50,151 bases of DNA, taken from contig JAHQVU010000036.1 of the NCBI GenBank assembly GCA_019634145.1, positions 1 through 50,151 of the forward strand, in the 5' to 3' direction. Under the pieces are notes generated by a model. It searched no databases. It worked only from the letters and a program-made list of their open reading frames with translations, and was not told where the DNA came from. The first letter of the stretch is position 1. Every line of letters begins with the position of its first letter. Source of the stretch: Micavibrio sp. (GTDB lineage Bacteria > Pseudomonadota > Alphaproteobacteria > Micavibrionales > Micavibrionaceae). Positions 1-50,151 of this stretch are shown piece after piece. The translations under genes were made by a program, and so were the position numbers.

Positions 1-731
1 CTCATTTCGGGGATGCAGCGCTCACTTTGTGCAAATTCATAGCGGGGATGCAAAGCGGAAAGTTTTACGGAGATGCCCGGATGGTTGACATAGCCTTCGC
101 CCACGCGTTCGCCGATATAGCTGATGGCATTGGCATAGGAGTTGTAGTAGCGCTCTGCATCTTCGGCTGTGCGCGCGCCCTCGCCAAGTATATCGTAGGA
201 AATGCGGTAGCCTTTCTTATTTTGGGACTGACCGTTTTGAAAAGCGCCCTCAATAGTTTGGCCAAGGACGAACTGCTTGCCCAAAATTCCCATGGCTTTA
301 ATCATAGCTTGATGCAAAAATGGTTCACCTATCCGCGCGATGGCACTGTCTAAGGTCTTGGAAGACATGAATAATCCGAGGCCAGCAGCGCGCACAACCC
401 AATCATTTGAATTGCCTTTGGATCGCAACCAATTGGATGCGGCGACCTTATCATGGATAAGGGCGTGGGCGGTTTTTGCATCAGGAATACGGAGCAAGGC
501 TTCGGCCAGCGTCATGAGGGCAATTCCCTCTTCAGTATCGAGGCTATATTCTTGTAAGAAAGCTTCGAGCTGTCCCGCAGGGCGTTTGGCGTTGCGGTAC
601 TCATGGATAATCTTAATCGCTTTTTCCTGCGCTGCATCGGATTGAATCTCTGTCCAATGCAGGCCATGTAGCAGCTCTTGCAGTGCTTGTTCTTCACTTT
701 TTATAAAATGGGATGAAAATGACAACGGCAT
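1..731 (-). CDS. putA: PutA, bifunctional proline dehydrogenase / P5C dehydrogenase (N-terminal part, cut by window edge)
   Basis: About 243 codons are present; the gene runs off the left edge, so only the N-terminal region and the beginning of the proline dehydrogenase domain are seen. I read one unbroken frame from the ATG at 731 to base 1. Recognisable PutA stretches are RPAGQLEAFLQEY near residue 50, EGIALMTLAEALLRIPDA near 70, then GYRISYDILGEGARTAEDA and PGISVKLSALHPRYE close to the edge. The full enzyme oxidises proline to glutamate in two steps, using FAD and then NAD, at the inner face of the membrane. A Shine-Dalgarno AAGGA lies 7 bases before the ATG. The gene diverges from xseA with a gap of about 70 bases that should hold both promoters. 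Whether an N-terminal DNA-binding repressor domain exists cannot be fully excluded, but the start at 731 leaves no room for a ribbon-helix-helix domain. Confidence 0.9.
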   Translation of the reverse strand, partial: MPLSFSSHFIKSEEQALQELLHGLHWTEIQSDAAQEKAIKIIHEYRNAKRPAGQLEAFLQEYSLDTEEGIALMTLAEALLRIPDAKTAHALIHDKVAASNWLRSKGNSNDWVVRAAGLGLFMSSKTLDSAIARIGEPFLHQAMIKAMGILGKQFVLGQTIEGAFQNGQSQNKKGYRISYDILGEGARTAEDAERYYNSYANAISYIGERVGEGYVNHPGISVKLSALHPRYEFAQSERCIPEM

Positions 732-800
732 TGAAATTTCCTTAAGTATTTGCCCGAACGGGGCTTGTTTTAGAAGGCTAAATAAGTCTAGCATAAATAT

Positions 801-2354
801 ATGGATGATACTGCCCCAACGTCAAATGTTCCCGAATTTTCTGTCGGCGATCTTGCCTTTAGTGTGAAACGCACTTTAGAAGACACTTTTGGCCGCGTGC
901 GCGTGCGTGGGGAACTGGGGCGAGTGACTTTGCCGCGTTCTGGGCATCTCTATACAAATTTGAAGGATGATAATGCCTCGATTGATGCGGTGTGCTGGAA
1001 AGGTGCGCTTTCGAAGCTTTCTGTTAAGCCCGAAGAGGGGCTTGAGGTGATTGTCACGGGCCGCATGACCACCTATCCCGCTAGTTCGAAATACCAGCTG
1101 GTCATTGAGAGTATGGAACTGGCCGGTGAGGGCGCTCTTTTGAAAATGCTGGAAGAGCGCAAGAAAAAGTTGTCAGCTGAAGGGTTGTTTGCGCTTGAGC
1201 GAAAGCGCGCGTTGCCGTTTTTGCCGAATGTCATCGGTGTTGTGACCTCCTCAACGGGTGCGGTTATTCGTGATATTCTCCATCGTCTGGAAGATCGTTT
1301 CCCACGCCATGTCTTGGTGTGGCCTGTTCTGGTGCAAGGGCAGGGGGCAGCCGAGCAAGTGGCAGCAGCGATTGAAGGGTTCAATTCTTTGAGTGGCGAA
1401 GGTATTTCGCGCCCTGATATTTTAATTGTTGCGCGCGGTGGTGGCTCGTTAGAGGACCTTATGCCCTTTAATGAAGAGATTGTGGTACGGGCTGTAGCGA
1501 ATAGTGGGATCCCTGTGATTTCAGCGGTGGGTCATGAAACGGATACGACCCTGTGCGATTTAGCGGCGGATTTGCGCGCGCCTACGCCCACTGGCGCGGC
1601 AGAGAAGGCCGTGCCGGTCAGGGCTCAGCTGGAAGCGCAAGTGCTTGAGGGGCAGCAGCGCCTGCATAGCGCCATCCACCGTATGATCGGGGATGCCCGA
1701 AAAAACACTGAGAATTATAGCGCGCGGCTCGGCGCGCCAGAGCGGTTGCTGGAGGGGTATGCGCAGCGGCTTGATCTTTCAGGTGAGAGGTTGGGCGGCG
1801 TGTATCGAGAATATTTAAGCGCTAAAAAACAGCGTTTGATCGAAATGGGCGCGGCGCTTCGTCATCCACAAGAGCTTTTGAATGAGGCACGCGGGCGTGC
1901 AGAGCGTCAGGCGGATCAGCTGAAGAATGTTTATGGACTATATTTGAGCGCTAAAAAGCAGGTTTTAACTGAGCGCTCAGGCAAGCTGGCTGTGCCACAG
2001 GTGATTGTGCAACATGCTGTTTCGAATACAGAGCGTTGGGGCGAGCGGCTGGTGGATCATGCACCGAATATGATCCGCAATTTTGAGACGAAGCTGGAGC
2101 ACTTTGATAATCTGCTCAATGCGTATAGTCCGAAAAACGTTCTCAGCCGTGGTTATGCGCTTGTAATGGATGATGCGGGTCATGTGGTACAAAATGGTAA
2201 AGCGCTTGGGACTGGTGCGAATATCCGAATTCACTTTAAGGATGATGTAAAGGTTGATGCGGTTGTTGGGAAGGGTGCGCCCGACAAAGCCAAGGCGAAA
2301 ACCAAGGTCAATGCGCCCTCTGCCATAAAAGGTACACAGGAAAGCTTGTTTTAA
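801..2354 (+). CDS. xseA: Exodeoxyribonuclease VII large subunit
   Basis: 517 residues, somewhat longer than the E. coli protein (456). The N-terminal OB-fold is at about residues 10-105 (EFSVGDLAFSVKRTLEDTFG, then VRGELGRVTLPRSGHLY), followed by the catalytic region with GVVTSSTGAVIRDILHRLEDRFPR cut into the motif GVVTSSTGAVIRDI near 150, ARGGGSLEDLMPFN near 212 and SAVGHETDTTLCDLAADLRAPTPT near 240 (first part AVGHETD). A long coiled coil follows (about 280-440) with a visible internal repeat: YLSAKKQ occurs twice about 47 residues apart. The C-terminal element with SPKNVLSRGYALV is near 440. With XseB the enzyme degrades single-stranded DNA from either end to oligonucleotides, acting in mismatch repair and DNA damage processing. 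No xseB is in the window. The gene ends 3 bases before the convergent SNase-like gene. Confidence 0.97.
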   Translation: MDDTAPTSNVPEFSVGDLAFSVKRTLEDTFGRVRVRGELGRVTLPRSGHLYTNLKDDNASIDAVCWKGALSKLSVKPEEGLEVIVTGRMTTYPASSKYQLVIESMELAGEGALLKMLEERKKKLSAEGLFALERKRALPFLPNVIGVVTSSTGAVIRDILHRLEDRFPRHVLVWPVLVQGQGAAEQVAAAIEGFNSLSGEGISRPDILIVARGGGSLEDLMPFNEEIVVRAVANSGIPVISAVGHETDTTLCDLAADLRAPTPTGAAEKAVPVRAQLEAQVLEGQQRLHSAIHRMIGDARKNTENYSARLGAPERLLEGYAQRLDLSGERLGGVYREYLSAKKQRLIEMGAALRHPQELLNEARGRAERQADQLKNVYGLYLSAKKQVLTERSGKLAVPQVIVQHAVSNTERWGERLVDHAPNMIRNFETKLEHFDNLLNAYSPKNVLSRGYALVMDDAGHVVQNGKALGTGANIRIHFKDDVKVDAVVGKGAPDKAKAKTKVNAPSAIKGTQESLF

Positions 2355-2357
2355 AAT

Positions 2358-3452
2358 CTAGTAATTATGGGCAGATAGTCCCGCTTCAGCAAAAGCGTCG
2401 ATCAGGCGGTCAGAGATGCTGTTGAGGCGTTTGGCGTTGGATATAGCTTTTTCTACGATAGACAGGGCTTCTTCCAGTGGAAATTCAGGTTCGATATTCA
2501 CATATTCCGCATTGGTTTTAATTCGTGCATAAAAATGAATGGCATCAGATGAGAGCTGGTGACCTAAAACATCCAACTTATCTGTATTACGGTCGAAAAC
2601 CGAGCGATTGAGTACAGGTTGGGCCTGCACGATATCACCTGATGTTTGATATTTTGGCTGTTTATTAGGATCGCGCAAGGATTTGAGCATTTCCTCATAT
2701 ACGATGATGTAGGCCTCGATCTTGGATTTATTGGATTTGATCTCTGAATCGAGCATGCTTGCAAAAATCTGGCGCTCTTTATCGCGAAGCGCCCGCTCTT
2801 TTGTGTTGAGGTCGAGATTGCGGTTCTGCGCATCAATAACGCGCTGAAAACCGCGCATGATCAATGTGCTTAGAACTGCGAAGGCGATGACGATGCATAA
2901 GAACAGCACAAAGCCGAGTGTGATCATCACACTGCCGCCGACGCTTTCGGCCTTTGTTTGATTCTCCCCCCAAATGCCGGCTCCCGTATCTTGCGCCATT
3001 TCTTCGGCATCGAGATAAGTGCTTTCGAAAATCGTGTCATAAATAGCGGTGCGGTCAACGACAGCATGCCCTTGTTGAAGCATGGCTAGCCCTAAATCTA
3101 TATCTTGATAGTTTAGGCATTGGGCGATAACGGCATCAGGGGTTCGCCCTTTTAAAACGCAATTGATCGGTGCTTTGGAGATGTTTTTATCCAGCGCCGC
3201 GCGCGCGCGCGCGAGCATGATCGGGTTATCGATTGAAGCGGGTTGTATGCCCCATATCTTTACAGGTGTTTTGCCGGCCAGACCTTCGGTCGCGCCAATT
3301 GCGCGCATATTAAAGGTGTATGTTTTATCGGTTGGTGTTTGGGCGGTTGCTGTTTGCTGAGAATCTGGTGCGCTTTGCTGAGCTATTGCCGACATTGACG
3401 ATAAAGTCAAAATGCAGGCAGAGGTCAATAAGGCTTTGTTCAGACGTTTCAT
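2358..3452 (-). CDS. Membrane protein with N-terminal degenerate SNase-like (thermonuclease) domain
   Basis: 364 residues. A Sec signal peptide is at 1-24 (MKRLNKALLTSACILTL, cleavage after AIA). Residues about 45-165 follow the staphylococcal-nuclease-like pattern: VKIWGIQ, a Cys-rich strand pair (NCVLKG and VIAQC), DIDLGLAMLQQGHAVVD, a Tyr, AEEMAQ and finally GAGIW. One strong transmembrane helix at about 174-200 is followed by a cytoplasmic coiled-coil-like, charged region to the C terminus. The catalytic signature of true nucleases (the acidic residue after GIDAPE and the Arg of the D-YGR stretch) is not present: GIQPASID and KGRTPDA stand in its place. I infer a non-catalytic fold, perhaps with a disulphide, anchored facing the periplasm. 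Function unknown. It is convergent with xseA and divergent from the gene at 3568. Confidence 0.6.
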   Translation of the reverse strand: MKRLNKALLTSACILTLSSMSAIAQQSAPDSQQTATAQTPTDKTYTFNMRAIGATEGLAGKTPVKIWGIQPASIDNPIMLARARAALDKNISKAPINCVLKGRTPDAVIAQCLNYQDIDLGLAMLQQGHAVVDRTAIYDTIFESTYLDAEEMAQDTGAGIWGENQTKAESVGGSVMITLGFVLFLCIVIAFAVLSTLIMRGFQRVIDAQNRNLDLNTKERALRDKERQIFASMLDSEIKSNKSKIEAYIIVYEEMLKSLRDPNKQPKYQTSGDIVQAQPVLNRSVFDRNTDKLDVLGHQLSSDAIHFYARIKTNAEYVNIEPEFPLEEALSIVEKAISNAKRLNSISDRLIDAFAEAGLSAHNY

Positions 3453-3567
3453 ATAACCATCATAGAAGAATTAAAAAATTTCACAATCCTATCATATTAA
3501 CAAGTGTGGTAGAATTAGTTAAAGTGTGTCACTCTTTTTTATATACGAGAAAGTTTTATAAAACCTC

Positions 3568-4071
3568 ATGCGTGAGCCCATAGACAAAATTCTGCAAAAG
3601 CTTGGTGTAGCAAGGCCTTTAGCGGCTTATGAAGCGCAGCCATGGTTTTTGCATGATGAAGACAAGGGCATGACCTGTAGTGCAGAGGTGCGCATGGGGC
3701 CCGGTGCGCGCGATGCGGAAGCGGAGATTCAGTTGCTTAAAGACGAGCTTGATGCGGATGAGGAAAGCGGGGCAGAGGGGCGAGAGCAGGTACTTTTCAT
3801 GCGTTTTGAGCCTTTAACTGGGGATTTATGGTCACCTAAAGTGCTTCGTGTGCGCGGTGAGGATTTTTACAATGCCTTCTTTGATTGGGAGGGTAAGGGC
3901 TGTAAATTTTTTAAATTGACAATAGAGGCTTTGCAGATGGGGGAAATCCCTGATTTTGAAGCTATGGCTGATGCAAATATGGTCGATGATTCAGAAAAAG
4001 GCGGGGGGCGCAGGGGACGCATCGGGCGTAAATCGCCAAGTGCGAAAAACGCAATCGGGATGAAGCGTTAG
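3568..4071 (+). CDS. Hypothetical acidic cytoplasmic protein
   Basis: 167 residues, not recognised. It has no signal peptide and no membrane segment. The middle is rich in Asp and Glu (about residues 45-75), a hydrophobic and aromatic core follows at about 76-130 (LFMRFEPLTGDLWSPKVL, then FYNAFFDWEG), and the tail (about 145-167) is basic and Gly-rich (KGGGRRGRIGRK). Such a tail could bind nucleic acid or ribosomes, but that is guesswork. The start is the ATG at 3568; no Shine-Dalgarno is visible just upstream, where the sequence is AT-rich. It is transcribed away from the SNase-like gene across a 115-base AT-rich gap and ends 6 bases before the convergent terD-like gene, so it is probably monocistronic. 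Confidence 0.6.
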   Translation: MREPIDKILQKLGVARPLAAYEAQPWFLHDEDKGMTCSAEVRMGPGARDAEAEIQLLKDELDADEESGAEGREQVLFMRFEPLTGDLWSPKVLRVRGEDFYNAFFDWEGKGCKFFKLTIEALQMGEIPDFEAMADANMVDDSEKGGGRRGRIGRKSPSAKNAIGMKR

Positions 4072-4077
4072 AGCGGA

Positions 4078-4719
4078 TTATTCCTGATTAATGATAATGT
4101 TATAGCCTCGGGCAATTTCGCTTAAGCCATGCTTAAAGAATTCCATATCGGTCTTTAAATGCCATTTCGGGCCTTCACGGTTTAGATACGCGATAATTGC
4201 ACCGGTTTCCTCATGTTCAGCAAGTGCATCTTTCAGCTCAAAACGTGTGAGCTCGAACTCATTTTCAGCATTGGCGAGGCGGATATAAGCGTTACGTACA
4301 GATTCTAGAGACTGCTGTTTCTCATAGCCTTTATAGATCGAGAGGACGATAGCGATTTGTAATACATCGAAGGGTACGGCTTCCAGGTCGATAAAGATGC
4401 TTTCATCATCGCCGTCACCCGCCCCAAGGCGGTTATCGCCGCCATGCTTAATGCCGCCATCTAGTGCTTCGGGTTGATTATAAAAGATAAAATCATCGTC
4501 AATGCGTGTTTTTCGATTGCGGTCGAGGAGGAAGAGCGAGATATCGAGGTCGAGCGTGTCGGTATCAAAAGCATTCATGTCCCATCCTGCGCCCAGTGTA
4601 ATTTTCTTTAAGGTCGGATCTTTTTCCATAAGATTAACATCTTCACCCGGCCCAATGCGATGGTCTTTTAATTCAACTTCTTTTCCTTCAAAGCGGGTGT
4701 CGAAAATATCATCGCTCAT
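4078..4719 (-). CDS. terD: TerD-family (tellurium resistance / Ca2+-binding stress) protein
   Basis: 213 residues. The family core is clear: KKITLGAGWDMN at about 36-47, LDLDISLFLLDRNRKTR at about 56-72, DDFIFYNQP near 75, GGDNRLGAGDGDDESIFIDL near 92-111 and a C-terminal part ending FELTRFELKDAL with GYNIIINQE at the end. The acidic loops DGDDESI and DLDIS correspond to the region that binds calcium in the structurally studied TerD of Klebsiella (family knowledge). TerD proteins are linked to tellurite, phage and colicin resistance and general stress; the biochemical role is unsettled. It is the last gene of a closely spaced reverse-strand cluster, 16 bases after the cation antiporter. Start: ATG at 4719 with AGGA about 9 bases upstream. 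The symbol marks family, not proven function. Confidence 0.85.
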   Translation of the reverse strand: MSDDIFDTRFEGKEVELKDHRIGPGEDVNLMEKDPTLKKITLGAGWDMNAFDTDTLDLDISLFLLDRNRKTRIDDDFIFYNQPEALDGGIKHGGDNRLGAGDGDDESIFIDLEAVPFDVLQIAIVLSIYKGYEKQQSLESVRNAYIRLANAENEFELTRFELKDALAEHEETGAIIAYLNREGPKWHLKTDMEFFKHGLSEIARGYNIIINQE

Positions 4720-4735
4720 ATTTATTGATCCTTAT

Positions 4736-5749
4736 TCAAGATGGTACGCTGAGATTTATAGCGTAGATATAAACATTATAACCGATATAGGCTGCAAGAA
4801 ACAACGCACCAATTACGGCATTAAGATTTTTTGCGATTAGAAGATATGCCGTGAAAAATAAGCATGTTGCAATCATCACCCATATATCGAAATTCAGAAG
4901 CTGTCCTGCATAAGCGTTGGAGGGAATAGGTGTGATGCTGGCTGTGATACCGATAATGATCAGAACGTTAAAGACGTTCGAGCCGATGATATTGCCCAAT
5001 AGCATATCTGTATGCCCTTTTTTAGCGGCAATAATGCTGGTTGAGAGCTCTGGCAGGGAGGTGCCGATGGCGATAATGCTCAGGCCGATGACAGCTTGGG
5101 GTACGCCTAACGTTCCGGCAAAATCTTCTGCGCCGCGCACGAGACATTCCGCACCCCCTGAAACACACGCTAGCCCAAGAGCCAGAAAGCCGTACGCAAA
5201 GAGCGGTTTTGTGAAGTTGGGATTAACGTCCTCTTCTATTTCTTTTTCAATTTCTTTTTCGTCAATACCTTGTCTGGTCGAGGCTCTATATTGATAGAAA
5301 ATATATGCCAAAAGAAAAGCGACCATCATGAAGCCTGCGACTCTCGAAATTTCATCGCCATACATGAGGCCAAGGAGGAGAAAGGCCGTGATGATCATCA
5401 TCGTGATGTCACGCAAAAGCGATTTATTGATAGTGGGCCTAAGGCCTGCAAAAACGGCGCATGTTCCAAGCACCAATAAAATGTTGGCGATGTTCGAGCC
5501 GATAACATTGCCCATCGCAATCCCGCCGCTTCCGCGCATAGTGGCGAGAAGGGAGACGATTAGCTCTGGCAGGGAGGTGCCGAATGCGAGGATAGTAAAG
5601 CCGACGACCATAGGGGACAGCCCGAAGCGCTGGGCAATAAAAACAGCGGAATTAACTGTCCAGTCCCCGCCTTTTAATAAAAGTCCGATGCCGATGCCCA
5701 TGAAAATGAGCGGAAGAATATAGGTGTGAAATAAGGGTATAAAATCCAT
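4736..5749 (-). CDS. Calcium/sodium antiporter, CaCA family (YrbG-like)
   Basis: 337 residues with about ten hydrophobic segments. Both inverted alpha repeats that make the ion-binding site are present: GFTILAFGTSLPELIVSLLA with GNVIGSNIANILLVLG at about 50-95, and GLSIIAIGTSLPELSTSIIA with GNIIGSNVFNVLIIIG at about 220-270. Both GTSLPEL and GSN motifs keep the Glu and Asn that coordinate cations. An acidic cytoplasmic loop (EKEIEKEIEEDV) lies between the halves, around residue 165. The protein exchanges Ca2+ (or K+) for Na+ or H+ across the inner membrane. It sits between terA-like and terD-like genes with gaps of 15 and 16 bases, so it is probably co-transcribed with them; this links Ter proteins with cation traffic here. 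Confidence 0.93.
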   Translation of the reverse strand: MDFIPLFHTYILPLIFMGIGIGLLLKGGDWTVNSAVFIAQRFGLSPMVVGFTILAFGTSLPELIVSLLATMRGSGGIAMGNVIGSNIANILLVLGTCAVFAGLRPTINKSLLRDITMMIITAFLLLGLMYGDEISRVAGFMMVAFLLAYIFYQYRASTRQGIDEKEIEKEIEEDVNPNFTKPLFAYGFLALGLACVSGGAECLVRGAEDFAGTLGVPQAVIGLSIIAIGTSLPELSTSIIAAKKGHTDMLLGNIIGSNVFNVLIIIGITASITPIPSNAYAGQLLNFDIWVMIATCLFFTAYLLIAKNLNAVIGALFLAAYIGYNVYIYAINLSVPS

Positions 5750-5764
5750 AGGTGTGTTATATAT

Positions 5765-6514
5765 CTAAAGAGGGGTTTTTTGGCCTTCACCCCATTCGAG
5801 GCCATAGCCAAAGGCACGATCCATTTCCTCGTGACCGGGGAAATATTCCGTATAGTTCGTAAGTTTAATGCCGCCGCGGATATTTTCCAGTCCGCCTACA
5901 GCACATAAAGCGAGCGCATCATTATGCGCCTGCAGAGTGACGACCAGATCGTTTTCACCCGGCACATCAAGAATAATTTGCGGGGTAATCTCGCTCCAGC
6001 GATATGCGCCTTCATAGATATAGATGTATACGAGAATGCGTTTAATCTCACTCCATTTGCGGCCATTAACGAGAATATATTCATCATGGCCCTTGGCATC
6101 GCCTTTACGTTCGTCACCTGATAAGCGCATAAAGGGTGAGGTTTCATAGTGGCCAAACTTTTCGCCAAAGGCTTGCACAGCGCCGCGCGTGCCGTCCTGA
6201 AGTTCGTAGAGGCAGCCGAGATCCAAATCGATATTTTGCGTTTTTTTTGCGCCGAAAAGTTTGCCCATTAACCCTTCGTCTTTTTGAACGATTTGATCCC
6301 AGGCGACACCGATCATCATGGTTTCAAAGCCTTCTGCGCCGGGGGAGAGGGCAATGCTCGCACCTGGCTCATTCAAAAATTCGCAATTGGCTGCGTTATT
6401 GGCGATATCACGATAGCCGGCTGCACCGAGCGCCCCGCCGTGACCGGAAAAATTAGCGCGGCTTCTGCTGGCTTCGGCCAAAGAGTTCTGTGATGTTTTG
6501 ATGTCTTTACTCAT
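5765..6514 (-). CDS. TerA-like tellurium resistance protein
   Basis: 249 residues. The N terminus (1-45) is polar and probably disordered, with a Gly/Ala-rich stretch FSGHGGALGAAGYRDI. From about residue 50 the TerA/TerD-superfamily fold follows: IALSPGAEGFETMMIGVAWD, LDLGCLYELQDGTRGAVQAF near 95, the acidic LSGDERKGDAKGHDEYILVN, then IKRILVYIYIYEGAYRWSEI near 160-179 and YFPGHEEMDRAFGYGLEW near the end. TerA is usually about 380 residues in the R478 operon; this shorter form matches single-domain chromosomal homologues. It is the first Ter gene of the reverse cluster (52 bases after tag, 15 before the antiporter). No terB, terC, terE or terZ is in view. Substrate and activity are unknown. 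Confidence 0.8.
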   Translation of the reverse strand: MSKDIKTSQNSLAEASRSRANFSGHGGALGAAGYRDIANNAANCEFLNEPGASIALSPGAEGFETMMIGVAWDQIVQKDEGLMGKLFGAKKTQNIDLDLGCLYELQDGTRGAVQAFGEKFGHYETSPFMRLSGDERKGDAKGHDEYILVNGRKWSEIKRILVYIYIYEGAYRWSEITPQIILDVPGENDLVVTLQAHNDALALCAVGGLENIRGGIKLTNYTEYFPGHEEMDRAFGYGLEWGEGQKTPL

Positions 6515-6566
6515 TGCGCCTCTAGAATAGCATTAATTGAGAATAAGCCAAGCGTTGATGGCGTTT

Positions 6567-7151
6567 TTAAGTTCCCTGAAAGGCACAGCCTTTGATGTGG
6601 TCATTGATAAGCCCCATTGCCTGCATGAAAGCGTACACAGTGGTGGGGCCGACAAATTTCCAGCCCCTTTTTTTTAGGTCTTTGGAAATTGTAGCTGAAA
6701 TATCAGTGGAGGCTGGGACTGTACTCATTGATGTTGGCTGGGCATGGTTTTCAGGTTTAAAGCCCCAGAAATAGGCATCTAGCGAGCCGAATTCCTGTTC
6801 CATTTCGATTGCCTGTTTAGCATTGTTGATTGTGGCTTCGATCTTACCACGATGGCGGATGATGCCCGCGTTTTGAAGCAGGCGATCAACGTCTTTGTCG
6901 GTGTAATTTGCGACTTTGTGGAAGTCAAAGCCATCAAAGCTCTCGCGAAAATTTTCGCGCTTCTTAAGGATTGTGATCCAGCTAAGCCCTGCTTGAAAGC
7001 CTTCGAGGCAGATTTTTTCGAACAGGCGGCGGTCGTCGTGGACAGGATTTCCCCATTCATTGTCGTGATATGCCACATAAAGCGGATCATCACCGCACCA
7101 CTGACAACGCTTTTTGCCATCATGGCCGATTATAAGGCTTGGTTTTTCCAT
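6567..7151 (-). CDS. tag: DNA-3-methyladenine glycosylase I
   Basis: 194 residues, the normal length. Family motifs: KRCQWCGDDPLYVAYHDNEW at about 14-33 (zinc-binding Cys and His), GNPVHDDRRLFEKICLEGFQ near 34-53, AGLSWITILKKRENFRESF near 54-72, and at the C terminus KFVGPTTVYAFMQAMGLIND followed by H and C of the second half of the zinc site (DHIKGC). The conserved Glu of the active pocket is in the FEKICLEGFQ stretch. The enzyme cuts 3-methyladenine out of alkylated DNA as the first step of base excision repair. Its ATG overlaps the stop of the upstream tetR gene by one base (TAATG), so the two are translationally coupled, and TetR may control tag and the Ter genes downstream. Confidence 0.96.
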   Translation of the reverse strand: MEKPSLIIGHDGKKRCQWCGDDPLYVAYHDNEWGNPVHDDRRLFEKICLEGFQAGLSWITILKKRENFRESFDGFDFHKVANYTDKDVDRLLQNAGIIRHRGKIEATINNAKQAIEMEQEFGSLDAYFWGFKPENHAQPTSMSTVPASTDISATISKDLKKRGWKFVGPTTVYAFMQAMGLINDHIKGCAFQGT

Positions 7152-7789
7152 TAGTCTTTGATCAGGCGCTCGAATAGCTCGGCTTGAGCTTGAAATTCTC
7201 GCGCGGCGCGGTTCTTGTCTTTGTGGGTTTTAACCGAAAGCATCATGCCTTGGTAGGCGCTGATCACAACGCGGGCAAACTGGCGAGGCTCCATCAGGAG
7301 GGTGTCGTTTTTATTGCTATCTTTGAAAAGAGAGACGAGCAAATTTTCCCATTCTAGGAAATGTCGCGCGCAGGCCGCCTGAATATCGTCTTCGGTGTCG
7401 GCCATTTCAGCGGCGAGTGTACCGAGAAGGCAGCCGCCTTTAAAGCTTCGCGTTCCCGCCGTTTCATAGATTTCGTACATCCAGCTGAGCAGTGCCTCTT
7501 TAGTACGGCTGTGACTGGCGAAGTGTTTTTCAATCGGTGCGACTAGCTCTTCAGCGACATATTTTTCCAGCGCGAGAAGTGTTATCTCCTTCTTGCTTTT
7601 GAAGTGGTGAAAAAAAGCGCCTTTGCTTTGCCCTGCTGCAGCGACAATATCATCAATGGATGTTGTTTTGTGACCGCGATACCAAAAGGCCATTTCGGCG
7701 CATTCGATGATTTTTGCGCGGGTTTCTAGGGCTTTATTTTCAGTTGATGAAGTGTCGGTCATATCATGTGCAAGATTAGAGTATTTCAT
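7151..7789 (-). CDS. TetR/AcrR-family transcriptional regulator
   Basis: 212 residues. The N-terminal helix-turn-helix is typical: TRAKIIECAEMAFWYRGHKT then SIDDIVAAAGQSKGAFFHHF with KSKKEITLLAL, about residues 23-75. The rest is a helical ligand/dimer domain that resembles the TetR_C family with MYEIYETAG and GGCLLGTLAAEMADTEDDI. Two starts are possible. The first ATG (7789) has GAGGGC about 5 bases upstream and is preferred; an internal ATG nine codons later lacks a good ribosome site. The gene leads a reverse cluster tetR-tag-terA-like-antiporter-terD-like, and faces ettA across 150 bases. The ligand cannot be told from sequence. Confidence 0.88.
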   Translation of the reverse strand: MKYSNLAHDMTDTSSTENKALETRAKIIECAEMAFWYRGHKTTSIDDIVAAAGQSKGAFFHHFKSKKEITLLALEKYVAEELVAPIEKHFASHSRTKEALLSWMYEIYETAGTRSFKGGCLLGTLAAEMADTEDDIQAACARHFLEWENLLVSLFKDSNKNDTLLMEPRQFARVVISAYQGMMLSVKTHKDKNRAAREFQAQAELFERLIKD

Positions 7790-7882
7790 TAGCGCCCTCG
7801 ACTGGCTGGGATGATTTTACGCTTATAAAGATACTGCCCAGTATGTCGCTTGGCAAGAAAAGTTTGAAATTTGTCCTTTGGG

Positions 7883-7914
7883 GCTGTATTACCTGTGTGG
7901 TATACAGCTTTTTT
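7883..7914 (+). promoter_or_regulatory. Terminator-like hairpin in the ettA leader (possible attenuator or TetR operator)
   Basis: Arms at 7883-7893 and 7899-7908 (GCTGTATTACC and GGTATACAGC) pair over ten bases with one unpaired T, enclosing a TGTGT loop, and are followed directly by six T at 7909-7914. This is the form of an intrinsic terminator, yet it lies 25 bases before the ettA start codon and no gene on this strand ends upstream. Attenuation of ettA is the simplest reading. The same palindrome could be a TetR-family operator, since a tetR gene starts 94 bases to the left on the other strand. Confidence 0.55.
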
Positions 7915-7939
7915 ACTCGCAATTTTAAGAGGTTTACCC

Positions 7940-9568
7940 GTGTCTACGCAGTATGTTTATGTGATGAATGGCTTATCAAAGGCTTATGATAACAAGAAGA
8001 TATTAGAAAATATTACGCTGTCCTTCCTGCCCGGCGCGAAAATCGGGGTTTTGGGGCCGAATGGTGCGGGTAAATCGACCTTGCTCAAAATCATGGCGGG
8101 TGTGGATAAGGATTATACCGGCGAAGCATGGGCCGCGCAGGGTGTACGCATTGGCTATCTGGAGCAAGAACCGCAGTTGGACAAGAGTAAAACGGTCGCG
8201 CAGAACGTCATGGATGGTCTCAGCGATATTAAAGACATGATAGACCGCTATAACGAGATCGGCGTTTTGATGGCTGAGCCGGACGCAGATTTTGACGCGC
8301 TGATGGCCGAAATGGGTGAGCTGCAGGAGAAGATCGATGCGGCCGATGGTTGGGAGCTTGATCGTACAATTAAAATGGCGATGCAGGCTTTGCGCTGTCC
8401 GCCGGGTGATAGCGGTGTTGAAAAGCTATCGGGCGGTGAAAAGCGACGCGTTGCGCTTTGCCGCTTACTTTTGGAGCGTCCAGACATCCTGCTTCTCGAT
8501 GAACCGACCAACCACCTTGATGCGGAGAGCGTGAGCTGGCTGCAGAAATTCCTGAAAGATTATAAGGGCACGGTTGTGATGATTACACACGATCGCTACT
8601 TCCTTGATAACGTCACGGGCTGGATTCTGGAGGTTGACCGCGGTCAGGGCATTCCATATGAGGGTAATTATTCGGCCTATCTTGAAGCCAAGCGTAAGCG
8701 TATGGAGCAGGAATCGCGCGAAGAAGATGTGCGTCAGCGTACGCTGGCACGTGAACAGGAGTGGATGGGCAAGAGCCCGACAGCGCGCCGCGCGAAATCG
8801 AAGGCGCGTATCAATGCTTATCAAGACCTTTTGGCTGAAAGTCAAAAAGTTGACAAGCGTGGCTGTCAGATTGTTATTCCGACGCCGCCGCGCCTTGGAA
8901 ATCAGGTGATCGAAGCCAAGGGGATTTCAAAGAAATTCGGTGATAAAGAGCTTATCAATAACCTCTCCTTCAGCCTTCCGCCCGGTGGGATTGTCGGGGT
9001 GATTGGAGCAAACGGTGCGGGTAAAACCACATTGTTCAAGATGATCACTGGACAGGAAAAACCTGATAGTGGTGATTTCACTGTCGGTGATACCGTTAAG
9101 CTAGGCTATGTCGACCAAAGCCGCGATAGTTTGAGTAGCAAAAACACCGTATGGGAAGAGATTTCCGGTGGTACCGATATTATTCAGCTCGGTAAGGTCG
9201 AGATGCAATCACGGGCTTACGTGTCCTCCTTTAACTTCCGTAAAGGCGACCAGCAGCAGCTAGTTAAAGATTTGTCAGGCGGTCAGCGTAACCGCGTGCA
9301 CCTTGCAAAAATGCTTAAAGAAGAAGCCAATGTGATCTTACTCGATGAGCCGACCAACGATTTGGACACCGAGACTTTGGCAGCGTTGGAAGAGGCAATT
9401 GAGACGTTTCCGGGGTGCGCGGTGATTATTTCGCACGATCGCTGGTTCCTTGACCGTTTGGCTACGCATATCCTTGCTTTCGAGGGCAACGGTCATGTCG
9501 AGTGGTTTGAGGGTAATTATGAGGATTATGAGGCTGATCTGGAGCGTAGGAACTCCAAAGCTGCTTAA
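7940..9568 (+). CDS. ettA: Energy-dependent translational throttle protein EttA (ABC-F ATPase)
   Basis: 542 residues from the GTG at 7940. I chose it because AAGAGG lies 7 bases upstream and because the protein then begins [17 protein letters not shown], matching EttA N termini; the open frame extends 23 codons further up but with unrelated sequence. Two ABC cassettes are visible: Walker [10 protein letters not shown], signature [13 protein letters not shown] and Walker [19 protein letters not shown] in the first; [22 protein letters not shown] and [18 protein letters not shown] in the second. The arm and linker segment specific to EttA lies between them ([11 protein letters not shown] on). 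There is no membrane domain. EttA binds the ribosomal E site and slows the first elongation step when the ADP/ATP ratio is high. A terminator-like hairpin precedes the gene. Confidence 0.96.
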
Positions 9569-9641
9569 ATCCTATCCTTTTAACTAGGCCTTAATAGTTC
9601 GAGCGTATAATAACGCCATGAAATGTACGCTTTAGTGCTGA

Positions 9642-9690
9642 TTTTAGTTAAATTAAGAAAAATCAAAAAATTAACTAAAATTTTAACTAA
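9642..9690 (+). promoter_or_regulatory. AT-rich repeat region upstream of the DotA/TraY cluster
   Basis: The 169-base gap before the first DotA/TraY gene contains a perfect 10-base inverted repeat (TTTTAGTTAA at 9642-9651, TTAACTAAAA at 9671-9680) and a second copy of TTAACTAA at 9683-9690. These repeats lie about 50-95 bases before the GTG start and are the best candidates for an operator or promoter-proximal site of the three-gene cluster. No clear -35/-10 pair can be fixed by eye. Confidence 0.35.
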
Positions 9691-9737
9691 TTTAGCGGTA
9701 AACTGGTAATAGCAGGCTTGTTAAAAGTGAGTGGTAA

Positions 9738-12620
9738 GTGAGTGGTATAACTGTAAAAAAAGTGATTAAGTACTCTGTCATGCCGGAAATTTTTCCGCGT
9801 ATGCGCAGATTATTCACGTCCGGTTTCAGCTATGTCATATTTCTGATGGCGCAGATTTATGCGATGGTGCGCCTCATTCCTGCCAATCACCCTTATCTTC
9901 TAGAAGAAAATATTGGCCGCTTCGGCTTTAAAGATGTTGTTGCCACGGCGGCAAATAATCTGGTTATCGAAAAAAAAAATATTGATCAGATTATTGTGTT
10001 CGGTTTGATGCTTTCCGCAATTGTGCTGCTTTTGCTTCAAATTGTGATTTTGATCGGATCACTCATATTCGGCGGTGTGGCAATGGCTGGTGGTGGAGGC
10101 GGCATCGTCGTCTCCGAATTATTTGTAACGGCAAATCCGGAACATGATATCGCTTATATGTTGATGGATCGGGTGTTCGGTATTCCCGATATGTTCGGAT
10201 CATGTATATCAGTGGGCGTTGCTTGTGTTGATTCAGCGGGCAATAATTATGATACCGGGGCATTTCCGTGGTCTTTCCATGCGGCTTTACAGCAATTTTT
10301 CCGCTTTTATTCGACAGCGATGCTGATCATCGGGACTATAATTGTATGCTACTATATCGTTGTTATCGTTGCAGAAACTGCGACAACAGGAACACCATTT
10401 GGTAAGAGATTTCAAAATGTCTGGGTGCCTGTGCGTTTGATTGTTGCTGTTGGTATGCTCATTCCTTTGCAATACGGCTATAATGCCGGACAATATATTG
10501 CATTTCATGCTGCTAAATACGGCTCATCCATGGCGACTTATTCTTGGCGGAGCTTTAACGATGCAGTAGGAAGTAGTCTTGGCGATGGCGCAAATCCGTT
10601 AGGAGAGGCAGAAAACCTATTGGGTAAGCCACAAACTCCGGATGTATCTGGAATAGTCGAAGCTCTTTCAATTGCACATACTTGTGCGTATTCCAATTGG
10701 TTTAATGATTATAGTGCGATAGGCATCGCCAACAAAAATGCTGTGGGCGCGAATGTTCTTGGTAACAGAGCTGCATATTTGCAGCGGAGCAAAATTAAAC
10801 CCTATCTTACAAAAACGCCTGAAGCATGGATGGGTGGTGGAAATGAGCCGGGTGTGATGCTTTTAGATGCAGGCACAACTTACAACCAGGCAAAGAATTT
10901 CTTTTATGGCGGGGATATCGTTATTACTTTTGGGCGAGTTGTGGACGAGAAAGAGGGCACGGCTGTAAATGATCTATATGCAAGTGATATTATCCCTGAA
11001 TGCGGAAAAGTCGCTGTTTTTATTACTGATCCAGCGGATTCCGGTGGTGGAAACATTTATTCTGGCAGTGCAGATATTCAGGATTTTTATTATAATACAA
11101 TTACTAATGGCTGGTTTGGGGATGAAAACATTGACTACATAAATTTCGCGCAGCATATGGTTCAAGAAAACAGCACTGCTGGTGACGTTTGTGCGTTACC
11201 AGCGGGTGGCGGTTTGAGGGATTGTGCTGATGGCGCCGGGACAACTATTCAAGTGCAATGGCGACAGGAGCGCATTACCGATTTGACGGTCGAGCTGGAA
11301 ACAGCAATTTCCGATATCTGGGACGTGTATCGTACCGAGACAGAGCCTTTTGCGATCACCGATGAGGTTCTTAATCGAGGGTGGGGCGGCGCCGGTATTT
11401 GGTTTAACAGTGTTGCAAGTATCAATGGTAAATGGATGTCATCTGTTGCAAATTTGCCTGTTATTATCTCAATGCCACAGGTTTTGGAAGAGATTAGAAA
11501 TGCCAGATCTTCGAGATCGAAGCAGGTGAACGGTTATCAGGCATATAACCCGGAAACAATGCCCGGGGATGCTGATGACTTTGCTGCAACTCTGAACAGT
11601 ATTATTTCGGATTATACAACGGCGCCGACCATTTTGTACAAAACACTCGTTTATTGGCGCGCGGGTAAAAAGAATTTTAATGATAATGGCCGCGATTCAA
11701 ATATGGGGCCTATTTTAACGGCTATTCACCTTATTTTTGGTACCGGCGGTTTATTCTCTATGCGTAGTGATGATAATTTGACAGTTCATCCATTGGCGCA
11801 ATTGGCATCATTAGGACGTTCATTAGTGGATGCCTCTATCCGGAATATTGCCATCTCATCCGGTTCGGCGGCATTAGGCGGATTAATGTCAGCCTTCCCA
11901 GGTGCTATTTCAGAGCGGGCTCAAGCGGTTGGGAGTATGGCGGCGTCCATTTCTTATATTGCGCTGACAGCCGGTTTGATACTTTATTATGTTCTGCCGT
12001 TTATGCCGTTTTTATATTTCTTTTTTGCAGTAGCATCATGGATTAAAACAATTTTCGAGGCGATGGTCGGTGTGCCGTTATGGGCATTGGCTCATTTGCG
12101 TATTGATGGTGACGGGTTGCCGGGAGACTCTGCACAGAATGGTTATTTCCTTATTCTCGAAATTTTCTTAAGGCCGATCCTTACGGTCGCGGGTTTGCTC
12201 GCTGCTATGGTTATATTTACGGCGCAGGTGCGTATTCTGAGCCTGGTATGGGGATTGGTTGTTCAAAACAGCGGCGGCTTTGATATGGGCGGCATGGCCA
12301 CGGGCGCTGCTTCTGTTGATGTCGGATTCTTAAGAAATATGATTGATCAGTTCTTCTTTACGATCAGCTACACAATTGTTGTCTATATGATGGCTACGGC
12401 TTCCTTTAAGCTGATTGATACTATTCCGGATAACATTCTACGCTGGGCCGGATCGAATGCGTCGTCCTTTGGCGATATTAACCATGACCCGACAGGCGAG
12501 CTTACGCGTTATGCAGCACTTGGCGGTATGACAGTTATTCGAGAGGCTTCTGAAGGTGTTACTAAATTTAGTGGCGGTATTGCTGGGTCGGCAGGTAGAT
12601 TCTTGGGTGGAGGGAGATAG
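9738..12620 (+). CDS. DotA/TraY-family membrane protein, copy 1
   Basis: 960 residues from a GTG start; the following codons align with the N termini of the two downstream paralogues (KKVIKYSVMPEIFPRMRRLF), which supports it. Features in order: N-terminal hydrophobic helices, ENIGRFGFKDVVATAANNL near 55, NIDQIIVF near 80, a helix pair near 90-120, FVTANPEHDIAYML near 130, a Cys pair in FGSCISVGVAC near 155, then TGTPFGKRFQNVWVPVRLIV near 215, a large soluble domain (about 260-660) with RGWGGAGIWFN near 550, GLFSMR and VHPLAQLASLGRSLVDASIR near 675-700, and a C-terminal membrane block with LPFMPFLYFFFAVASWIKTI and MVGVPLWALAHLRIDGDGLP. DotA in type IVB secretion and TraY in IncI conjugation are polytopic inner-membrane proteins of the export apparatus. 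Which transport this copy serves is unknown. Confidence 0.88.
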   Translation: MSGITVKKVIKYSVMPEIFPRMRRLFTSGFSYVIFLMAQIYAMVRLIPANHPYLLEENIGRFGFKDVVATAANNLVIEKKNIDQIIVFGLMLSAIVLLLLQIVILIGSLIFGGVAMAGGGGGIVVSELFVTANPEHDIAYMLMDRVFGIPDMFGSCISVGVACVDSAGNNYDTGAFPWSFHAALQQFFRFYSTAMLIIGTIIVCYYIVVIVAETATTGTPFGKRFQNVWVPVRLIVAVGMLIPLQYGYNAGQYIAFHAAKYGSSMATYSWRSFNDAVGSSLGDGANPLGEAENLLGKPQTPDVSGIVEALSIAHTCAYSNWFNDYSAIGIANKNAVGANVLGNRAAYLQRSKIKPYLTKTPEAWMGGGNEPGVMLLDAGTTYNQAKNFFYGGDIVITFGRVVDEKEGTAVNDLYASDIIPECGKVAVFITDPADSGGGNIYSGSADIQDFYYNTITNGWFGDENIDYINFAQHMVQENSTAGDVCALPAGGGLRDCADGAGTTIQVQWRQERITDLTVELETAISDIWDVYRTETEPFAITDEVLNRGWGGAGIWFNSVASINGKWMSSVANLPVIISMPQVLEEIRNARSSRSKQVNGYQAYNPETMPGDADDFAATLNSIISDYTTAPTILYKTLVYWRAGKKNFNDNGRDSNMGPILTAIHLIFGTGGLFSMRSDDNLTVHPLAQLASLGRSLVDASIRNIAISSGSAALGGLMSAFPGAISERAQAVGSMAASISYIALTAGLILYYVLPFMPFLYFFFAVASWIKTIFEAMVGVPLWALAHLRIDGDGLPGDSAQNGYFLILEIFLRPILTVAGLLAAMVIFTAQVRILSLVWGLVVQNSGGFDMGGMATGAASVDVGFLRNMIDQFFFTISYTIVVYMMATASFKLIDTIPDNILRWAGSNASSFGDINHDPTGELTRYAALGGMTVIREASEGVTKFSGGIAGSAGRFLGGGR

Positions 12621-12622
12621 AC

Positions 12623-15394
12623 ATGCAGGCAAAGCGCAAAGATATTTTCTTCTATATTTTGTTTCCGCAAATATTACCACGTTTGCGCGATCTGATTATG
12701 AGCGGCTTTCAGTTTATTCCCTACATGATCGCCTATGTTTATGCGGCGGTAAAGTTGCTGCCGGTGGGGCACCCTTTTCTGAATGGTAAGAATATAGGAC
12801 GTTACAGCTTGCGCGATGTTGTATTCGAGGCCGGACGTCAATTAAATTGGAATATTCGGAATATCGATCAGATTCTGATCTTTTTAATGGTGATTGTCGG
12901 GCTGATTTTGATGATCATGCAAATAGGCCTTCTTGCTGTTTCTTTATTCATCGGCCCGGTTTTCGCGGCTGCCGGGGGCTTTCCAACCAGCTTTGCCGAC
13001 TTCTTTGTAACTGCTAATCCGGATCAGGATTTGGCATATATAATGTTGGATTTGGTTTTTGGCGTGCCTGATATGTTTAATTCTTGTGTGTTTGCGGGAG
13101 GGTGTGTCGATTCCGATAATAACGCGGTGGGCGCATTGATTGCGCAGCAAAATGGGATCACTGCCGTGCATGCGGGGCTACATGCCTTATTTCGTGTTTA
13201 CTCGCTGGGCCTTTTGGTCATCGCGGCGATGATTTTTTCTTATATGGTCGCGACTGTTATTGCAGAAACGATGCAAAGCGGTATGCCATTTGGTCGCCGT
13301 TATAACCATGTGTGGGCACCGATAAGAATGGTGGTTGCGTTCGGTTTGCTTATTCCAATTTCTTTGGGTTTGAATACCTCGCAGTATTTGGTTTTGTATG
13401 CAGCAAAATTCGGATCAAGCTTTGCTACAAATGGCTGGGTTTATTTTTATAACAATCTCGAAAACGGGATGATCTCGTCTATTGGATCGGGTCAGCAGCA
13501 AGATATGGTCGCGGTGCCGAATGCACCGCAAATGGGCAGTTTACTTCAATTCTTGTACACAGCGCGTGCGTGTGCTTTTGCCGAGGATATGCGTGAAGGT
13601 CATGATGAAAAAAATCGCCCCGAAGTTAAACCCTGGATTGTCTTGCATCCTGAAAATGCGGTGAAAGCGCTTGAAATCTCTACGGTGCCTATTGACTATA
13701 ACCAAATCATGAATGCAATTGAGGGTGATGCGGGTGTTACAGTTCGTTTTGGCCGATGGGATAATGATAATAACAGGGCAGGCTCAACAGCAAATGCCGG
13801 ACTTGTGGAACCGGTTTGTGGTGAATTGTATATTCCTTTAACCGACCCGCGTCCTGCTGCTGATCAGGCAGATGCTATGCGCGCGGTGCAGGAGTTTTAT
13901 ATCTCTATTATCCCGGCGATCTGGATGGATGCCGATCCGGATGTCAACGCTGAGGCATTTATTCTGTCTTATGCGTATGTCCATAATTTTGTGAATGATC
14001 AAGCGAGGAACTATACTTATGGTGAACCTACAAATGCACAAAGTAGGTCCCAAAAAAATATTTGGAATGGTGCTATAGCGGCGCTTATTAGTAATCCGGG
14101 CTCGTCGGCTTATGCCTCAGCACCTTATGTGCAAACTGGCCTTCCTGCCGGTGGTGTGGTGCAGGCAATGTATGAAAGTGACGATTTTCAGATTGCTTTG
14201 GCTTATCTCGAAAAAGGCTGGGCCGGCGCTGCCATATGGTACAACAAGATTGCAGAGCTTAACGGGATGATTGGCGATACTGTCGCTAATAAACCGAATA
14301 TAAAATCATACCCCAGAATTATGGCTGAAGTGAGCCAAATAAAAGCCAAAGGGAAAGGAAGTGTATCTGTAGGAAACCAGTTTGACCCTACTGGCATTGA
14401 CCTTGGGGAGCCATTTGACAATTTGGTGGCTCAAGCGCTTTACGCAACTTATAACTTCTGGTCTCAGAGCGGCTCACTGCAATCTGCGCATAATCAAAAT
14501 TCAGGCAACGCTTTTAAAGATCTTATCAATATGATGTTCGGAACTGATGGGCTCTTTAGTATGCGCGACCCGCAAAATGCCAATGTACACCCGCTGGCGT
14601 TACTTTCTGTTTTAGGTCGTGGGTTAATATCAGCGTCTATCAATAATTTGGCTTCGGCAGGGTTTGTGGCAGGGGTCGGTGAATTTGCAAATATGAGCGG
14701 TGTGAATATATCGGGAGCTGCAGGGAGTATAGCCAGTGCTTTGGTGAAATTCTCTATGGTCGGTTTGACAGCAGGGTTTGTGCTGTATTACGTCATTCCG
14801 TTTCTTCCCTTTATCTATTTTATGTTTGCGTTTAGTGGCTGGGTTAAAGGGATATTCGAGGCTATGGTCGGCGCGCCATTATGGGCATTAGCGCATATTC
14901 GTATCGATGGGCACGGTTTACCCGGACAAGCGGCTGTGACAGGATATCTTCTGATCTTCGAGATATTCTTGCGACCAATTTTGATGGTCTTTGGTCTGTT
15001 AGCCAGTATATCGATATTCTCGGCTTTGGTATTCGTTCTAAATTTGGTTTTTGACCTGGTTGTCAGCAATGTGGGGGGCTATGACGTTGAAGCCGGTATT
15101 GCCAATGCGGGCGCCGCCGGTGGGATGGAGGGCTTCCGTGATGTTGTTGATCAATTGTTCTTCACTGTCATTTATACAGTTATTGTTTATATGCTTGGTA
15201 TGTCTTCCTTTAAATTGATTGATCTTATTCCGAACAACATTCTGCGATGGTTGGGGCATGCGGTTTCGACATTTAATGACAGCCAGGAAAATGCTGCGGA
15301 AGCTATGGTGGGTAAAGTATCACAAGGTTCACAGCAGACTTTCTCGGCGATCGGTGGCGGTCTAGGAAAGCTTGTAAACCCCAGAGGCGGGTAG
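12623..15394 (+). CDS. DotA/TraY-family membrane protein, copy 2
   Basis: 923 residues, starting 2 bases after copy 1 ends, with GGAGG about 9 bases upstream of the ATG, so it is co-translated with copy 1. It keeps every block of the family: KNIGRYSLRDVVFEAGRQL, NIDQILIF, FVTANPDQDLAYIMLD, FNSCVFAGGC, SGMPFGRRYNHVWAPIRMVV, ISLGLNTSQYLVLYAAKFGS, VCGELYIPLTDP, KGWAGAAIWYNKIAELNG, GLFSMR, VHPLALLSVLGRGLISASIN, LPFIYFMFAFSGWVKGIFEA and APLWALAHIRIDGHGLP. The large middle domain (about 290-620) differs most from the other copies, while the C-terminal membrane block is best conserved. An N-terminal hydrophobic segment is followed by a loop with the paired Cys, probably periplasmic. A heteromeric membrane complex with copies 1 and 3 is my inference. 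Confidence 0.88.
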   Translation: MQAKRKDIFFYILFPQILPRLRDLIMSGFQFIPYMIAYVYAAVKLLPVGHPFLNGKNIGRYSLRDVVFEAGRQLNWNIRNIDQILIFLMVIVGLILMIMQIGLLAVSLFIGPVFAAAGGFPTSFADFFVTANPDQDLAYIMLDLVFGVPDMFNSCVFAGGCVDSDNNAVGALIAQQNGITAVHAGLHALFRVYSLGLLVIAAMIFSYMVATVIAETMQSGMPFGRRYNHVWAPIRMVVAFGLLIPISLGLNTSQYLVLYAAKFGSSFATNGWVYFYNNLENGMISSIGSGQQQDMVAVPNAPQMGSLLQFLYTARACAFAEDMREGHDEKNRPEVKPWIVLHPENAVKALEISTVPIDYNQIMNAIEGDAGVTVRFGRWDNDNNRAGSTANAGLVEPVCGELYIPLTDPRPAADQADAMRAVQEFYISIIPAIWMDADPDVNAEAFILSYAYVHNFVNDQARNYTYGEPTNAQSRSQKNIWNGAIAALISNPGSSAYASAPYVQTGLPAGGVVQAMYESDDFQIALAYLEKGWAGAAIWYNKIAELNGMIGDTVANKPNIKSYPRIMAEVSQIKAKGKGSVSVGNQFDPTGIDLGEPFDNLVAQALYATYNFWSQSGSLQSAHNQNSGNAFKDLINMMFGTDGLFSMRDPQNANVHPLALLSVLGRGLISASINNLASAGFVAGVGEFANMSGVNISGAAGSIASALVKFSMVGLTAGFVLYYVIPFLPFIYFMFAFSGWVKGIFEAMVGAPLWALAHIRIDGHGLPGQAAVTGYLLIFEIFLRPILMVFGLLASISIFSALVFVLNLVFDLVVSNVGGYDVEAGIANAGAAGGMEGFRDVVDQLFFTVIYTVIVYMLGMSSFKLIDLIPNNILRWLGHAVSTFNDSQENAAEAMVGKVSQGSQQTFSAIGGGLGKLVNPRGG

Positions 15395-15429
15395 ATAGAT
15401 GGCTAGGGAAGGCAGGTCAGTATAGTTAA

Positions 15430-18279
15430 ATGACAAAATGGCAAATTGCAAAATACACGATACTTCCGGGGATATTGCCCCGGTTATTCGCGCTCTTTAG
15501 CGAGGGTTTTGCACATGCTGCTTTTTTAATCGCGGTCATTTATGAGATGGTCGGGCTGTTACCCAAAGATCATGCTTACTTACGTCGAGAAAATTTTGGT
15601 AAATACGGCATAATTAAGGTTATAGCTGCGGCGGGCAATAACCTTAAATTTACACGCAGCCATATAGATCAGGTCTGTATTTACGGTGTTTCATTGCTGT
15701 GTGTTACGATGATTCTCGGCCAGATAGGTTTATTCTTTGCATCACTTTTCTTAGGGCAGCCGCTATATGCAGCTGGTGGTGATTTTAATTATATTCTGAG
15801 CGTTAACCCGGATTTTGCCGGTGTTGGTGGGCCTAGGAATGACGATCTTGCAGCGATATTACTTGATCAAATATTCGGTTTAACAGATAGCCAAGGGAAT
15901 GGGTTTTTCGGATCTTGCATAGGCAACGGCAGTCCGTGTTATTATATGGATGGGCAGGAAATGCCTGCAAGGGCGGCGGCATACCCATGGAGTTTTCATG
16001 TATCACTTCATAAAATGTTTCAATTTTACTCGATGGGAATTTTTGCCGTTGGGGTATTGATCATCATTTATTACGTTGTTGCGCTTGTATCCGAAACCGC
16101 GGTCGCAGGCTCACCTTTTGGTCAGCGTGCGAATTCAACATGGGCACCGGTAAGGCTGATTTTGTTCTTTGGTCTTCTCCTTCCTATTGGAACCGGTGGT
16201 ACTTGGAGCGGTAACAGTGCGGGTACACATGCCAATGGTTTGAATAGTGCGCAATTGATATTGATGTATGTTGTTAAAGCTGGATCGAATTTGGCGACAA
16301 ATGGCTGGATATATTATAACCAGATGGTCGCTGCGAATAATGAAGAAACGGTTACGCGTTTCACAGCCCAATCCGGAAACATTATAGCTGTTCCTAATTT
16401 TGACCGAAGCAAAGTCGAAAGCCTCTTTCAATTTATGGCGGTTATGCATACGTGCCGTGCGGCGTATGAATCTGCGCAAGAAGAGTATTATGGCAGTGAA
16501 AATTTTGAGATTAATCCTTATCTCGTCCGACCGGATACATCAAATCTTCCAGCTGGGGTGCAAGAGCCGGGGATGAACAATAATTTTCCAAATACGCGCG
16601 GTTTTGCTGGGGCGAACGGCTCGAACAGTACCTACATAGAGGCATTACGCTTTTCTGCACATGGCAATGTCACAATTGTATTTGGAGAATTGGCGCCCTT
16701 GATTGATGGTAACATCGATGAGAATTTCAAAGATTATAAAGGGGCTGTGAAACCATTGTGTGGAGAGCTAACCATTCCTTCTATGGATGTTTTCGAGCCA
16801 GGGGCGCAGTTAATGCAAGATCGTTATTATAACATCATAAAAGCGATGTGGAATGATCCGATGATTGCAAACAATGCTAAGTGCGTTGTTCAAGAGCACT
16901 CAAATATAATTGTTAGTGGCGCGGGTAATTGCGAAAATCAGAAATTTTTAGCTGAATTTGTTAGATCCAAGGTTGTACAATATTTAGATGATTTTGTTGA
17001 AGCGCTTGATGATGGTATTGAAGAGCAAAGAGAAAACGGAGCCTTTGAACATGATGGCGAGGGGCTTGAGACCCTACTGAGACGCGGATGGGCGGGGGCA
17101 GCCCTGTGGTATAATAAAATTGCCAAGATGAATGGTAGTATGACCCACGCTGCAGATAATATCGCGCAAGTTTCCAAGGTGCCTTATTTGCTTCATCTTG
17201 TCGCAGAGGCCAATTCTTCACAAAATTCTAATGCCAGTGGTGATTTTTTGTATTCCCGTATTATGAATGATCCTGAAAAGGTCAATCTGGTTCTTGACTT
17301 TGACAATATTGCCGATGGCGAGATATTTAAATCTATTTTAGCGACTAAGAATATTGTGAATGCGTCTTTGGTTGTTAATACGGGTGCGCATGCAGGTGAA
17401 ACTGGGAATGCCTTCATTGATACTGTGAATATGCTTCTGGGCACTCAAGGTATTTTCGAGATGCGTAAAAACAGAGATGTCCATCCTTTGGCACAATTGT
17501 CTTCCTTAGGGCGTGGTATGATGGATGCTTTAACGAAAAACTTATCGGTTTCTCTTGGTGCTAAGCTCACTAATATTGGGCGTGCAGCCGCGGGTATGAA
17601 GCCAGATCCGGGTGTGGCGGCCGTTGAAGGCTTATTTACGTCTTTGGTCACTATTGCAGCGGTTATCGCATTCATACTTTACTATGTCTTGCCTTTTATG
17701 CCCTTTATGTATTTCTTCTTTGCCGTCAGCGGGTGGGTAAAAGGGATATTCGAGGCGATGGTTGCGATGCCTTTATGGGCGCTGGCGCATTTGCGCATTG
17801 ATGGTGAAGGTCTTATGGGGCCTGGGGCTATCAATGGCTATGGGCTATTATTAGAGATTTTCTTACGCCCTATACTGATCTTAACCGGTATGATGGCTAG
17901 TCTGGCAACGTTTTCTTCGCTCGTATGGGTCTTAAATCTCGTATTTGGGATTGTTGTTTCAAATGTTAGTGGGCATGATTTTTCTCTTGATTACGGTAAT
18001 ATCGGGAATTCCGAGTTGAATATTGCTGCCGGGTCTAGTGTTGATGTGTTTTTCTTTACGGCGATGTACACAGTTATTTGTTATATGCTTGCGACAGCCA
18101 GCTTTAAGCTTATTGATATGATTCCGAATAAGATTATGCGCTGGATGGGTATATCAACCGCGACCTTCCAGGAAAGCATGAAAGATCCAGTCGGATCACT
18201 GACATCGCAGGCGCAAAAAGGCGGTATCCTATTGACCAGACAGCTTAAAGGTCAGGCTGCTGGTGCGATGGAGCTATAG
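15430..18279 (+). CDS. DotA/TraY-family membrane protein, copy 3
   Basis: 949 residues, 35 bases after copy 2. Family blocks: MTKWQIAKYTILPGILPRLF, ENFGKYGIIKVIAAAGNNL, HIDQVCIY, AILLDQIFGL, FGSCIGNGSPC (spaced Cys pair), AGSPFGQRANSTWAPVRLIL, NGLNSAQLILMYVVKAGSNL, CGELTIPSMDVFEPG, RRGWAGAALWYNKIAKMNGS, GIFEMR, VHPLAQLSSLGRGMMDALTK, and the C-terminal LPFMPFMYFFFAVSGWVKGI then MPLWALAHLRIDGEGLMGPG. It has more residues than copy 2 around the insert GGTWSGNSAGTHANGLN near 260. Only a weak ribosome site is seen. The gene ends 106 bases before the convergent mlaC. No DotB-, IcmO-, IcmE- or IcmK-like gene is in the window, so the rest of any secretion machine must lie elsewhere. Confidence 0.88.
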   Translation: MTKWQIAKYTILPGILPRLFALFSEGFAHAAFLIAVIYEMVGLLPKDHAYLRRENFGKYGIIKVIAAAGNNLKFTRSHIDQVCIYGVSLLCVTMILGQIGLFFASLFLGQPLYAAGGDFNYILSVNPDFAGVGGPRNDDLAAILLDQIFGLTDSQGNGFFGSCIGNGSPCYYMDGQEMPARAAAYPWSFHVSLHKMFQFYSMGIFAVGVLIIIYYVVALVSETAVAGSPFGQRANSTWAPVRLILFFGLLLPIGTGGTWSGNSAGTHANGLNSAQLILMYVVKAGSNLATNGWIYYNQMVAANNEETVTRFTAQSGNIIAVPNFDRSKVESLFQFMAVMHTCRAAYESAQEEYYGSENFEINPYLVRPDTSNLPAGVQEPGMNNNFPNTRGFAGANGSNSTYIEALRFSAHGNVTIVFGELAPLIDGNIDENFKDYKGAVKPLCGELTIPSMDVFEPGAQLMQDRYYNIIKAMWNDPMIANNAKCVVQEHSNIIVSGAGNCENQKFLAEFVRSKVVQYLDDFVEALDDGIEEQRENGAFEHDGEGLETLLRRGWAGAALWYNKIAKMNGSMTHAADNIAQVSKVPYLLHLVAEANSSQNSNASGDFLYSRIMNDPEKVNLVLDFDNIADGEIFKSILATKNIVNASLVVNTGAHAGETGNAFIDTVNMLLGTQGIFEMRKNRDVHPLAQLSSLGRGMMDALTKNLSVSLGAKLTNIGRAAAGMKPDPGVAAVEGLFTSLVTIAAVIAFILYYVLPFMPFMYFFFAVSGWVKGIFEAMVAMPLWALAHLRIDGEGLMGPGAINGYGLLLEIFLRPILILTGMMASLATFSSLVWVLNLVFGIVVSNVSGHDFSLDYGNIGNSELNIAAGSSVDVFFFTAMYTVICYMLATASFKLIDMIPNKIMRWMGISTATFQESMKDPVGSLTSQAQKGGILLTRQLKGQAAGAMEL

Positions 18280-18319
18280 ATCTTCAATTATACAATGTAA
18301 ACTTTGATGGTCTGTAAGG

Positions 18320-18346
18320 TTTAGGCGCGACAGAGCGCTAAATTTT
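18320..18346 (+). terminator. Possible terminator of the DotA/TraY cluster
   Basis: Imperfect stem TTTAGGCGC (18320-18328) with GCGCTAAA (18335-18342), one bulged G, then four T. It lies 40 bases after the third DotA/TraY gene in the convergent gap with mlaC. The T-run is short, so this is a weak call. Confidence 0.4.
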
Positions 18347-18384
18347 GGTCCAAAAAACTTGATAGCTATGTATGTTCTATAAGA

Positions 18385-19041
18385 TTAGTTTTTGCGCAGT
18401 TCTTCTAACAGAACTTCGACATTACCGCCACCGCGTTGGATAACTGAAGCAAAATCGGCGCGCTGGGTCATTGTCATGCTTACGCCTTCCACAATGATAT
18501 CAATAACCTTATTTCTGCCATTTTTCTCGCGCAGGCGCCAATCGACTTTTACATCCGGGCCGCTAGGTTGTTTTATAACCGAGTTGACCAAAATATCTCT
18601 TTTCCCTTCAGGGCGTGAGCCAGTGACCAATAGATCTTGGCCTTTATATTCATCGAAACGACGTGCATAGACGTTTAGAACCATTTGCTCAAATAGATGC
18701 AGGTATTCTTTTTGTTGTGCGGTATTGGCAGATTTCCAGTAACGCCCAAGCGCAAATCGCCCGATTGTGCCCATATCGAAGTTTCTCTGGAGGAGAGCTT
18801 TAAATTTATCTTTGCGCTGGGTTTGGGATAATGATTGATCAGCTAGGAAATCAATGCCTTCTTGCGCCATGTTTTGGATCGTTTTCTCAGCAGCAGAAGC
18901 GTCAATAGCAATCATTGTTATGCTTGAAGATGCTGCCGTGGAAGAAATAGCGCTTCCTACGGTGGCTTGAGCGTTTGAAGCAGAAAAAGTCAATATTGCT
19001 GCTGCACAGAGCAGGGAGTATTTAATTGTCATGGTTCTCAT
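18385..19041 (-). CDS. mlaC: MlaC/Ttg2D-family phospholipid-binding periplasmic protein
   Basis: 218 residues with a signal peptide (about 1-27, IKYSLLCAAAILTFSASNAQ). The mature part has the MlaC family pattern: NMAQEGIDFLAD then KFKALLQRNFDMGTIGRFAL with GRYWKSANTAQQKEYLHLF near 85-125, VLNVYARRFDEYKGQ, and VDWRLREKNGRNKVIDIIV with EGVSMTMTQRADFASVIQRG near the end. MlaC carries phospholipid across the periplasm between the outer-membrane lipoprotein MlaA and the inner-membrane MlaFEDB transporter. mlaA lies 43 bases upstream in the same direction, giving an mlaA-mlaC pair; the ABC transporter genes are not in the window. Start: ATG at 19041, with a second ATG three codons later; neither has a strong ribosome site. 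Confidence 0.92.
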   Translation of the reverse strand: MRTMTIKYSLLCAAAILTFSASNAQATVGSAISSTAASSSITMIAIDASAAEKTIQNMAQEGIDFLADQSLSQTQRKDKFKALLQRNFDMGTIGRFALGRYWKSANTAQQKEYLHLFEQMVLNVYARRFDEYKGQDLLVTGSRPEGKRDILVNSVIKQPSGPDVKVDWRLREKNGRNKVIDIIVEGVSMTMTQRADFASVIQRGGGNVEVLLEELRKN

Positions 19042-19061
19042 TATTCTATTATACCGTAGAT

Positions 19062-19079
19062 AAGGGGCGTAAGCCCCTT
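19062..19079 (-). other. Intercistronic hairpin between mlaA and mlaC
   Basis: Perfect 7-base stem AAGGGGC (19062-19068) and GCCCCTT (19073-19079) with a GTAA tetraloop. On the reverse strand it falls after the mlaA stop and before mlaC, without a T-run behind it. It may stabilise mlaA mRNA or lower mlaC expression rather than act as a full terminator. Confidence 0.5.
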
Positions 19080-19084
19080 AAAAA

Positions 19085-19882
19085 TTAGTAGTCATCGTAA
19101 TCAGGAATATCAACGTAAGCTGCATCATCCGGGTTTTGATCATTTACCAATGCTTCACGGCGCTGATAATATGCACTGCGTGTAGCAGCATAATAATCGA
19201 TAGAGGACGCTTCTAGTTCCTCAAGAACATCAATTAATGATGCGCGTAGGTTTAGATAGTCCAGAGCGACTTTGCCGTAATAGATGCCTTCTTTATCGAC
19301 ATTATGCGCATACCAACGTAGCGGATCTGCTATGCTGTCTACGAAAAAACCGGCATAGTCTCTTGTTGATGATGGGCCGATAACCGGCACTACGAGATAA
19401 GGGCCGTGATCAACGCCCCAGCTTGCCAGCGTCTGACCGAAATCTTCAGCTTCATACATAATACCTTCGTGGCCAGCCAAATCAAATATACCGCCGAAGC
19501 CGAGCAATGTGTTAATTACAGCCCGCTTTAATACATTTCCTGCACCGTCCAGATCTCCTTGCAGAACTTCGTTCATAAATGTTGTCGGGGAGCGCAGATT
19601 TTTCAGTGCGTTATCAAGCCCTGTTTGCGCCGGATTAGGCACAACAGTTTTATAGGTTTTCACAACAGGGTTGATAAAGGCTGCATCAACGGCTTTGTTA
19701 AATGAAAATACTTTTCTGTTATAGTTTTCGAATGGGTCGTTAATTTCTGCCCCATCAATGCCGCGCGGCTCTGTTGTCATGCATCCTGTAAGTGCAACGG
19801 CGGACAATAATCCTAAAATGGTTGCGCGTAAGAAATTCTTTTCTTTTTTCATAGTGGCTGTGGCCCTTAAGTTACTAAACAT
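19085..19882 (-). CDS. mlaA: MlaA/VacJ-family outer-membrane lipoprotein
   Basis: 265 residues. A lipobox LTGC is at 31-34, so the protein should be lipidated at Cys34. The VacJ fold follows: NDPFENYNRKVFSFNKAVD at about 47-65, LKNLRSPTTFMNEVLQGD near 91, NTLLGFGGIFDLAGHEGI near 120, EDFGQTLASWGVDHGPYLVV near 140 and GPSSTRDYAGFF near 163. The end is acidic and Tyr-rich. MlaA sits in the outer membrane with porins and removes mislocalised phospholipids from the outer leaflet, handing them to MlaC, encoded next. Start is uncertain: the ATG at 19882 has AGGAA 6 bases upstream, but an ATG ten codons later gives a more usual signal peptide (MKKEKNFLRATILGLL). Confidence 0.93.
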   Translation of the reverse strand: MFSNLRATATMKKEKNFLRATILGLLSAVALTGCMTTEPRGIDGAEINDPFENYNRKVFSFNKAVDAAFINPVVKTYKTVVPNPAQTGLDNALKNLRSPTTFMNEVLQGDLDGAGNVLKRAVINTLLGFGGIFDLAGHEGIMYEAEDFGQTLASWGVDHGPYLVVPVIGPSSTRDYAGFFVDSIADPLRWYAHNVDKEGIYYGKVALDYLNLRASLIDVLEELEASSIDYYAATRSAYYQRREALVNDQNPDDAAYVDIPDYDDY

Positions 19883-20011
19883 ACCAGTTCCTATATCTGA
19901 GTGAAATCACTTGTTAAGTCAAGTGGAAGAGCATTGAAAAAACACACCTGTCACAAATTAATCACATGTCGGTTATTAAAATGTTAACGCCATAGAATAA
20001 TTTGGAATTTT

Positions 20012-21157
20012 TTATCCATCTTCCAGATTTATGAGCGCAGTAAGCCCCAAAAGGATAAATATCAGAGCTGGCGCCCATGCGGCCAGAGCAGGTGGAAGCT
20101 GCCCTGAGAAGCCCAAAGCCTGTAAATAGCTGGAGAGGAAAAATACGACAAATCCCATAAACACTCCGATCATAACCAGCATAAAAGTGCCGCCGCTGCG
20201 ATAGGGGCGCATTGCAACTGTTGCTGCCAGTATGATCATAGCGGCTAGGAACAGGGGTTGCGCGAGCAGATTTTGATAGTAAACGCGCAGGCGGCTGGCG
20301 TTAAAGCCTGTTTCTTCAAGGGTACGAATATGCGATGGCAGCTCCCAAAAAGACATGGCTTCGGGTGCAGAAAAGCTCTCTTCGATGTCTTTGACCGTCA
20401 AATAGGTGGGTAGATTGTATGTCGCAGTTTGACGGGTTTGGCCTGCTTTACCCAGAATGTGAACATCTTTAAACTGCCAGCGGCCTTTTTCGAGCGTGCT
20501 TTGATCGGCCTCGACGCGCATGACGAACTCGTTATCGCTATTAAAGTAATATGCGCTTACTTCTTTCAATATCCAGTTTTTCTGGTCTATTTTGCGGGCG
20601 TGCAAAATGACATAGCCTTCGCTGCGCGTGGGTTGCTTATCATTCTCGATGACGCTTGTCTCTTGTTTGTAATGGACGGTTTGGCGCAGCCATAGCCCGC
20701 CGGAGAACAGGGCGATTTGCTCGTCTTGCTGTTTGATGTATTGGTCTTTGAAGCGCTCATACTTGCTTAAGAGCACAGAGCCAACAGGGTTGATAACCGT
20801 GATTTGTAGGCAGCCGATCATAATGGCTAATGCAATCAGAGGAAAGAGTATTTGCCAGATTGAAAAGCCTGAAGAGCGCAATACAACTAATTCGGAGCGG
20901 CGGTTAAATTGCCACAATGTCAGGATTGCGCTAAACAGTATTGCAAAGGGGAACAGGATTTGCCCCACTTCAGGGAGCTTGAATAAGCCCATTTGCAGAA
21001 CCAGACTAAGGGGCACAGTATCATATTTGCTGGCGCGGCGGATAAGCTCGATTGTATCGAATAGATAAATGAGTGATAGCAGGCCAAAAAGCATCCCGAC
21101 TAGATTGATCAAATAACTGCCAGTCATATAGCGGCCAATTGTAAAGCTTAGTTTCAT
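20012..21157 (-). CDS. lptG: LPS export permease LptG
   Basis: 381 residues from the ATG at 21157, chosen because it overlaps the lptF stop (ATGA) and because the protein then starts MKLSFTIGRYMTGSYLINL like other LptG; AGGAG lies about 9 bases upstream. Membrane helices at the N terminus (about 12-120) and C terminus (about 285-375) surround a beta-jellyroll periplasmic domain. Family motifs: FKLPEVGQILFPFAILFSAI, RRSELVVLRSSGFSIWQILF, EAMSFWELPSHIRTLEETGF. With LptF and two LptB ATPases it extracts LPS from the inner membrane and pushes it onto the Lpt bridge. lptA, lptB and lptC are in this window about 14 kb away, so nearly all inner-membrane and periplasmic Lpt parts are covered. Confidence 0.95.
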   Translation of the reverse strand: MKLSFTIGRYMTGSYLINLVGMLFGLLSLIYLFDTIELIRRASKYDTVPLSLVLQMGLFKLPEVGQILFPFAILFSAILTLWQFNRRSELVVLRSSGFSIWQILFPLIALAIMIGCLQITVINPVGSVLLSKYERFKDQYIKQQDEQIALFSGGLWLRQTVHYKQETSVIENDKQPTRSEGYVILHARKIDQKNWILKEVSAYYFNSDNEFVMRVEADQSTLEKGRWQFKDVHILGKAGQTRQTATYNLPTYLTVKDIEESFSAPEAMSFWELPSHIRTLEETGFNASRLRVYYQNLLAQPLFLAAMIILAATVAMRPYRSGGTFMLVMIGVFMGFVVFFLSSYLQALGFSGQLPPALAAWAPALIFILLGLTALINLEDG

Positions 21158-22296
21158 GCGGGTGTTGCTCCTGATTTCGGAGAATATTTGTAGAGAAGTT
21201 TGCGACGCAACGCATCTCCATGTCCACTTAAGAGGATATAGCAAAAGATAATCGGGGCGAGTGTCAGAGTATACATAAGCGCAAGTCCCAAATCATGGTT
21301 CCTGGCCATGTTATAGCTAGCAATATATGTGCCCTGAACAAGAATTGCGCCCAGAATTGCAAAGATAATACGGTGCAGTTGGCCGCGGCGGTCTATCGGG
21401 CCAATGAGGAGCGCGGTGCATGCGATTAATGCAAGGGATAACGCCAGTAGCGGGCTGATGGCGCGACGGTTGATCTCAACCCTGAATTCTCGCTTGTTTT
21501 CAATATCACGTTCATTGGTTTCATCAGGTGACATAAGTTCGAAAATTGTGCGTTCGTCGGGTTGGCGCCAGCGGCTGACCACTTCCTCTTTATCGGGAAT
21601 GTCGATGGTGTATCGATCAAAGTTCAGGCGGGAGTAGTTTTTGGTTTTGGAATCGAATTCCTGACGCTGGCCGTCAAAAACTAGGACCTGAAACCCTTCA
21701 TTTGTGGGCGATATTGTGCCGCTTTTGGCGATGATTGTTGAGGGGGTTTTCTGATTTTTCCGTCCATCGTGGATCATTAATCCTTCCAGAGTGCCATCAC
21801 TCAGTCGTTTTTTGGCGTATACAGTCAACCCTTTTCCCGCCTGATTAAAGACGCCTTCGCGGAAAATGAGGGATGAGACTTGTGCCTTGACTTCTTGCCT
21901 TTTGGCCTGCATTTCAGCCAGAGAGACCGGCGCGAGCCACATCGTTACGCCCCAGAGGGCTATCGTTGTTATTATGGCGAGTATGAGCGCCGGGCGGGCA
22001 AGGGTGAGTGGGCTCATCCCAACTGCCCGCACTATGACAAGTTCGGAATCCGCATTCATGCGGTAGAAGCAGAACAGGATCGATATCATGAGTGAAAGTG
22101 GCAGAATGATTTCGAAGAAGCGCGGGAGTGCAAGGGCGGTTAAAACCCAAAATGTTTGGGATGCTGCGCCGGATTCTACGACCAATTCCAAAAAGCGGAT
22201 GGATTGGGTGAGGAAGATGACCACAGCCAGTGTCACGCTGACGAAAATCATCGCGCTCAGGATCGAACTAAAAATGTAGCGGTCTAGAATTTTCAT
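21154..22296 (-). CDS. lptF: LPS export permease LptF
   Basis: 380 residues from the ATG at 22296; the open frame continues 11 codons upstream to a TTG, but MKILDRYIFSSILSAMIFVS is the family's normal start. Helices near 12-32, 48-75 and 95-118, a periplasmic jellyroll domain (about 130-260), then helices near 280-355. Motifs: LPRFFEIILPLSLMISILFC, RMNADSELVIVRAVGMSPL, EINRRAISPLLALSLALIAC. It is first in the lptF-lptG pair and diverges from pepA across 77 bases, an arrangement common in Proteobacteria. Together with LptG it forms the transmembrane part of the LPS exporter. Confidence 0.95.
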   Translation of the reverse strand: MKILDRYIFSSILSAMIFVSVTLAVVIFLTQSIRFLELVVESGAASQTFWVLTALALPRFFEIILPLSLMISILFCFYRMNADSELVIVRAVGMSPLTLARPALILAIITTIALWGVTMWLAPVSLAEMQAKRQEVKAQVSSLIFREGVFNQAGKGLTVYAKKRLSDGTLEGLMIHDGRKNQKTPSTIIAKSGTISPTNEGFQVLVFDGQRQEFDSKTKNYSRLNFDRYTIDIPDKEEVVSRWRQPDERTIFELMSPDETNERDIENKREFRVEINRRAISPLLALSLALIACTALLIGPIDRRGQLHRIIFAILGAILVQGTYIASYNMARNHDLGLALMYTLTLAPIIFCYILLSGHGDALRRKLLYKYSPKSGATPA

Positions 22297-22373
22297 GCTG
22301 GCTCTAGGGTTTTTAAATGTTATAAACAATCTTGAAGCTTAAATAAATCACGAAAAGAAAGAAGTTTTACACA

Positions 22374-23897
22374 ATGAGTCTTCAAATTTTATTTTCAACA
22401 TCAAAATCTAACGAAATTCGTACGGCTGTTATACCTTTTTTCAATAAGGGCGAGCTTGGTAAAGGGGATTGGCCAGTGGCTTTGGGCGAGTTTGTGCGTT
22501 ATGCGCTTAAGGTTAATTCGAAATATAAGGGCGGGGTAGGTGAAATTCTAGACTTAGTCTTGCCCGATGCGCCCGGGATGGACGGTATTGAGCGCGTCAT
22601 TGTTCTGGGGCTTGGTAAGGCGGATGAGCTAACTGCTTTAAAAGCAGAACAGGCCGGCGGTAAGTTAGCCGTTCATGTGGGCGCGTCAGGAGTGTCAAGC
22701 GCTGCTTTGTATGTCGAAGAAGGTGCGGTATCGCCCTCGCTTAAATCAGAAGAGTTGGCCGCGGCGCTGGCCAATGGGTTTAAGTTGCGGTCTTATAAAT
22801 TCGAGCGCTATAAATCTAAGCCAGAAGATGAAGATGCGAAACCATCGGTATTTGAAGATTTGCAGATTATTTATGCTGGTGCAGATAGCGCACGTGATGT
22901 TTATGCTGTTTTAGACAGTGCTACGGAAGGTGCTTATACCGCGCGCGATCTGGTCAATACTGCGCCCAATGAGCTATATCCTGAAAGCTATGCGCAGTTC
23001 ATCAAGGATGAGCTTAAACCGCTGGGCGTCGAGGTTGAGGTTCTGGATGAGAAGAAGATGCTCAAATTGGGTATGGGCGCGATTATGGCAGTTGGACAGG
23101 GCTCTGAAAAGCCGCCGCGCATGGTGATTATGCGTTGGAATGGTAAAAAGAATGATGAGGCGCCGTTGGCGTTTGTTGGCAAAGGCGTGACTTTTGATAC
23201 TGGCGGCATCTCCCTTAAACCCGGTGCAGGTATGGGTGATATGAAGATGGATATGGGCGGCTCTGCGGCTGTTGTAGGTCTTATGAAATCGCTTGCCCTG
23301 CGTAAAGCAAATGCCAATGTGGTCGGTGTTGTTGGCTTGGCCGAGAACATGCCTTCATCTAGAGCGTATAGACCGGGTGATGTAATCACATCTTATTCGG
23401 GGAAGACGATTGAGGTTTTGAACACCGATGCTGAAGGGCGTCTTGTCCTTGCAGATTGTCTGACATACGTACAACGTACGTACAAGCCGAAATTTGTGAT
23501 CAATCTGGCGACCTTGACAGGCGCTATTCTTGTTGCGCTGGGGCATGAATATTGCGGGACTTTCGCCAATGATGACAGTCTATGGGCGCAGATGGATAAT
23601 GCCAGCACACGTACAGGTGAGAAGGTCTGGCGTATGCCTTTGGATGAGGCGTGGACGAAGATGGTCAAGAGCGATGTTGCCGACATCCAGAATATCGGTA
23701 AAGAAGGGCGCAATGCGGGGTCGTGTACTGCGGCGGCGTTTTTACAGCACTTTATTGAAGAAGATGTTAAATGGGCGCATATGGATATTGCAGGCACGGC
23801 GTGGCGAAAATCCGATCAAGCGACTATACCGAAATTCGGCACTGGCTATGGTGTGCGATTGCTCAATGAATTAGTCAGCTATTACTATGAAGGCTAA
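22374..23897 (+). CDS. pepA: Leucyl aminopeptidase PepA
   Basis: 507 residues, normal length. The N-terminal macrodomain-like part (about 1-165) is followed by the M17 catalytic domain. Active site and two-metal site: K270 and D275 in VGKGVTFDTGGISLKPGAG, MDMGGSAAVVGLM just after, and the signature NTDAEGRLVLADCLTY beginning at residue 350. RTGEKVWRMPLDEAW and GSCTAAAFLQHF complete the pattern. PepA removes N-terminal residues, preferring Leu, in the cytoplasm. In E. coli it also binds DNA in Xer recombination and carAB regulation; whether that applies here is unknown. It diverges from lptF-lptG. A large imperfect palindrome follows its stop. Confidence 0.97.
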   Translation: MSLQILFSTSKSNEIRTAVIPFFNKGELGKGDWPVALGEFVRYALKVNSKYKGGVGEILDLVLPDAPGMDGIERVIVLGLGKADELTALKAEQAGGKLAVHVGASGVSSAALYVEEGAVSPSLKSEELAAALANGFKLRSYKFERYKSKPEDEDAKPSVFEDLQIIYAGADSARDVYAVLDSATEGAYTARDLVNTAPNELYPESYAQFIKDELKPLGVEVEVLDEKKMLKLGMGAIMAVGQGSEKPPRMVIMRWNGKKNDEAPLAFVGKGVTFDTGGISLKPGAGMGDMKMDMGGSAAVVGLMKSLALRKANANVVGVVGLAENMPSSRAYRPGDVITSYSGKTIEVLNTDAEGRLVLADCLTYVQRTYKPKFVINLATLTGAILVALGHEYCGTFANDDSLWAQMDNASTRTGEKVWRMPLDEAWTKMVKSDVADIQNIGKEGRNAGSCTAAAFLQHFIEEDVKWAHMDIAGTAWRKSDQATIPKFGTGYGVRLLNELVSYYYEG

Positions 23898-23904
23898 TTT
23901 CTTT

Positions 23905-24006
23905 GCCTTTTGGGCTGCAAACAGTGCTTTTCTACGCTTCCGTTTCGCACGTACTCGCTAAGTACGCTTGCGATACGGTTCTCAAAAAGCACTATTTTCG
24001 CCACAA
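23905..24006. repeat. Large imperfect intergenic palindrome, copy A
   Basis: The whole gap between pepA and kamA folds on itself around base 23958. Perfect paired blocks are GTACT/AGTAC (23951-23955 and 23961-23965) with a CGCTA loop, and AGTGCTTTT/AAAAGCACT (23923-23931 and 23985-23993); the segments between pair imperfectly. The order GGCTGCAAA ... GCACGTA ... TACGCTTGCG ... AAAAGC ... ATTTTCGC recurs in the palindrome at 25473-25735 with near-equal spacing in the left arm, so the two are probably members of one repeat family. It may also end pepA transcripts. Confidence 0.6.
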
Positions 24007-24022
24007 AAAACTTTGAAATGAT

Positions 24023-25030
24023 ATGAATAAGAAAAATAAAGATTATATCGAAAGCCTTGGAGGGAGCGCTGATGAGGCGCTTCTTTCACGTTATGCTTAT
24101 AAAATTTCTTCCACTATTGAAAATGTCATTGAAACCGATGTTCAAAGCGATCCTGTTGCCGCGCAATATATTCCGCACGATGCCGAGCTGAATATTACCG
24201 ATGATGAGCTTTTAGACCCGATAGGTGATGAGGCGCATACACCCGTAAAGGGCATCGTGCATCGTTATCCAGACCGTGTACTCTTCAAGCCTGCAAATGT
24301 TTGCGCGGTATATTGCCGCTATTGCTTTCGCCGCGAAATGGTGGGGCCTAAGGCGGGTGCGCCAGCCGATATATTATCTGATAGCGAGATTGAGGCAGCG
24401 CTTGATTATATACGTACCACGCCAGAGATTTGGGAAGTTATCCTGACCGGCGGCGATCCGCTGGTGCTATCCCCACGCAATTTGGGGCGCATTCTGGATG
24501 CTTTGGAAGCCATTGATCACGTAAAGGTGATCCGAATTCACTCCCGCGTGCCGATTGCAGACCCATCACGACTGAGCGCGGCAATGATCGAAACCCTCAC
24601 TCGTGATAAGGCGCTGTATCTGGTGGTGCATATTAACCATGCGCAGGAAATTAATGACGATGTTCGTAATTGTTTACGCTCAGTGAAAAAAACGGGTGTG
24701 AGCTTGCTTTCGCAATCCGTTCTACTTCGCGGTATTAATGATAAAGCTGAAACGCTGGCACGCTTGTTTCGCGCTCTGGTGGCGCTGGGGGTTAAGCCAT
24801 ATTATTTGCATCACCCCGATCTTGCGCCCGGCACATCGCATTTCCGCCTGACAATTGCGCAAGGGCAAGAGATTATGAGGGCGCTGCAAGGGCGGCTTTC
24901 GGGGCTGGCTATCCCCACCTATATGCTCGATATTCCGGGTGGGGCTGGCAAAGTGCCGCTGACCCCGTGCTATATTGAGGGCGACACTATGATTCGAGAT
25001 TATAAGGGGAATGCCCACCATTATGGCTGA
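24023..25030 (+). CDS. KamA-family radical SAM aminomutase (lysine 2,3-aminomutase / EpmB-like)
   Basis: 335 residues. The radical SAM cluster motif CxxxCxxC is at C94, C98 and C101 (CAVYCRYCFRREMVG). EVILTGGDPLVLSPRNLGRI near 140, RIHSRVPIADPSRLS near 172 and the PLP lysine K310 in IPGGAGKVPLTPCY define the aminomutase family. KamA enzymes interconvert alpha- and beta-lysine with SAM and PLP. The short form without the KamA C-terminal zinc-binding extension resembles EpmB, which makes beta-lysine for elongation factor P. No epmA or efp is in the window, so EpmB is a likely guess, not proven. The gene overlaps holC by 8 bases. Confidence 0.88.
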   Translation: MNKKNKDYIESLGGSADEALLSRYAYKISSTIENVIETDVQSDPVAAQYIPHDAELNITDDELLDPIGDEAHTPVKGIVHRYPDRVLFKPANVCAVYCRYCFRREMVGPKAGAPADILSDSEIEAALDYIRTTPEIWEVILTGGDPLVLSPRNLGRILDALEAIDHVKVIRIHSRVPIADPSRLSAAMIETLTRDKALYLVVHINHAQEINDDVRNCLRSVKKTGVSLLSQSVLLRGINDKAETLARLFRALVALGVKPYYLHHPDLAPGTSHFRLTIAQGQEIMRALQGRLSGLAIPTYMLDIPGGAGKVPLTPCYIEGDTMIRDYKGNAHHYG

Positions 25031-25469
25031 GGTTAAATTTTATCATATGGAGCGTTCGGGCTTAGATGAAGTCTTGCCCAAATTGCTGACAACCGTGTTA
25101 AACAAGGGTTATCGTATCCATGTGCGCTGTCCGCATGATAAGGAAGCGGCAAGGCTGAATGATCATTTATGGAGTTTTGATGCGCGCTCTTTTCTGCCGC
25201 ATGGTATTGCAAAAGACGGTGCGCCCGAAAATCAGCCGATATACTTAAGCGCGGAGGAAGAGAACCCAAATGGTGCAAATGTGTTGTTTTTAACAGGCGG
25301 GGCTAGGGTCGAAGATATCACCCCTTACGAGATCATATGCGCGCTGTTCAATGGGCATGATCCAGAAGCGGTTTCTGATGCGCGGCGAGATTGGAAAGAG
25401 TATAAGGACGCTGGGCTAGATGTGACATATTGGCAGCAGGGTGAGCGCGGCTGGGAGAAAAAGGCTTAA
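25023..25469 (+). CDS. holC: DNA polymerase III subunit chi
   Basis: 148 residues from the ATG at 25023; an in-frame ATG four codons earlier exists, but MAEVKFYHMERSGLDEVLPK matches family N termini. Motifs: LLTTVLNKGYRIHVRC near 20, NDHLWSFDARSFLPHG near 50, RVEDITPYEIICALFNGHDP near 100, and at the end ARRDWKEYKDAGLDVTYWQQ. Chi links the clamp loader to SSB through psi and helps lagging-strand synthesis. It overlaps the end of the KamA-family gene by 8 bases, so it is translationally coupled to it. A large palindrome follows. Confidence 0.93.
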   Translation: MAEVKFYHMERSGLDEVLPKLLTTVLNKGYRIHVRCPHDKEAARLNDHLWSFDARSFLPHGIAKDGAPENQPIYLSAEEENPNGANVLFLTGGARVEDITPYEIICALFNGHDPEAVSDARRDWKEYKDAGLDVTYWQQGERGWEKKA

Positions 25470-25472
25470 GCT

Positions 25473-25735
25473 TGGCAATTTTCATGCTGGCGTTGTTATC
25501 CTTCGGGTTCGGTGTGCTTACATATTCTATAGTCGCTTGCTTTAAGAATAATACATGGCTGCAAATTGCCGTTTTTATAAAAATAAGCCGCACGTATATT
25601 AAATACGCTTACGTTTATTTTTAGAAAAGCCGAACAATTTTCGCTGGATGTATTATTCTTAACCCAAACGACTATAATATGCTCCGCGCACCACACCTCG
25701 GCTGCTTAGCTAGCCTAAAAATTCTAAGTTTGGCC
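25473..25735. repeat. Large imperfect intergenic palindrome, copy B
   Basis: The 318-base gap between holC and the cytochrome gene is almost filled by one very long imperfect palindrome centred near 25602. A perfect 15-base block, TTAAGAATAATACAT at 25542-25556, pairs with 25648-25662; around it 25521-25571 pairs with 25631-25681 at high identity, and weaker pairing goes on outwards and inwards. The differences between arms look scattered. GGCTGCAAA (25557), GCACGTA (25590), ATACGCTTACG (25603-25613) and ATTTTCGC match copy A. No protein is encoded here that I can support. Confidence 0.7.
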
Positions 25736-25737
25736 AC

Positions 25738-25761
25738 AAAAAACCCGCCATAAAAGCGGGC
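25738..25761 (-). terminator. Terminator of the cytochrome c gene
   Basis: On the reverse strand, CCCGC and GCGGG arms (25744-25760 region) enclose TTTTATG and are followed by six T. It lies 27 bases after the stop of the cytochrome c gene. Confidence 0.8.
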
Positions 25762-25787
25762 CTTTCAAACTCTATTGAGGTGCAAGA

Positions 25788-26420
25788 TTAATGTGCGGTG
25801 GCTGGTGCCTCTGCTTCCGGTGCCTCTGCTTCCGTATCTTCAATAGCGGCAGGTGGTGCCAGCTCGGCTTGTTCCGCTGCGATTTCAGCTTCTGTCGGCA
25901 TCGGCAAAGACCCGCCTTGCTCGCCTAGCCATTTAATCAGGGCTGCGCGTTGCTCGGGCTTTTTAACGCCGTTATAGTTCATCTTTGTGCCAGGGGCGTA
26001 ATCCTTGGGCTTATACATAAATTTGTTCAGCTCGGCATAAGTCCATGTGCCGCCAAGTCCTGCAATAGCGGGAGAGTAGTCAAATCCGGCTACGCTGCCT
26101 TGCTTGTGACCGACAAGGCCATATAGATTTGGGCCGACTTTTTGCGGGCCGCCCTGATCAAAGGAGTGACAGGCCGCACAGGCTTTGGATAATTTCGCGC
26201 CTTTTTCCGCATCGGCTTCGGCGATTAGCGCTAAAATCGGCTCTGGACCCACTGGGCCGCTTACGCCTGCACCTTCAATGGCCCCGCCTTCAATATGCAC
26301 TGCATCTTCACTAAGAGCGTGTGGGTGAACCAATTCTTTGGCAATGAATGCGCCGCCCCAAGCGGTGACGCCTGCGACAAGAATGGCTGCGAAAATCTTG
26401 TTAAATTCAAAATTATCCAT
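25788..26420 (-). CDS. Membrane-anchored class I cytochrome c (CycM-like)
   Basis: 210 residues. An uncleaved N-terminal helix (about 8-28, FAAILVAGVTAWGGAFIA) anchors the protein in the inner membrane. The haem motif CAACH is at 81-85, GPNLYGLVGHKQGS follows at 97-110, and the axial Met is M147 in APGTKMNYNGV. The C-terminal tail (about 175-210) is Ala/Glu/Pro-rich and low in complexity. Similar alphaproteobacterial CycM proteins pass electrons between the bc1 complex and terminal oxidase. The gene is reverse-strand, single, and diverges from pheA across about 146 bases. Confidence 0.92.
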   Translation of the reverse strand: MDNFEFNKIFAAILVAGVTAWGGAFIAKELVHPHALSEDAVHIEGGAIEGAGVSGPVGPEPILALIAEADAEKGAKLSKACAACHSFDQGGPQKVGPNLYGLVGHKQGSVAGFDYSPAIAGLGGTWTYAELNKFMYKPKDYAPGTKMNYNGVKKPEQRAALIKWLGEQGGSLPMPTEAEIAAEQAELAPPAAIEDTEAEAPEAEAPATAH

Positions 26421-26566
26421 AGGGTTTGTTTCCGATGATTTACTTTAAGGTCTTTAAATTAATACGTATTATACAAAAACTTATACCACGTTCAGTGATA
26501 TGTCGACAACTGATACACAGTTTGCGTATATTCATTCAACCAAAAAAAACGAATTGGTGATGGAAA

Positions 26567-27418
26567 ATGAATATTAAAGTCGACGAGATTAAGAAAATTT
26601 CCTTTCAGGGTGCGTCTGGGGCGTATTCGGATATGGCTTGCCGTGCGGTATTTCCGGGGGTTGAGACTGTACCTTGTAATACATTCGAGGATGCTTTTAA
26701 TACGGTGCGTAATGGGGAATGCGATTTGGCAATGATTCCCGTTGATAACACGATTGCAGGGCGCGTGGCCGATGTTCATCACCTTATGCCCGATGGTGAT
26801 TTATATATTATCGGTGAATATTTTTTACCTGTGCGCCACACTTTGCTCGGCGTAAAGGGTGGTAAAATCAGTGATTTGACACATGTACATTCGCATATTC
26901 ATGCCATTCCCCAATGTCGTAAGGCGATTAAGGAGCTGGGGCTTGAGCCTCATGTTCATGCAGATACGGCGGGGGCTGCTGCTGAAATTGCGGCGCGCGG
27001 CGTAAAAACACACGCTGCCATTGCCTCAGAGCTTGCGGCGAAAATCTATGACCTCGAAATTTTGCGTGCTGATTTGCAGGATGAGGATCATAATACGACT
27101 CGCTTTCTTATCCTGGCGCTCGAGCCGGAGGTGCCCATTCGCCAAGAGAATGTGATTACCTCGCTGATTTTTGAATGCCGCAATATTCCGGCTGCGCTCT
27201 ATAAATGTCTCGGCGGATTCGCGACCAACGGACTTTCGCTATCCAAGCTTGAATCCTATGTTGATCCAAATTTTAAGTCTGCAAAATTCTATTGTGATAT
27301 TGATGGGCATCCTGAAAGTACGGCCTTCAAGCTTGCGTTGGAAGAGCTTGGTTTTTATGCGGCTGATGTGAAGTTTTTAGGCGCATATGCGGCGCATCCC
27401 TTCCGCAACTCGAAATAA
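26567..27418 (+). CDS. pheA: Prephenate dehydratase
   Basis: 283 residues, single-function form without chorismate mutase. The catalytic domain begins KKISFQGASGAYSDMACRAV at about 9-28; DLAMIPVDNTIAGRV near 53-67, and the catalytic HNTTRF is at 175-180. An ACT domain covers about 197-275 (VITSLIFECRNIPAALYKCL, then NGLSLSKLESYV). In the ACT domain KLESYV takes the place of the ESRP phenylalanine-binding motif, as is common in alphaproteobacteria. The enzyme makes phenylpyruvate, the direct precursor of phenylalanine, and is normally inhibited by it. Start: ATG at 26567 with GGTGATGG just upstream. Confidence 0.96.
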   Translation: MNIKVDEIKKISFQGASGAYSDMACRAVFPGVETVPCNTFEDAFNTVRNGECDLAMIPVDNTIAGRVADVHHLMPDGDLYIIGEYFLPVRHTLLGVKGGKISDLTHVHSHIHAIPQCRKAIKELGLEPHVHADTAGAAAEIAARGVKTHAAIASELAAKIYDLEILRADLQDEDHNTTRFLILALEPEVPIRQENVITSLIFECRNIPAALYKCLGGFATNGLSLSKLESYVDPNFKSAKFYCDIDGHPESTAFKLALEELGFYAADVKFLGAYAAHPFRNSK

Positions 27419-27494
27419 TTATTTTCCTAAATTTACCCTTGTGCTTTGATTTCAGCATGTTAGGGTCTGAGAAGAATTAAGAAAGGAACTGATT

Positions 27495-27833
27495 ATGCCA
27501 ACACATGCCGAACTGGCCACAAAATTACTTAGCGATGCCGCTGGATTTTTCCGCAATTTAGGAGAACAAAATGCGGAGCTAAAAGGTCAGATGGAGGAAA
27601 ATGCAACTGTGTTCGAACAGCTCTCAGGTTTGCTTCAGCAAAACCCTACCGGTGAAGTGAATGGTACACCGGTTGCCCAGCTCGCAGGAAAAGTCTTAAA
27701 AGACGCCTCGCAGTTCTTTGTGACTTTAGCCGAGCAAAACGAGCCGATTAAAGACCAGATGATGGAAAACGCCAATATCTATAACCAGCTTGGTGAGCTT
27801 GTAGCGCAAGACCCTATGGGTGAGCTGGAGTAA
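27495..27833 (+). CDS. Small hypothetical protein made of two tandem repeats
   Basis: 112 residues, not recognised. The protein is an internal duplication: residues about 3-53 and 56-108 align as LATKLLSDAAGFFRNLGEQN against LAGKVLKDASQFFVTLAEQN, then KGQMEENATVFEQLSGLL against KDQMMENANIYNQLGELV, each closing with P-x-GE. The repeats should be helical. There is no signal peptide or membrane helix. AGGA lies 8 bases before the ATG, so translation is likely strong. It stands alone between pheA and ftsK. Confidence 0.75.
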   Translation: MPTHAELATKLLSDAAGFFRNLGEQNAELKGQMEENATVFEQLSGLLQQNPTGEVNGTPVAQLAGKVLKDASQFFVTLAEQNEPIKDQMMENANIYNQLGELVAQDPMGELE

Positions 27834-27897
27834 AAAAATCCGCCTTTTAATGTGGTGGTTTGCTTGTCTTTTAACGTAAATCCGAGTATTCTGAATA

Positions 27898-27930
27898 AAG
27901 CGGAGGGGATTTTCTTTTCCGCTTATTCTT
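27898..27930 (+). terminator. Possible terminator before ftsK
   Basis: A 7-base stem AAGCGGA (27898-27904) and TCCGCTT (27918-27924) encloses a 13-base loop and is followed by an AT-rich run. It follows the small repeat-protein gene by 64 bases. The loop is long, so the call is tentative. Confidence 0.45.
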
Positions 27931-27958
27931 ATTTATAATCCTCATTCGTTAAAAGATC

Positions 27959-30475
27959 ATGGCCAGAACACGCTCAATCCGTCGCGCTTCATCCCGCGCA
28001 AAACCCAAAACACAAGCGCCTATACTCCTTCGCTTTTTACCCGAGGGGCTGCAGGCATTTGTTGCGCGCCGTCTTGTCGACATCGTGGCGCTGGCGCTTG
28101 TATTAAGCGGTGGGTTCGTGCTGTTTTCGTTGATCAGCTATAATGCCGCTGATCCGTCATGGAATACGGCGAGCGGCAGCGATGGGATCTCTAATTGGAT
28201 GGGCGCGCGGGGAGCGGGTGTTGCTGACTTTTTGTTGCAAACAGTCGGGATTGGCGGCACTTTCATAGGTGCGGCTCTTTGTATTTGGGGGGCGCGCATT
28301 TTTAATCGTCAGCCGTTACGTCCGCTATGGCTGCGAATTTTATCGACATTTTTCACTGCTATATGCCTTTCGATTGCCTGCGCACAAATTCCGTCCATGG
28401 GATGGATCGGTAAAGCGCCACTTGGTGGTGCGGGTGGTGCGCTGGGTTTTACTTGGCTTGAAGGTTTAAATTTTGCGAGCAGCGCGCTCGTCGTGGTTGT
28501 CGCATCGGTTTGTGCTGTATTATGCGGAGTTATTGCCGCAGTCGTGCGCTTAGAGGAGCTAAAAGCGGCTATCATGTATAGCGTCCTATTTGTTAAGGCT
28601 TGTATTGCTTATGCATTTGGACTGATCTTCGGCTTTAAAAACTGGGTTGATCATCATAATGATGAAGATTACCGCCCTGATGTGTCAGGCGTGTTTAAGG
28701 GCTTACCAAAATTCCAGATGGCTGGCCTGCGTCAAGGAAGTGATGATATTGCAGATGTGCCTGCACCGAAGGCTCGCATCGCGCCCCCTGTTGCTGTTAA
28801 GGAGGCGCCGCCGGTGCTACAGGGAGAGGCAGCGCAAAATGTAAATCCTCTTCCAGCGCGCATGAAGCCTTCGATTGTGACGCCACAAGCGGGTAATGCC
28901 AAAATGCAGAGCGCGCCCGCTCAAAAAAATCTTATGCTTGATGGTGATTGGGAATTGCCGCCCGTTGATATTCTCGATGAAGTACCGGAAGTCGAACAGG
29001 CCGTACAGTTGAATGAGGATGCTTTGCGCAAAAATGCAGAACTCCTGCAAAATGTGCTTGTTGATTACGGCGTGGATGGGCAGATCATAAATATTCACCC
29101 GGGGCCAGTTGTAACGCTATACGAGCTTGAGCCTGCACCGGGTACGAAGAGTTCGAAGGTGATCGGTCTGGCTGATGATATTGCGCGTTCAATGTCGGCA
29201 GTTTCTGTACGTGTTGCGGTTGTTCCAGGGCGTAACGTGATCGGGATTGAGCTTCCCAATAAACGCCGTCAGATGGTTTATATGCGCGAGTTGATTGAAA
29301 GCCGTATGTTTGAAAAAACATCTACTGCCCTACCGCTTGTGCTGGGTAAAGATATTGGTGGTGCGCCGATCTTGGCAGATTTGGCGAAAATGCCGCACCT
29401 TCTTGTTGCCGGTACGACCGGATCGGGTAAATCGGTTGCGGTCAATACGATGATTTTGTCGTTACTTTATCGCCTTTCTCCTGAAAAATGCCGCTTCATC
29501 ATGATTGATCCTAAAATGCTCGAGCTGTCGGTATATGATGGTATCCCGCATCTTCTCGCGCCTGTAGTGACCGAGCCGGGTAAGGCGGTTGTATCGCTTA
29601 AATGGACAGTAAATGAGATGGAAGAGCGTTACCGCGCGATGAGCAAGCTCGGTGTACGGAATATCGATGGTTATAATGCCCGCATTCGTGAGGCACTGGC
29701 AAAATCTGAGACTATCATGAAGAAGGTGCAGACTGGCTTTGATCCTGAAACGGGCGCGGCGACCTATGAAGATCAGCCGATGACGCTCGAAGAGCTTCCT
29801 TATATTGTGGTTATTGTGGATGAATTTGCCGACCTTATGTTGGTCGCGGGTAAGGATGTCGAATCTGCTATTCAACGCCTTGCGCAAATGGCGCGTGCGG
29901 CGGGTATTCACCTTATTATGGCGACGCAGCGCCCGTCTGTTGATGTGATTACTGGGGTTATTAAGGCCAATTTCCCGACACGTATTTCTTTCCAAGTGAC
30001 TTCGAAAGTCGACTCCCGAACTATTCTTGGTGAAGGCGGGGCGGAGCAGCTGCTGGGTATGGGGGATATGCTTTATATGGCACCGGGTGGGCGTGTAACC
30101 CGCGTTCATGGACCGTTTGTGTCCGATGAGAATGTTGAGCAAGTGGTGAACGATCTTAAGCTTAAGGCCGAGCCTGCTTATATAAATGAGATTACCGAAG
30201 GCAATGGTGATTTTGGTAATAGCGATGTGATGAACGCTATGTTCGGTGGCTCAGGCAGTTCTGTTGATGGTGCGGACGAGCTATATGACCAAGCGGTGGC
30301 ACTGGTATCGCGCGAGGGTAAGGTTTCGATTAGTTTTGTGCAGCGTTATCTCAAGATCGGTTATAATCGTGCGGCTTCTATTGTCGAGATGATGGAGCAG
30401 CAAGGTGTGATTTCATCTGCAAATTCACAAGGCAAGCGCGAGGTCTTGGTTGCCGATCACAGCGGCGTATCTTAA
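27959..30475 (+). CDS. ftsK: DNA translocase FtsK
   Basis: 838 residues. The N-terminal part has four hydrophobic segments (about 40-60, 95-120, 125-150, 170-200), then a Pro/Ala-rich linker (about 255-330). The motor domain carries Walker A GTTGSGKS at 485-492, IMIDPKMLELSVYDGIPHLL near 515 and Walker B IVVIVDEFADLMLVAG near 617, then MARAAGIHLIMATQRPSVDV and NFPTRISFQVTSKVDSRTIL. The C-terminal gamma winged helix (about 770-835, VSREGKVSISFVQRYLKIGY) reads KOPS sites. FtsK works at the division septum, pumping DNA and activating XerCD at dif. It is a single-gene unit followed by a terminator. Confidence 0.97.
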   Translation: MARTRSIRRASSRAKPKTQAPILLRFLPEGLQAFVARRLVDIVALALVLSGGFVLFSLISYNAADPSWNTASGSDGISNWMGARGAGVADFLLQTVGIGGTFIGAALCIWGARIFNRQPLRPLWLRILSTFFTAICLSIACAQIPSMGWIGKAPLGGAGGALGFTWLEGLNFASSALVVVVASVCAVLCGVIAAVVRLEELKAAIMYSVLFVKACIAYAFGLIFGFKNWVDHHNDEDYRPDVSGVFKGLPKFQMAGLRQGSDDIADVPAPKARIAPPVAVKEAPPVLQGEAAQNVNPLPARMKPSIVTPQAGNAKMQSAPAQKNLMLDGDWELPPVDILDEVPEVEQAVQLNEDALRKNAELLQNVLVDYGVDGQIINIHPGPVVTLYELEPAPGTKSSKVIGLADDIARSMSAVSVRVAVVPGRNVIGIELPNKRRQMVYMRELIESRMFEKTSTALPLVLGKDIGGAPILADLAKMPHLLVAGTTGSGKSVAVNTMILSLLYRLSPEKCRFIMIDPKMLELSVYDGIPHLLAPVVTEPGKAVVSLKWTVNEMEERYRAMSKLGVRNIDGYNARIREALAKSETIMKKVQTGFDPETGAATYEDQPMTLEELPYIVVIVDEFADLMLVAGKDVESAIQRLAQMARAAGIHLIMATQRPSVDVITGVIKANFPTRISFQVTSKVDSRTILGEGGAEQLLGMGDMLYMAPGGRVTRVHGPFVSDENVEQVVNDLKLKAEPAYINEITEGNGDFGNSDVMNAMFGGSGSSVDGADELYDQAVALVSREGKVSISFVQRYLKIGYNRAASIVEMMEQQGVISSANSQGKREVLVADHSGVS

Positions 30476-30497
30476 ATCTAAATTATCTTTAAACGCG

Positions 30498-30530
30498 GCA
30501 ATCCTTTATTAAAAACGAAGGGTTGCTTTT
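30498..30530 (+). terminator. Terminator of ftsK
   Basis: Stem GCAATCCTT (30498-30506) with AAGGGTTGC (30518-30526), one G-T pair, followed by four T. It lies 22 bases after the ftsK stop. Confidence 0.7.
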
Positions 30531-30580
30531 GCGCGTGCGTACTATAATTTGTGAAGCAATATAATTTTAAGGATTCCCGA

Positions 30581-31204
30581 ATGAAAAATTTATTCGCGTT
30601 TTTTGTCTTTTTCGCGTGTCTTGCATTTCCTGCGTTGGCTGCGGAAAAGTCTGACGGTTTTAAGGCCGATGTGGCTAAGGCCGAAAAATATTTGAAAGAG
30701 TTAGGCTCAGCGCGGGCGCGTTTCGTACAAACGACGCATGATGGCACGCAGCTGGTCGGTACATTTTATCTGCAGCGCCCGGGTAAGCTTAAATTTGAAT
30801 ATGACCCGCCTATAGAGGACTTCGTAGTCGCCGATGGTACATTTATTTATTTTTATGATGCAGAGTTGGGCGAACAGAGTAATGCCCTTATCGGACAGAC
30901 ATTGGCGGATTTTATTCTGCGTGAAGATGTCTCTTTATCGGAAGATGTGAAAGTTGTAGATGTTAAGCGCTCTGGTGGATTTTTGCAGATTAAAATTGTT
31001 CAGCAAGATGATCCCGAGGCTGGTTCTTTGACATTGGCTTTTAAAGAAAAGCCAAATTTCGAGTTGGCAAAATGGCGTGTTGTGGATGCTCAAGGGCTAA
31101 TTACTGAAGTTGAGCTTTTTTATCTTAAAACAGATATTAAGCATCCGTCGGATATGTTTTATTACTTCGATCCAAATCGCGGTAAAGAGCCGCGCTATAA
31201 CTAG
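30581..31204 (+). CDS. lolA: Outer-membrane lipoprotein carrier LolA
   Basis: 207 residues from the ATG at 30581, chosen because AAGGA lies 8 bases upstream and the protein then starts with a clean signal peptide (MKNLFAFFVFFACLAFPALA); a GTG ten codons earlier is unlikely. The mature protein shows the LolA pattern: KYLKELGSARARFVQTTHDG, GTFYLQRPGKLKFEYDPP near 60 and VADGTFIYFYDAELGEQSNA near 80. LolA takes mature lipoproteins from LolCDE at the inner membrane and carries them across the periplasm. MlaA in this window is a likely client. recR begins 12 bases after it, so they may share a transcript. Confidence 0.93.
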   Translation: MKNLFAFFVFFACLAFPALAAEKSDGFKADVAKAEKYLKELGSARARFVQTTHDGTQLVGTFYLQRPGKLKFEYDPPIEDFVVADGTFIYFYDAELGEQSNALIGQTLADFILREDVSLSEDVKVVDVKRSGGFLQIKIVQQDDPEAGSLTLAFKEKPNFELAKWRVVDAQGLITEVELFYLKTDIKHPSDMFYYFDPNRGKEPRYN

Positions 31205-31216
31205 GCGTCTGAGTAT

Positions 31217-31804
31217 ATGAAAGACGGTCCTTTACAGCATCTAATTCAGAAATTTACCGGCCTGCCGGGGTTGGGTAACCGCTCGGCAAGACGGATTGTT
31301 CTGCATCTGCTCTCACAACGCGAGCGTACTATGGTGCCACTGGCGCAGCTTATTCTAAAGGTGGCTGAGGAGATCAAGGACTGTAATATCTGCGGCAATC
31401 TGGATATGCATGATCCTTGTGCGATCTGTCAGGATACGCGCCGTAGCAGAAAGGAAATTTGTGTTGTGTCTCAGGTCTCTGATCTATGGGCGATAGAGCG
31501 CACAAGCGCATATAAAGGGCAATATCATGTGTTGGGTGGTGTGTTGTCGGCGCTGGATGGGGTTGGGCCAGATCAACTTAATCTAAACTCATTAATGGCG
31601 CGTGCCCGTGATGGGGCGGTTGAGGAGGTAATTATCGCATTATCTGCAACTGTAGACGGTCAGTCGACCGCACATTATGTTTCAGACATGTTGGAGGGTT
31701 GCGGTGTGTCTGTATCGCATCTCGCCCACGGTGTACCCGTGGGCGGAGAGCTGGATTATCTGGATGACGGGACGATCACGACCGCCCTGCGCTCCAGAAA
31801 GTGA
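31217..31804 (+). CDS. recR: Recombination mediator protein RecR
   Basis: 195 residues, normal length. The N-terminal helix-hairpin-helix is FTGLPGLGNRSARRIVLHLL (about 13-32), the four-Cys zinc finger is CNICGNLDMHDPCAIC (about 56-71), and a Toprim domain follows with ICVVSQVSDLWAIERT near 83 and HVLGGVLSALDGVGPDQL near 105. The C terminus has LAHGVPVGGELDYLDDGTIT. RecR works with RecF and RecO to load RecA at single-strand gaps. It usually sits with dnaX and ybaB; here it follows lolA instead. Confidence 0.97.
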   Translation: MKDGPLQHLIQKFTGLPGLGNRSARRIVLHLLSQRERTMVPLAQLILKVAEEIKDCNICGNLDMHDPCAICQDTRRSRKEICVVSQVSDLWAIERTSAYKGQYHVLGGVLSALDGVGPDQLNLNSLMARARDGAVEEVIIALSATVDGQSTAHYVSDMLEGCGVSVSHLAHGVPVGGELDYLDDGTITTALRSRK

Positions 31805-31889
31805 TTTTTAGACTGTGGCTTCTTCAACATTACTGTTGATTTAGTGATAGCAGAAGCTCTAACGCTTTGATCAAATTAATGTTCCCACC

Positions 31890-32225
31890 TTATTCTTTTT
31901 CCGAAATATAAAGCACACCGTCAGCAGAGCTGCGCAGTGCAGAAATGTGTGTAAAGTGGGGTGAGTTTTCGCCGCCCAACGCTACATCATAGTACAGCCC
32001 TGCAGGGAAAAAATGGTCGGATGAGGTGGCGGTAACCGTGTTATCACCGAATTTTACGTAGCTGTCAGATGTTGCATAAATGCTTACTACACGCGTGTTC
32101 TCACCGAAGGCTGAAGAATTGCGTAGGCTGGTTGCTGTGATATTTACCTGATGCGCTCCACCGCTTTTTAGTTTGAGTGCGGGGATCGGATGGCCGTTTG
32201 CATCCATTGGAAGCTGAGTGCTCAT
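31890..32225 (-). CDS. Small hypothetical beta-rich protein
   Basis: 111 residues, not firmly recognised. The sequence alternates hydrophobic and polar residues as in a beta sandwich: VVSIYATSDSYVKFGDNTVT in the middle (about 46-65), then SSDHFFPAGLYYDVALG, and ISALRSSADGVLYISE at the end. It has no signal peptide and no Cys. The pattern recalls small structural proteins found beside phage head-tail genes, but no other phage gene is nearby, so I do not assign it. A strong AAGGAG lies 9 bases upstream of the ATG. Confidence 0.65.
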   Translation of the reverse strand: MSTQLPMDANGHPIPALKLKSGGAHQVNITATSLRNSSAFGENTRVVSIYATSDSYVKFGDNTVTATSSDHFFPAGLYYDVALGGENSPHFTHISALRSSADGVLYISEKE

Positions 32226-32255
32226 TGGTTTGGTCTCCTTAGATATGTTCGGGAA

Positions 32256-32281
32256 TAAAAAAAGCCGCTTATGAAAGCGGC
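32256..32281 (-). terminator. Terminator of the receiver-domain gene
   Basis: On the reverse strand GCCGCTT and AAGCGGC arms (32264-32281) enclose a four-base loop and are followed by seven T. It is about 100 bases after the receiver-domain gene and just before the small beta-rich gene, separating the two. Confidence 0.85.
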
Positions 32282-32381
32282 GTTGGTTTAATACATTTAG
32301 AATTTTGACGCAGTTGTTGCGTTTGTAAGTGAACTAAATCACATCATTGTGGGTGTGTCAAGGATTAATTTCCTAATAAGT

Positions 32382-33206
32382 TTAATCTACAGCAGCCTTA
32401 AAGGTTTCGTCGATGATTTGCTCACCGGATGGAATGGCCATCAGCTTGACGTTAAGATAGATATTTTTTGTATCAAGATTTTTGAAACCATCATAAGTGC
32501 TCAAGGATTCAATGAAACGTGCTGCTGCTTCGCGTGGCTCTGTCTCATAGATTGGCCGTGAGAGGATCAGGGAGTACTCGAAAGGTGATGTTTGACCGAT
32601 GATATCTGACTGACGGCGTAAGGTCACCAGGTATTGCGAGAGTTTGGCGACAGTGTAATCGGCGGCATACGGGCCTTCATTGGCAAAAATATCTTTATAG
32701 CTGCTCAAGGAAATGAACATCAAATAAGTGTTCTCGCCATAACGATCGGCGCGATCGACCGCGGAAAGGAAAAGCTGATTGTAAGCAGACTTAGCAATAA
32801 TACCGCCGGCGCTGGGGAAATCCTCGCTATCATCGGCCATGCGTTTAACCAGCTTTAAGAAGCGGTTGGCATTATCGATTTTTTCATCAAGCTTAGCCGG
32901 ATCAAAAGGTTTTGCGATGACATCATTCACGCCAAGTTTAAGAGCATCTTGCTGAGTAATGTCCTCATTACTCATTAACACAGTATAAGGATAGTAGGGC
33001 GTTTGACGACGAATATCCGATACAAGCGCACGCGGACTCGTCAGGGGGGAGGGGTCAAGAAAGACCATATCAACATCGTTGTTCTGGCAGTATTCTGCCG
33101 CTGCTTTTTTCGAAGTCTCCCCAATTATTTTGTGACCCAGTGGTTCCATCTTCGAATTGATGAATTGGGCGATCATGGGGTCTTTATCAATTACGTATAT
33201 CTTCAT
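32382..33206 (-). CDS. Response-regulator receiver domain with degenerate GGDEF-like C-terminal domain
   Basis: 274 residues. A receiver domain spans 1-118: acidic D7 and D9, phospho-acceptor D51 in MVFLDPSP and K99 in VIAKPFD. A linker with LVKRMADDSEDF leads to a second domain (about 138-270) shaped like GGDEF domains (NQLFLSAVDRADRYGENTYL, then FISLSSYKDIF), but the GGDEF loop is replaced by TSPFE near 206-210, so it should not make cyclic di-GMP. It may bind a partner or nucleotide as a phosphorylation-switched adaptor. No kinase gene is adjacent. The gene is single, with its own terminator. Confidence 0.78.
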   Translation of the reverse strand: MKIYVIDKDPMIAQFINSKMEPLGHKIIGETSKKAAAEYCQNNDVDMVFLDPSPLTSPRALVSDIRRQTPYYPYTVLMSNEDITQQDALKLGVNDVIAKPFDPAKLDEKIDNANRFLKLVKRMADDSEDFPSAGGIIAKSAYNQLFLSAVDRADRYGENTYLMFISLSSYKDIFANEGPYAADYTVAKLSQYLVTLRRQSDIIGQTSPFEYSLILSRPIYETEPREAAARFIESLSTYDGFKNLDTKNIYLNVKLMAIPSGEQIIDETFKAAVD

Positions 33207-33359
33207 GGAAATATTAGGAAACTTGTATATTTGAGGTGGCGAATTGCTATCTTTATTGTAGCGTATACGTGTTAAAAGAAAAGAAATTTATGAAGGGTAA
33301 GAAAAAGCGGTTTGACAGCGCGAATACCTTCGGATAGAAAACTGCCAATTCTATGGTGT

Positions 33360-33446
33360 GCTCAGGTGGCGGAATTGGTAGACGCGCTACGTTCAGGTCG
33401 TAGTTCTAGCAAGAGAGTGAAGGTTCAAATCCTTTCCTGGGCACCA
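33360..33446 (+). tRNA. tRNA-Leu (anticodon CAG)
   Basis: 87 bases. The acceptor arms GCTCAGG (33360-33366) and CCTGGGC (33436-33442) pair with one G-T pair; the anticodon stem CTACG/CGTAG holds the loop TTCAGGT with CAG at 33394-33396. A long variable arm (about TTCTAGCAAGAGAGTGAA) marks a class II tRNA, and the T arm has GGTTCAAATCC. The discriminator is A and CCA is encoded. It reads CUG codons. Confidence 0.95.
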
Positions 33447-33737
33447 TTTTCTTCGATATTTTCCCTTTGGCTTTGTTATTCGTTGCTTCCTTATAATATA
33501 CGCGGCGCGCCTCATTCCTTGCCAGATGAAAAATATCTTCGAAAAAGTTGGAAGCATTAGTCACTCGCATTTGCTAATCAGCCAAAATGAATTGATAAAC
33601 GCTAATTCGCTCGTGTCGTGTCAGGCTAAAAAGATCTTTGTAAAGGCCGTGAGCAATTTACATCATTTCCGGCTTGCCCGCTGCGGCTCGTGCTGCTAGT
33701 AATGAGCCGAAATCATGGAAACGAACAGGCGAATAGA
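33447..33737. other. Gap between tRNA-Leu and rnd with weak inverted repeats
   Basis: No gene is supported in these 291 bases. Several short complementary pairs occur (TTTGGCT at 33466 with AGCCAAA at 33590; TGCTTCC at 33484 with GGAAGCA at 33550) around an 8-base palindrome GGCGCGCC near 33515. Their centres do not coincide exactly, so this may be a decayed palindrome like those near 24 and 25.6 kb, or chance. Confidence 0.35.
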
Positions 33738-34349
33738 ATGACCATCGAACTTTATAAAGGCGATCTTCCCGATGACCTTGATCTGGGAAATGTGGTGGCG
33801 GTTGATACAGAAACTCTGGGCTTAATCCCGAGCCGCGATCCGCTTTGCGTAGTACAGCTCTCTAGCGGGGATGGCATTGCGCATATTGTTCAGCTTGATC
33901 GCTCTAGCTATGATTGCCCGAATTTAAAAAAGTTACTCGCAAGCCCTGATGTGTTGAAAATCTTTCACTTTGCGCGCTTTGACATTGCGATATGCAACAA
34001 ATATCTCGGCGTTGATATAGGGCCGATTTATTGTACTCGTACAGCGTCTAAGCTGGCACGAACCTATACTGACCGTCATGGTCTGCGTGAATGTTGCCGC
34101 GAGCTTTTGGGAGTGGAGATTTCCAAGCAGTACCAGTCATCGGATTGGGGCGCGGACGAGCTTAAGCCGGAGCAGCTCAAATATGCGGCTAATGATGTTT
34201 ACCATTTGCATGCATTGATGGCCAAACTGAATATGATGTTAGAGCGTGAAGGGCGCATGGAGCTCGCTAAAAAATGCTTTGCGTTCCTACCGCTTCGTGC
34301 GGAGCTAGATATGGCCGGATGGCCGAATATCGATATTTTCGAGCACTAG
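33738..34349 (+). CDS. rnd: Ribonuclease D, short single-domain form
   Basis: 203 residues from the ATG at 33738; the frame extends 16 codons further but MTIELYKGDLPDDLDLGNVV matches family starts. DEDDy exonuclease motifs are visible: VAVDTETLGL (about 20-29), HFARFDIAICNKYLG near 78 and YAANDVYHLHALM near 152. There is no HRDC domain, unlike the 375-residue E. coli enzyme; this short type is common in alphaproteobacteria beside kdsD. It trims 3' ends of tRNA and other stable RNAs. Confidence 0.92.
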   Translation: MTIELYKGDLPDDLDLGNVVAVDTETLGLIPSRDPLCVVQLSSGDGIAHIVQLDRSSYDCPNLKKLLASPDVLKIFHFARFDIAICNKYLGVDIGPIYCTRTASKLARTYTDRHGLRECCRELLGVEISKQYQSSDWGADELKPEQLKYAANDVYHLHALMAKLNMMLEREGRMELAKKCFAFLPLRAELDMAGWPNIDIFEH

Positions 34350-34419
34350 GCAGCTTCGATTATTTCGTTTGGGGCGCCTATTGCGTTGCTCCTTATATAT
34401 TATTTTTTTGAGGTTACGA

Positions 34420-35391
34420 ATGAATTCTATTGATCACGCTAAAAAGGTTCTGGATACCGAGATCGAAGGTTTAACCCAGCTTCGGGATTCGATTGGTCAT
34501 GATTTTTCGCGCTTGATTGATGATATTCATGCGATGAAGGATAAGAAGATCGGCCGTTTGATTGTGGCGGGCATTGGCAAAAGCGGCCATGTCGGGCGTA
34601 AGATTGCGGCGACTTTGGCTTCTACGGGAACGCCTGCTTTTTATGTTCACCCGGGTGAGGCTTCTCATGGTGATATGGGCATGGTGACCGAAAATGACAT
34701 CGTGCTTATGCTGTCTAATTCGGGTGAAAACCAAGAGCTATCAGACCTCATCCATTATACGCGTCGCTACAACATTAAGATGGCGGCGATGACGAGCAAT
34801 TCGGACAGCACGCTCGCACAGCATTCGGATTACATTTTGCAATTGCCAAAAGTGCCCGAAGCCTGTCCGAACGGTATGGCGCCGACAACATCGACGACAA
34901 TGATGATGGCCTATGGTGATGCGATTGCGGTTTCATTGCTTCACATGATGGGGCTGACCAAGGAGCAGTATAAGGTTTTTCATCCTGGCGGAAAGCTGGG
35001 GCAGCGCCTTATGACGGTGGCTGAACTGATGGTTGGTTATGACGATCTTCCGCTTGTGGGGACAGAGGCTACTATGGATGCTGCGATTTTACAGCTATCA
35101 GCAAAAAATCTCGGCGTTGTTTTGGTGGTTAGTGGGCAAGGCGCGTTGGCAGGCATCATCACAGATGGAGATTTGAAGCGGCATATGGGCGCTGATTTGC
35201 TGCAAAAATCAGTGACTGAAGTGATGACCAATAATCCTAAGTCTATCTCGACAAAAGCCTTGGGCGTTGAGGCGATGGGATTGATGACATTGCAATCGGG
35301 CTCTTATCTTAGTTCTTTGGTCGTGTTGGATAATGGAGAGCTTAAAGGTTTGATCCGTTTGCAGGATTGTTTGCGAGCAGGTCTTGCATAA
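34420..35391 (+). CDS. kdsD: Arabinose-5-phosphate isomerase (KpsF/GutQ family)
   Basis: 323 residues from the ATG at 34420, with GAGG 6 bases upstream; an upstream TTG in frame is rejected. A SIS sugar-isomerase domain (about 30-180) contains RLIVAGIGKSGHVGRKIAAT, STGTPAFYVHPGEASHGDMG and LSNSGENQELSDLI; two CBS domains fill about 200-320, with AGIITDGDLKRHMGADLL in the first. It converts ribulose-5-phosphate to arabinose-5-phosphate, the first step towards Kdo for LPS. It heads the lptC-lptA-lptB run, tying core precursor supply to LPS export. Confidence 0.95.
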   Translation: MNSIDHAKKVLDTEIEGLTQLRDSIGHDFSRLIDDIHAMKDKKIGRLIVAGIGKSGHVGRKIAATLASTGTPAFYVHPGEASHGDMGMVTENDIVLMLSNSGENQELSDLIHYTRRYNIKMAAMTSNSDSTLAQHSDYILQLPKVPEACPNGMAPTTSTTMMMAYGDAIAVSLLHMMGLTKEQYKVFHPGGKLGQRLMTVAELMVGYDDLPLVGTEATMDAAILQLSAKNLGVVLVVSGQGALAGIITDGDLKRHMGADLLQKSVTEVMTNNPKSISTKALGVEAMGLMTLQSGSYLSSLVVLDNGELKGLIRLQDCLRAGLA

Positions 35392-35430
35392 GACTGGCTT
35401 AGGGCTTTAAAAACTGTTATTAAAATCTTC

Positions 35431-36150
35431 ATGGACGAAGATATTCCAAATTATGATGACCCTATTCATAATTCCCAGCCAAAAGCTGAACAGGGAAGCC
35501 CACGGGCTGACCGCTTGCAATCGCTGTCTTTAGGGCAGGACAGGGTTCGTCATCAAAATCATGGATATAGCGTTCTCATTAAATCTTTAAAAATTTTCCT
35601 CCCAATGCTGGCGCTCGGGCTATTGCTGGTCGTGATAACATGGCAACGGGTTGAGGATGTTACACCCAAGCAAGACGAAAGCGCGCAAGAAGAGAGCCAA
35701 TCGGCGCGTTCAATTGGTAAAAACGAGCTTCTTAACCCTAAATTCGAAAGCACGGACGAGGATGGAAATCCTTATACAGTGACCGCGAAGCGTGCGTTGC
35801 AAGGGCAATCTGCTGATGATGACATGATCCTTTTGGAAGAACCGGTGGCCGATATTGCTCTAGAGGATGGTAATTGGCTGGCGGTAAAGGCCGAGCAATC
35901 AGCGTTTGCGCAGACTACGCAGCGATTGCTCTTGAAAGGCGCGGTGGAAATTTACCACGATGAGGGATATACCCTGACTACGCCTGAGCTGGATGTAGAT
36001 ATGAAGGCAGGAACCGCGCGTACAGACACCAAAGTGCACATCCAAGGGCCTAAGGGCGTTTTGGATGCTGAAGGGCTGGATGCCAACCGGGGTGAGGAGG
36101 TCTTGATCTTCAAAGGTCCGGCAAAATTGATACTAACCGAGGGAATGTAA
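35431..36150 (+). CDS. lptC: LPS export system protein LptC
   Basis: 239 residues. A polar N-terminal cytoplasmic stretch of about 50 residues is followed by one membrane helix (about 53-72, FLPMLALGLLLVVITW), then the periplasmic beta-jellyroll: GKNELLNPKFESTDEDGNPY near 95, TVTAKRAL, QTTQRLLLKGAVEIYHDEGY near 168 and LDAEGLDANRGEEVLIF near the end. LptC receives LPS from LptFG and passes it to LptA, encoded 2 bases downstream. It is 39 bases after kdsD, so all are probably one transcript. The N-terminal tail is longer than in E. coli (191 residues in total). Confidence 0.9.
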   Translation: MDEDIPNYDDPIHNSQPKAEQGSPRADRLQSLSLGQDRVRHQNHGYSVLIKSLKIFLPMLALGLLLVVITWQRVEDVTPKQDESAQEESQSARSIGKNELLNPKFESTDEDGNPYTVTAKRALQGQSADDDMILLEEPVADIALEDGNWLAVKAEQSAFAQTTQRLLLKGAVEIYHDEGYTLTTPELDVDMKAGTARTDTKVHIQGPKGVLDAEGLDANRGEEVLIFKGPAKLILTEGM

Positions 36151-36152
36151 AT

Positions 36153-36989
36153 ATGCGTATATTGCTTTTTACCGCTGTAATAGTCTTGATCACTTTGCCT
36201 GCTTTTGCGCAAGGGATGCCGGCTATGAGTACAAATTCGAGTGAACCTATAGAAGTGACGGCGGATAAAACGCTGGAATGGCATCGCGGGGCAACGCAGT
36301 TTATTGCAAAAGGTAATGCCTTGGCCAAGCAAGGCGCATCATCGATAGCTGCGCAGGCTTTGACGGCGGATTACCGCAAAAATGCTGGGTCGAGTATGGA
36401 AATTTACCATCTTAAGGCGCAAGGCGGCGTGGTTTTGACTTCGGATGATAACAAAGCTTATGGCGAGGTTGGTGATTATGATCTTGATGAAGGTTTGGCA
36501 ACTCTGACGGGCGATAATTTGCGTATGGAATCACCTGATCAAACGGTGACTGCTGAGCAAATCTTTCACTATCAGGTCGCTCTTGGAAAGCTGAGCGCGA
36601 TCGGTGCGGCGAAAGTTGTGCGTCCGAAGGTAGATGGCAGTGGCACTGACACACTTGAGGCTGAAAAAATTACTGCGACAATGAAGAAAAATGAGCAAGG
36701 CGAGCAGGTTCTCGACACATTGGAAGCCTTTGAAAATGTAGTGATTACAACACCCACCGAAGTCGTGATGGGTGAGTACGGTATCTATAATTCCGTGACT
36801 AATAAAGCAGAGCTGAAAGGCAATGTTAAAATTGTGCGCGGGCAAAATACGTTGGAAGGCGTGCGTGCCGAGGTTGATATGACGACTAATGTCAGCCGTA
36901 TTTTTGGCTCTGGCTCTGGCTCTGGCGGTGGCGAGAGCGGACGCGTGCGCGGGGTATTTTATCCCGGATCTAACACTGGTGTTCCTTAA
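36153..36989 (+). CDS. lptA: LPS transport periplasmic protein LptA
   Basis: 278 residues, longer than E. coli LptA (185). The signal peptide is MRILLFTAVIVLITLPAFA. OstA/LptA jellyroll repeats cover about 30-245: ITADKTLE-type strand IEVTADKTLEWHRGATQFIA, GNALAKQGASSIAAQALTAD, GVVLTSDDNKAYGEVGDYDL and NKAELKGNVKIVRGQNTLEG near the end. The extra length comes from one more set of strands (about 145-190) and a Gly/Ser tail (GSGSGSGGGESG) coded by tandem GGCTCT units at about 36905-36928. LptA forms the bridge that carries LPS over the periplasm. It follows lptC by 2 bases. Confidence 0.9.
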   Translation: MRILLFTAVIVLITLPAFAQGMPAMSTNSSEPIEVTADKTLEWHRGATQFIAKGNALAKQGASSIAAQALTADYRKNAGSSMEIYHLKAQGGVVLTSDDNKAYGEVGDYDLDEGLATLTGDNLRMESPDQTVTAEQIFHYQVALGKLSAIGAAKVVRPKVDGSGTDTLEAEKITATMKKNEQGEQVLDTLEAFENVVITTPTEVVMGEYGIYNSVTNKAELKGNVKIVRGQNTLEGVRAEVDMTTNVSRIFGSGSGSGGGESGRVRGVFYPGSNTGVP

Positions 36990-37028
36990 ATATTTGCAAT
37001 ATTCATTGGGTGAGCGCATAAGAGGAGC

Positions 37029-37667
37029 ATGGAAATTTTAATCACATGGTTGTTATTTATTGCGGTTCAGTTGGCGGCAACGATGTCGCCGGGTCCTGCT
37101 TTTGCAATGTCTGTTCGAAATTCAATGTCTTTCGGGCGTAAGGGCGGCGTTATGACTGCGCTTGGTTTAGGGCTTGGTGTTGGATTTCATACTGTGCTTG
37201 TGCTTGGTGGGCTGGCACTGGTTTTATCGCAATCGGTTATTTTATTCCAAGCTATTAAATATATTGGTGCAGCCTATTTGGTTTATGTGGGTTTTAAGGC
37301 ATTAAGAGCTAAAGCGCCGAATGTAAGTGATATTCCAAAAGCCAAGGATGAGCTGGATTATCGTCATATTTCGGCTTTTAAAGCGATATGGATGGGATTG
37401 TTGACCAATGCGCTAAATCCTAAAGCGGTGATCTTTTTTACGGCGGTATTTACTCAATTTATTAGCCCGGATGCGCCTTTGGGAATTATGGTTTTATATG
37501 CGGCTACCGTTATGATTGTTGAAGCGGGGTGGTTTTCGCTGTTGGCGGTCTTACTTACTCATGAAAAGGTTAATCGTAAGGTCAGAGCGGCGGGGCACTG
37601 GATCGAACGTGTTTGTGGTGGACTTATGGTGGGCCTTGGCGTAAAATTGGCTCTGAGCAAGATTTAA
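37029..37667 (+). CDS. LysE/RhtB-family amino-acid exporter
   Basis: 212 residues with about six hydrophobic segments. The family start is clear: LAATMSPGPAFAMSVRNSMS at about 17-36, GLGLGVGFHTVLVLGGLALV near 48, FQAIKYIGAAYLVYVGFKAL near 77, and GLLTNALNPKAVIFFTAVFT near 122. Members export amino acids such as threonine, homoserine or lysine; the substrate cannot be read from sequence. It sits inside the kdsD-lptC-lptA-lptB run, where most alphaproteobacteria place lptB directly after lptA, so it looks like an insertion. Gaps are 39 bases before and 12 after, so the operon is probably still read through. Confidence 0.9.
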   Translation: MEILITWLLFIAVQLAATMSPGPAFAMSVRNSMSFGRKGGVMTALGLGLGVGFHTVLVLGGLALVLSQSVILFQAIKYIGAAYLVYVGFKALRAKAPNVSDIPKAKDELDYRHISAFKAIWMGLLTNALNPKAVIFFTAVFTQFISPDAPLGIMVLYAATVMIVEAGWFSLLAVLLTHEKVNRKVRAAGHWIERVCGGLMVGLGVKLALSKI

Positions 37668-37679
37668 AGCGCAAATACT

Positions 37680-38447
37680 ATGGATACTCCTATAAAACCA
37701 AATCAGACAAAAATCAGGGAAGTGTCGAAAGGGCTATCCGTCCAGCATCTCTCGAAAAGTTATAAGAAGCGACCCGTTTTAAGGGATGTAAGCTTTACTG
37801 TTGAGCGTGGCCAGGCGGTGGCTTTGTTAGGGCCGAACGGTGCTGGTAAAACCACCTGCTTTTATATCACGACAGGGTTAATCGAGGCCGATGGTGGGAT
37901 GATCTCGCTGGACGGTCAAGATATTACGCATCTGCCGATGTATCGCCGCGCGCGCCTTGGGATTGGTTATTTGCCGCAGGAAAGCTCTATTTTTCGGGGT
38001 TTGAGCGTTGAGGATAATGTGCGCGCCGTGATTGAGGCGCAAGGATTGTCGGGCGAGGAGCAGGATGTCTTGCTCGAGGATTTGCTATCTGAGTTCGGGG
38101 TTGAGCATTTACGCCGCACGCCTGCACCCGCCCTATCGGGGGGGGAGCGTAGACGTGTTGAAATTGCGCGTGCATTGTCTGCACGACCGGACTTTATTTT
38201 GCTCGATGAGCCTTTGGCAGGGATTGACCCGATTGCGGTGGGTGAAATTCGCGCGCTTATTGCGCAGCTGAAGGATCGTGGGATTGGCGTGCTAATCACC
38301 GATCACAATGTGCGCGATTGTTTGGGTATTGTCGATCATGCTTATATCCTGCATGAGGGTAGAGTTTTAATGCATGGTACGGCGGATGAGATTGTTGCCA
38401 GTGAAGCGGTGCAGCGGGTATATCTGGGTAAGGGCTTTAAGCTATAA
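37680..38447 (+). CDS. lptB: LPS export ABC transporter ATPase LptB
   Basis: 255 residues. Walker A GPNGAGKTTCF at about 55-65, Q-loop with LGIGYLPQESSIFRGLSVED near 95, signature LSGGERRRVEIARALSARPD near 153, Walker B FILLDEPLAGIDPIAVGEIR near 172, and the switch His in LITDHNVRDCLGIVDHAYIL near 208. QESSIFRGLSV is a mark of LptB within the ABC family. It powers LptFG. About 20 extra N-terminal residues precede the fold. rpoN follows after 137 bases, the standard alphaproteobacterial order. Confidence 0.95.
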   Translation: MDTPIKPNQTKIREVSKGLSVQHLSKSYKKRPVLRDVSFTVERGQAVALLGPNGAGKTTCFYITTGLIEADGGMISLDGQDITHLPMYRRARLGIGYLPQESSIFRGLSVEDNVRAVIEAQGLSGEEQDVLLEDLLSEFGVEHLRRTPAPALSGGERRRVEIARALSARPDFILLDEPLAGIDPIAVGEIRALIAQLKDRGIGVLITDHNVRDCLGIVDHAYILHEGRVLMHGTADEIVASEAVQRVYLGKGFKL

Positions 38448-38584
38448 ATTCTACTATTTTTTGCGCCTTCTCAGAGAAAAAATGAAAAGATTGATGTGTT
38501 AAGGCACTTACGCATACGAATTAGCTTACATGAAACTTGTTCTTAGGTGCTTCATTCAGCCAACTTTCGTGGTATAGTAAATTC

Positions 38585-40042
38585 ATGAGCACGATCTCTC
38601 AGCACCTCAAATTAACTCAAGGCCAGAACCTCGTAATGACGCCGCAATTGCAGCAGGCGATCAAAATGCTGCAGCTGTCCAATGTGGAATTGGCGGAAGT
38701 TGTTGAGGAGGAGCTGGCTGTTAATCCTTTGCTGGAAAAGGATGAGCGCGGCACGGATGGTGAGGCTACATCCGATGAACCGCGTGAGCCTAAAGATGAG
38801 GGGAAGGACTCGGTGGAAGCGGCGTTTGAAAGCTCTAACACCAATGATGATTTTGACCCCGGATCGGGTGCGGCGGATATTGGCGCCGGAGGAAATTCCA
38901 AATTCGAAGACATCGAAAATGCCTTTGAAAACCGTATGAGCGCGGAAGTAACCTTGCGCGATTATCTACTTGATCAACTCCATCAAAGTTTTGAAGAGCA
39001 ACGCGATCACATGATTGGCGCGATGTTGATTGACCGTCTGGATGAGGCAGGATATTTGCGCGAAGACCCCGCTGATCTGGCTGAAAAGCTTGGCTGTAAG
39101 GTGGAGCGCGTACAAAATTTGCTGCGTGAGATGAAGGGGTTTGACCCTGCGGGAATTTTTGCGCGTGATCTAGAGGAGTGTTTGGCCTTGCAGTTGGCAG
39201 AGAAGGGGCAGTTGGATGCGCCGATGAATGCGCTCTTGGATAATTTGCAGATGCTTGCGCATAAGGATTTTAAAGGGTTGGCCGAAATTTGTGGAACTAA
39301 CGAGACTTATCTGATGGATATGGTCGCGGAAATCAAAGCGCTGAACCCTAAGCCAGCTGCTGAATTTGACCATTTGATTGTGCAAACTGCGATACCCGAT
39401 GTGCTGATGAAGCGTTTGCCGAAACATATGGGCGGTGGGTGGCGCGTGGAGCTTAACCACGAGACATTGCCGCGCGTGCTGGTTAATCAAGAATATTATA
39501 TGGAAGTCGCAGGCAGCGCGAGCCGTAAGGAAGATAAGGCCTATATCTCAACGCAGCTGAACAATGCAAACTGGCTGGTGAAGGCTATGGACCAACGCGC
39601 GCAGACGATTTTGAAAGTCGCGGGCGAGATAATCGAGCAGCAAGATGCGTTTTTCAATTACGGTATCGAGTTTTTAAAACCGCTCAAGCTCTCGGACATT
39701 GCCTCCGAGATTGAAATGCATGAAAGCACGGTTTCCCGCGTTACGACGAATAAATATATCGGAACGCCGCGCGGAATTTTCGAGTTGAAATATTTCTTCT
39801 CAACCGCTTTGGTCTCGGCGAGTGGTGCTGAGCATAGCGCGGAAAGCGTGAAAGCGCGAATCAAGACGTTGATTGATGAGGAAGATCCGAAAAAAATCCT
39901 TTCCGATGATAAGATCGTCGTTATTTTGCGTGATGAGGGGATCGAGCTGGCGCGCAGAACGGTTGCGAAATACCGTGAAAGCATGATGATCGGCTCAAGC
40001 GTTGAGCGTCGTAAGGCGAAGAAGCACTTAATATCCCGTTAA
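38585..40042 (+). CDS. rpoN: RNA polymerase sigma-54 factor
   Basis: 485 residues from the ATG at 38585; a TTG 16 codons upstream is less likely because MSTISQHLKLTQGQNLVMTP is the usual start. The Gln/Leu-rich activator region I is at about 8-50 (LQQAIKMLQLSN), an acidic linker spans about 60-120, the core-binding domain about 125-330 (GYLREDPADLAEKLGC), a helix-turn-helix is near 380-400 (LSDIASEIEMHESTVSRVTT), and the RpoN box ARRTVAKYRE is near 460. It directs polymerase to -24/-12 promoters with AAA+ activators. No activator gene and no clear -24/-12 site were seen in the window. Confidence 0.97.
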   Translation: MSTISQHLKLTQGQNLVMTPQLQQAIKMLQLSNVELAEVVEEELAVNPLLEKDERGTDGEATSDEPREPKDEGKDSVEAAFESSNTNDDFDPGSGAADIGAGGNSKFEDIENAFENRMSAEVTLRDYLLDQLHQSFEEQRDHMIGAMLIDRLDEAGYLREDPADLAEKLGCKVERVQNLLREMKGFDPAGIFARDLEECLALQLAEKGQLDAPMNALLDNLQMLAHKDFKGLAEICGTNETYLMDMVAEIKALNPKPAAEFDHLIVQTAIPDVLMKRLPKHMGGGWRVELNHETLPRVLVNQEYYMEVAGSASRKEDKAYISTQLNNANWLVKAMDQRAQTILKVAGEIIEQQDAFFNYGIEFLKPLKLSDIASEIEMHESTVSRVTTNKYIGTPRGIFELKYFFSTALVSASGAEHSAESVKARIKTLIDEEDPKKILSDDKIVVILRDEGIELARRTVAKYRESMMIGSSVERRKAKKHLISR

Positions 40043-40170
40043 GCTCTTTTTAAAAATACATTGATATTCACAGGTGGAAGTGAAATATTTTACGCCCGTT
40101 TTTTTATCGCCTTATGCTATAATAGACCTATATCACTACTAGATTAGAATACGAAAAAGAGGAAATGAAT

Positions 40171-40773
40171 ATGGAACTTAGCGTACATGGCAAACAAATG
40201 GATGTGGGCAATTCACTCAGAGAGCACGTAGAAGGAAAATTAGAAGATTTAAACAGCAAATATTTCAATCATGCGGCTTTTGCCACTGTAACATTCTCTA
40301 AGGAAGGGCATGGAAAGCCGCAGACTAAAGTTCATATTTCAATCCAGATCGGCAAGAATTTGCTGGTTGTTGCCGATGCAATGGATTCAGATCCATATGC
40401 ATCATTCGAGCAAGCGGCAACCAAGGTTGGTAAACAAATGCGTCGCTATAAGAAGAAAATTCGTGATCATCACGAGCGCGTAGACACCTTGCCAGAGGAA
40501 GAGATTATCAACGCAAATGACTATGTTCTGGCCGCAGCGCCCGAGCAAAATGATGAGCCTGATGGTGATGTGCCGCAAGGGGATGACCCTGTTGTTATCG
40601 CCGAGATGAAGAAGGAAATTATGACCTTGAGCGTGTCAGATGCCGTGATGCATCTGGATTTGTCCGGCGAGCAGGCGTTGCTGTTTAGAAATGCCAAGCA
40701 TGGTGGTTGCAGCATGGTTTACCGCAGGAAAGACGGGAATATCGGCTGGGTTGACGCTGAATCCTTGAAATAG
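40171..40773 (+). CDS. hpf: Long-form ribosome hibernation promoting factor
   Basis: 200 residues from the ATG at 40171, preferred over the ATG 6 bases earlier because AGAGGA then has proper spacing. The N-terminal RaiA/HPF domain (about 1-105) has ELSVHGKQMDVGNSLREHVE, GKLEDLNSKYF and KQMRRYKKKIRDHHER. After an acidic linker, the C-terminal dimerisation domain (about 145-200) has PVVIAEMKKEIMTLSVSDAV then MHLDLSGEQALLFRNAKHGG and MVYRRKDGNIGWVDAES. The long form dimerises 70S ribosomes into inactive 100S particles in stationary phase. It lies between rpoN and ptsN as in many Proteobacteria and is followed by a terminator. Confidence 0.96.
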   Translation: MELSVHGKQMDVGNSLREHVEGKLEDLNSKYFNHAAFATVTFSKEGHGKPQTKVHISIQIGKNLLVVADAMDSDPYASFEQAATKVGKQMRRYKKKIRDHHERVDTLPEEEIINANDYVLAAAPEQNDEPDGDVPQGDDPVVIAEMKKEIMTLSVSDAVMHLDLSGEQALLFRNAKHGGCSMVYRRKDGNIGWVDAESLK

Positions 40774-40891
40774 CTTCGACCTTTAGGTTTAGGCTATGTT
40801 GCTCGGAGCTCACATATAAATATACATTATGATTCTCGTACCTGGTCTAAGCATAAAATCTTTTCGCTATTTGGCTTAAATCTAATATTTA

Positions 40892-40924
40892 AAACCCGCA
40901 TGATTCGGTTTATGCGGGTTTTTC
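40892..40924 (+). terminator. Terminator after hpf
   Basis: Perfect 10-base stem AAACCCGCAT (40892-40901) and ATGCGGGTTT (40912-40921), 10-base loop, then TTTCC. It lies 118 bases after the hpf stop and separates hpf from the PtsN-like gene. The remaining 316-base gap holds no gene I can support. Confidence 0.85.
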
Positions 40925-41000
40925 CTGTATGCAAAACAGTGACTTAAGAATTTTTTGTGCGCTTTGAGATAATTCTTATAGCATTATGCGTTATATGCTG

Positions 41001-41019
41001 CGGCGCGCCGTTTTTTTTT
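41001..41019 (+). terminator. Self-complementary GC block followed by nine T
   Basis: CGGCGCGCCG at 41001-41010 is a perfect palindrome and is followed by nine T (41011-41019). As an RNA hairpin it would have only a three-base stem, so it may be a weak terminator, a pause site, or chance. It lies 70 bases before the PtsN-like start. Confidence 0.3.
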
Positions 41020-41089
41020 CTGGCGCTATACGAAGTTTCCTCTTACAAAAGTATAGGTGTGAGTGATAACAGCTAAGAAGAGAGTGCTC

Positions 41090-41560
41090 ATGGGTTCAGC
41101 TTTAAATGCACGTGTTGATAATATAGAGCTAGAGTTTGCGGTTCAAAACCGCGAGCAGTTTTTGAGGGAAATTTCTACAGAACTCTCCGATATAAGTACT
41201 ATTGAAGCTGATAAGATATTTTCCGGATTTATGAATGAGCGTCGCCTTAAGCGCGCACCGCTTGGTGAAGGTATAGCGATTTTCGATATGCGTGTTCGAG
41301 GTCTTCCCAAACCCATCGTAAAAATTATGACCTTATCACGAGATATCGATATGGGTGCCAGCGATGGCTCTGGTGTGCGTGTGGTAGGTGTGATTTTGTC
41401 ACCCGAGCGTGAAGGTATGGTGCATTTAAGACGTTTGTCGCGATTGGCCAGAACATTGAAAGATAAGAATTTTCATCAAGCTTTGCTGAATGCTAGTAAA
41501 GAGGACGAAATATGGGCTATGCTTACGCCCGCAATTGCAAACCAGTCAATCGCAGCTTAG
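41090..41560 (+). CDS. ptsN: PtsN-like PTS EIIA domain protein lacking the phosphorylatable His
   Basis: 156 residues from the ATG at 41090, with AAGAGAG 7 bases upstream; an in-frame GTG 9 codons earlier is less likely. Length and pattern fit the EIIA-Ntr fold: SDISTIEADKIFSGFMNERR near 34-52, PLGEGIAIFDMRV at 57-69, VRVVGVILSPEREGMVHLRR near 96-115 and LSRLARTLKDKNFHQALLNA. The usual active site reads IAIPHG, with His as phosphate acceptor; here it is IAIFD, with Asp66 in the His position. Phosphotransfer from NPr is therefore unlikely. The location two genes after rpoN supports descent from ptsN. The symbol shows orthology by place, not normal function. Confidence 0.75.
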   Translation: MGSALNARVDNIELEFAVQNREQFLREISTELSDISTIEADKIFSGFMNERRLKRAPLGEGIAIFDMRVRGLPKPIVKIMTLSRDIDMGASDGSGVRVVGVILSPEREGMVHLRRLSRLARTLKDKNFHQALLNASKEDEIWAMLTPAIANQSIAA

Positions 41561-41562
41561 CT

Positions 41563-41820
41563 TTATTGAACTGTCACTGCGCTCAAATCATTTTGAAGAA
41601 CTGTGCCATAGGCCGTTTCCCAATTATCCATGACAGATAATTGCGTACCATCGGCGGCGTGTATGGAGTATTTGCGCTCTCCGTTAACTTCTACAGGACG
41701 GATATATGCAATATCATGTACGCCAAGGCCTAAAAAGTCTTGTTGGCTTATGTTTTTAAGAATGTCAGCCGGTGAGGATATATCCTCGCGTGTATTTTCT
41801 TCGTAGAACTTTATTGTCAT
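41563..41820 (-). CDS. DUF1150-family protein
   Basis: 85 residues. The family signature is LGLGVHDIAYIRPVEVNGER (about 31-50) then KYSIHAADGTQLSVMDNWET, ending VLQNDLSAVTV. DUF1150 proteins are small, found mainly in alphaproteobacteria, and very often lie next to hsp20 genes, as here (92 bases downstream of hsp20, same strand). The function is unknown; a link with the heat-shock response is inferred from this neighbourhood. The gene ends 2 bases from the convergent PtsN-like gene. Confidence 0.88.
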   Translation of the reverse strand: MTIKFYEENTREDISSPADILKNISQQDFLGLGVHDIAYIRPVEVNGERKYSIHAADGTQLSVMDNWETAYGTVLQNDLSAVTVQ

Positions 41821-41912
41821 TTTTTTATGAACCCTCTTATGCGCTTTAGATTAAGTATAGGTCGAAAAGCGTTTAAAAGCAGTAAATTTCTGGAACTTTT
41901 TGAAAAAAGACC

Positions 41913-42422
41913 TTATTTTTTCGGCTTTTTAGACTTATCTGCCTCTTCTTCAACGTCAATTGCTTGAGGAATTGAAGAGATACTGGCTTGTTGTTTCCCA
42001 GAGGTTGGAGCTTGAATTTTGATCTTTTTAGCTTTTGATTCCGGAACAACACGCTCAAGGCCAATATGTAGCAAACCGTTATCCATAGCAGCGCCGCGAA
42101 CCTCTATGCCATCGGCAAGAATGAAGCTGCGTTGGAATTGACGAGCCGCAATACCGCGATGAAGAAAGATGCGTTCTTCGTCATCTTCGCCTTGTTTACC
42201 GCGCACGGTAAGCTGGTTATTTTCAATCTCGACATCTAGATCGTCCATTGAAAACCCTGCCACGGCTAAAGTGATTTGATATCCGTAATCGCCGATTTGC
42301 TCGATATTATAGGGGGGGTAGCCTTCTCCGCCGGATTTTCTCATGCGGTCAAAGGTTTTTTCAATTTCATCAAAGCCCAAAAATAGGGGGCTATCGAACA
42401 GAGTTAATCTGCCTGTAGTCAT
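41913..42422 (-). CDS. Small heat-shock protein, Hsp20/alpha-crystallin family
   Basis: 169 residues from the ATG at 42422, with AAGGAG 8 bases upstream; the frame extends 8 codons to a TTG that is ignored. The N terminus MTTGRLTLFDSPLFLGFDEI is typical of rhizobial-type IbpA/HspA. The alpha-crystallin domain covers about 40-140 (YNIEQIGDYGYQITLAVAGF, LTVRGKQ, FLHRGIAARQFQRSFILADG). A long Lys/Glu-rich tail with several Ser follows. The protein holds unfolding proteins in a refoldable state. Its leader can form a hairpin that buries the ribosome site (see the next feature), and a DUF1150 gene follows it. Confidence 0.93.
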   Translation of the reverse strand: MTTGRLTLFDSPLFLGFDEIEKTFDRMRKSGGEGYPPYNIEQIGDYGYQITLAVAGFSMDDLDVEIENNQLTVRGKQGEDDEERIFLHRGIAARQFQRSFILADGIEVRGAAMDNGLLHIGLERVVPESKAKKIKIQAPTSGKQQASISSIPQAIDVEEEADKSKKPKK

Positions 42423-42483
42423 GTTCAAACTCCTTCTGTAAAGCAAGTTTTATTGTCTGAAGCCCGAAAGTGGCGCCTCATAT
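42423..42483 (-). promoter_or_regulatory. ROSE-like RNA thermometer in the hsp20 leader
   Basis: Read on the reverse strand, the last leader hairpin (42427-42450) pairs AAACTTGCTT with AAGGAGTTT: nine base pairs, one bulged G, and a five-base TACAG loop, with the whole Shine-Dalgarno AAGGAG in the stem. This is the arrangement of the closing hairpin of ROSE elements, where a conserved TTGCT-type strand covers the ribosome site with an unpaired G. A second hairpin upstream (42459-42479, GAGGC with GCTTC plus CC/GG) fits the usual multi-hairpin layout, and the predicted leader is about 60 bases. Confidence 0.65.
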
Positions 42484-42489
42484 TTATAT

Positions 42490-42517
42490 AATATAGGAAT
42501 TTTTGAATATGCGTCAA
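42490..42517 (-). promoter_or_regulatory. Predicted promoter of hsp20
   Basis: On the reverse strand TTGACG (42517-42512), a 16-base spacer, then TATATT (42495-42490). The -35 lies within CTTGACG, which also resembles the sigma-32 -35 element; the -10 looks more like sigma-70. Transcription would start near 42483, matching the thermometer-like leader. Confidence 0.55.
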
Positions 42518-42529
42518 GCGCGCCAGTAT

Positions 42530-42697
42530 TTACGTGCTTTTCGTGAATAGGCGGTCGCAATAGCCGCATTCGACGCTGTCTTGTCCATCGAAGCTGTACC
42601 AAACAACTGGATGACCGAGTGCGCCGCCGCCACCGTCACATTTGACTTGATCGGAATCCTTGGCAACAGAAATTATTTCAGGATCTTTTAGCGGCAT
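42530..42697 (-). CDS. Zinc-finger (zf-CHCC) small protein
   Basis: 55 residues from the ATG at 42697, with AAAGAG upstream; an in-frame GTG six codons earlier also exists. The zinc pattern is C near residue 20 (QVKCDGGGGALGHP), H of GHP, and CGYC near the end (VECGYCDRLF). Family members are related to the NDUFS6 subunit of mitochondrial complex I and occur widely in alphaproteobacteria, usually encoded away from the nuo operon. The bacterial role is not well defined. Confidence 0.88.
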   Translation of the reverse strand: MPLKDPEIISVAKDSDQVKCDGGGGALGHPVVWYSFDGQDSVECGYCDRLFTKST

Positions 42698-42748
42698 TGA
42701 ATTTTGCTCTTTCACAAATTATTAATATCATTCAGAGTATAAAACATT

Positions 42749-43141
42749 ATGAGTGTTATCAATAGGCCAAATTTTGTCGATTTTCAAGGTGTATCAAACG
42801 CCCCAGAGCGTTATGTCTCTATGGATGTTGATACAAAAAAGGTGTTGGAAAGTTGGAAAAAGTCCCTCTTTTCTTTTGAATGGTTGGATGGGGATGGAAA
42901 TTTTAAGGATGTTTCTGCACTTAAGCCTATAGATGCGCAGCGCTTTAATGAAGTTCATGAGGCTCTGAAAGCCGGAAAACCGCTAGAAAAACCGGTTTTG
43001 GGGCTTGGTGTGATGGATAATGTCGAAATCGGCGTGGGGCGTGAGATATTTCTAACGTTGGCCGCGCTGGGTGTAGGTGTAATTAGCGTGCATATTTTGC
43101 GCTCTCATGAAAAAGATTTTCAGGCCTATAGGCTTAAATGA
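42749..43141 (+). CDS. Hypothetical protein with C-terminal hydrophobic segment
   Basis: 130 residues, not recognised. A soluble N-terminal part contains KKVLESWKKSLFSFEWLDGD and the Lys/Ala-rich EVHEALKAGKPLEK near 70; then a hydrophobic stretch (about 98-115, IFLTLAALGVGVISVHIL) and a short basic tail. It could be a tail-anchored protein, or the segment may be a buried helix. It lies 22 bases before the pseudopilin-like gene in the same direction, so they may be co-expressed. Confidence 0.6.
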   Translation: MSVINRPNFVDFQGVSNAPERYVSMDVDTKKVLESWKKSLFSFEWLDGDGNFKDVSALKPIDAQRFNEVHEALKAGKPLEKPVLGLGVMDNVEIGVGREIFLTLAALGVGVISVHILRSHEKDFQAYRLK

Positions 43142-43163
43142 GATATTCCATTATAATTAATTT

Positions 43164-43919
43164 ATGAGCCATCCGTCCCAATCTGGAAATGTCCTGTTTT
43201 ATATTCTGATTGCTATTGCTTTGCTGGCAGTGCTGTCTTTTACTGTGTCACAAGGTGGGCGCTCGGGCAGTAGTAATATTAGTGATGAACGTAGTGCGCT
43301 GATTGCCAGTGAGATCATTGAATATGCCAATAATGTCGCGACGGCAGTCGCTCAATTGAAGCTTCGTGGATATACCGATCAGCAAATCAGCTTTGAAAAT
43401 GATGTTATGTCGGGCTATGAAAACACCAATTGTGATGATGATGGCGATAGTTCTGACGATAATGGAGATGGATGCGAGATTTTTCATATAAATGGCGGCG
43501 GTGTAGTTTATTCCTCACCCCCTCCAGAGGCGCTTGATACATCAAATGACGGAAGCGCTGAATACGCTAACTGGTATTTCCCCATTCAGGTGTGCGTGTA
43601 TGGCGTGCCTATTGTAAGTGCTGCGAATTGTAAGAGTGACGGCATTGATAATGAAGATTTGCTGATCATGCTGCCTTGGATTGATGAGAATGTATGTAAG
43701 GCCATCAATAGAATGTTAGGTGTCTCAGACTCAGAGGGCACTCCTCCAATTGATGCGAACCGGCCTGTCCCTACAACTTTTCCAAAATTTACGGGCACAT
43801 ATGGCGAGGGTGAACTTCTAGGTAATGGCGTTCCTTCAGGGCTTACCACGGGGTGTATCTATTCTGATGATGATGATACCAGAGGATATTTCTTCTACAA
43901 AGTCTTGATCGCTAGATAG
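43164..43919 (+). CDS. Type IV pilin-like (pseudopilin-like) protein, unknown role
   Basis: 251 residues. After a short polar leader MSHPSQSG comes a long hydrophobic helix (about 9-30, NVLFYILIAIALLAVLSFTV), as in class III signal peptides of type IV pilins and pseudopilins, then a polar body rich in Asn, Asp and Ser. There is no Phe/Met after the Gly and no Glu5, so processing by a prepilin peptidase is uncertain. An Asp-rich loop between two Cys (NCDDDGDSSDDNGDGC, near 90) looks fit to bind Ca2+; at least three more Cys follow. The surface-exposed role is inferred. No pilus or type II secretion genes lie nearby. Confidence 0.6.
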   Translation: MSHPSQSGNVLFYILIAIALLAVLSFTVSQGGRSGSSNISDERSALIASEIIEYANNVATAVAQLKLRGYTDQQISFENDVMSGYENTNCDDDGDSSDDNGDGCEIFHINGGGVVYSSPPPEALDTSNDGSAEYANWYFPIQVCVYGVPIVSAANCKSDGIDNEDLLIMLPWIDENVCKAINRMLGVSDSEGTPPIDANRPVPTTFPKFTGTYGEGELLGNGVPSGLTTGCIYSDDDDTRGYFFYKVLIAR

Positions 43920-43979
43920 GCTTATCAGGGCCTTTGGGCACATCCGGTATGGATTGATCATTTCGTGTAAATAGTAGTA

Positions 43980-44046
43980 ATGCGCCTTAATGTGATCAAA
44001 ATTCATGGTTTCCTTGATTTGCGGCATTTCATACGGAACGGCGCAT
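43980..44046. repeat. Inverted repeat between pseudopilin-like gene and cysS
   Basis: ATGCGCC (43980-43986) and GGCGCAT (44040-44046) are perfect 7-base arms 53 bases apart; the inner sequence pairs partly. It lies in the 155-base convergent gap and might end both transcripts or be a decayed palindrome. Confidence 0.35.
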
Positions 44047-44074
44047 ATTAAGCGTATCTTTTTTCAACTTTCGA

Positions 44075-45385
44075 TTATAGCTTTTCAAGCTTTGCGCCGT
44101 CGGGTGTATCGATGATTTTGAATCCTTGGGCGGCGAGCTCATTTCGGATTTCATCAGCGCGCGCCCAGTTCTTGGCGGTTTTGGCTTCGGCACGCTCGGT
44201 GAGGAGGGCGTCGAATTCATTGGTTTCTACATTGCCTTGCGCGAGCCAAATGGCCGGGTTCTGTTGCAAGAGGCCGAGCAGAGCGCCGCTGGCCTTTATA
44301 TTCGCATCATCGGCAGCTATTAGTTTTGAGATTGCAAGTGGTGTGTTGAGGTCATCGCAAAGGGCGTTTAGAACGGCGGAGTCAACGTTGCCGCTGCCGC
44401 CCACTCGCTTATATAGGCGATCGAGGATGGTCTGACTTTGCTCAAGTTTATCTTCCGACCAATCCAGTGGCTGGCGGTAGTGTGCTGAAAGAAGCGTTAG
44501 GCGGAGGACTTCGCCGTCATATTTTTCCAACAAATCATGGGCGAGGAGGAAATTACCCAAAGATTTGCTCATCTTCTCTCCTTCAACGGTAACAAAGCCG
44601 TTATGCATCCAGTACTTGGAGAAAGCGGTGAGGTCGCTGTGGCCATGTGCGCAGCAGCTTTGTGCAATCTCGTTTTCGTGGTGGGGGAATTTAAGGTCTG
44701 CGCCGCCGCCATGGATGTCAAAGGGCAGGCCGAGATGCTTTTCTGCCATGGCCGAGCATTCGATATGCCAACCCGGGCGGCCATAACCCCATGGGCTGTC
44801 CCAGCCCGGTTCATCTTGAGCGCTGGGTTTCCAGAGCACGAAGTCGGCGGGGTCTTTTTTGTAGGATGCGATTTCGACGCGCGCGCCTGCGATTTGCTCA
44901 TCACGGCTGCGCCCTGATAAGCCACCATAGCTCGGGAAACTTGGGACATTAAACAGCACATGGCCATCTGCCGCATAGGCATGTTCGCGCGCGATCAAGG
45001 CTTCGCACAGGGCAATCATTTCCGGAATTGTGTCCGTTGCACGGGGCTGAATATCGGGGGTGGCGCAGCCTAAGCTTGCCATATCTTCGTTATATATACG
45101 GGTAAATTTCTCGGTAATTTCGGCTATTGGCGCACCAGTTTCTTTATGAGCGGCGATGATTTTGTCATCGACGTCCGTGATGTTCGATACATAGGTGACT
45201 TTGGGGTAGAGCGTTTTCAGCACATTTGTAAGCAGGTCGAAGACGACCGCCATGCGCGCATTGCCGATATGAGCGTAATTATAGACCGTTGGGCCGCACG
45301 CATAAAGGCGTACATGGTTTTCATCGAGGGGTGAAAACTCCACTTTTTCGCGGGTCAGGCTATTGAAAACTTTTAGCTGTGCCAT
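44075..45385 (-). CDS. cysS: Cysteinyl-tRNA synthetase
   Basis: 436 residues, a little shorter than E. coli (461). The class I motifs are present: the HIGH-type HIGN in [20 protein letters not shown] (about 28-47) and KMSKS in [20 protein letters not shown] (near 270). Zinc ligands are C29, the Cys of [14 protein letters not shown] near 210, and HENEIAQS near 237. A shortened anticodon-binding end (about 385-436) explains the smaller size. It charges tRNA-Cys. It is transcribed opposite to folE, from a shared 90-base gap. Confidence 0.97.
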
Positions 45386-45475
45386 AAATCTTATGCTTTC
45401 GTGTCGTTTTTACTGGAAAATAAACGGTTTTCACATTAAGACAACATAAAACATATAGATAGATAAGGATTTTTT

Positions 45476-46093
45476 ATGGTTTCATCCAAGATCGTCGGGC
45501 TTTCTGAAGAACAACAGCAAGACGGAAAACCAACACGTCAGGAAGCGGAGGCTGCTGTAGAAACGCTATTGCGTTATATCGGTGAGGATCCGGCGCGTCA
45601 TGGTTTGGTGGAAACGCCAGCCCGCGTTATTCGCGCTTATGATGAGTTTTTTGAAGGATATACGCTGGATGCGGCGAAGGAGCTTTCCAAAACTTTTGAA
45701 GATATCGAAGATTTTGATGATATTGTTTTGGTGAAAAATATCGAATTCACTTCGCATTGTGAGCATCATTTGGTGCCGATTAGCGGCGTTGCGCATGTGG
45801 CGTATTGGCCGAATAAGAATGTCGTTGGTATTTCTAAATTGGCGCGTATTGTCGATGTTTATGCGAAGCGTTTGATTAGCCAAGAAAACATGACGAACGC
45901 CGTTGCGAAGGTGATTGATGAGACGTTAAGCCCGAAGGGTGTTGCGGTTTATATTGAAGCGGATCACCAATGCATGTCTAGCCGCGGCGTGAAAAAGCGC
46001 AGTGCGTCGACTGTGACGAGTGCGTTTAAAGGTAATCTTAGAGATGATGAGGCTATACAAAATCGTTTCTTTAAGATGATCGAAGATCGTTAA
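45476..46093 (+). CDS. folE: GTP cyclohydrolase I
   Basis: 205 residues. Motifs: RQEAEAAVETLLRYIGEDPA near 22, RHGLVETPARVIRAYDEFFE near 42, the zinc site FTSHCEHHLVPISGVAHVAY near 97 (Cys and two His), ISKLARIVDVYAKRLISQEN near 121, and the second Cys in DHQCMSSRGVKKRSASTVTS near 162. It converts GTP to dihydroneopterin triphosphate, the first step of folate synthesis. AAGGAT lies 7 bases before the ATG. It diverges from cysS. Confidence 0.97.
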   Translation: MVSSKIVGLSEEQQQDGKPTRQEAEAAVETLLRYIGEDPARHGLVETPARVIRAYDEFFEGYTLDAAKELSKTFEDIEDFDDIVLVKNIEFTSHCEHHLVPISGVAHVAYWPNKNVVGISKLARIVDVYAKRLISQENMTNAVAKVIDETLSPKGVAVYIEADHQCMSSRGVKKRSASTVTSAFKGNLRDDEAIQNRFFKMIEDR

Positions 46094-46107
46094 TTTATTG
46101 CTCTTCT

Positions 46108-46596
46108 TTAGTGTGTTTGCCAGTGGGTGGAGCAAAACGTTTGTAAGCCTTTTTTTAGGGCGATGACTGTCAGGATCTTTGCGATTCTTCTTGTTATGTC
46201 GAACCCTCCAAACCCTATATCCACTATGATTGAAATCATATCTGCTGATATTTCTATGATGATTTCCCATTCTAGACCGTCACTTAGCACGTCATTGATG
46301 GGCGGTAGGATTGTAGTCTTTTCTTGAGCAAATGTTCTTATTTTGTCATTTTTACAAATGTTATCTTGTAGTGTTGTTGTGTGGTTGTTCCACCATTCTC
46401 GGCCTTTTTCGAGGTAATTGGTTGGTGGTATTGGGCTATATAGTTGTGCTATACGGACTTCTTGGGCTGGCTCTTGTGGATTTAATATGGCTTGTTTTTG
46501 CTCTTCTTTTTCGATTTCCTCACCGAGGAGCGTATAGAGCGAATCTAGATCTTCTTTGAATAGGGATTTGATTTCTTCTTGGTCAGTTTGGTCCAT
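46108..46596 (-). CDS. Hypothetical protein, acidic N terminus
   Basis: 162 residues, not recognised. The first 40 residues are strongly acidic (LFKEDLDSLYTLLGEEIEKE), a Pro- and Trp-containing middle follows (YSPIPPTNYLEKGREWWNNH), and about residues 110-140 are hydrophobic with Ile runs (IIIEISADMISIIVDIGFGG). Base composition is more AT-rich than in its neighbours folE and pyrC, which may mean recent arrival. GGAG lies 5 bases before the ATG. Confidence 0.5.
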   Translation of the reverse strand: MDQTDQEEIKSLFKEDLDSLYTLLGEEIEKEEQKQAILNPQEPAQEVRIAQLYSPIPPTNYLEKGREWWNNHTTTLQDNICKNDKIRTFAQEKTTILPPINDVLSDGLEWEIIIEISADMISIIVDIGFGGFDITRRIAKILTVIALKKGLQTFCSTHWQTH

Positions 46597-46676
46597 GGTG
46601 TGTCTCCAGATTTTTTTATACTATAGATTGATATTATAAAGGTTTTGGGGTGGCCATGTGCAAGATGTTTTTGTTG

Positions 46677-47777
46677 TTATCGTGATAATGTCCAAGGAAT
46701 TGTGGATTGCCCTAGGCCAAGCGGTAGCGGGGTGATTTGGCCGTCTGGGGTGTTGATCATTTCTATGGTTTGTTCTGCCTTGGATAGGGTCATGGTCTTT
46801 GAGGGCGTTGGTAGGTCGTAAAATTTCGCGCCGTTATGGCATAGGAAGTTTTCGAAGATTTTCTGGTTGTCCGCGTTTGAGAGATCAAGGCCGTTTTCCT
46901 CGAAGCCTTGCGCGTAGAGCTGCGGCGCGATGCCGCCTGTGAAGCATCCCGCTGCGCAACCGCAATCTGTGGCTTTTACTGTGTGTGCGGCGCTGTCTGT
47001 TCCAGCGTAAAATTGAGTGTTATTAGAGGCGGTCGCGGCTTGGCGCAGCGCGTGGCGGTCTTCTTCATATTTCAGAAGCGGCAGGCAAAAGAGGTGATAT
47101 TTAAGCCCTTGTAGCAAATGCCCGACTGTATAGAGCAAATGCTGCGGCGTGATTGAGGCCGCGACATTTTGGCCAGCGTTTTTCACGAAATCTACGGCGA
47201 CTTTGGTCGTTACGTGTTCGCATGCGATTTTTAAATTCGGGAAAGCCTCGATAAGTTTAGGCATATTGTGCGTATAGAAATATTCTTCGGCGTTTGTTTT
47301 TCGGTCAAAATATTCTTCACCGGGAAGGCCGTGTTCCTCGCCATGTATGCAAAGAACTATGCCATGCTCTTCCATCGCTTTGAAAACGCCGTTGGAGAAA
47401 TAATTCTTGAACGGATAGCCGAAATCCGCGCCAGTTGTACCATGCGGTGGATAGTATTTACACGCTTTGAGAAGCCCGCTTTTCGCGCCTTCTGCAATCA
47501 TGTCGGGGGTTGTATCCTTGGTTAGGTAGAGTGGTGTGATGAGCGTATCAAATGCATCGCCGCCATGGCTGCGGATCATATTTTGATACTCTTCCAGTGA
47601 CCAGTAATTCAGCGCATCGGATTTTAAAACCTTGGCTGCGGGAGGTTTGGTATTGGGCATGGCCAATACGCCCGCGCATCCCATATCGAGCTGGGATTGG
47701 ATAATCGGGGCGAGAAGTGCGCCTTGGCGAAGGTGGGTGTGAAGGTCATACCAGTAGGGAAGGGTGAATTTTGTCAT
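46677..47777 (-). CDS. pyrC: Dihydroorotase, class II (E. coli PyrC type)
   Basis: 366 residues. Metal and active-site motifs: YWYDLHTHLRQGALLAPIIQ (His pair, about 8-27), the carboxylated Lys in LKACKYYPPHGTTGADFGYP near 103, CIHGEEHGLPGEEYFDRK near 142, CEHVTTKVAVDF near 184 and the catalytic Asp in FYAGTDSAAH near 263. It cyclises carbamoyl aspartate to dihydroorotate in pyrimidine synthesis. The homodimeric PyrC type is less common in alphaproteobacteria than the class I form paired with pyrB. It stands alone, divergent from the methyltransferase gene. Confidence 0.95.
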   Translation of the reverse strand: MTKFTLPYWYDLHTHLRQGALLAPIIQSQLDMGCAGVLAMPNTKPPAAKVLKSDALNYWSLEEYQNMIRSHGGDAFDTLITPLYLTKDTTPDMIAEGAKSGLLKACKYYPPHGTTGADFGYPFKNYFSNGVFKAMEEHGIVLCIHGEEHGLPGEEYFDRKTNAEEYFYTHNMPKLIEAFPNLKIACEHVTTKVAVDFVKNAGQNVAASITPQHLLYTVGHLLQGLKYHLFCLPLLKYEEDRHALRQAATASNNTQFYAGTDSAAHTVKATDCGCAAGCFTGGIAPQLYAQGFEENGLDLSNADNQKIFENFLCHNGAKFYDLPTPSKTMTLSKAEQTIEMINTPDGQITPLPLGLGQSTIPWTLSR

Positions 47778-47782
47778 GTTAT

Positions 47783-47840
47783 TTCTTTTTTATCTTAAGT
47801 AATTTCGTACGCTACGCTCCTCGTGCTTAGTGAAAAAGAA
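47783..47840. repeat. Imperfect inverted repeat in the pyrC / methyltransferase gap
   Basis: TTCTTTTTTATCTTAAG on the left pairs imperfectly with CTTAGTGAAAAAGAA on the right around base 47812, with a GC-richer centre. It lies in the divergent gap of 111 bases. Promoters must overlap it. Confidence 0.4.
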
Positions 47841-47888
47841 TAGCAAAGCGACTATATATTCTATGTTTAATGGATTACCTTAATTTTT

Positions 47889-49073
47889 ATGGATTGGCAA
47901 AGCTTACTCGATCAAGATATTAAAAATTTTATTTCCGCGCATTCAGATGATGATGTGCGAGCGTTGGCGTTGAAAAAGCCGCCGAGTGTGGATTGGGATT
48001 ATCCCTTGGTGCTGGATCAGATCAAGGCTCGGCAAAAAGCGGCTAAAAAAATGCCGACATGGGCCGCGCAGAAGGATGTACTTTTCCCGCGCAGTGATTT
48101 GATAGAACAAGCTTCATCGGAAGCGTGTGCAAAATTCAAAGCAGGGATATTTAAAGCTCAGAGTTTTGCGGATCTAACCGGCGGTGCGGGTGTGGATAGC
48201 GTAGCTTTTTCGGCTTATGCGGAGCGGGGCATATCTGTGGAGATGGACCAGGCTTCAGCGCAATTGCTGCACCATAATTTTAGGGTATTAGCGCCGAAGA
48301 AGATAGAGGCCGTTCATGCGCGTGCAGAAGAATTTATTGTGGATATGGGGGCGGTTGATTTGGCCTATATCGACCCGCAGCGAAGGGATTTCAAGATCAA
48401 GGGCAAGTTTCGTTTCGAGGATTGCTCGCCTGATATTATAGGCATAAAAGAGGATTTGTTGCGTAAGGCATGGCGTGTCATGGTTAAGGCATCACCTATG
48501 CTTGATATTAGCGCTGGGGTATTAGCGCTGGGTAATATTGAAGCTGTATATGCCGTCGAATGGGGCGGTGATTGCAAGGAATTGTTGTTTATCATGAGTG
48601 CTGATGCACCGTCAGAACCTGAAATTCATGCAGTAAAAATCGATGATGAAGGCGGCGTGAGCCACCATTTCAACTTTACTTTTGAAAAAGAGCGCGCGAT
48701 TTCAATAGAATATGCTATGCCACAAAAATATCTTTATGAACCTTGGCCGGCCTTTCAAAAAGCAGGTGGTATGAAGGCTCTGGCTAAAGAATATGGGGTG
48801 TGCAAGTTAGCGGAGCATACCCATCTTTATACTTCCTCTCATGTTGTAGAGAGCTTTCCTGGGCGAATTTTTGAAATTATGGGCCAATATCCTGTTAAAG
48901 CTGGGGCGCTTCCCGTCAAAAAAGGCAATCTTACAATTCGTAATTTTCCCATGAGAACCGATGATTTAAGAAAGAAACTGAAGCTGAAAGACGGGGGGGC
49001 TAACTATATATTCGCCTGCACACAATGCGATGAAAAAACAATTTTGCTGCATTGTCAGGCATATATACCTTAG
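47889..49073 (+). CDS. Class I SAM-dependent methyltransferase with THUMP-like C-terminal domain (Bacteroidetes-type)
   Basis: 394 residues. A Rossmann methyltransferase core spans about 85-240: SFADLTGGAGVDSVAFSAYA is the SAM-binding motif I, VDLAYIDPQRRD near 156 is motif IV, and CSPDIIGIKEDLL with MVKASPMLDISAGV follow. The THUMP-like domain is about 260-394: YLYEPWPAFQKAGGMKALAK, HLYTSSHVVESFPGRIFEI and TIRNFPMRTDDLRKKLKL. From memory, this architecture is typical of Bacteroidetes and rare in alphaproteobacteria. The target is probably RNA but unproven. It is transcribed away from pyrC. Confidence 0.8.
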   Translation: MDWQSLLDQDIKNFISAHSDDDVRALALKKPPSVDWDYPLVLDQIKARQKAAKKMPTWAAQKDVLFPRSDLIEQASSEACAKFKAGIFKAQSFADLTGGAGVDSVAFSAYAERGISVEMDQASAQLLHHNFRVLAPKKIEAVHARAEEFIVDMGAVDLAYIDPQRRDFKIKGKFRFEDCSPDIIGIKEDLLRKAWRVMVKASPMLDISAGVLALGNIEAVYAVEWGGDCKELLFIMSADAPSEPEIHAVKIDDEGGVSHHFNFTFEKERAISIEYAMPQKYLYEPWPAFQKAGGMKALAKEYGVCKLAEHTHLYTSSHVVESFPGRIFEIMGQYPVKAGALPVKKGNLTIRNFPMRTDDLRKKLKLKDGGANYIFACTQCDEKTILLHCQAYIP

Positions 49074-49280
49074 TATTAATACTAAATTACCAAATTAATT
49101 TTCATAAAATTTTATTATTAGCAATCTCTTGTTAACGATTTAAGGTTTAGAATAAGAGCATGGTTTACAATTATGTTGGCCTAACCAAGGGATAAATAAT
49201 TATCGTGTTAAAGAATATATTAATATATAATGTGATATCCTTAACAGCCTTATCGGGCTTGCATTTTCAGAGTAATTAAT

Positions 49281-50151
49281 ATGGAAGCGGTATCATTCGT
49301 GCAAAGTCAGTCTATTAGAAAAAAGCTTTTTAAAGCGCGTCTATCATCATCTCCTGCTAAAATTTGGAAGAGTAAGATTAGTTGGCGTATTGCTTTGGCT
49401 GTCTTTATGACGATTTTGTTGGTTCAAACCTGTATTTTAAATTTTTCTACTATGGAGAATTTTGAAAATAATAATTTGCGCCATTTAAGGGAAGTTTCTA
49501 CGGCAGCAATTGTGAGCCTGATTGATGTGGAACAAATTGATATGTTCTCATCGCCCTTTGATGAGGAAAAAATCGGGCAGATGTTGGCCCAAACAAAAGT
49601 TACAGGCTTAACAGTTTATGGTATGGCGCTTGATAATAAATCGCTCGCATTAATTAAGAATTATGGCGAAAATCCAGTAACTACGCTCTACGATATTAAT
49701 AATACTAATCGCAAATATCGTAGTGCGGATGGTGGGCGTTATGAGTTTGTATTGCGAATTAGCAATTTAAATGGCTCTTACTTTTTTGTAACCCGTGTTG
49801 ATTCTGCGGCTGTACAAAGGCAATTGTTCGAATTCGTCAAAGAGACGATCATTATTATGCTTTTAATGTCGGCTTTTGTGACAACTGTGTTGATGATTGC
49901 TTTGGGACACTGGCTGCTTGAACCTATATTATTTTTACGCAGTAATTTGCAAGAAGCGGTTAAAAACCCTGAAAATCCAGAAGTTGTTGAATCACCTTTT
50001 GACCCGCATGACGAGATTGGCGGTGCTATTGAAACCGCTTATGTCCTTATTCATCAAAATGCTGACAACCTCAAGCGGATTAAGAGCGCGGCTGAGGATA
50101 AAATCCATCGATTGGCCTATTATGATACTCTGACCGGCCTACCAAATAGAA
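49281..50151 (+). CDS. Membrane sensor with GGDEF domain, diguanylate-cyclase-like (5' part, cut by window edge)
   Basis: 290 codons are present; the frame is open to the right edge. Helix 1 is at about 34-54 (WRIALAVFMTILLVQTCIL), a periplasmic sensor-like stretch at about 55-185, helix 2 at about 189-213 (IIIMLLMSAFVTTVLMIALG), then a HAMP-like segment ending in AEDKIHRLAYYDTLTGLPNR. That final motif is the standard entry into a GGDEF domain, so cyclic di-GMP synthesis (or an EAL hybrid) is expected beyond the edge. The 207-base gap before it is AT-rich with no gene I can support. The ATG at 49281 has only a weak ribosome site. Confidence 0.85.
   Translation, partial: MEAVSFVQSQSIRKKLFKARLSSSPAKIWKSKISWRIALAVFMTILLVQTCILNFSTMENFENNNLRHLREVSTAAIVSLIDVEQIDMFSSPFDEEKIGQMLAQTKVTGLTVYGMALDNKSLALIKNYGENPVTTLYDINNTNRKYRSADGGRYEFVLRISNLNGSYFFVTRVDSAAVQRQLFEFVKETIIIMLLMSAFVTTVLMIALGHWLLEPILFLRSNLQEAVKNPENPEVVESPFDPHDEIGGAIETAYVLIHQNADNLKRIKSAAEDKIHRLAYYDTLTGLPNR

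What the first reader, a model, noticed from the sequence alone, without database searches (positions are those of the whole stretch)
9738..18279. Three tandem DotA/TraY paralogues with no other type IV secretion genes around
Three proteins of 960, 923 and 949 residues share the same ordered blocks: NIDQ near 80, an FxSC...C pair, the PFGxR...W.P(V/I)R motif, GWxGAxxWxN, VHPLA.L..LGR and the PLWALAH(L/I)RIDG block. DotA and TraY are normally single-copy parts of a complete secretion or conjugation locus. Here an apparent 8.5 kb operon holds only these three, flanked by ettA and mla genes. This suggests a separate hetero-oligomeric inner-membrane device, or divided roles in a type IVB system encoded elsewhere. 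The middle soluble domains vary most, as expected for partner or substrate recognition. This is the best candidate here for an under-described system.
Basis: partly seen in the sequence, partly recalled or inferred. Interest (0 to 1): 0.72.

Follow-up and report, generated by a model that had tools for sequence, protein, structure and literature searches.

The report
Triplicated DotA genes of a secretion system
In one family of Micavibrio-like bacteria the gene for the central channel protein (DotA) of a Legionella-type secretion machine is kept in three tandem, equally conserved copies while several other machine parts are single, which suggests that the channel is built from different subunits.

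Summary
Confirmed: three adjacent ORFs (9738-12620, 12623-15394, 15430-18279) are DotA/TraY proteins (227-249 bits, cut-off 100); models of two of them match the Legionella DotA fold. They are not a free-standing device: the genome encodes a type IVB system on other contigs (DotB, C, D, G, H, I, L, IcmT and more). The triplet is fixed, not random: of 36 family genomes 28 have three and one has four intact tandem copies, six are split over contigs, one lacks the locus. Of 21 genomes of other families 12 have one; expansions to 2 and 4 arose separately. All copies are under purifying selection and evolve no faster than single-copy DotA. A second tandem array, related to plasmid TraW (counterpart of VirB5/IcmX), lies in the main locus, in 1-5 copies, but does not track DotA number. 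Best explanation: paralogous subunits of one T4BSS stalk, probably a hetero-oligomer; co-assembly is inferred. Precedent: virB6a-e of Rickettsia. New variant of a known kind.

The parts
9738..12620 (+). dotA paralogue 1 ('a'), 960 aa, GTG start
   Evidence: TIGR04346 248.8 bits; AlphaFold model matches Legionella DotA 9ngy, Foldseek E 2.5e-12, VIA Z 19.9 (rmsd 7.0, 599 aligned), and VirB6 of R388, Z 9.7 (rmsd 6.3, 249 aligned)
12623..15394 (+). dotA paralogue 2 ('b'), 923 aa
   Evidence: TIGR04346 237.5 bits; 40% identical to copy 1; not modelled
15430..18279 (+). dotA paralogue 3 ('c'), 949 aa
   Evidence: TIGR04346 226.8 bits; model matches 9ngy DotA, Foldseek E 2.7e-14
7871..9568 (+). ettA, conserved upstream neighbour (context); start codon of the listed ORF is probably too early
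   Evidence: TIGR03719 906.7 bits from 7967 on; just upstream in 47 of 60 testable named loci
18385..19041 (-). mlaC/hpnM-like gene, conserved downstream neighbour (context)
   Evidence: below the curated cut-offs; downstream in 42 of 57 testable named loci
19085..19882 (-). mlaA (vacJ)-like gene, conserved downstream neighbour (context)
   Evidence: below the curated cut-off; downstream in 42 of 57 testable named loci; same order around the single dotA of G046 (L101)

Best explanation
The three genes encode paralogous inner-membrane/periplasmic channel subunits (the DotA = VirB6 position) of the type IVB secretion system of this Micavibrio-like genome. They arose by tandem duplication in place, between ettA and mlaC, at the base of one family. 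They probably co-assemble as a hetero-oligomer at the base of the stalk, where Legionella uses a DotA pentamer. The upper stalk part is also multi-copy: TraW/IcmX-like (VirB5-type) proteins lie in a tandem array in the main locus. Shown: family membership, fold of two copies, presence of the rest of the system, fixed copy number, purifying selection on all copies. Inferred: that the three proteins sit in the same particle, the stoichiometry, and that the machine moves effectors into prey or host cells.
For: DotA/TraY profile and fold. T4BSS genes elsewhere in the own genome: DotI, DotH, DotG (TrbI domain), DotF-like, TraQ-like, DotN-like and the IcmB candidate on C11; DotB, DotC, DotD and IcmT on C66; DotL on C39. 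DotH: one match in each of the 50 of 57 genomes where it is found. IcmB: one match in 53 of 57 (a fragment in G020), split over two contigs in 2, absent in 2. DotB: one match above 300 bits in 50 of 57. Intact tandem triplet in 28 and quadruplet in 1 of 36 family genomes. Named genomes: 49 loci with three, 6 with four, none with fewer among the 55 of 69 not near a locus edge (sample ranked by similarity to this family). Family copies form one group against other families, SH-aLRT 99 and 100. dN/dS 0.085, 0.049, 0.079 for one pair of genomes, dS near saturation. Divergence relative to IcmB alike for the copies (2.84, 2.99, 2.99) and not higher than for single-copy DotA (3.59). Legionella DotA-IcmX is a central pentamer (review passages). 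TraW-like array: profile match E 4e-11 to plasmid TraW; TraW, IcmX and VirB5 in one row of a review table.
Against: No direct evidence of co-assembly: no complex was modelled, and no position separates the copies consistently (none passed the 75% test). b and c are not clean orthologue groups across the family: one clade for all b is rejected (p 4e-49), so b and c were re-formed or converted in some lineages. TraW-like copy number does not track DotA copy number: G047 1 DotA and 4 TraW-like, G055 1 and 4, G049 4 and 1, and no TraW-like match was found in 10 of 57 genomes, among them the family member G032 and the near-complete G042 and G048, which have IcmB. Three or four subunit types do not divide a pentamer evenly. 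Relatives run the system with one DotA, so three are not a general need. Not only stalk genes are multiplied: small pilin-like/TraQ-like genes are too.
Confidence: 0.6

Rival explanations
1. Alternative stalks: each DotA forms its own homo-oligomer, and the single core machine is fitted with one of three channels, perhaps with different TraW/IcmX-like tips for different prey, substrates or phases.
For: The middle parts of the copies differ most. The TraW-like array varies from 1 to 5 copies and in protein length. In the window's clade the copies are old and keep their order.
Against: The copies form one tight tandem set with 2 and 35 bp gaps, overlapping by a few bases in several relatives, which favours joint expression. 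Equal rates of all copies. No link between the number of DotA and of TraW-like genes.
Confidence: 0.25
2. Dosage or near-redundant copies kept by gene conversion, without division of labour.
For: b and c are mixed or resemble each other within some lineages, as after conversion or repeated duplication.
Against: Copies 2 and 3 are only 40 and 37% identical to copy 1 and remain separate in the window's own clade; copy number is fixed at three or four rather than variable.
Confidence: 0.1
3. A separate device unrelated to the T4BSS, made of DotA proteins alone.
For: The locus is on another contig than the T4BSS genes found in this genome. G002 and G034 (99-100% complete) hold the triplet without IcmB, strong DotB, DotH or DotC.
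Against: Those two genomes also lack flgK, which adjoins T4BSS genes in relatives, so a whole contig is probably missing. 53 of the 55 genomes with a DotA match have an IcmB match, one of them (G020) only a fragment at a contig end. Relatives with one dotA have it at the same place (G046) or two genes away from dotH on the same strand (G042).
Confidence: 0.04

Closest known systems
Legionella Dot/Icm DotA-IcmX protochannel (PDB 9ngy; described in passages of PMC12981334 and PMC12857230)
   Same: DotA family and fold; the same kinds of core T4BSS genes in the genome
   Different: Three to four DotA paralogues where the solved structure holds one DotA sequence; usually several TraW/IcmX-like proteins; scores far below the Legionella DotA equivalog cut-off (158-193 of 500 bits)
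IncI-type plasmid TraY and TraW
   Same: TraY is annotated as the same family; TraW is homologous to the tandem array proteins
   Different: The four plasmid transfer stretches read for this each carry one TraY and one TraW. No PF03432 relaxase in 8 of 9 related genomes tested; the window's genome has one on another contig
Rickettsiales rvh system with virB6a-e (PMC2653234, PMC10732058; passages read)
   Same: Arrayed, strongly diverged paralogues of the VirB6-position channel subunit, conserved across a lineage, in an alphaproteobacterial T4SS
   Different: VirB type with VirB6/TrbL domains and no VirB5; here T4BSS type with DotA and several VirB5-position (TraW-like) proteins. That the expansions are separate events is inference

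Membership tests
DotA/TraY family (TIGR04346) | Profile score above the curated cut-off of 100 bits | tested here: met
   248.8, 237.5, 226.8 bits
DotA/TraY family (TIGR04346) | Fold of the solved DotA | tested here: met
   Models of copies 1 and 3: 9ngy DotA is the only Foldseek match with E under 0.001; VIA Z 19.9, rmsd 7.0, 599 aligned for copy 1. Copy 2 was not modelled
Legionella-type DotA equivalog (NF033886) | Score above 500 bits | tested here: not met
   158.1, 193.4, 164.5 bits
Type IVB / I-type T4SS | Core set DotB, DotC, DotD, DotG, DotH, DotI, IcmB/DotO, IcmT in the same genome | tested here: met
   DotB is below its curated equivalog cut-off (397.7 of 463.3 bits); IcmB has only weak family matches (best E 1.9e-4) and is named by size, place and conservation
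Type IVB / I-type T4SS | Coupling protein DotL/IcmO | tested here: met
   L281 ORF, 850 aa, E 2.8e-151 to solved IcmO/DotL
Type IVB / I-type T4SS | IcmX/TraW (VirB5 position) | tested here: met
   A7 against plasmid TraW A6: hhalign probability 97.2, E 4e-11, 293 columns. Against: the narrower alignment A5 gave no significant match, 1 of 14 members matches the TraW model and below its cut-off (27.3 of 100 bits), and no match to solved IcmX was found
Conjugative I-type system | Relaxase with the system | tested here: inconclusive
   PF03432 found in 1 of 9 genomes only (the window's own, contig C79); other relaxase families not tested
Pentameric DotA stalk | Five-fold assembly, homo- or heteromeric | not testable with these tools
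   No complex prediction available

The most novel reading that the evidence does not exclude
The family has an asymmetric, hetero-oligomeric T4BSS stalk: different DotA paralogues in fixed places of one ring, topped by several different TraW/IcmX-like proteins. It would be a second, independent invention of the arrangement suggested by the arrayed virB6 genes of Rickettsia, giving a channel whose subunits can specialise in gating, substrate entry and prey or host contact.
Probability: 0.4. Interest if true: 0.75.

Novelty: new variant of a known kind. Interest (0 to 1): 0.56.

Why it matters
The solved stalks named in the reviews are pentamers of one VirB6-type protein, and the passages read on Rickettsia leave the reason for its five VirB6 genes open. 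A second lineage that multiplied the equivalent subunit of the other T4SS class, with relatives that keep one copy at the same place, makes the question testable by comparison. It also bears on a group related to Micavibrio predators: the 2011 genome paper of M. aeruginosavorus ARL-13 reports no evidence for a type III or IV system (PMC3189940, passage), whereas 55 of 57 related genomes searched here have an IcmB match, and a 2022 study counted I-type systems in seven marine Micavibrionales (PMC9418006, passage).

Tried and rejected
Fusion of two copies: an 'open frame' of 1876 aa in G016 suggested a DotA-DotA fusion; the DNA shows a TAA stop between them, so it was dropped. The similar 1812-aa value for G192 also resolves into three separate ORFs.

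Free-standing DotA device: G002, G034 and G020 lack T4BSS markers; not followed further because flgK is missing too in G002 and G034 and G020 keeps an IcmB fragment at a contig end. G029, the only family genome without DotA, also lacks mlaA, so a stretch seems missing there.

Lockstep of DotA and TraW-like copy numbers: not found.

Residues that mark each copy: none found at 75% within groups. Segment trees: fewest label changes in residues 131-330 (7; other segments 12-16), no firm conclusion. The clade test for all c, and for b plus c, was not finished and not repeated.

Promoter/terminator scan: promoter-like sites below and terminator-like sites near the shuffled mean. Single-sequence PDB searches for three proteins of T4BSS loci gave nothing significant for two and an L,D-transpeptidase for the third. 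The identity of G027 (one contig, 2,458,610 bases) with a named M. aeruginosavorus strain is my recall, not tested.

Full report
What is there. Three intact ORFs on the + strand, 960, 923 and 949 aa, follow ettA and precede mlaC- and mlaA-like genes on the other strand. The gaps between them are 2 and 35 bp. All three exceed the curated cut-off of the DotA/TraY family (248.8, 237.5, 226.8 against 100 bits) and stay below that of the Legionella DotA equivalog (158-193 against 500 bits); Pfam has no match. A profile of 14 family members finds one distinct protein of the PDB, DotA of 9ngy and 9nh0 (E 1.8e-42; 10 chains in two entries). AlphaFold models of copies 1 and 3 (mean pLDDT 74.9 and 74.5) have 9ngy DotA as their only Foldseek match with E under 0.001. 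The structural aligner puts VirB6 of the R388 stalk second for copy 1 (Z 9.7, rmsd 6.3, 249 aligned to a chain of 261). Copy 2 was not modelled.

Where the rest of the machine is. In the same genome contig C11 carries DotI, DotH, a TrbI-domain DotG, a weak DotF match, a TraQ-like protein, a DotN/IcmJ-like protein just under its cut-off and the 1002-aa protein read here as IcmB/DotO; contig C66 carries DotB, DotC, DotD and IcmT; contig C39 carries DotL. IcmB is named from size, place and conservation, since its family matches are weak. No T4SS gene was seen among 20 other ORFs of the window; ORFs beyond 31.8 kb were not scanned. So the triplet is best read as an unlinked part of a type IVB system.

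Who has it. Search of 57 genomes, the window's own included (36 of one family, 21 of six other families of the order), and reading of loci: 28 of 36 family genomes have exactly three complete tandem copies, one (G031) has four, six are split over contigs (G017, G019, G021, G025, G026, G033) and one (G029) has none, but lacks mlaA as well. A further family member met in the class search also has three (G192). Of the 21 genomes of other families, 12 show one copy, three show two (G050, G053, G056), one shows four (G049), one shows one plus a piece at a contig end (G044), three are fragmentary (G038, G045, G054) and one has none (G051). In the named collection 168 places matched and the best 80 were kept, giving 69 loci, 17 titled Micavibrio sp. 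and the rest Alphaproteobacteria or Proteobacteria bacterium; that the order is Micavibrionales is my inference from these titles. Of the 69, 55 have their DotA set more than 600 bases from a locus edge: 49 have three copies, six have four, none fewer; the other 14 are near an edge. This sample favours the window's own family, since hits were ranked by similarity to it. Of 385 genomes drawn from the class 17 have DotA, 13 of them outside the order; tandem pairs occur in G275 and G363.

How it arose. In a tree of 120 DotA proteins the family's copies form one group (SH-aLRT 99; 100 in a smaller tree), and expansions in other families are separate. In the window's own clade a, b and c are three orthologue groups in fixed order. 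Across the whole family a as one clade is not rejected (p 0.27), while b as one clade is (p 4e-49): b and c were re-duplicated or converted in several lineages. G046 has a single dotA between ettA and mlaC-mlaA, the same place. G042 has a single dotA on the same strand as, and two genes from, dotH. ettA is next upstream in 47 of 60 and mlaC downstream in 42 of 57 testable named loci. This points to tandem duplication in place.

Are all copies used. For one close pair of genomes (G003, G006) dN/dS is 0.085, 0.049 and 0.079; dS is 1.6-1.8 and near saturation, so these are rough. Over 17 family genomes (136 pairs per copy) DotA divergence divided by IcmB divergence has medians 2.84, 2.99 and 2.99; over five single-copy genomes (10 pairs) it is 3.59. 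The pairs are not independent, but no copy looks relaxed.

A second array. One unknown 483-aa protein encoded beside dotI proved to belong to a tandem family. Copies read: three in G005 and G012, two plus a third split between two fetched stretches in G006, two in G027, four in G009 and G023, five in G010, G022, G026, G029 and G035; outside the family four in G037, G047, G050 and G055, at least three in G053, one in G046 and G049, two in G036. A search of the 57 genomes found the family in 47; the 10 without a match include G002 and G034, but also G032, G042 and G048, which have IcmB. The window's genome has one copy near the end of C11 and one, cut, at the start of C66; they group with the first and third copies of related genomes, and by comparison with G006 the second may fall in the assembly gap. 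In families f3 and f5 the four copies are position-by-position orthologues. One of 14 members scanned matches NCBIfam TraW (E 1.9e-6, 27.3 of 100 bits). A family profile scores two plasmid TraW proteins at 30.7 and 13.6 bits; four other ORFs at 104-432 bits are evident members; the next best of 1089 ORFs is at 5.3 and the best of 500 shuffles at 4.4. hhalign of 27 family members with five plasmid TraW gives probability 97.2 and E 4e-11; a narrower alignment did not, and no PDB protein matched. A review lists TraW, IcmX and VirB5 as counterparts, and TraY, DotA and VirB6 likewise, both as stalk pentamers (PMC12624023, table passage). So both stalk components are multi-copy in much of the group, while DotH, IcmB and strong DotB are single where found (50, 53 plus 2 split, and 50 of 57) and so are DotC (10 of 13, absent in 3) and the DotL-type protein (6 of 6). 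The numbers of the two arrays do not go together, and small pilin-like genes are multiplied too.

Reading. Legionella DotA-IcmX is described as a central pentameric protochannel (PMC12981334 and PMC12857230, passages; the primary paper is not held). The simplest account is that the three DotA proteins share one ring in one machine. Alternative rings for alternative uses remain possible. The closest precedent is Rickettsia, with five strongly diverged virB6 genes in most genomes (PMC2653234, passages); another paper gives three to five rvhB6 copies for the Rickettsiales system (PMC10732058, passages). The lack of a PF03432 relaxase in 8 of 9 genomes and the kinship with Micavibrio predators suggest effector transfer, which is inference.

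Print status. Searches of the paper library for Micavibrio with DotA, for the phrase 'DotA TraY', and for Micavibrio with 'type IVB secretion' found no paper; Micavibrionales with 'secretion system' found three (one read in passages); M. aeruginosavorus with 'type IV secretion' found four (one read in passages). No description of tandem DotA was met in what I saw; most subscription papers are not held, so this is weak evidence of novelty.

Noticed in passing
L095:15518-16969 and L096:2-1447 (own genome C11, C66); L108, L109, L242-L257 in relatives: Tandem arrays of 1-5 TraW/IcmX-like proteins in the T4BSS locus; four position-orthologous copies across two other families. Ten members scanned had no Pfam match better than E 0.02.
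   Followed up: yes
G049, L084 and L248: A distant relative has four tandem DotA genes (one of 1396 aa) with a single 986-aa TraW-like protein and no strong DotB match.
   Followed up: partly
L102:1560-3097 (G046): Three 129-aa pilin-like/TraQ-like genes next to a longer TraQ-like gene; two of the three gave identical scores.
   Followed up: no
L095:7361-8053 (own genome C11): The DotN/IcmJ-like protein also weakly matches the IscB model (E 7e-5); a gene in the transfer stretch of Cupriavidus pMTS3 is annotated HNH endonuclease.
   Followed up: no
L096:1558-5273 (own genome C66), L098 (G027): flgK- and flgL-like genes lie between the TraW-like array and dotB; flgK adjoins T4BSS genes in each of the 7 genomes where it was found. 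The gene names rest on size and recall, not on a profile search.
   Followed up: partly
L096:12006-12839 (own genome C66): A DsbG-like thiol isomerase gene sits near dotB-dotC-dotD; DotA and the TraW-like proteins carry conserved cysteines.
   Followed up: no
L286:1444-2754 (own genome C79): A relaxase-like gene on another contig of the window's genome; no PF03432 match in 8 relatives tested.
   Followed up: no
G032:C13 (IcmB), G007:C38 (DotH), G038:C191 (DotH): Some relatives show an in-frame TAG inside otherwise full-length matches to IcmB or DotH; pseudogene, error or recoding not examined.
   Followed up: no
PMC3189940 compared with G027 (L097, L098): The M. aeruginosavorus ARL-13 genome paper reports no evidence for a type IV secretion system, yet a single-contig genome of the window's family, close in size to ARL-13, carries T4BSS genes; the identity of that genome is not established here.
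   Followed up: partly
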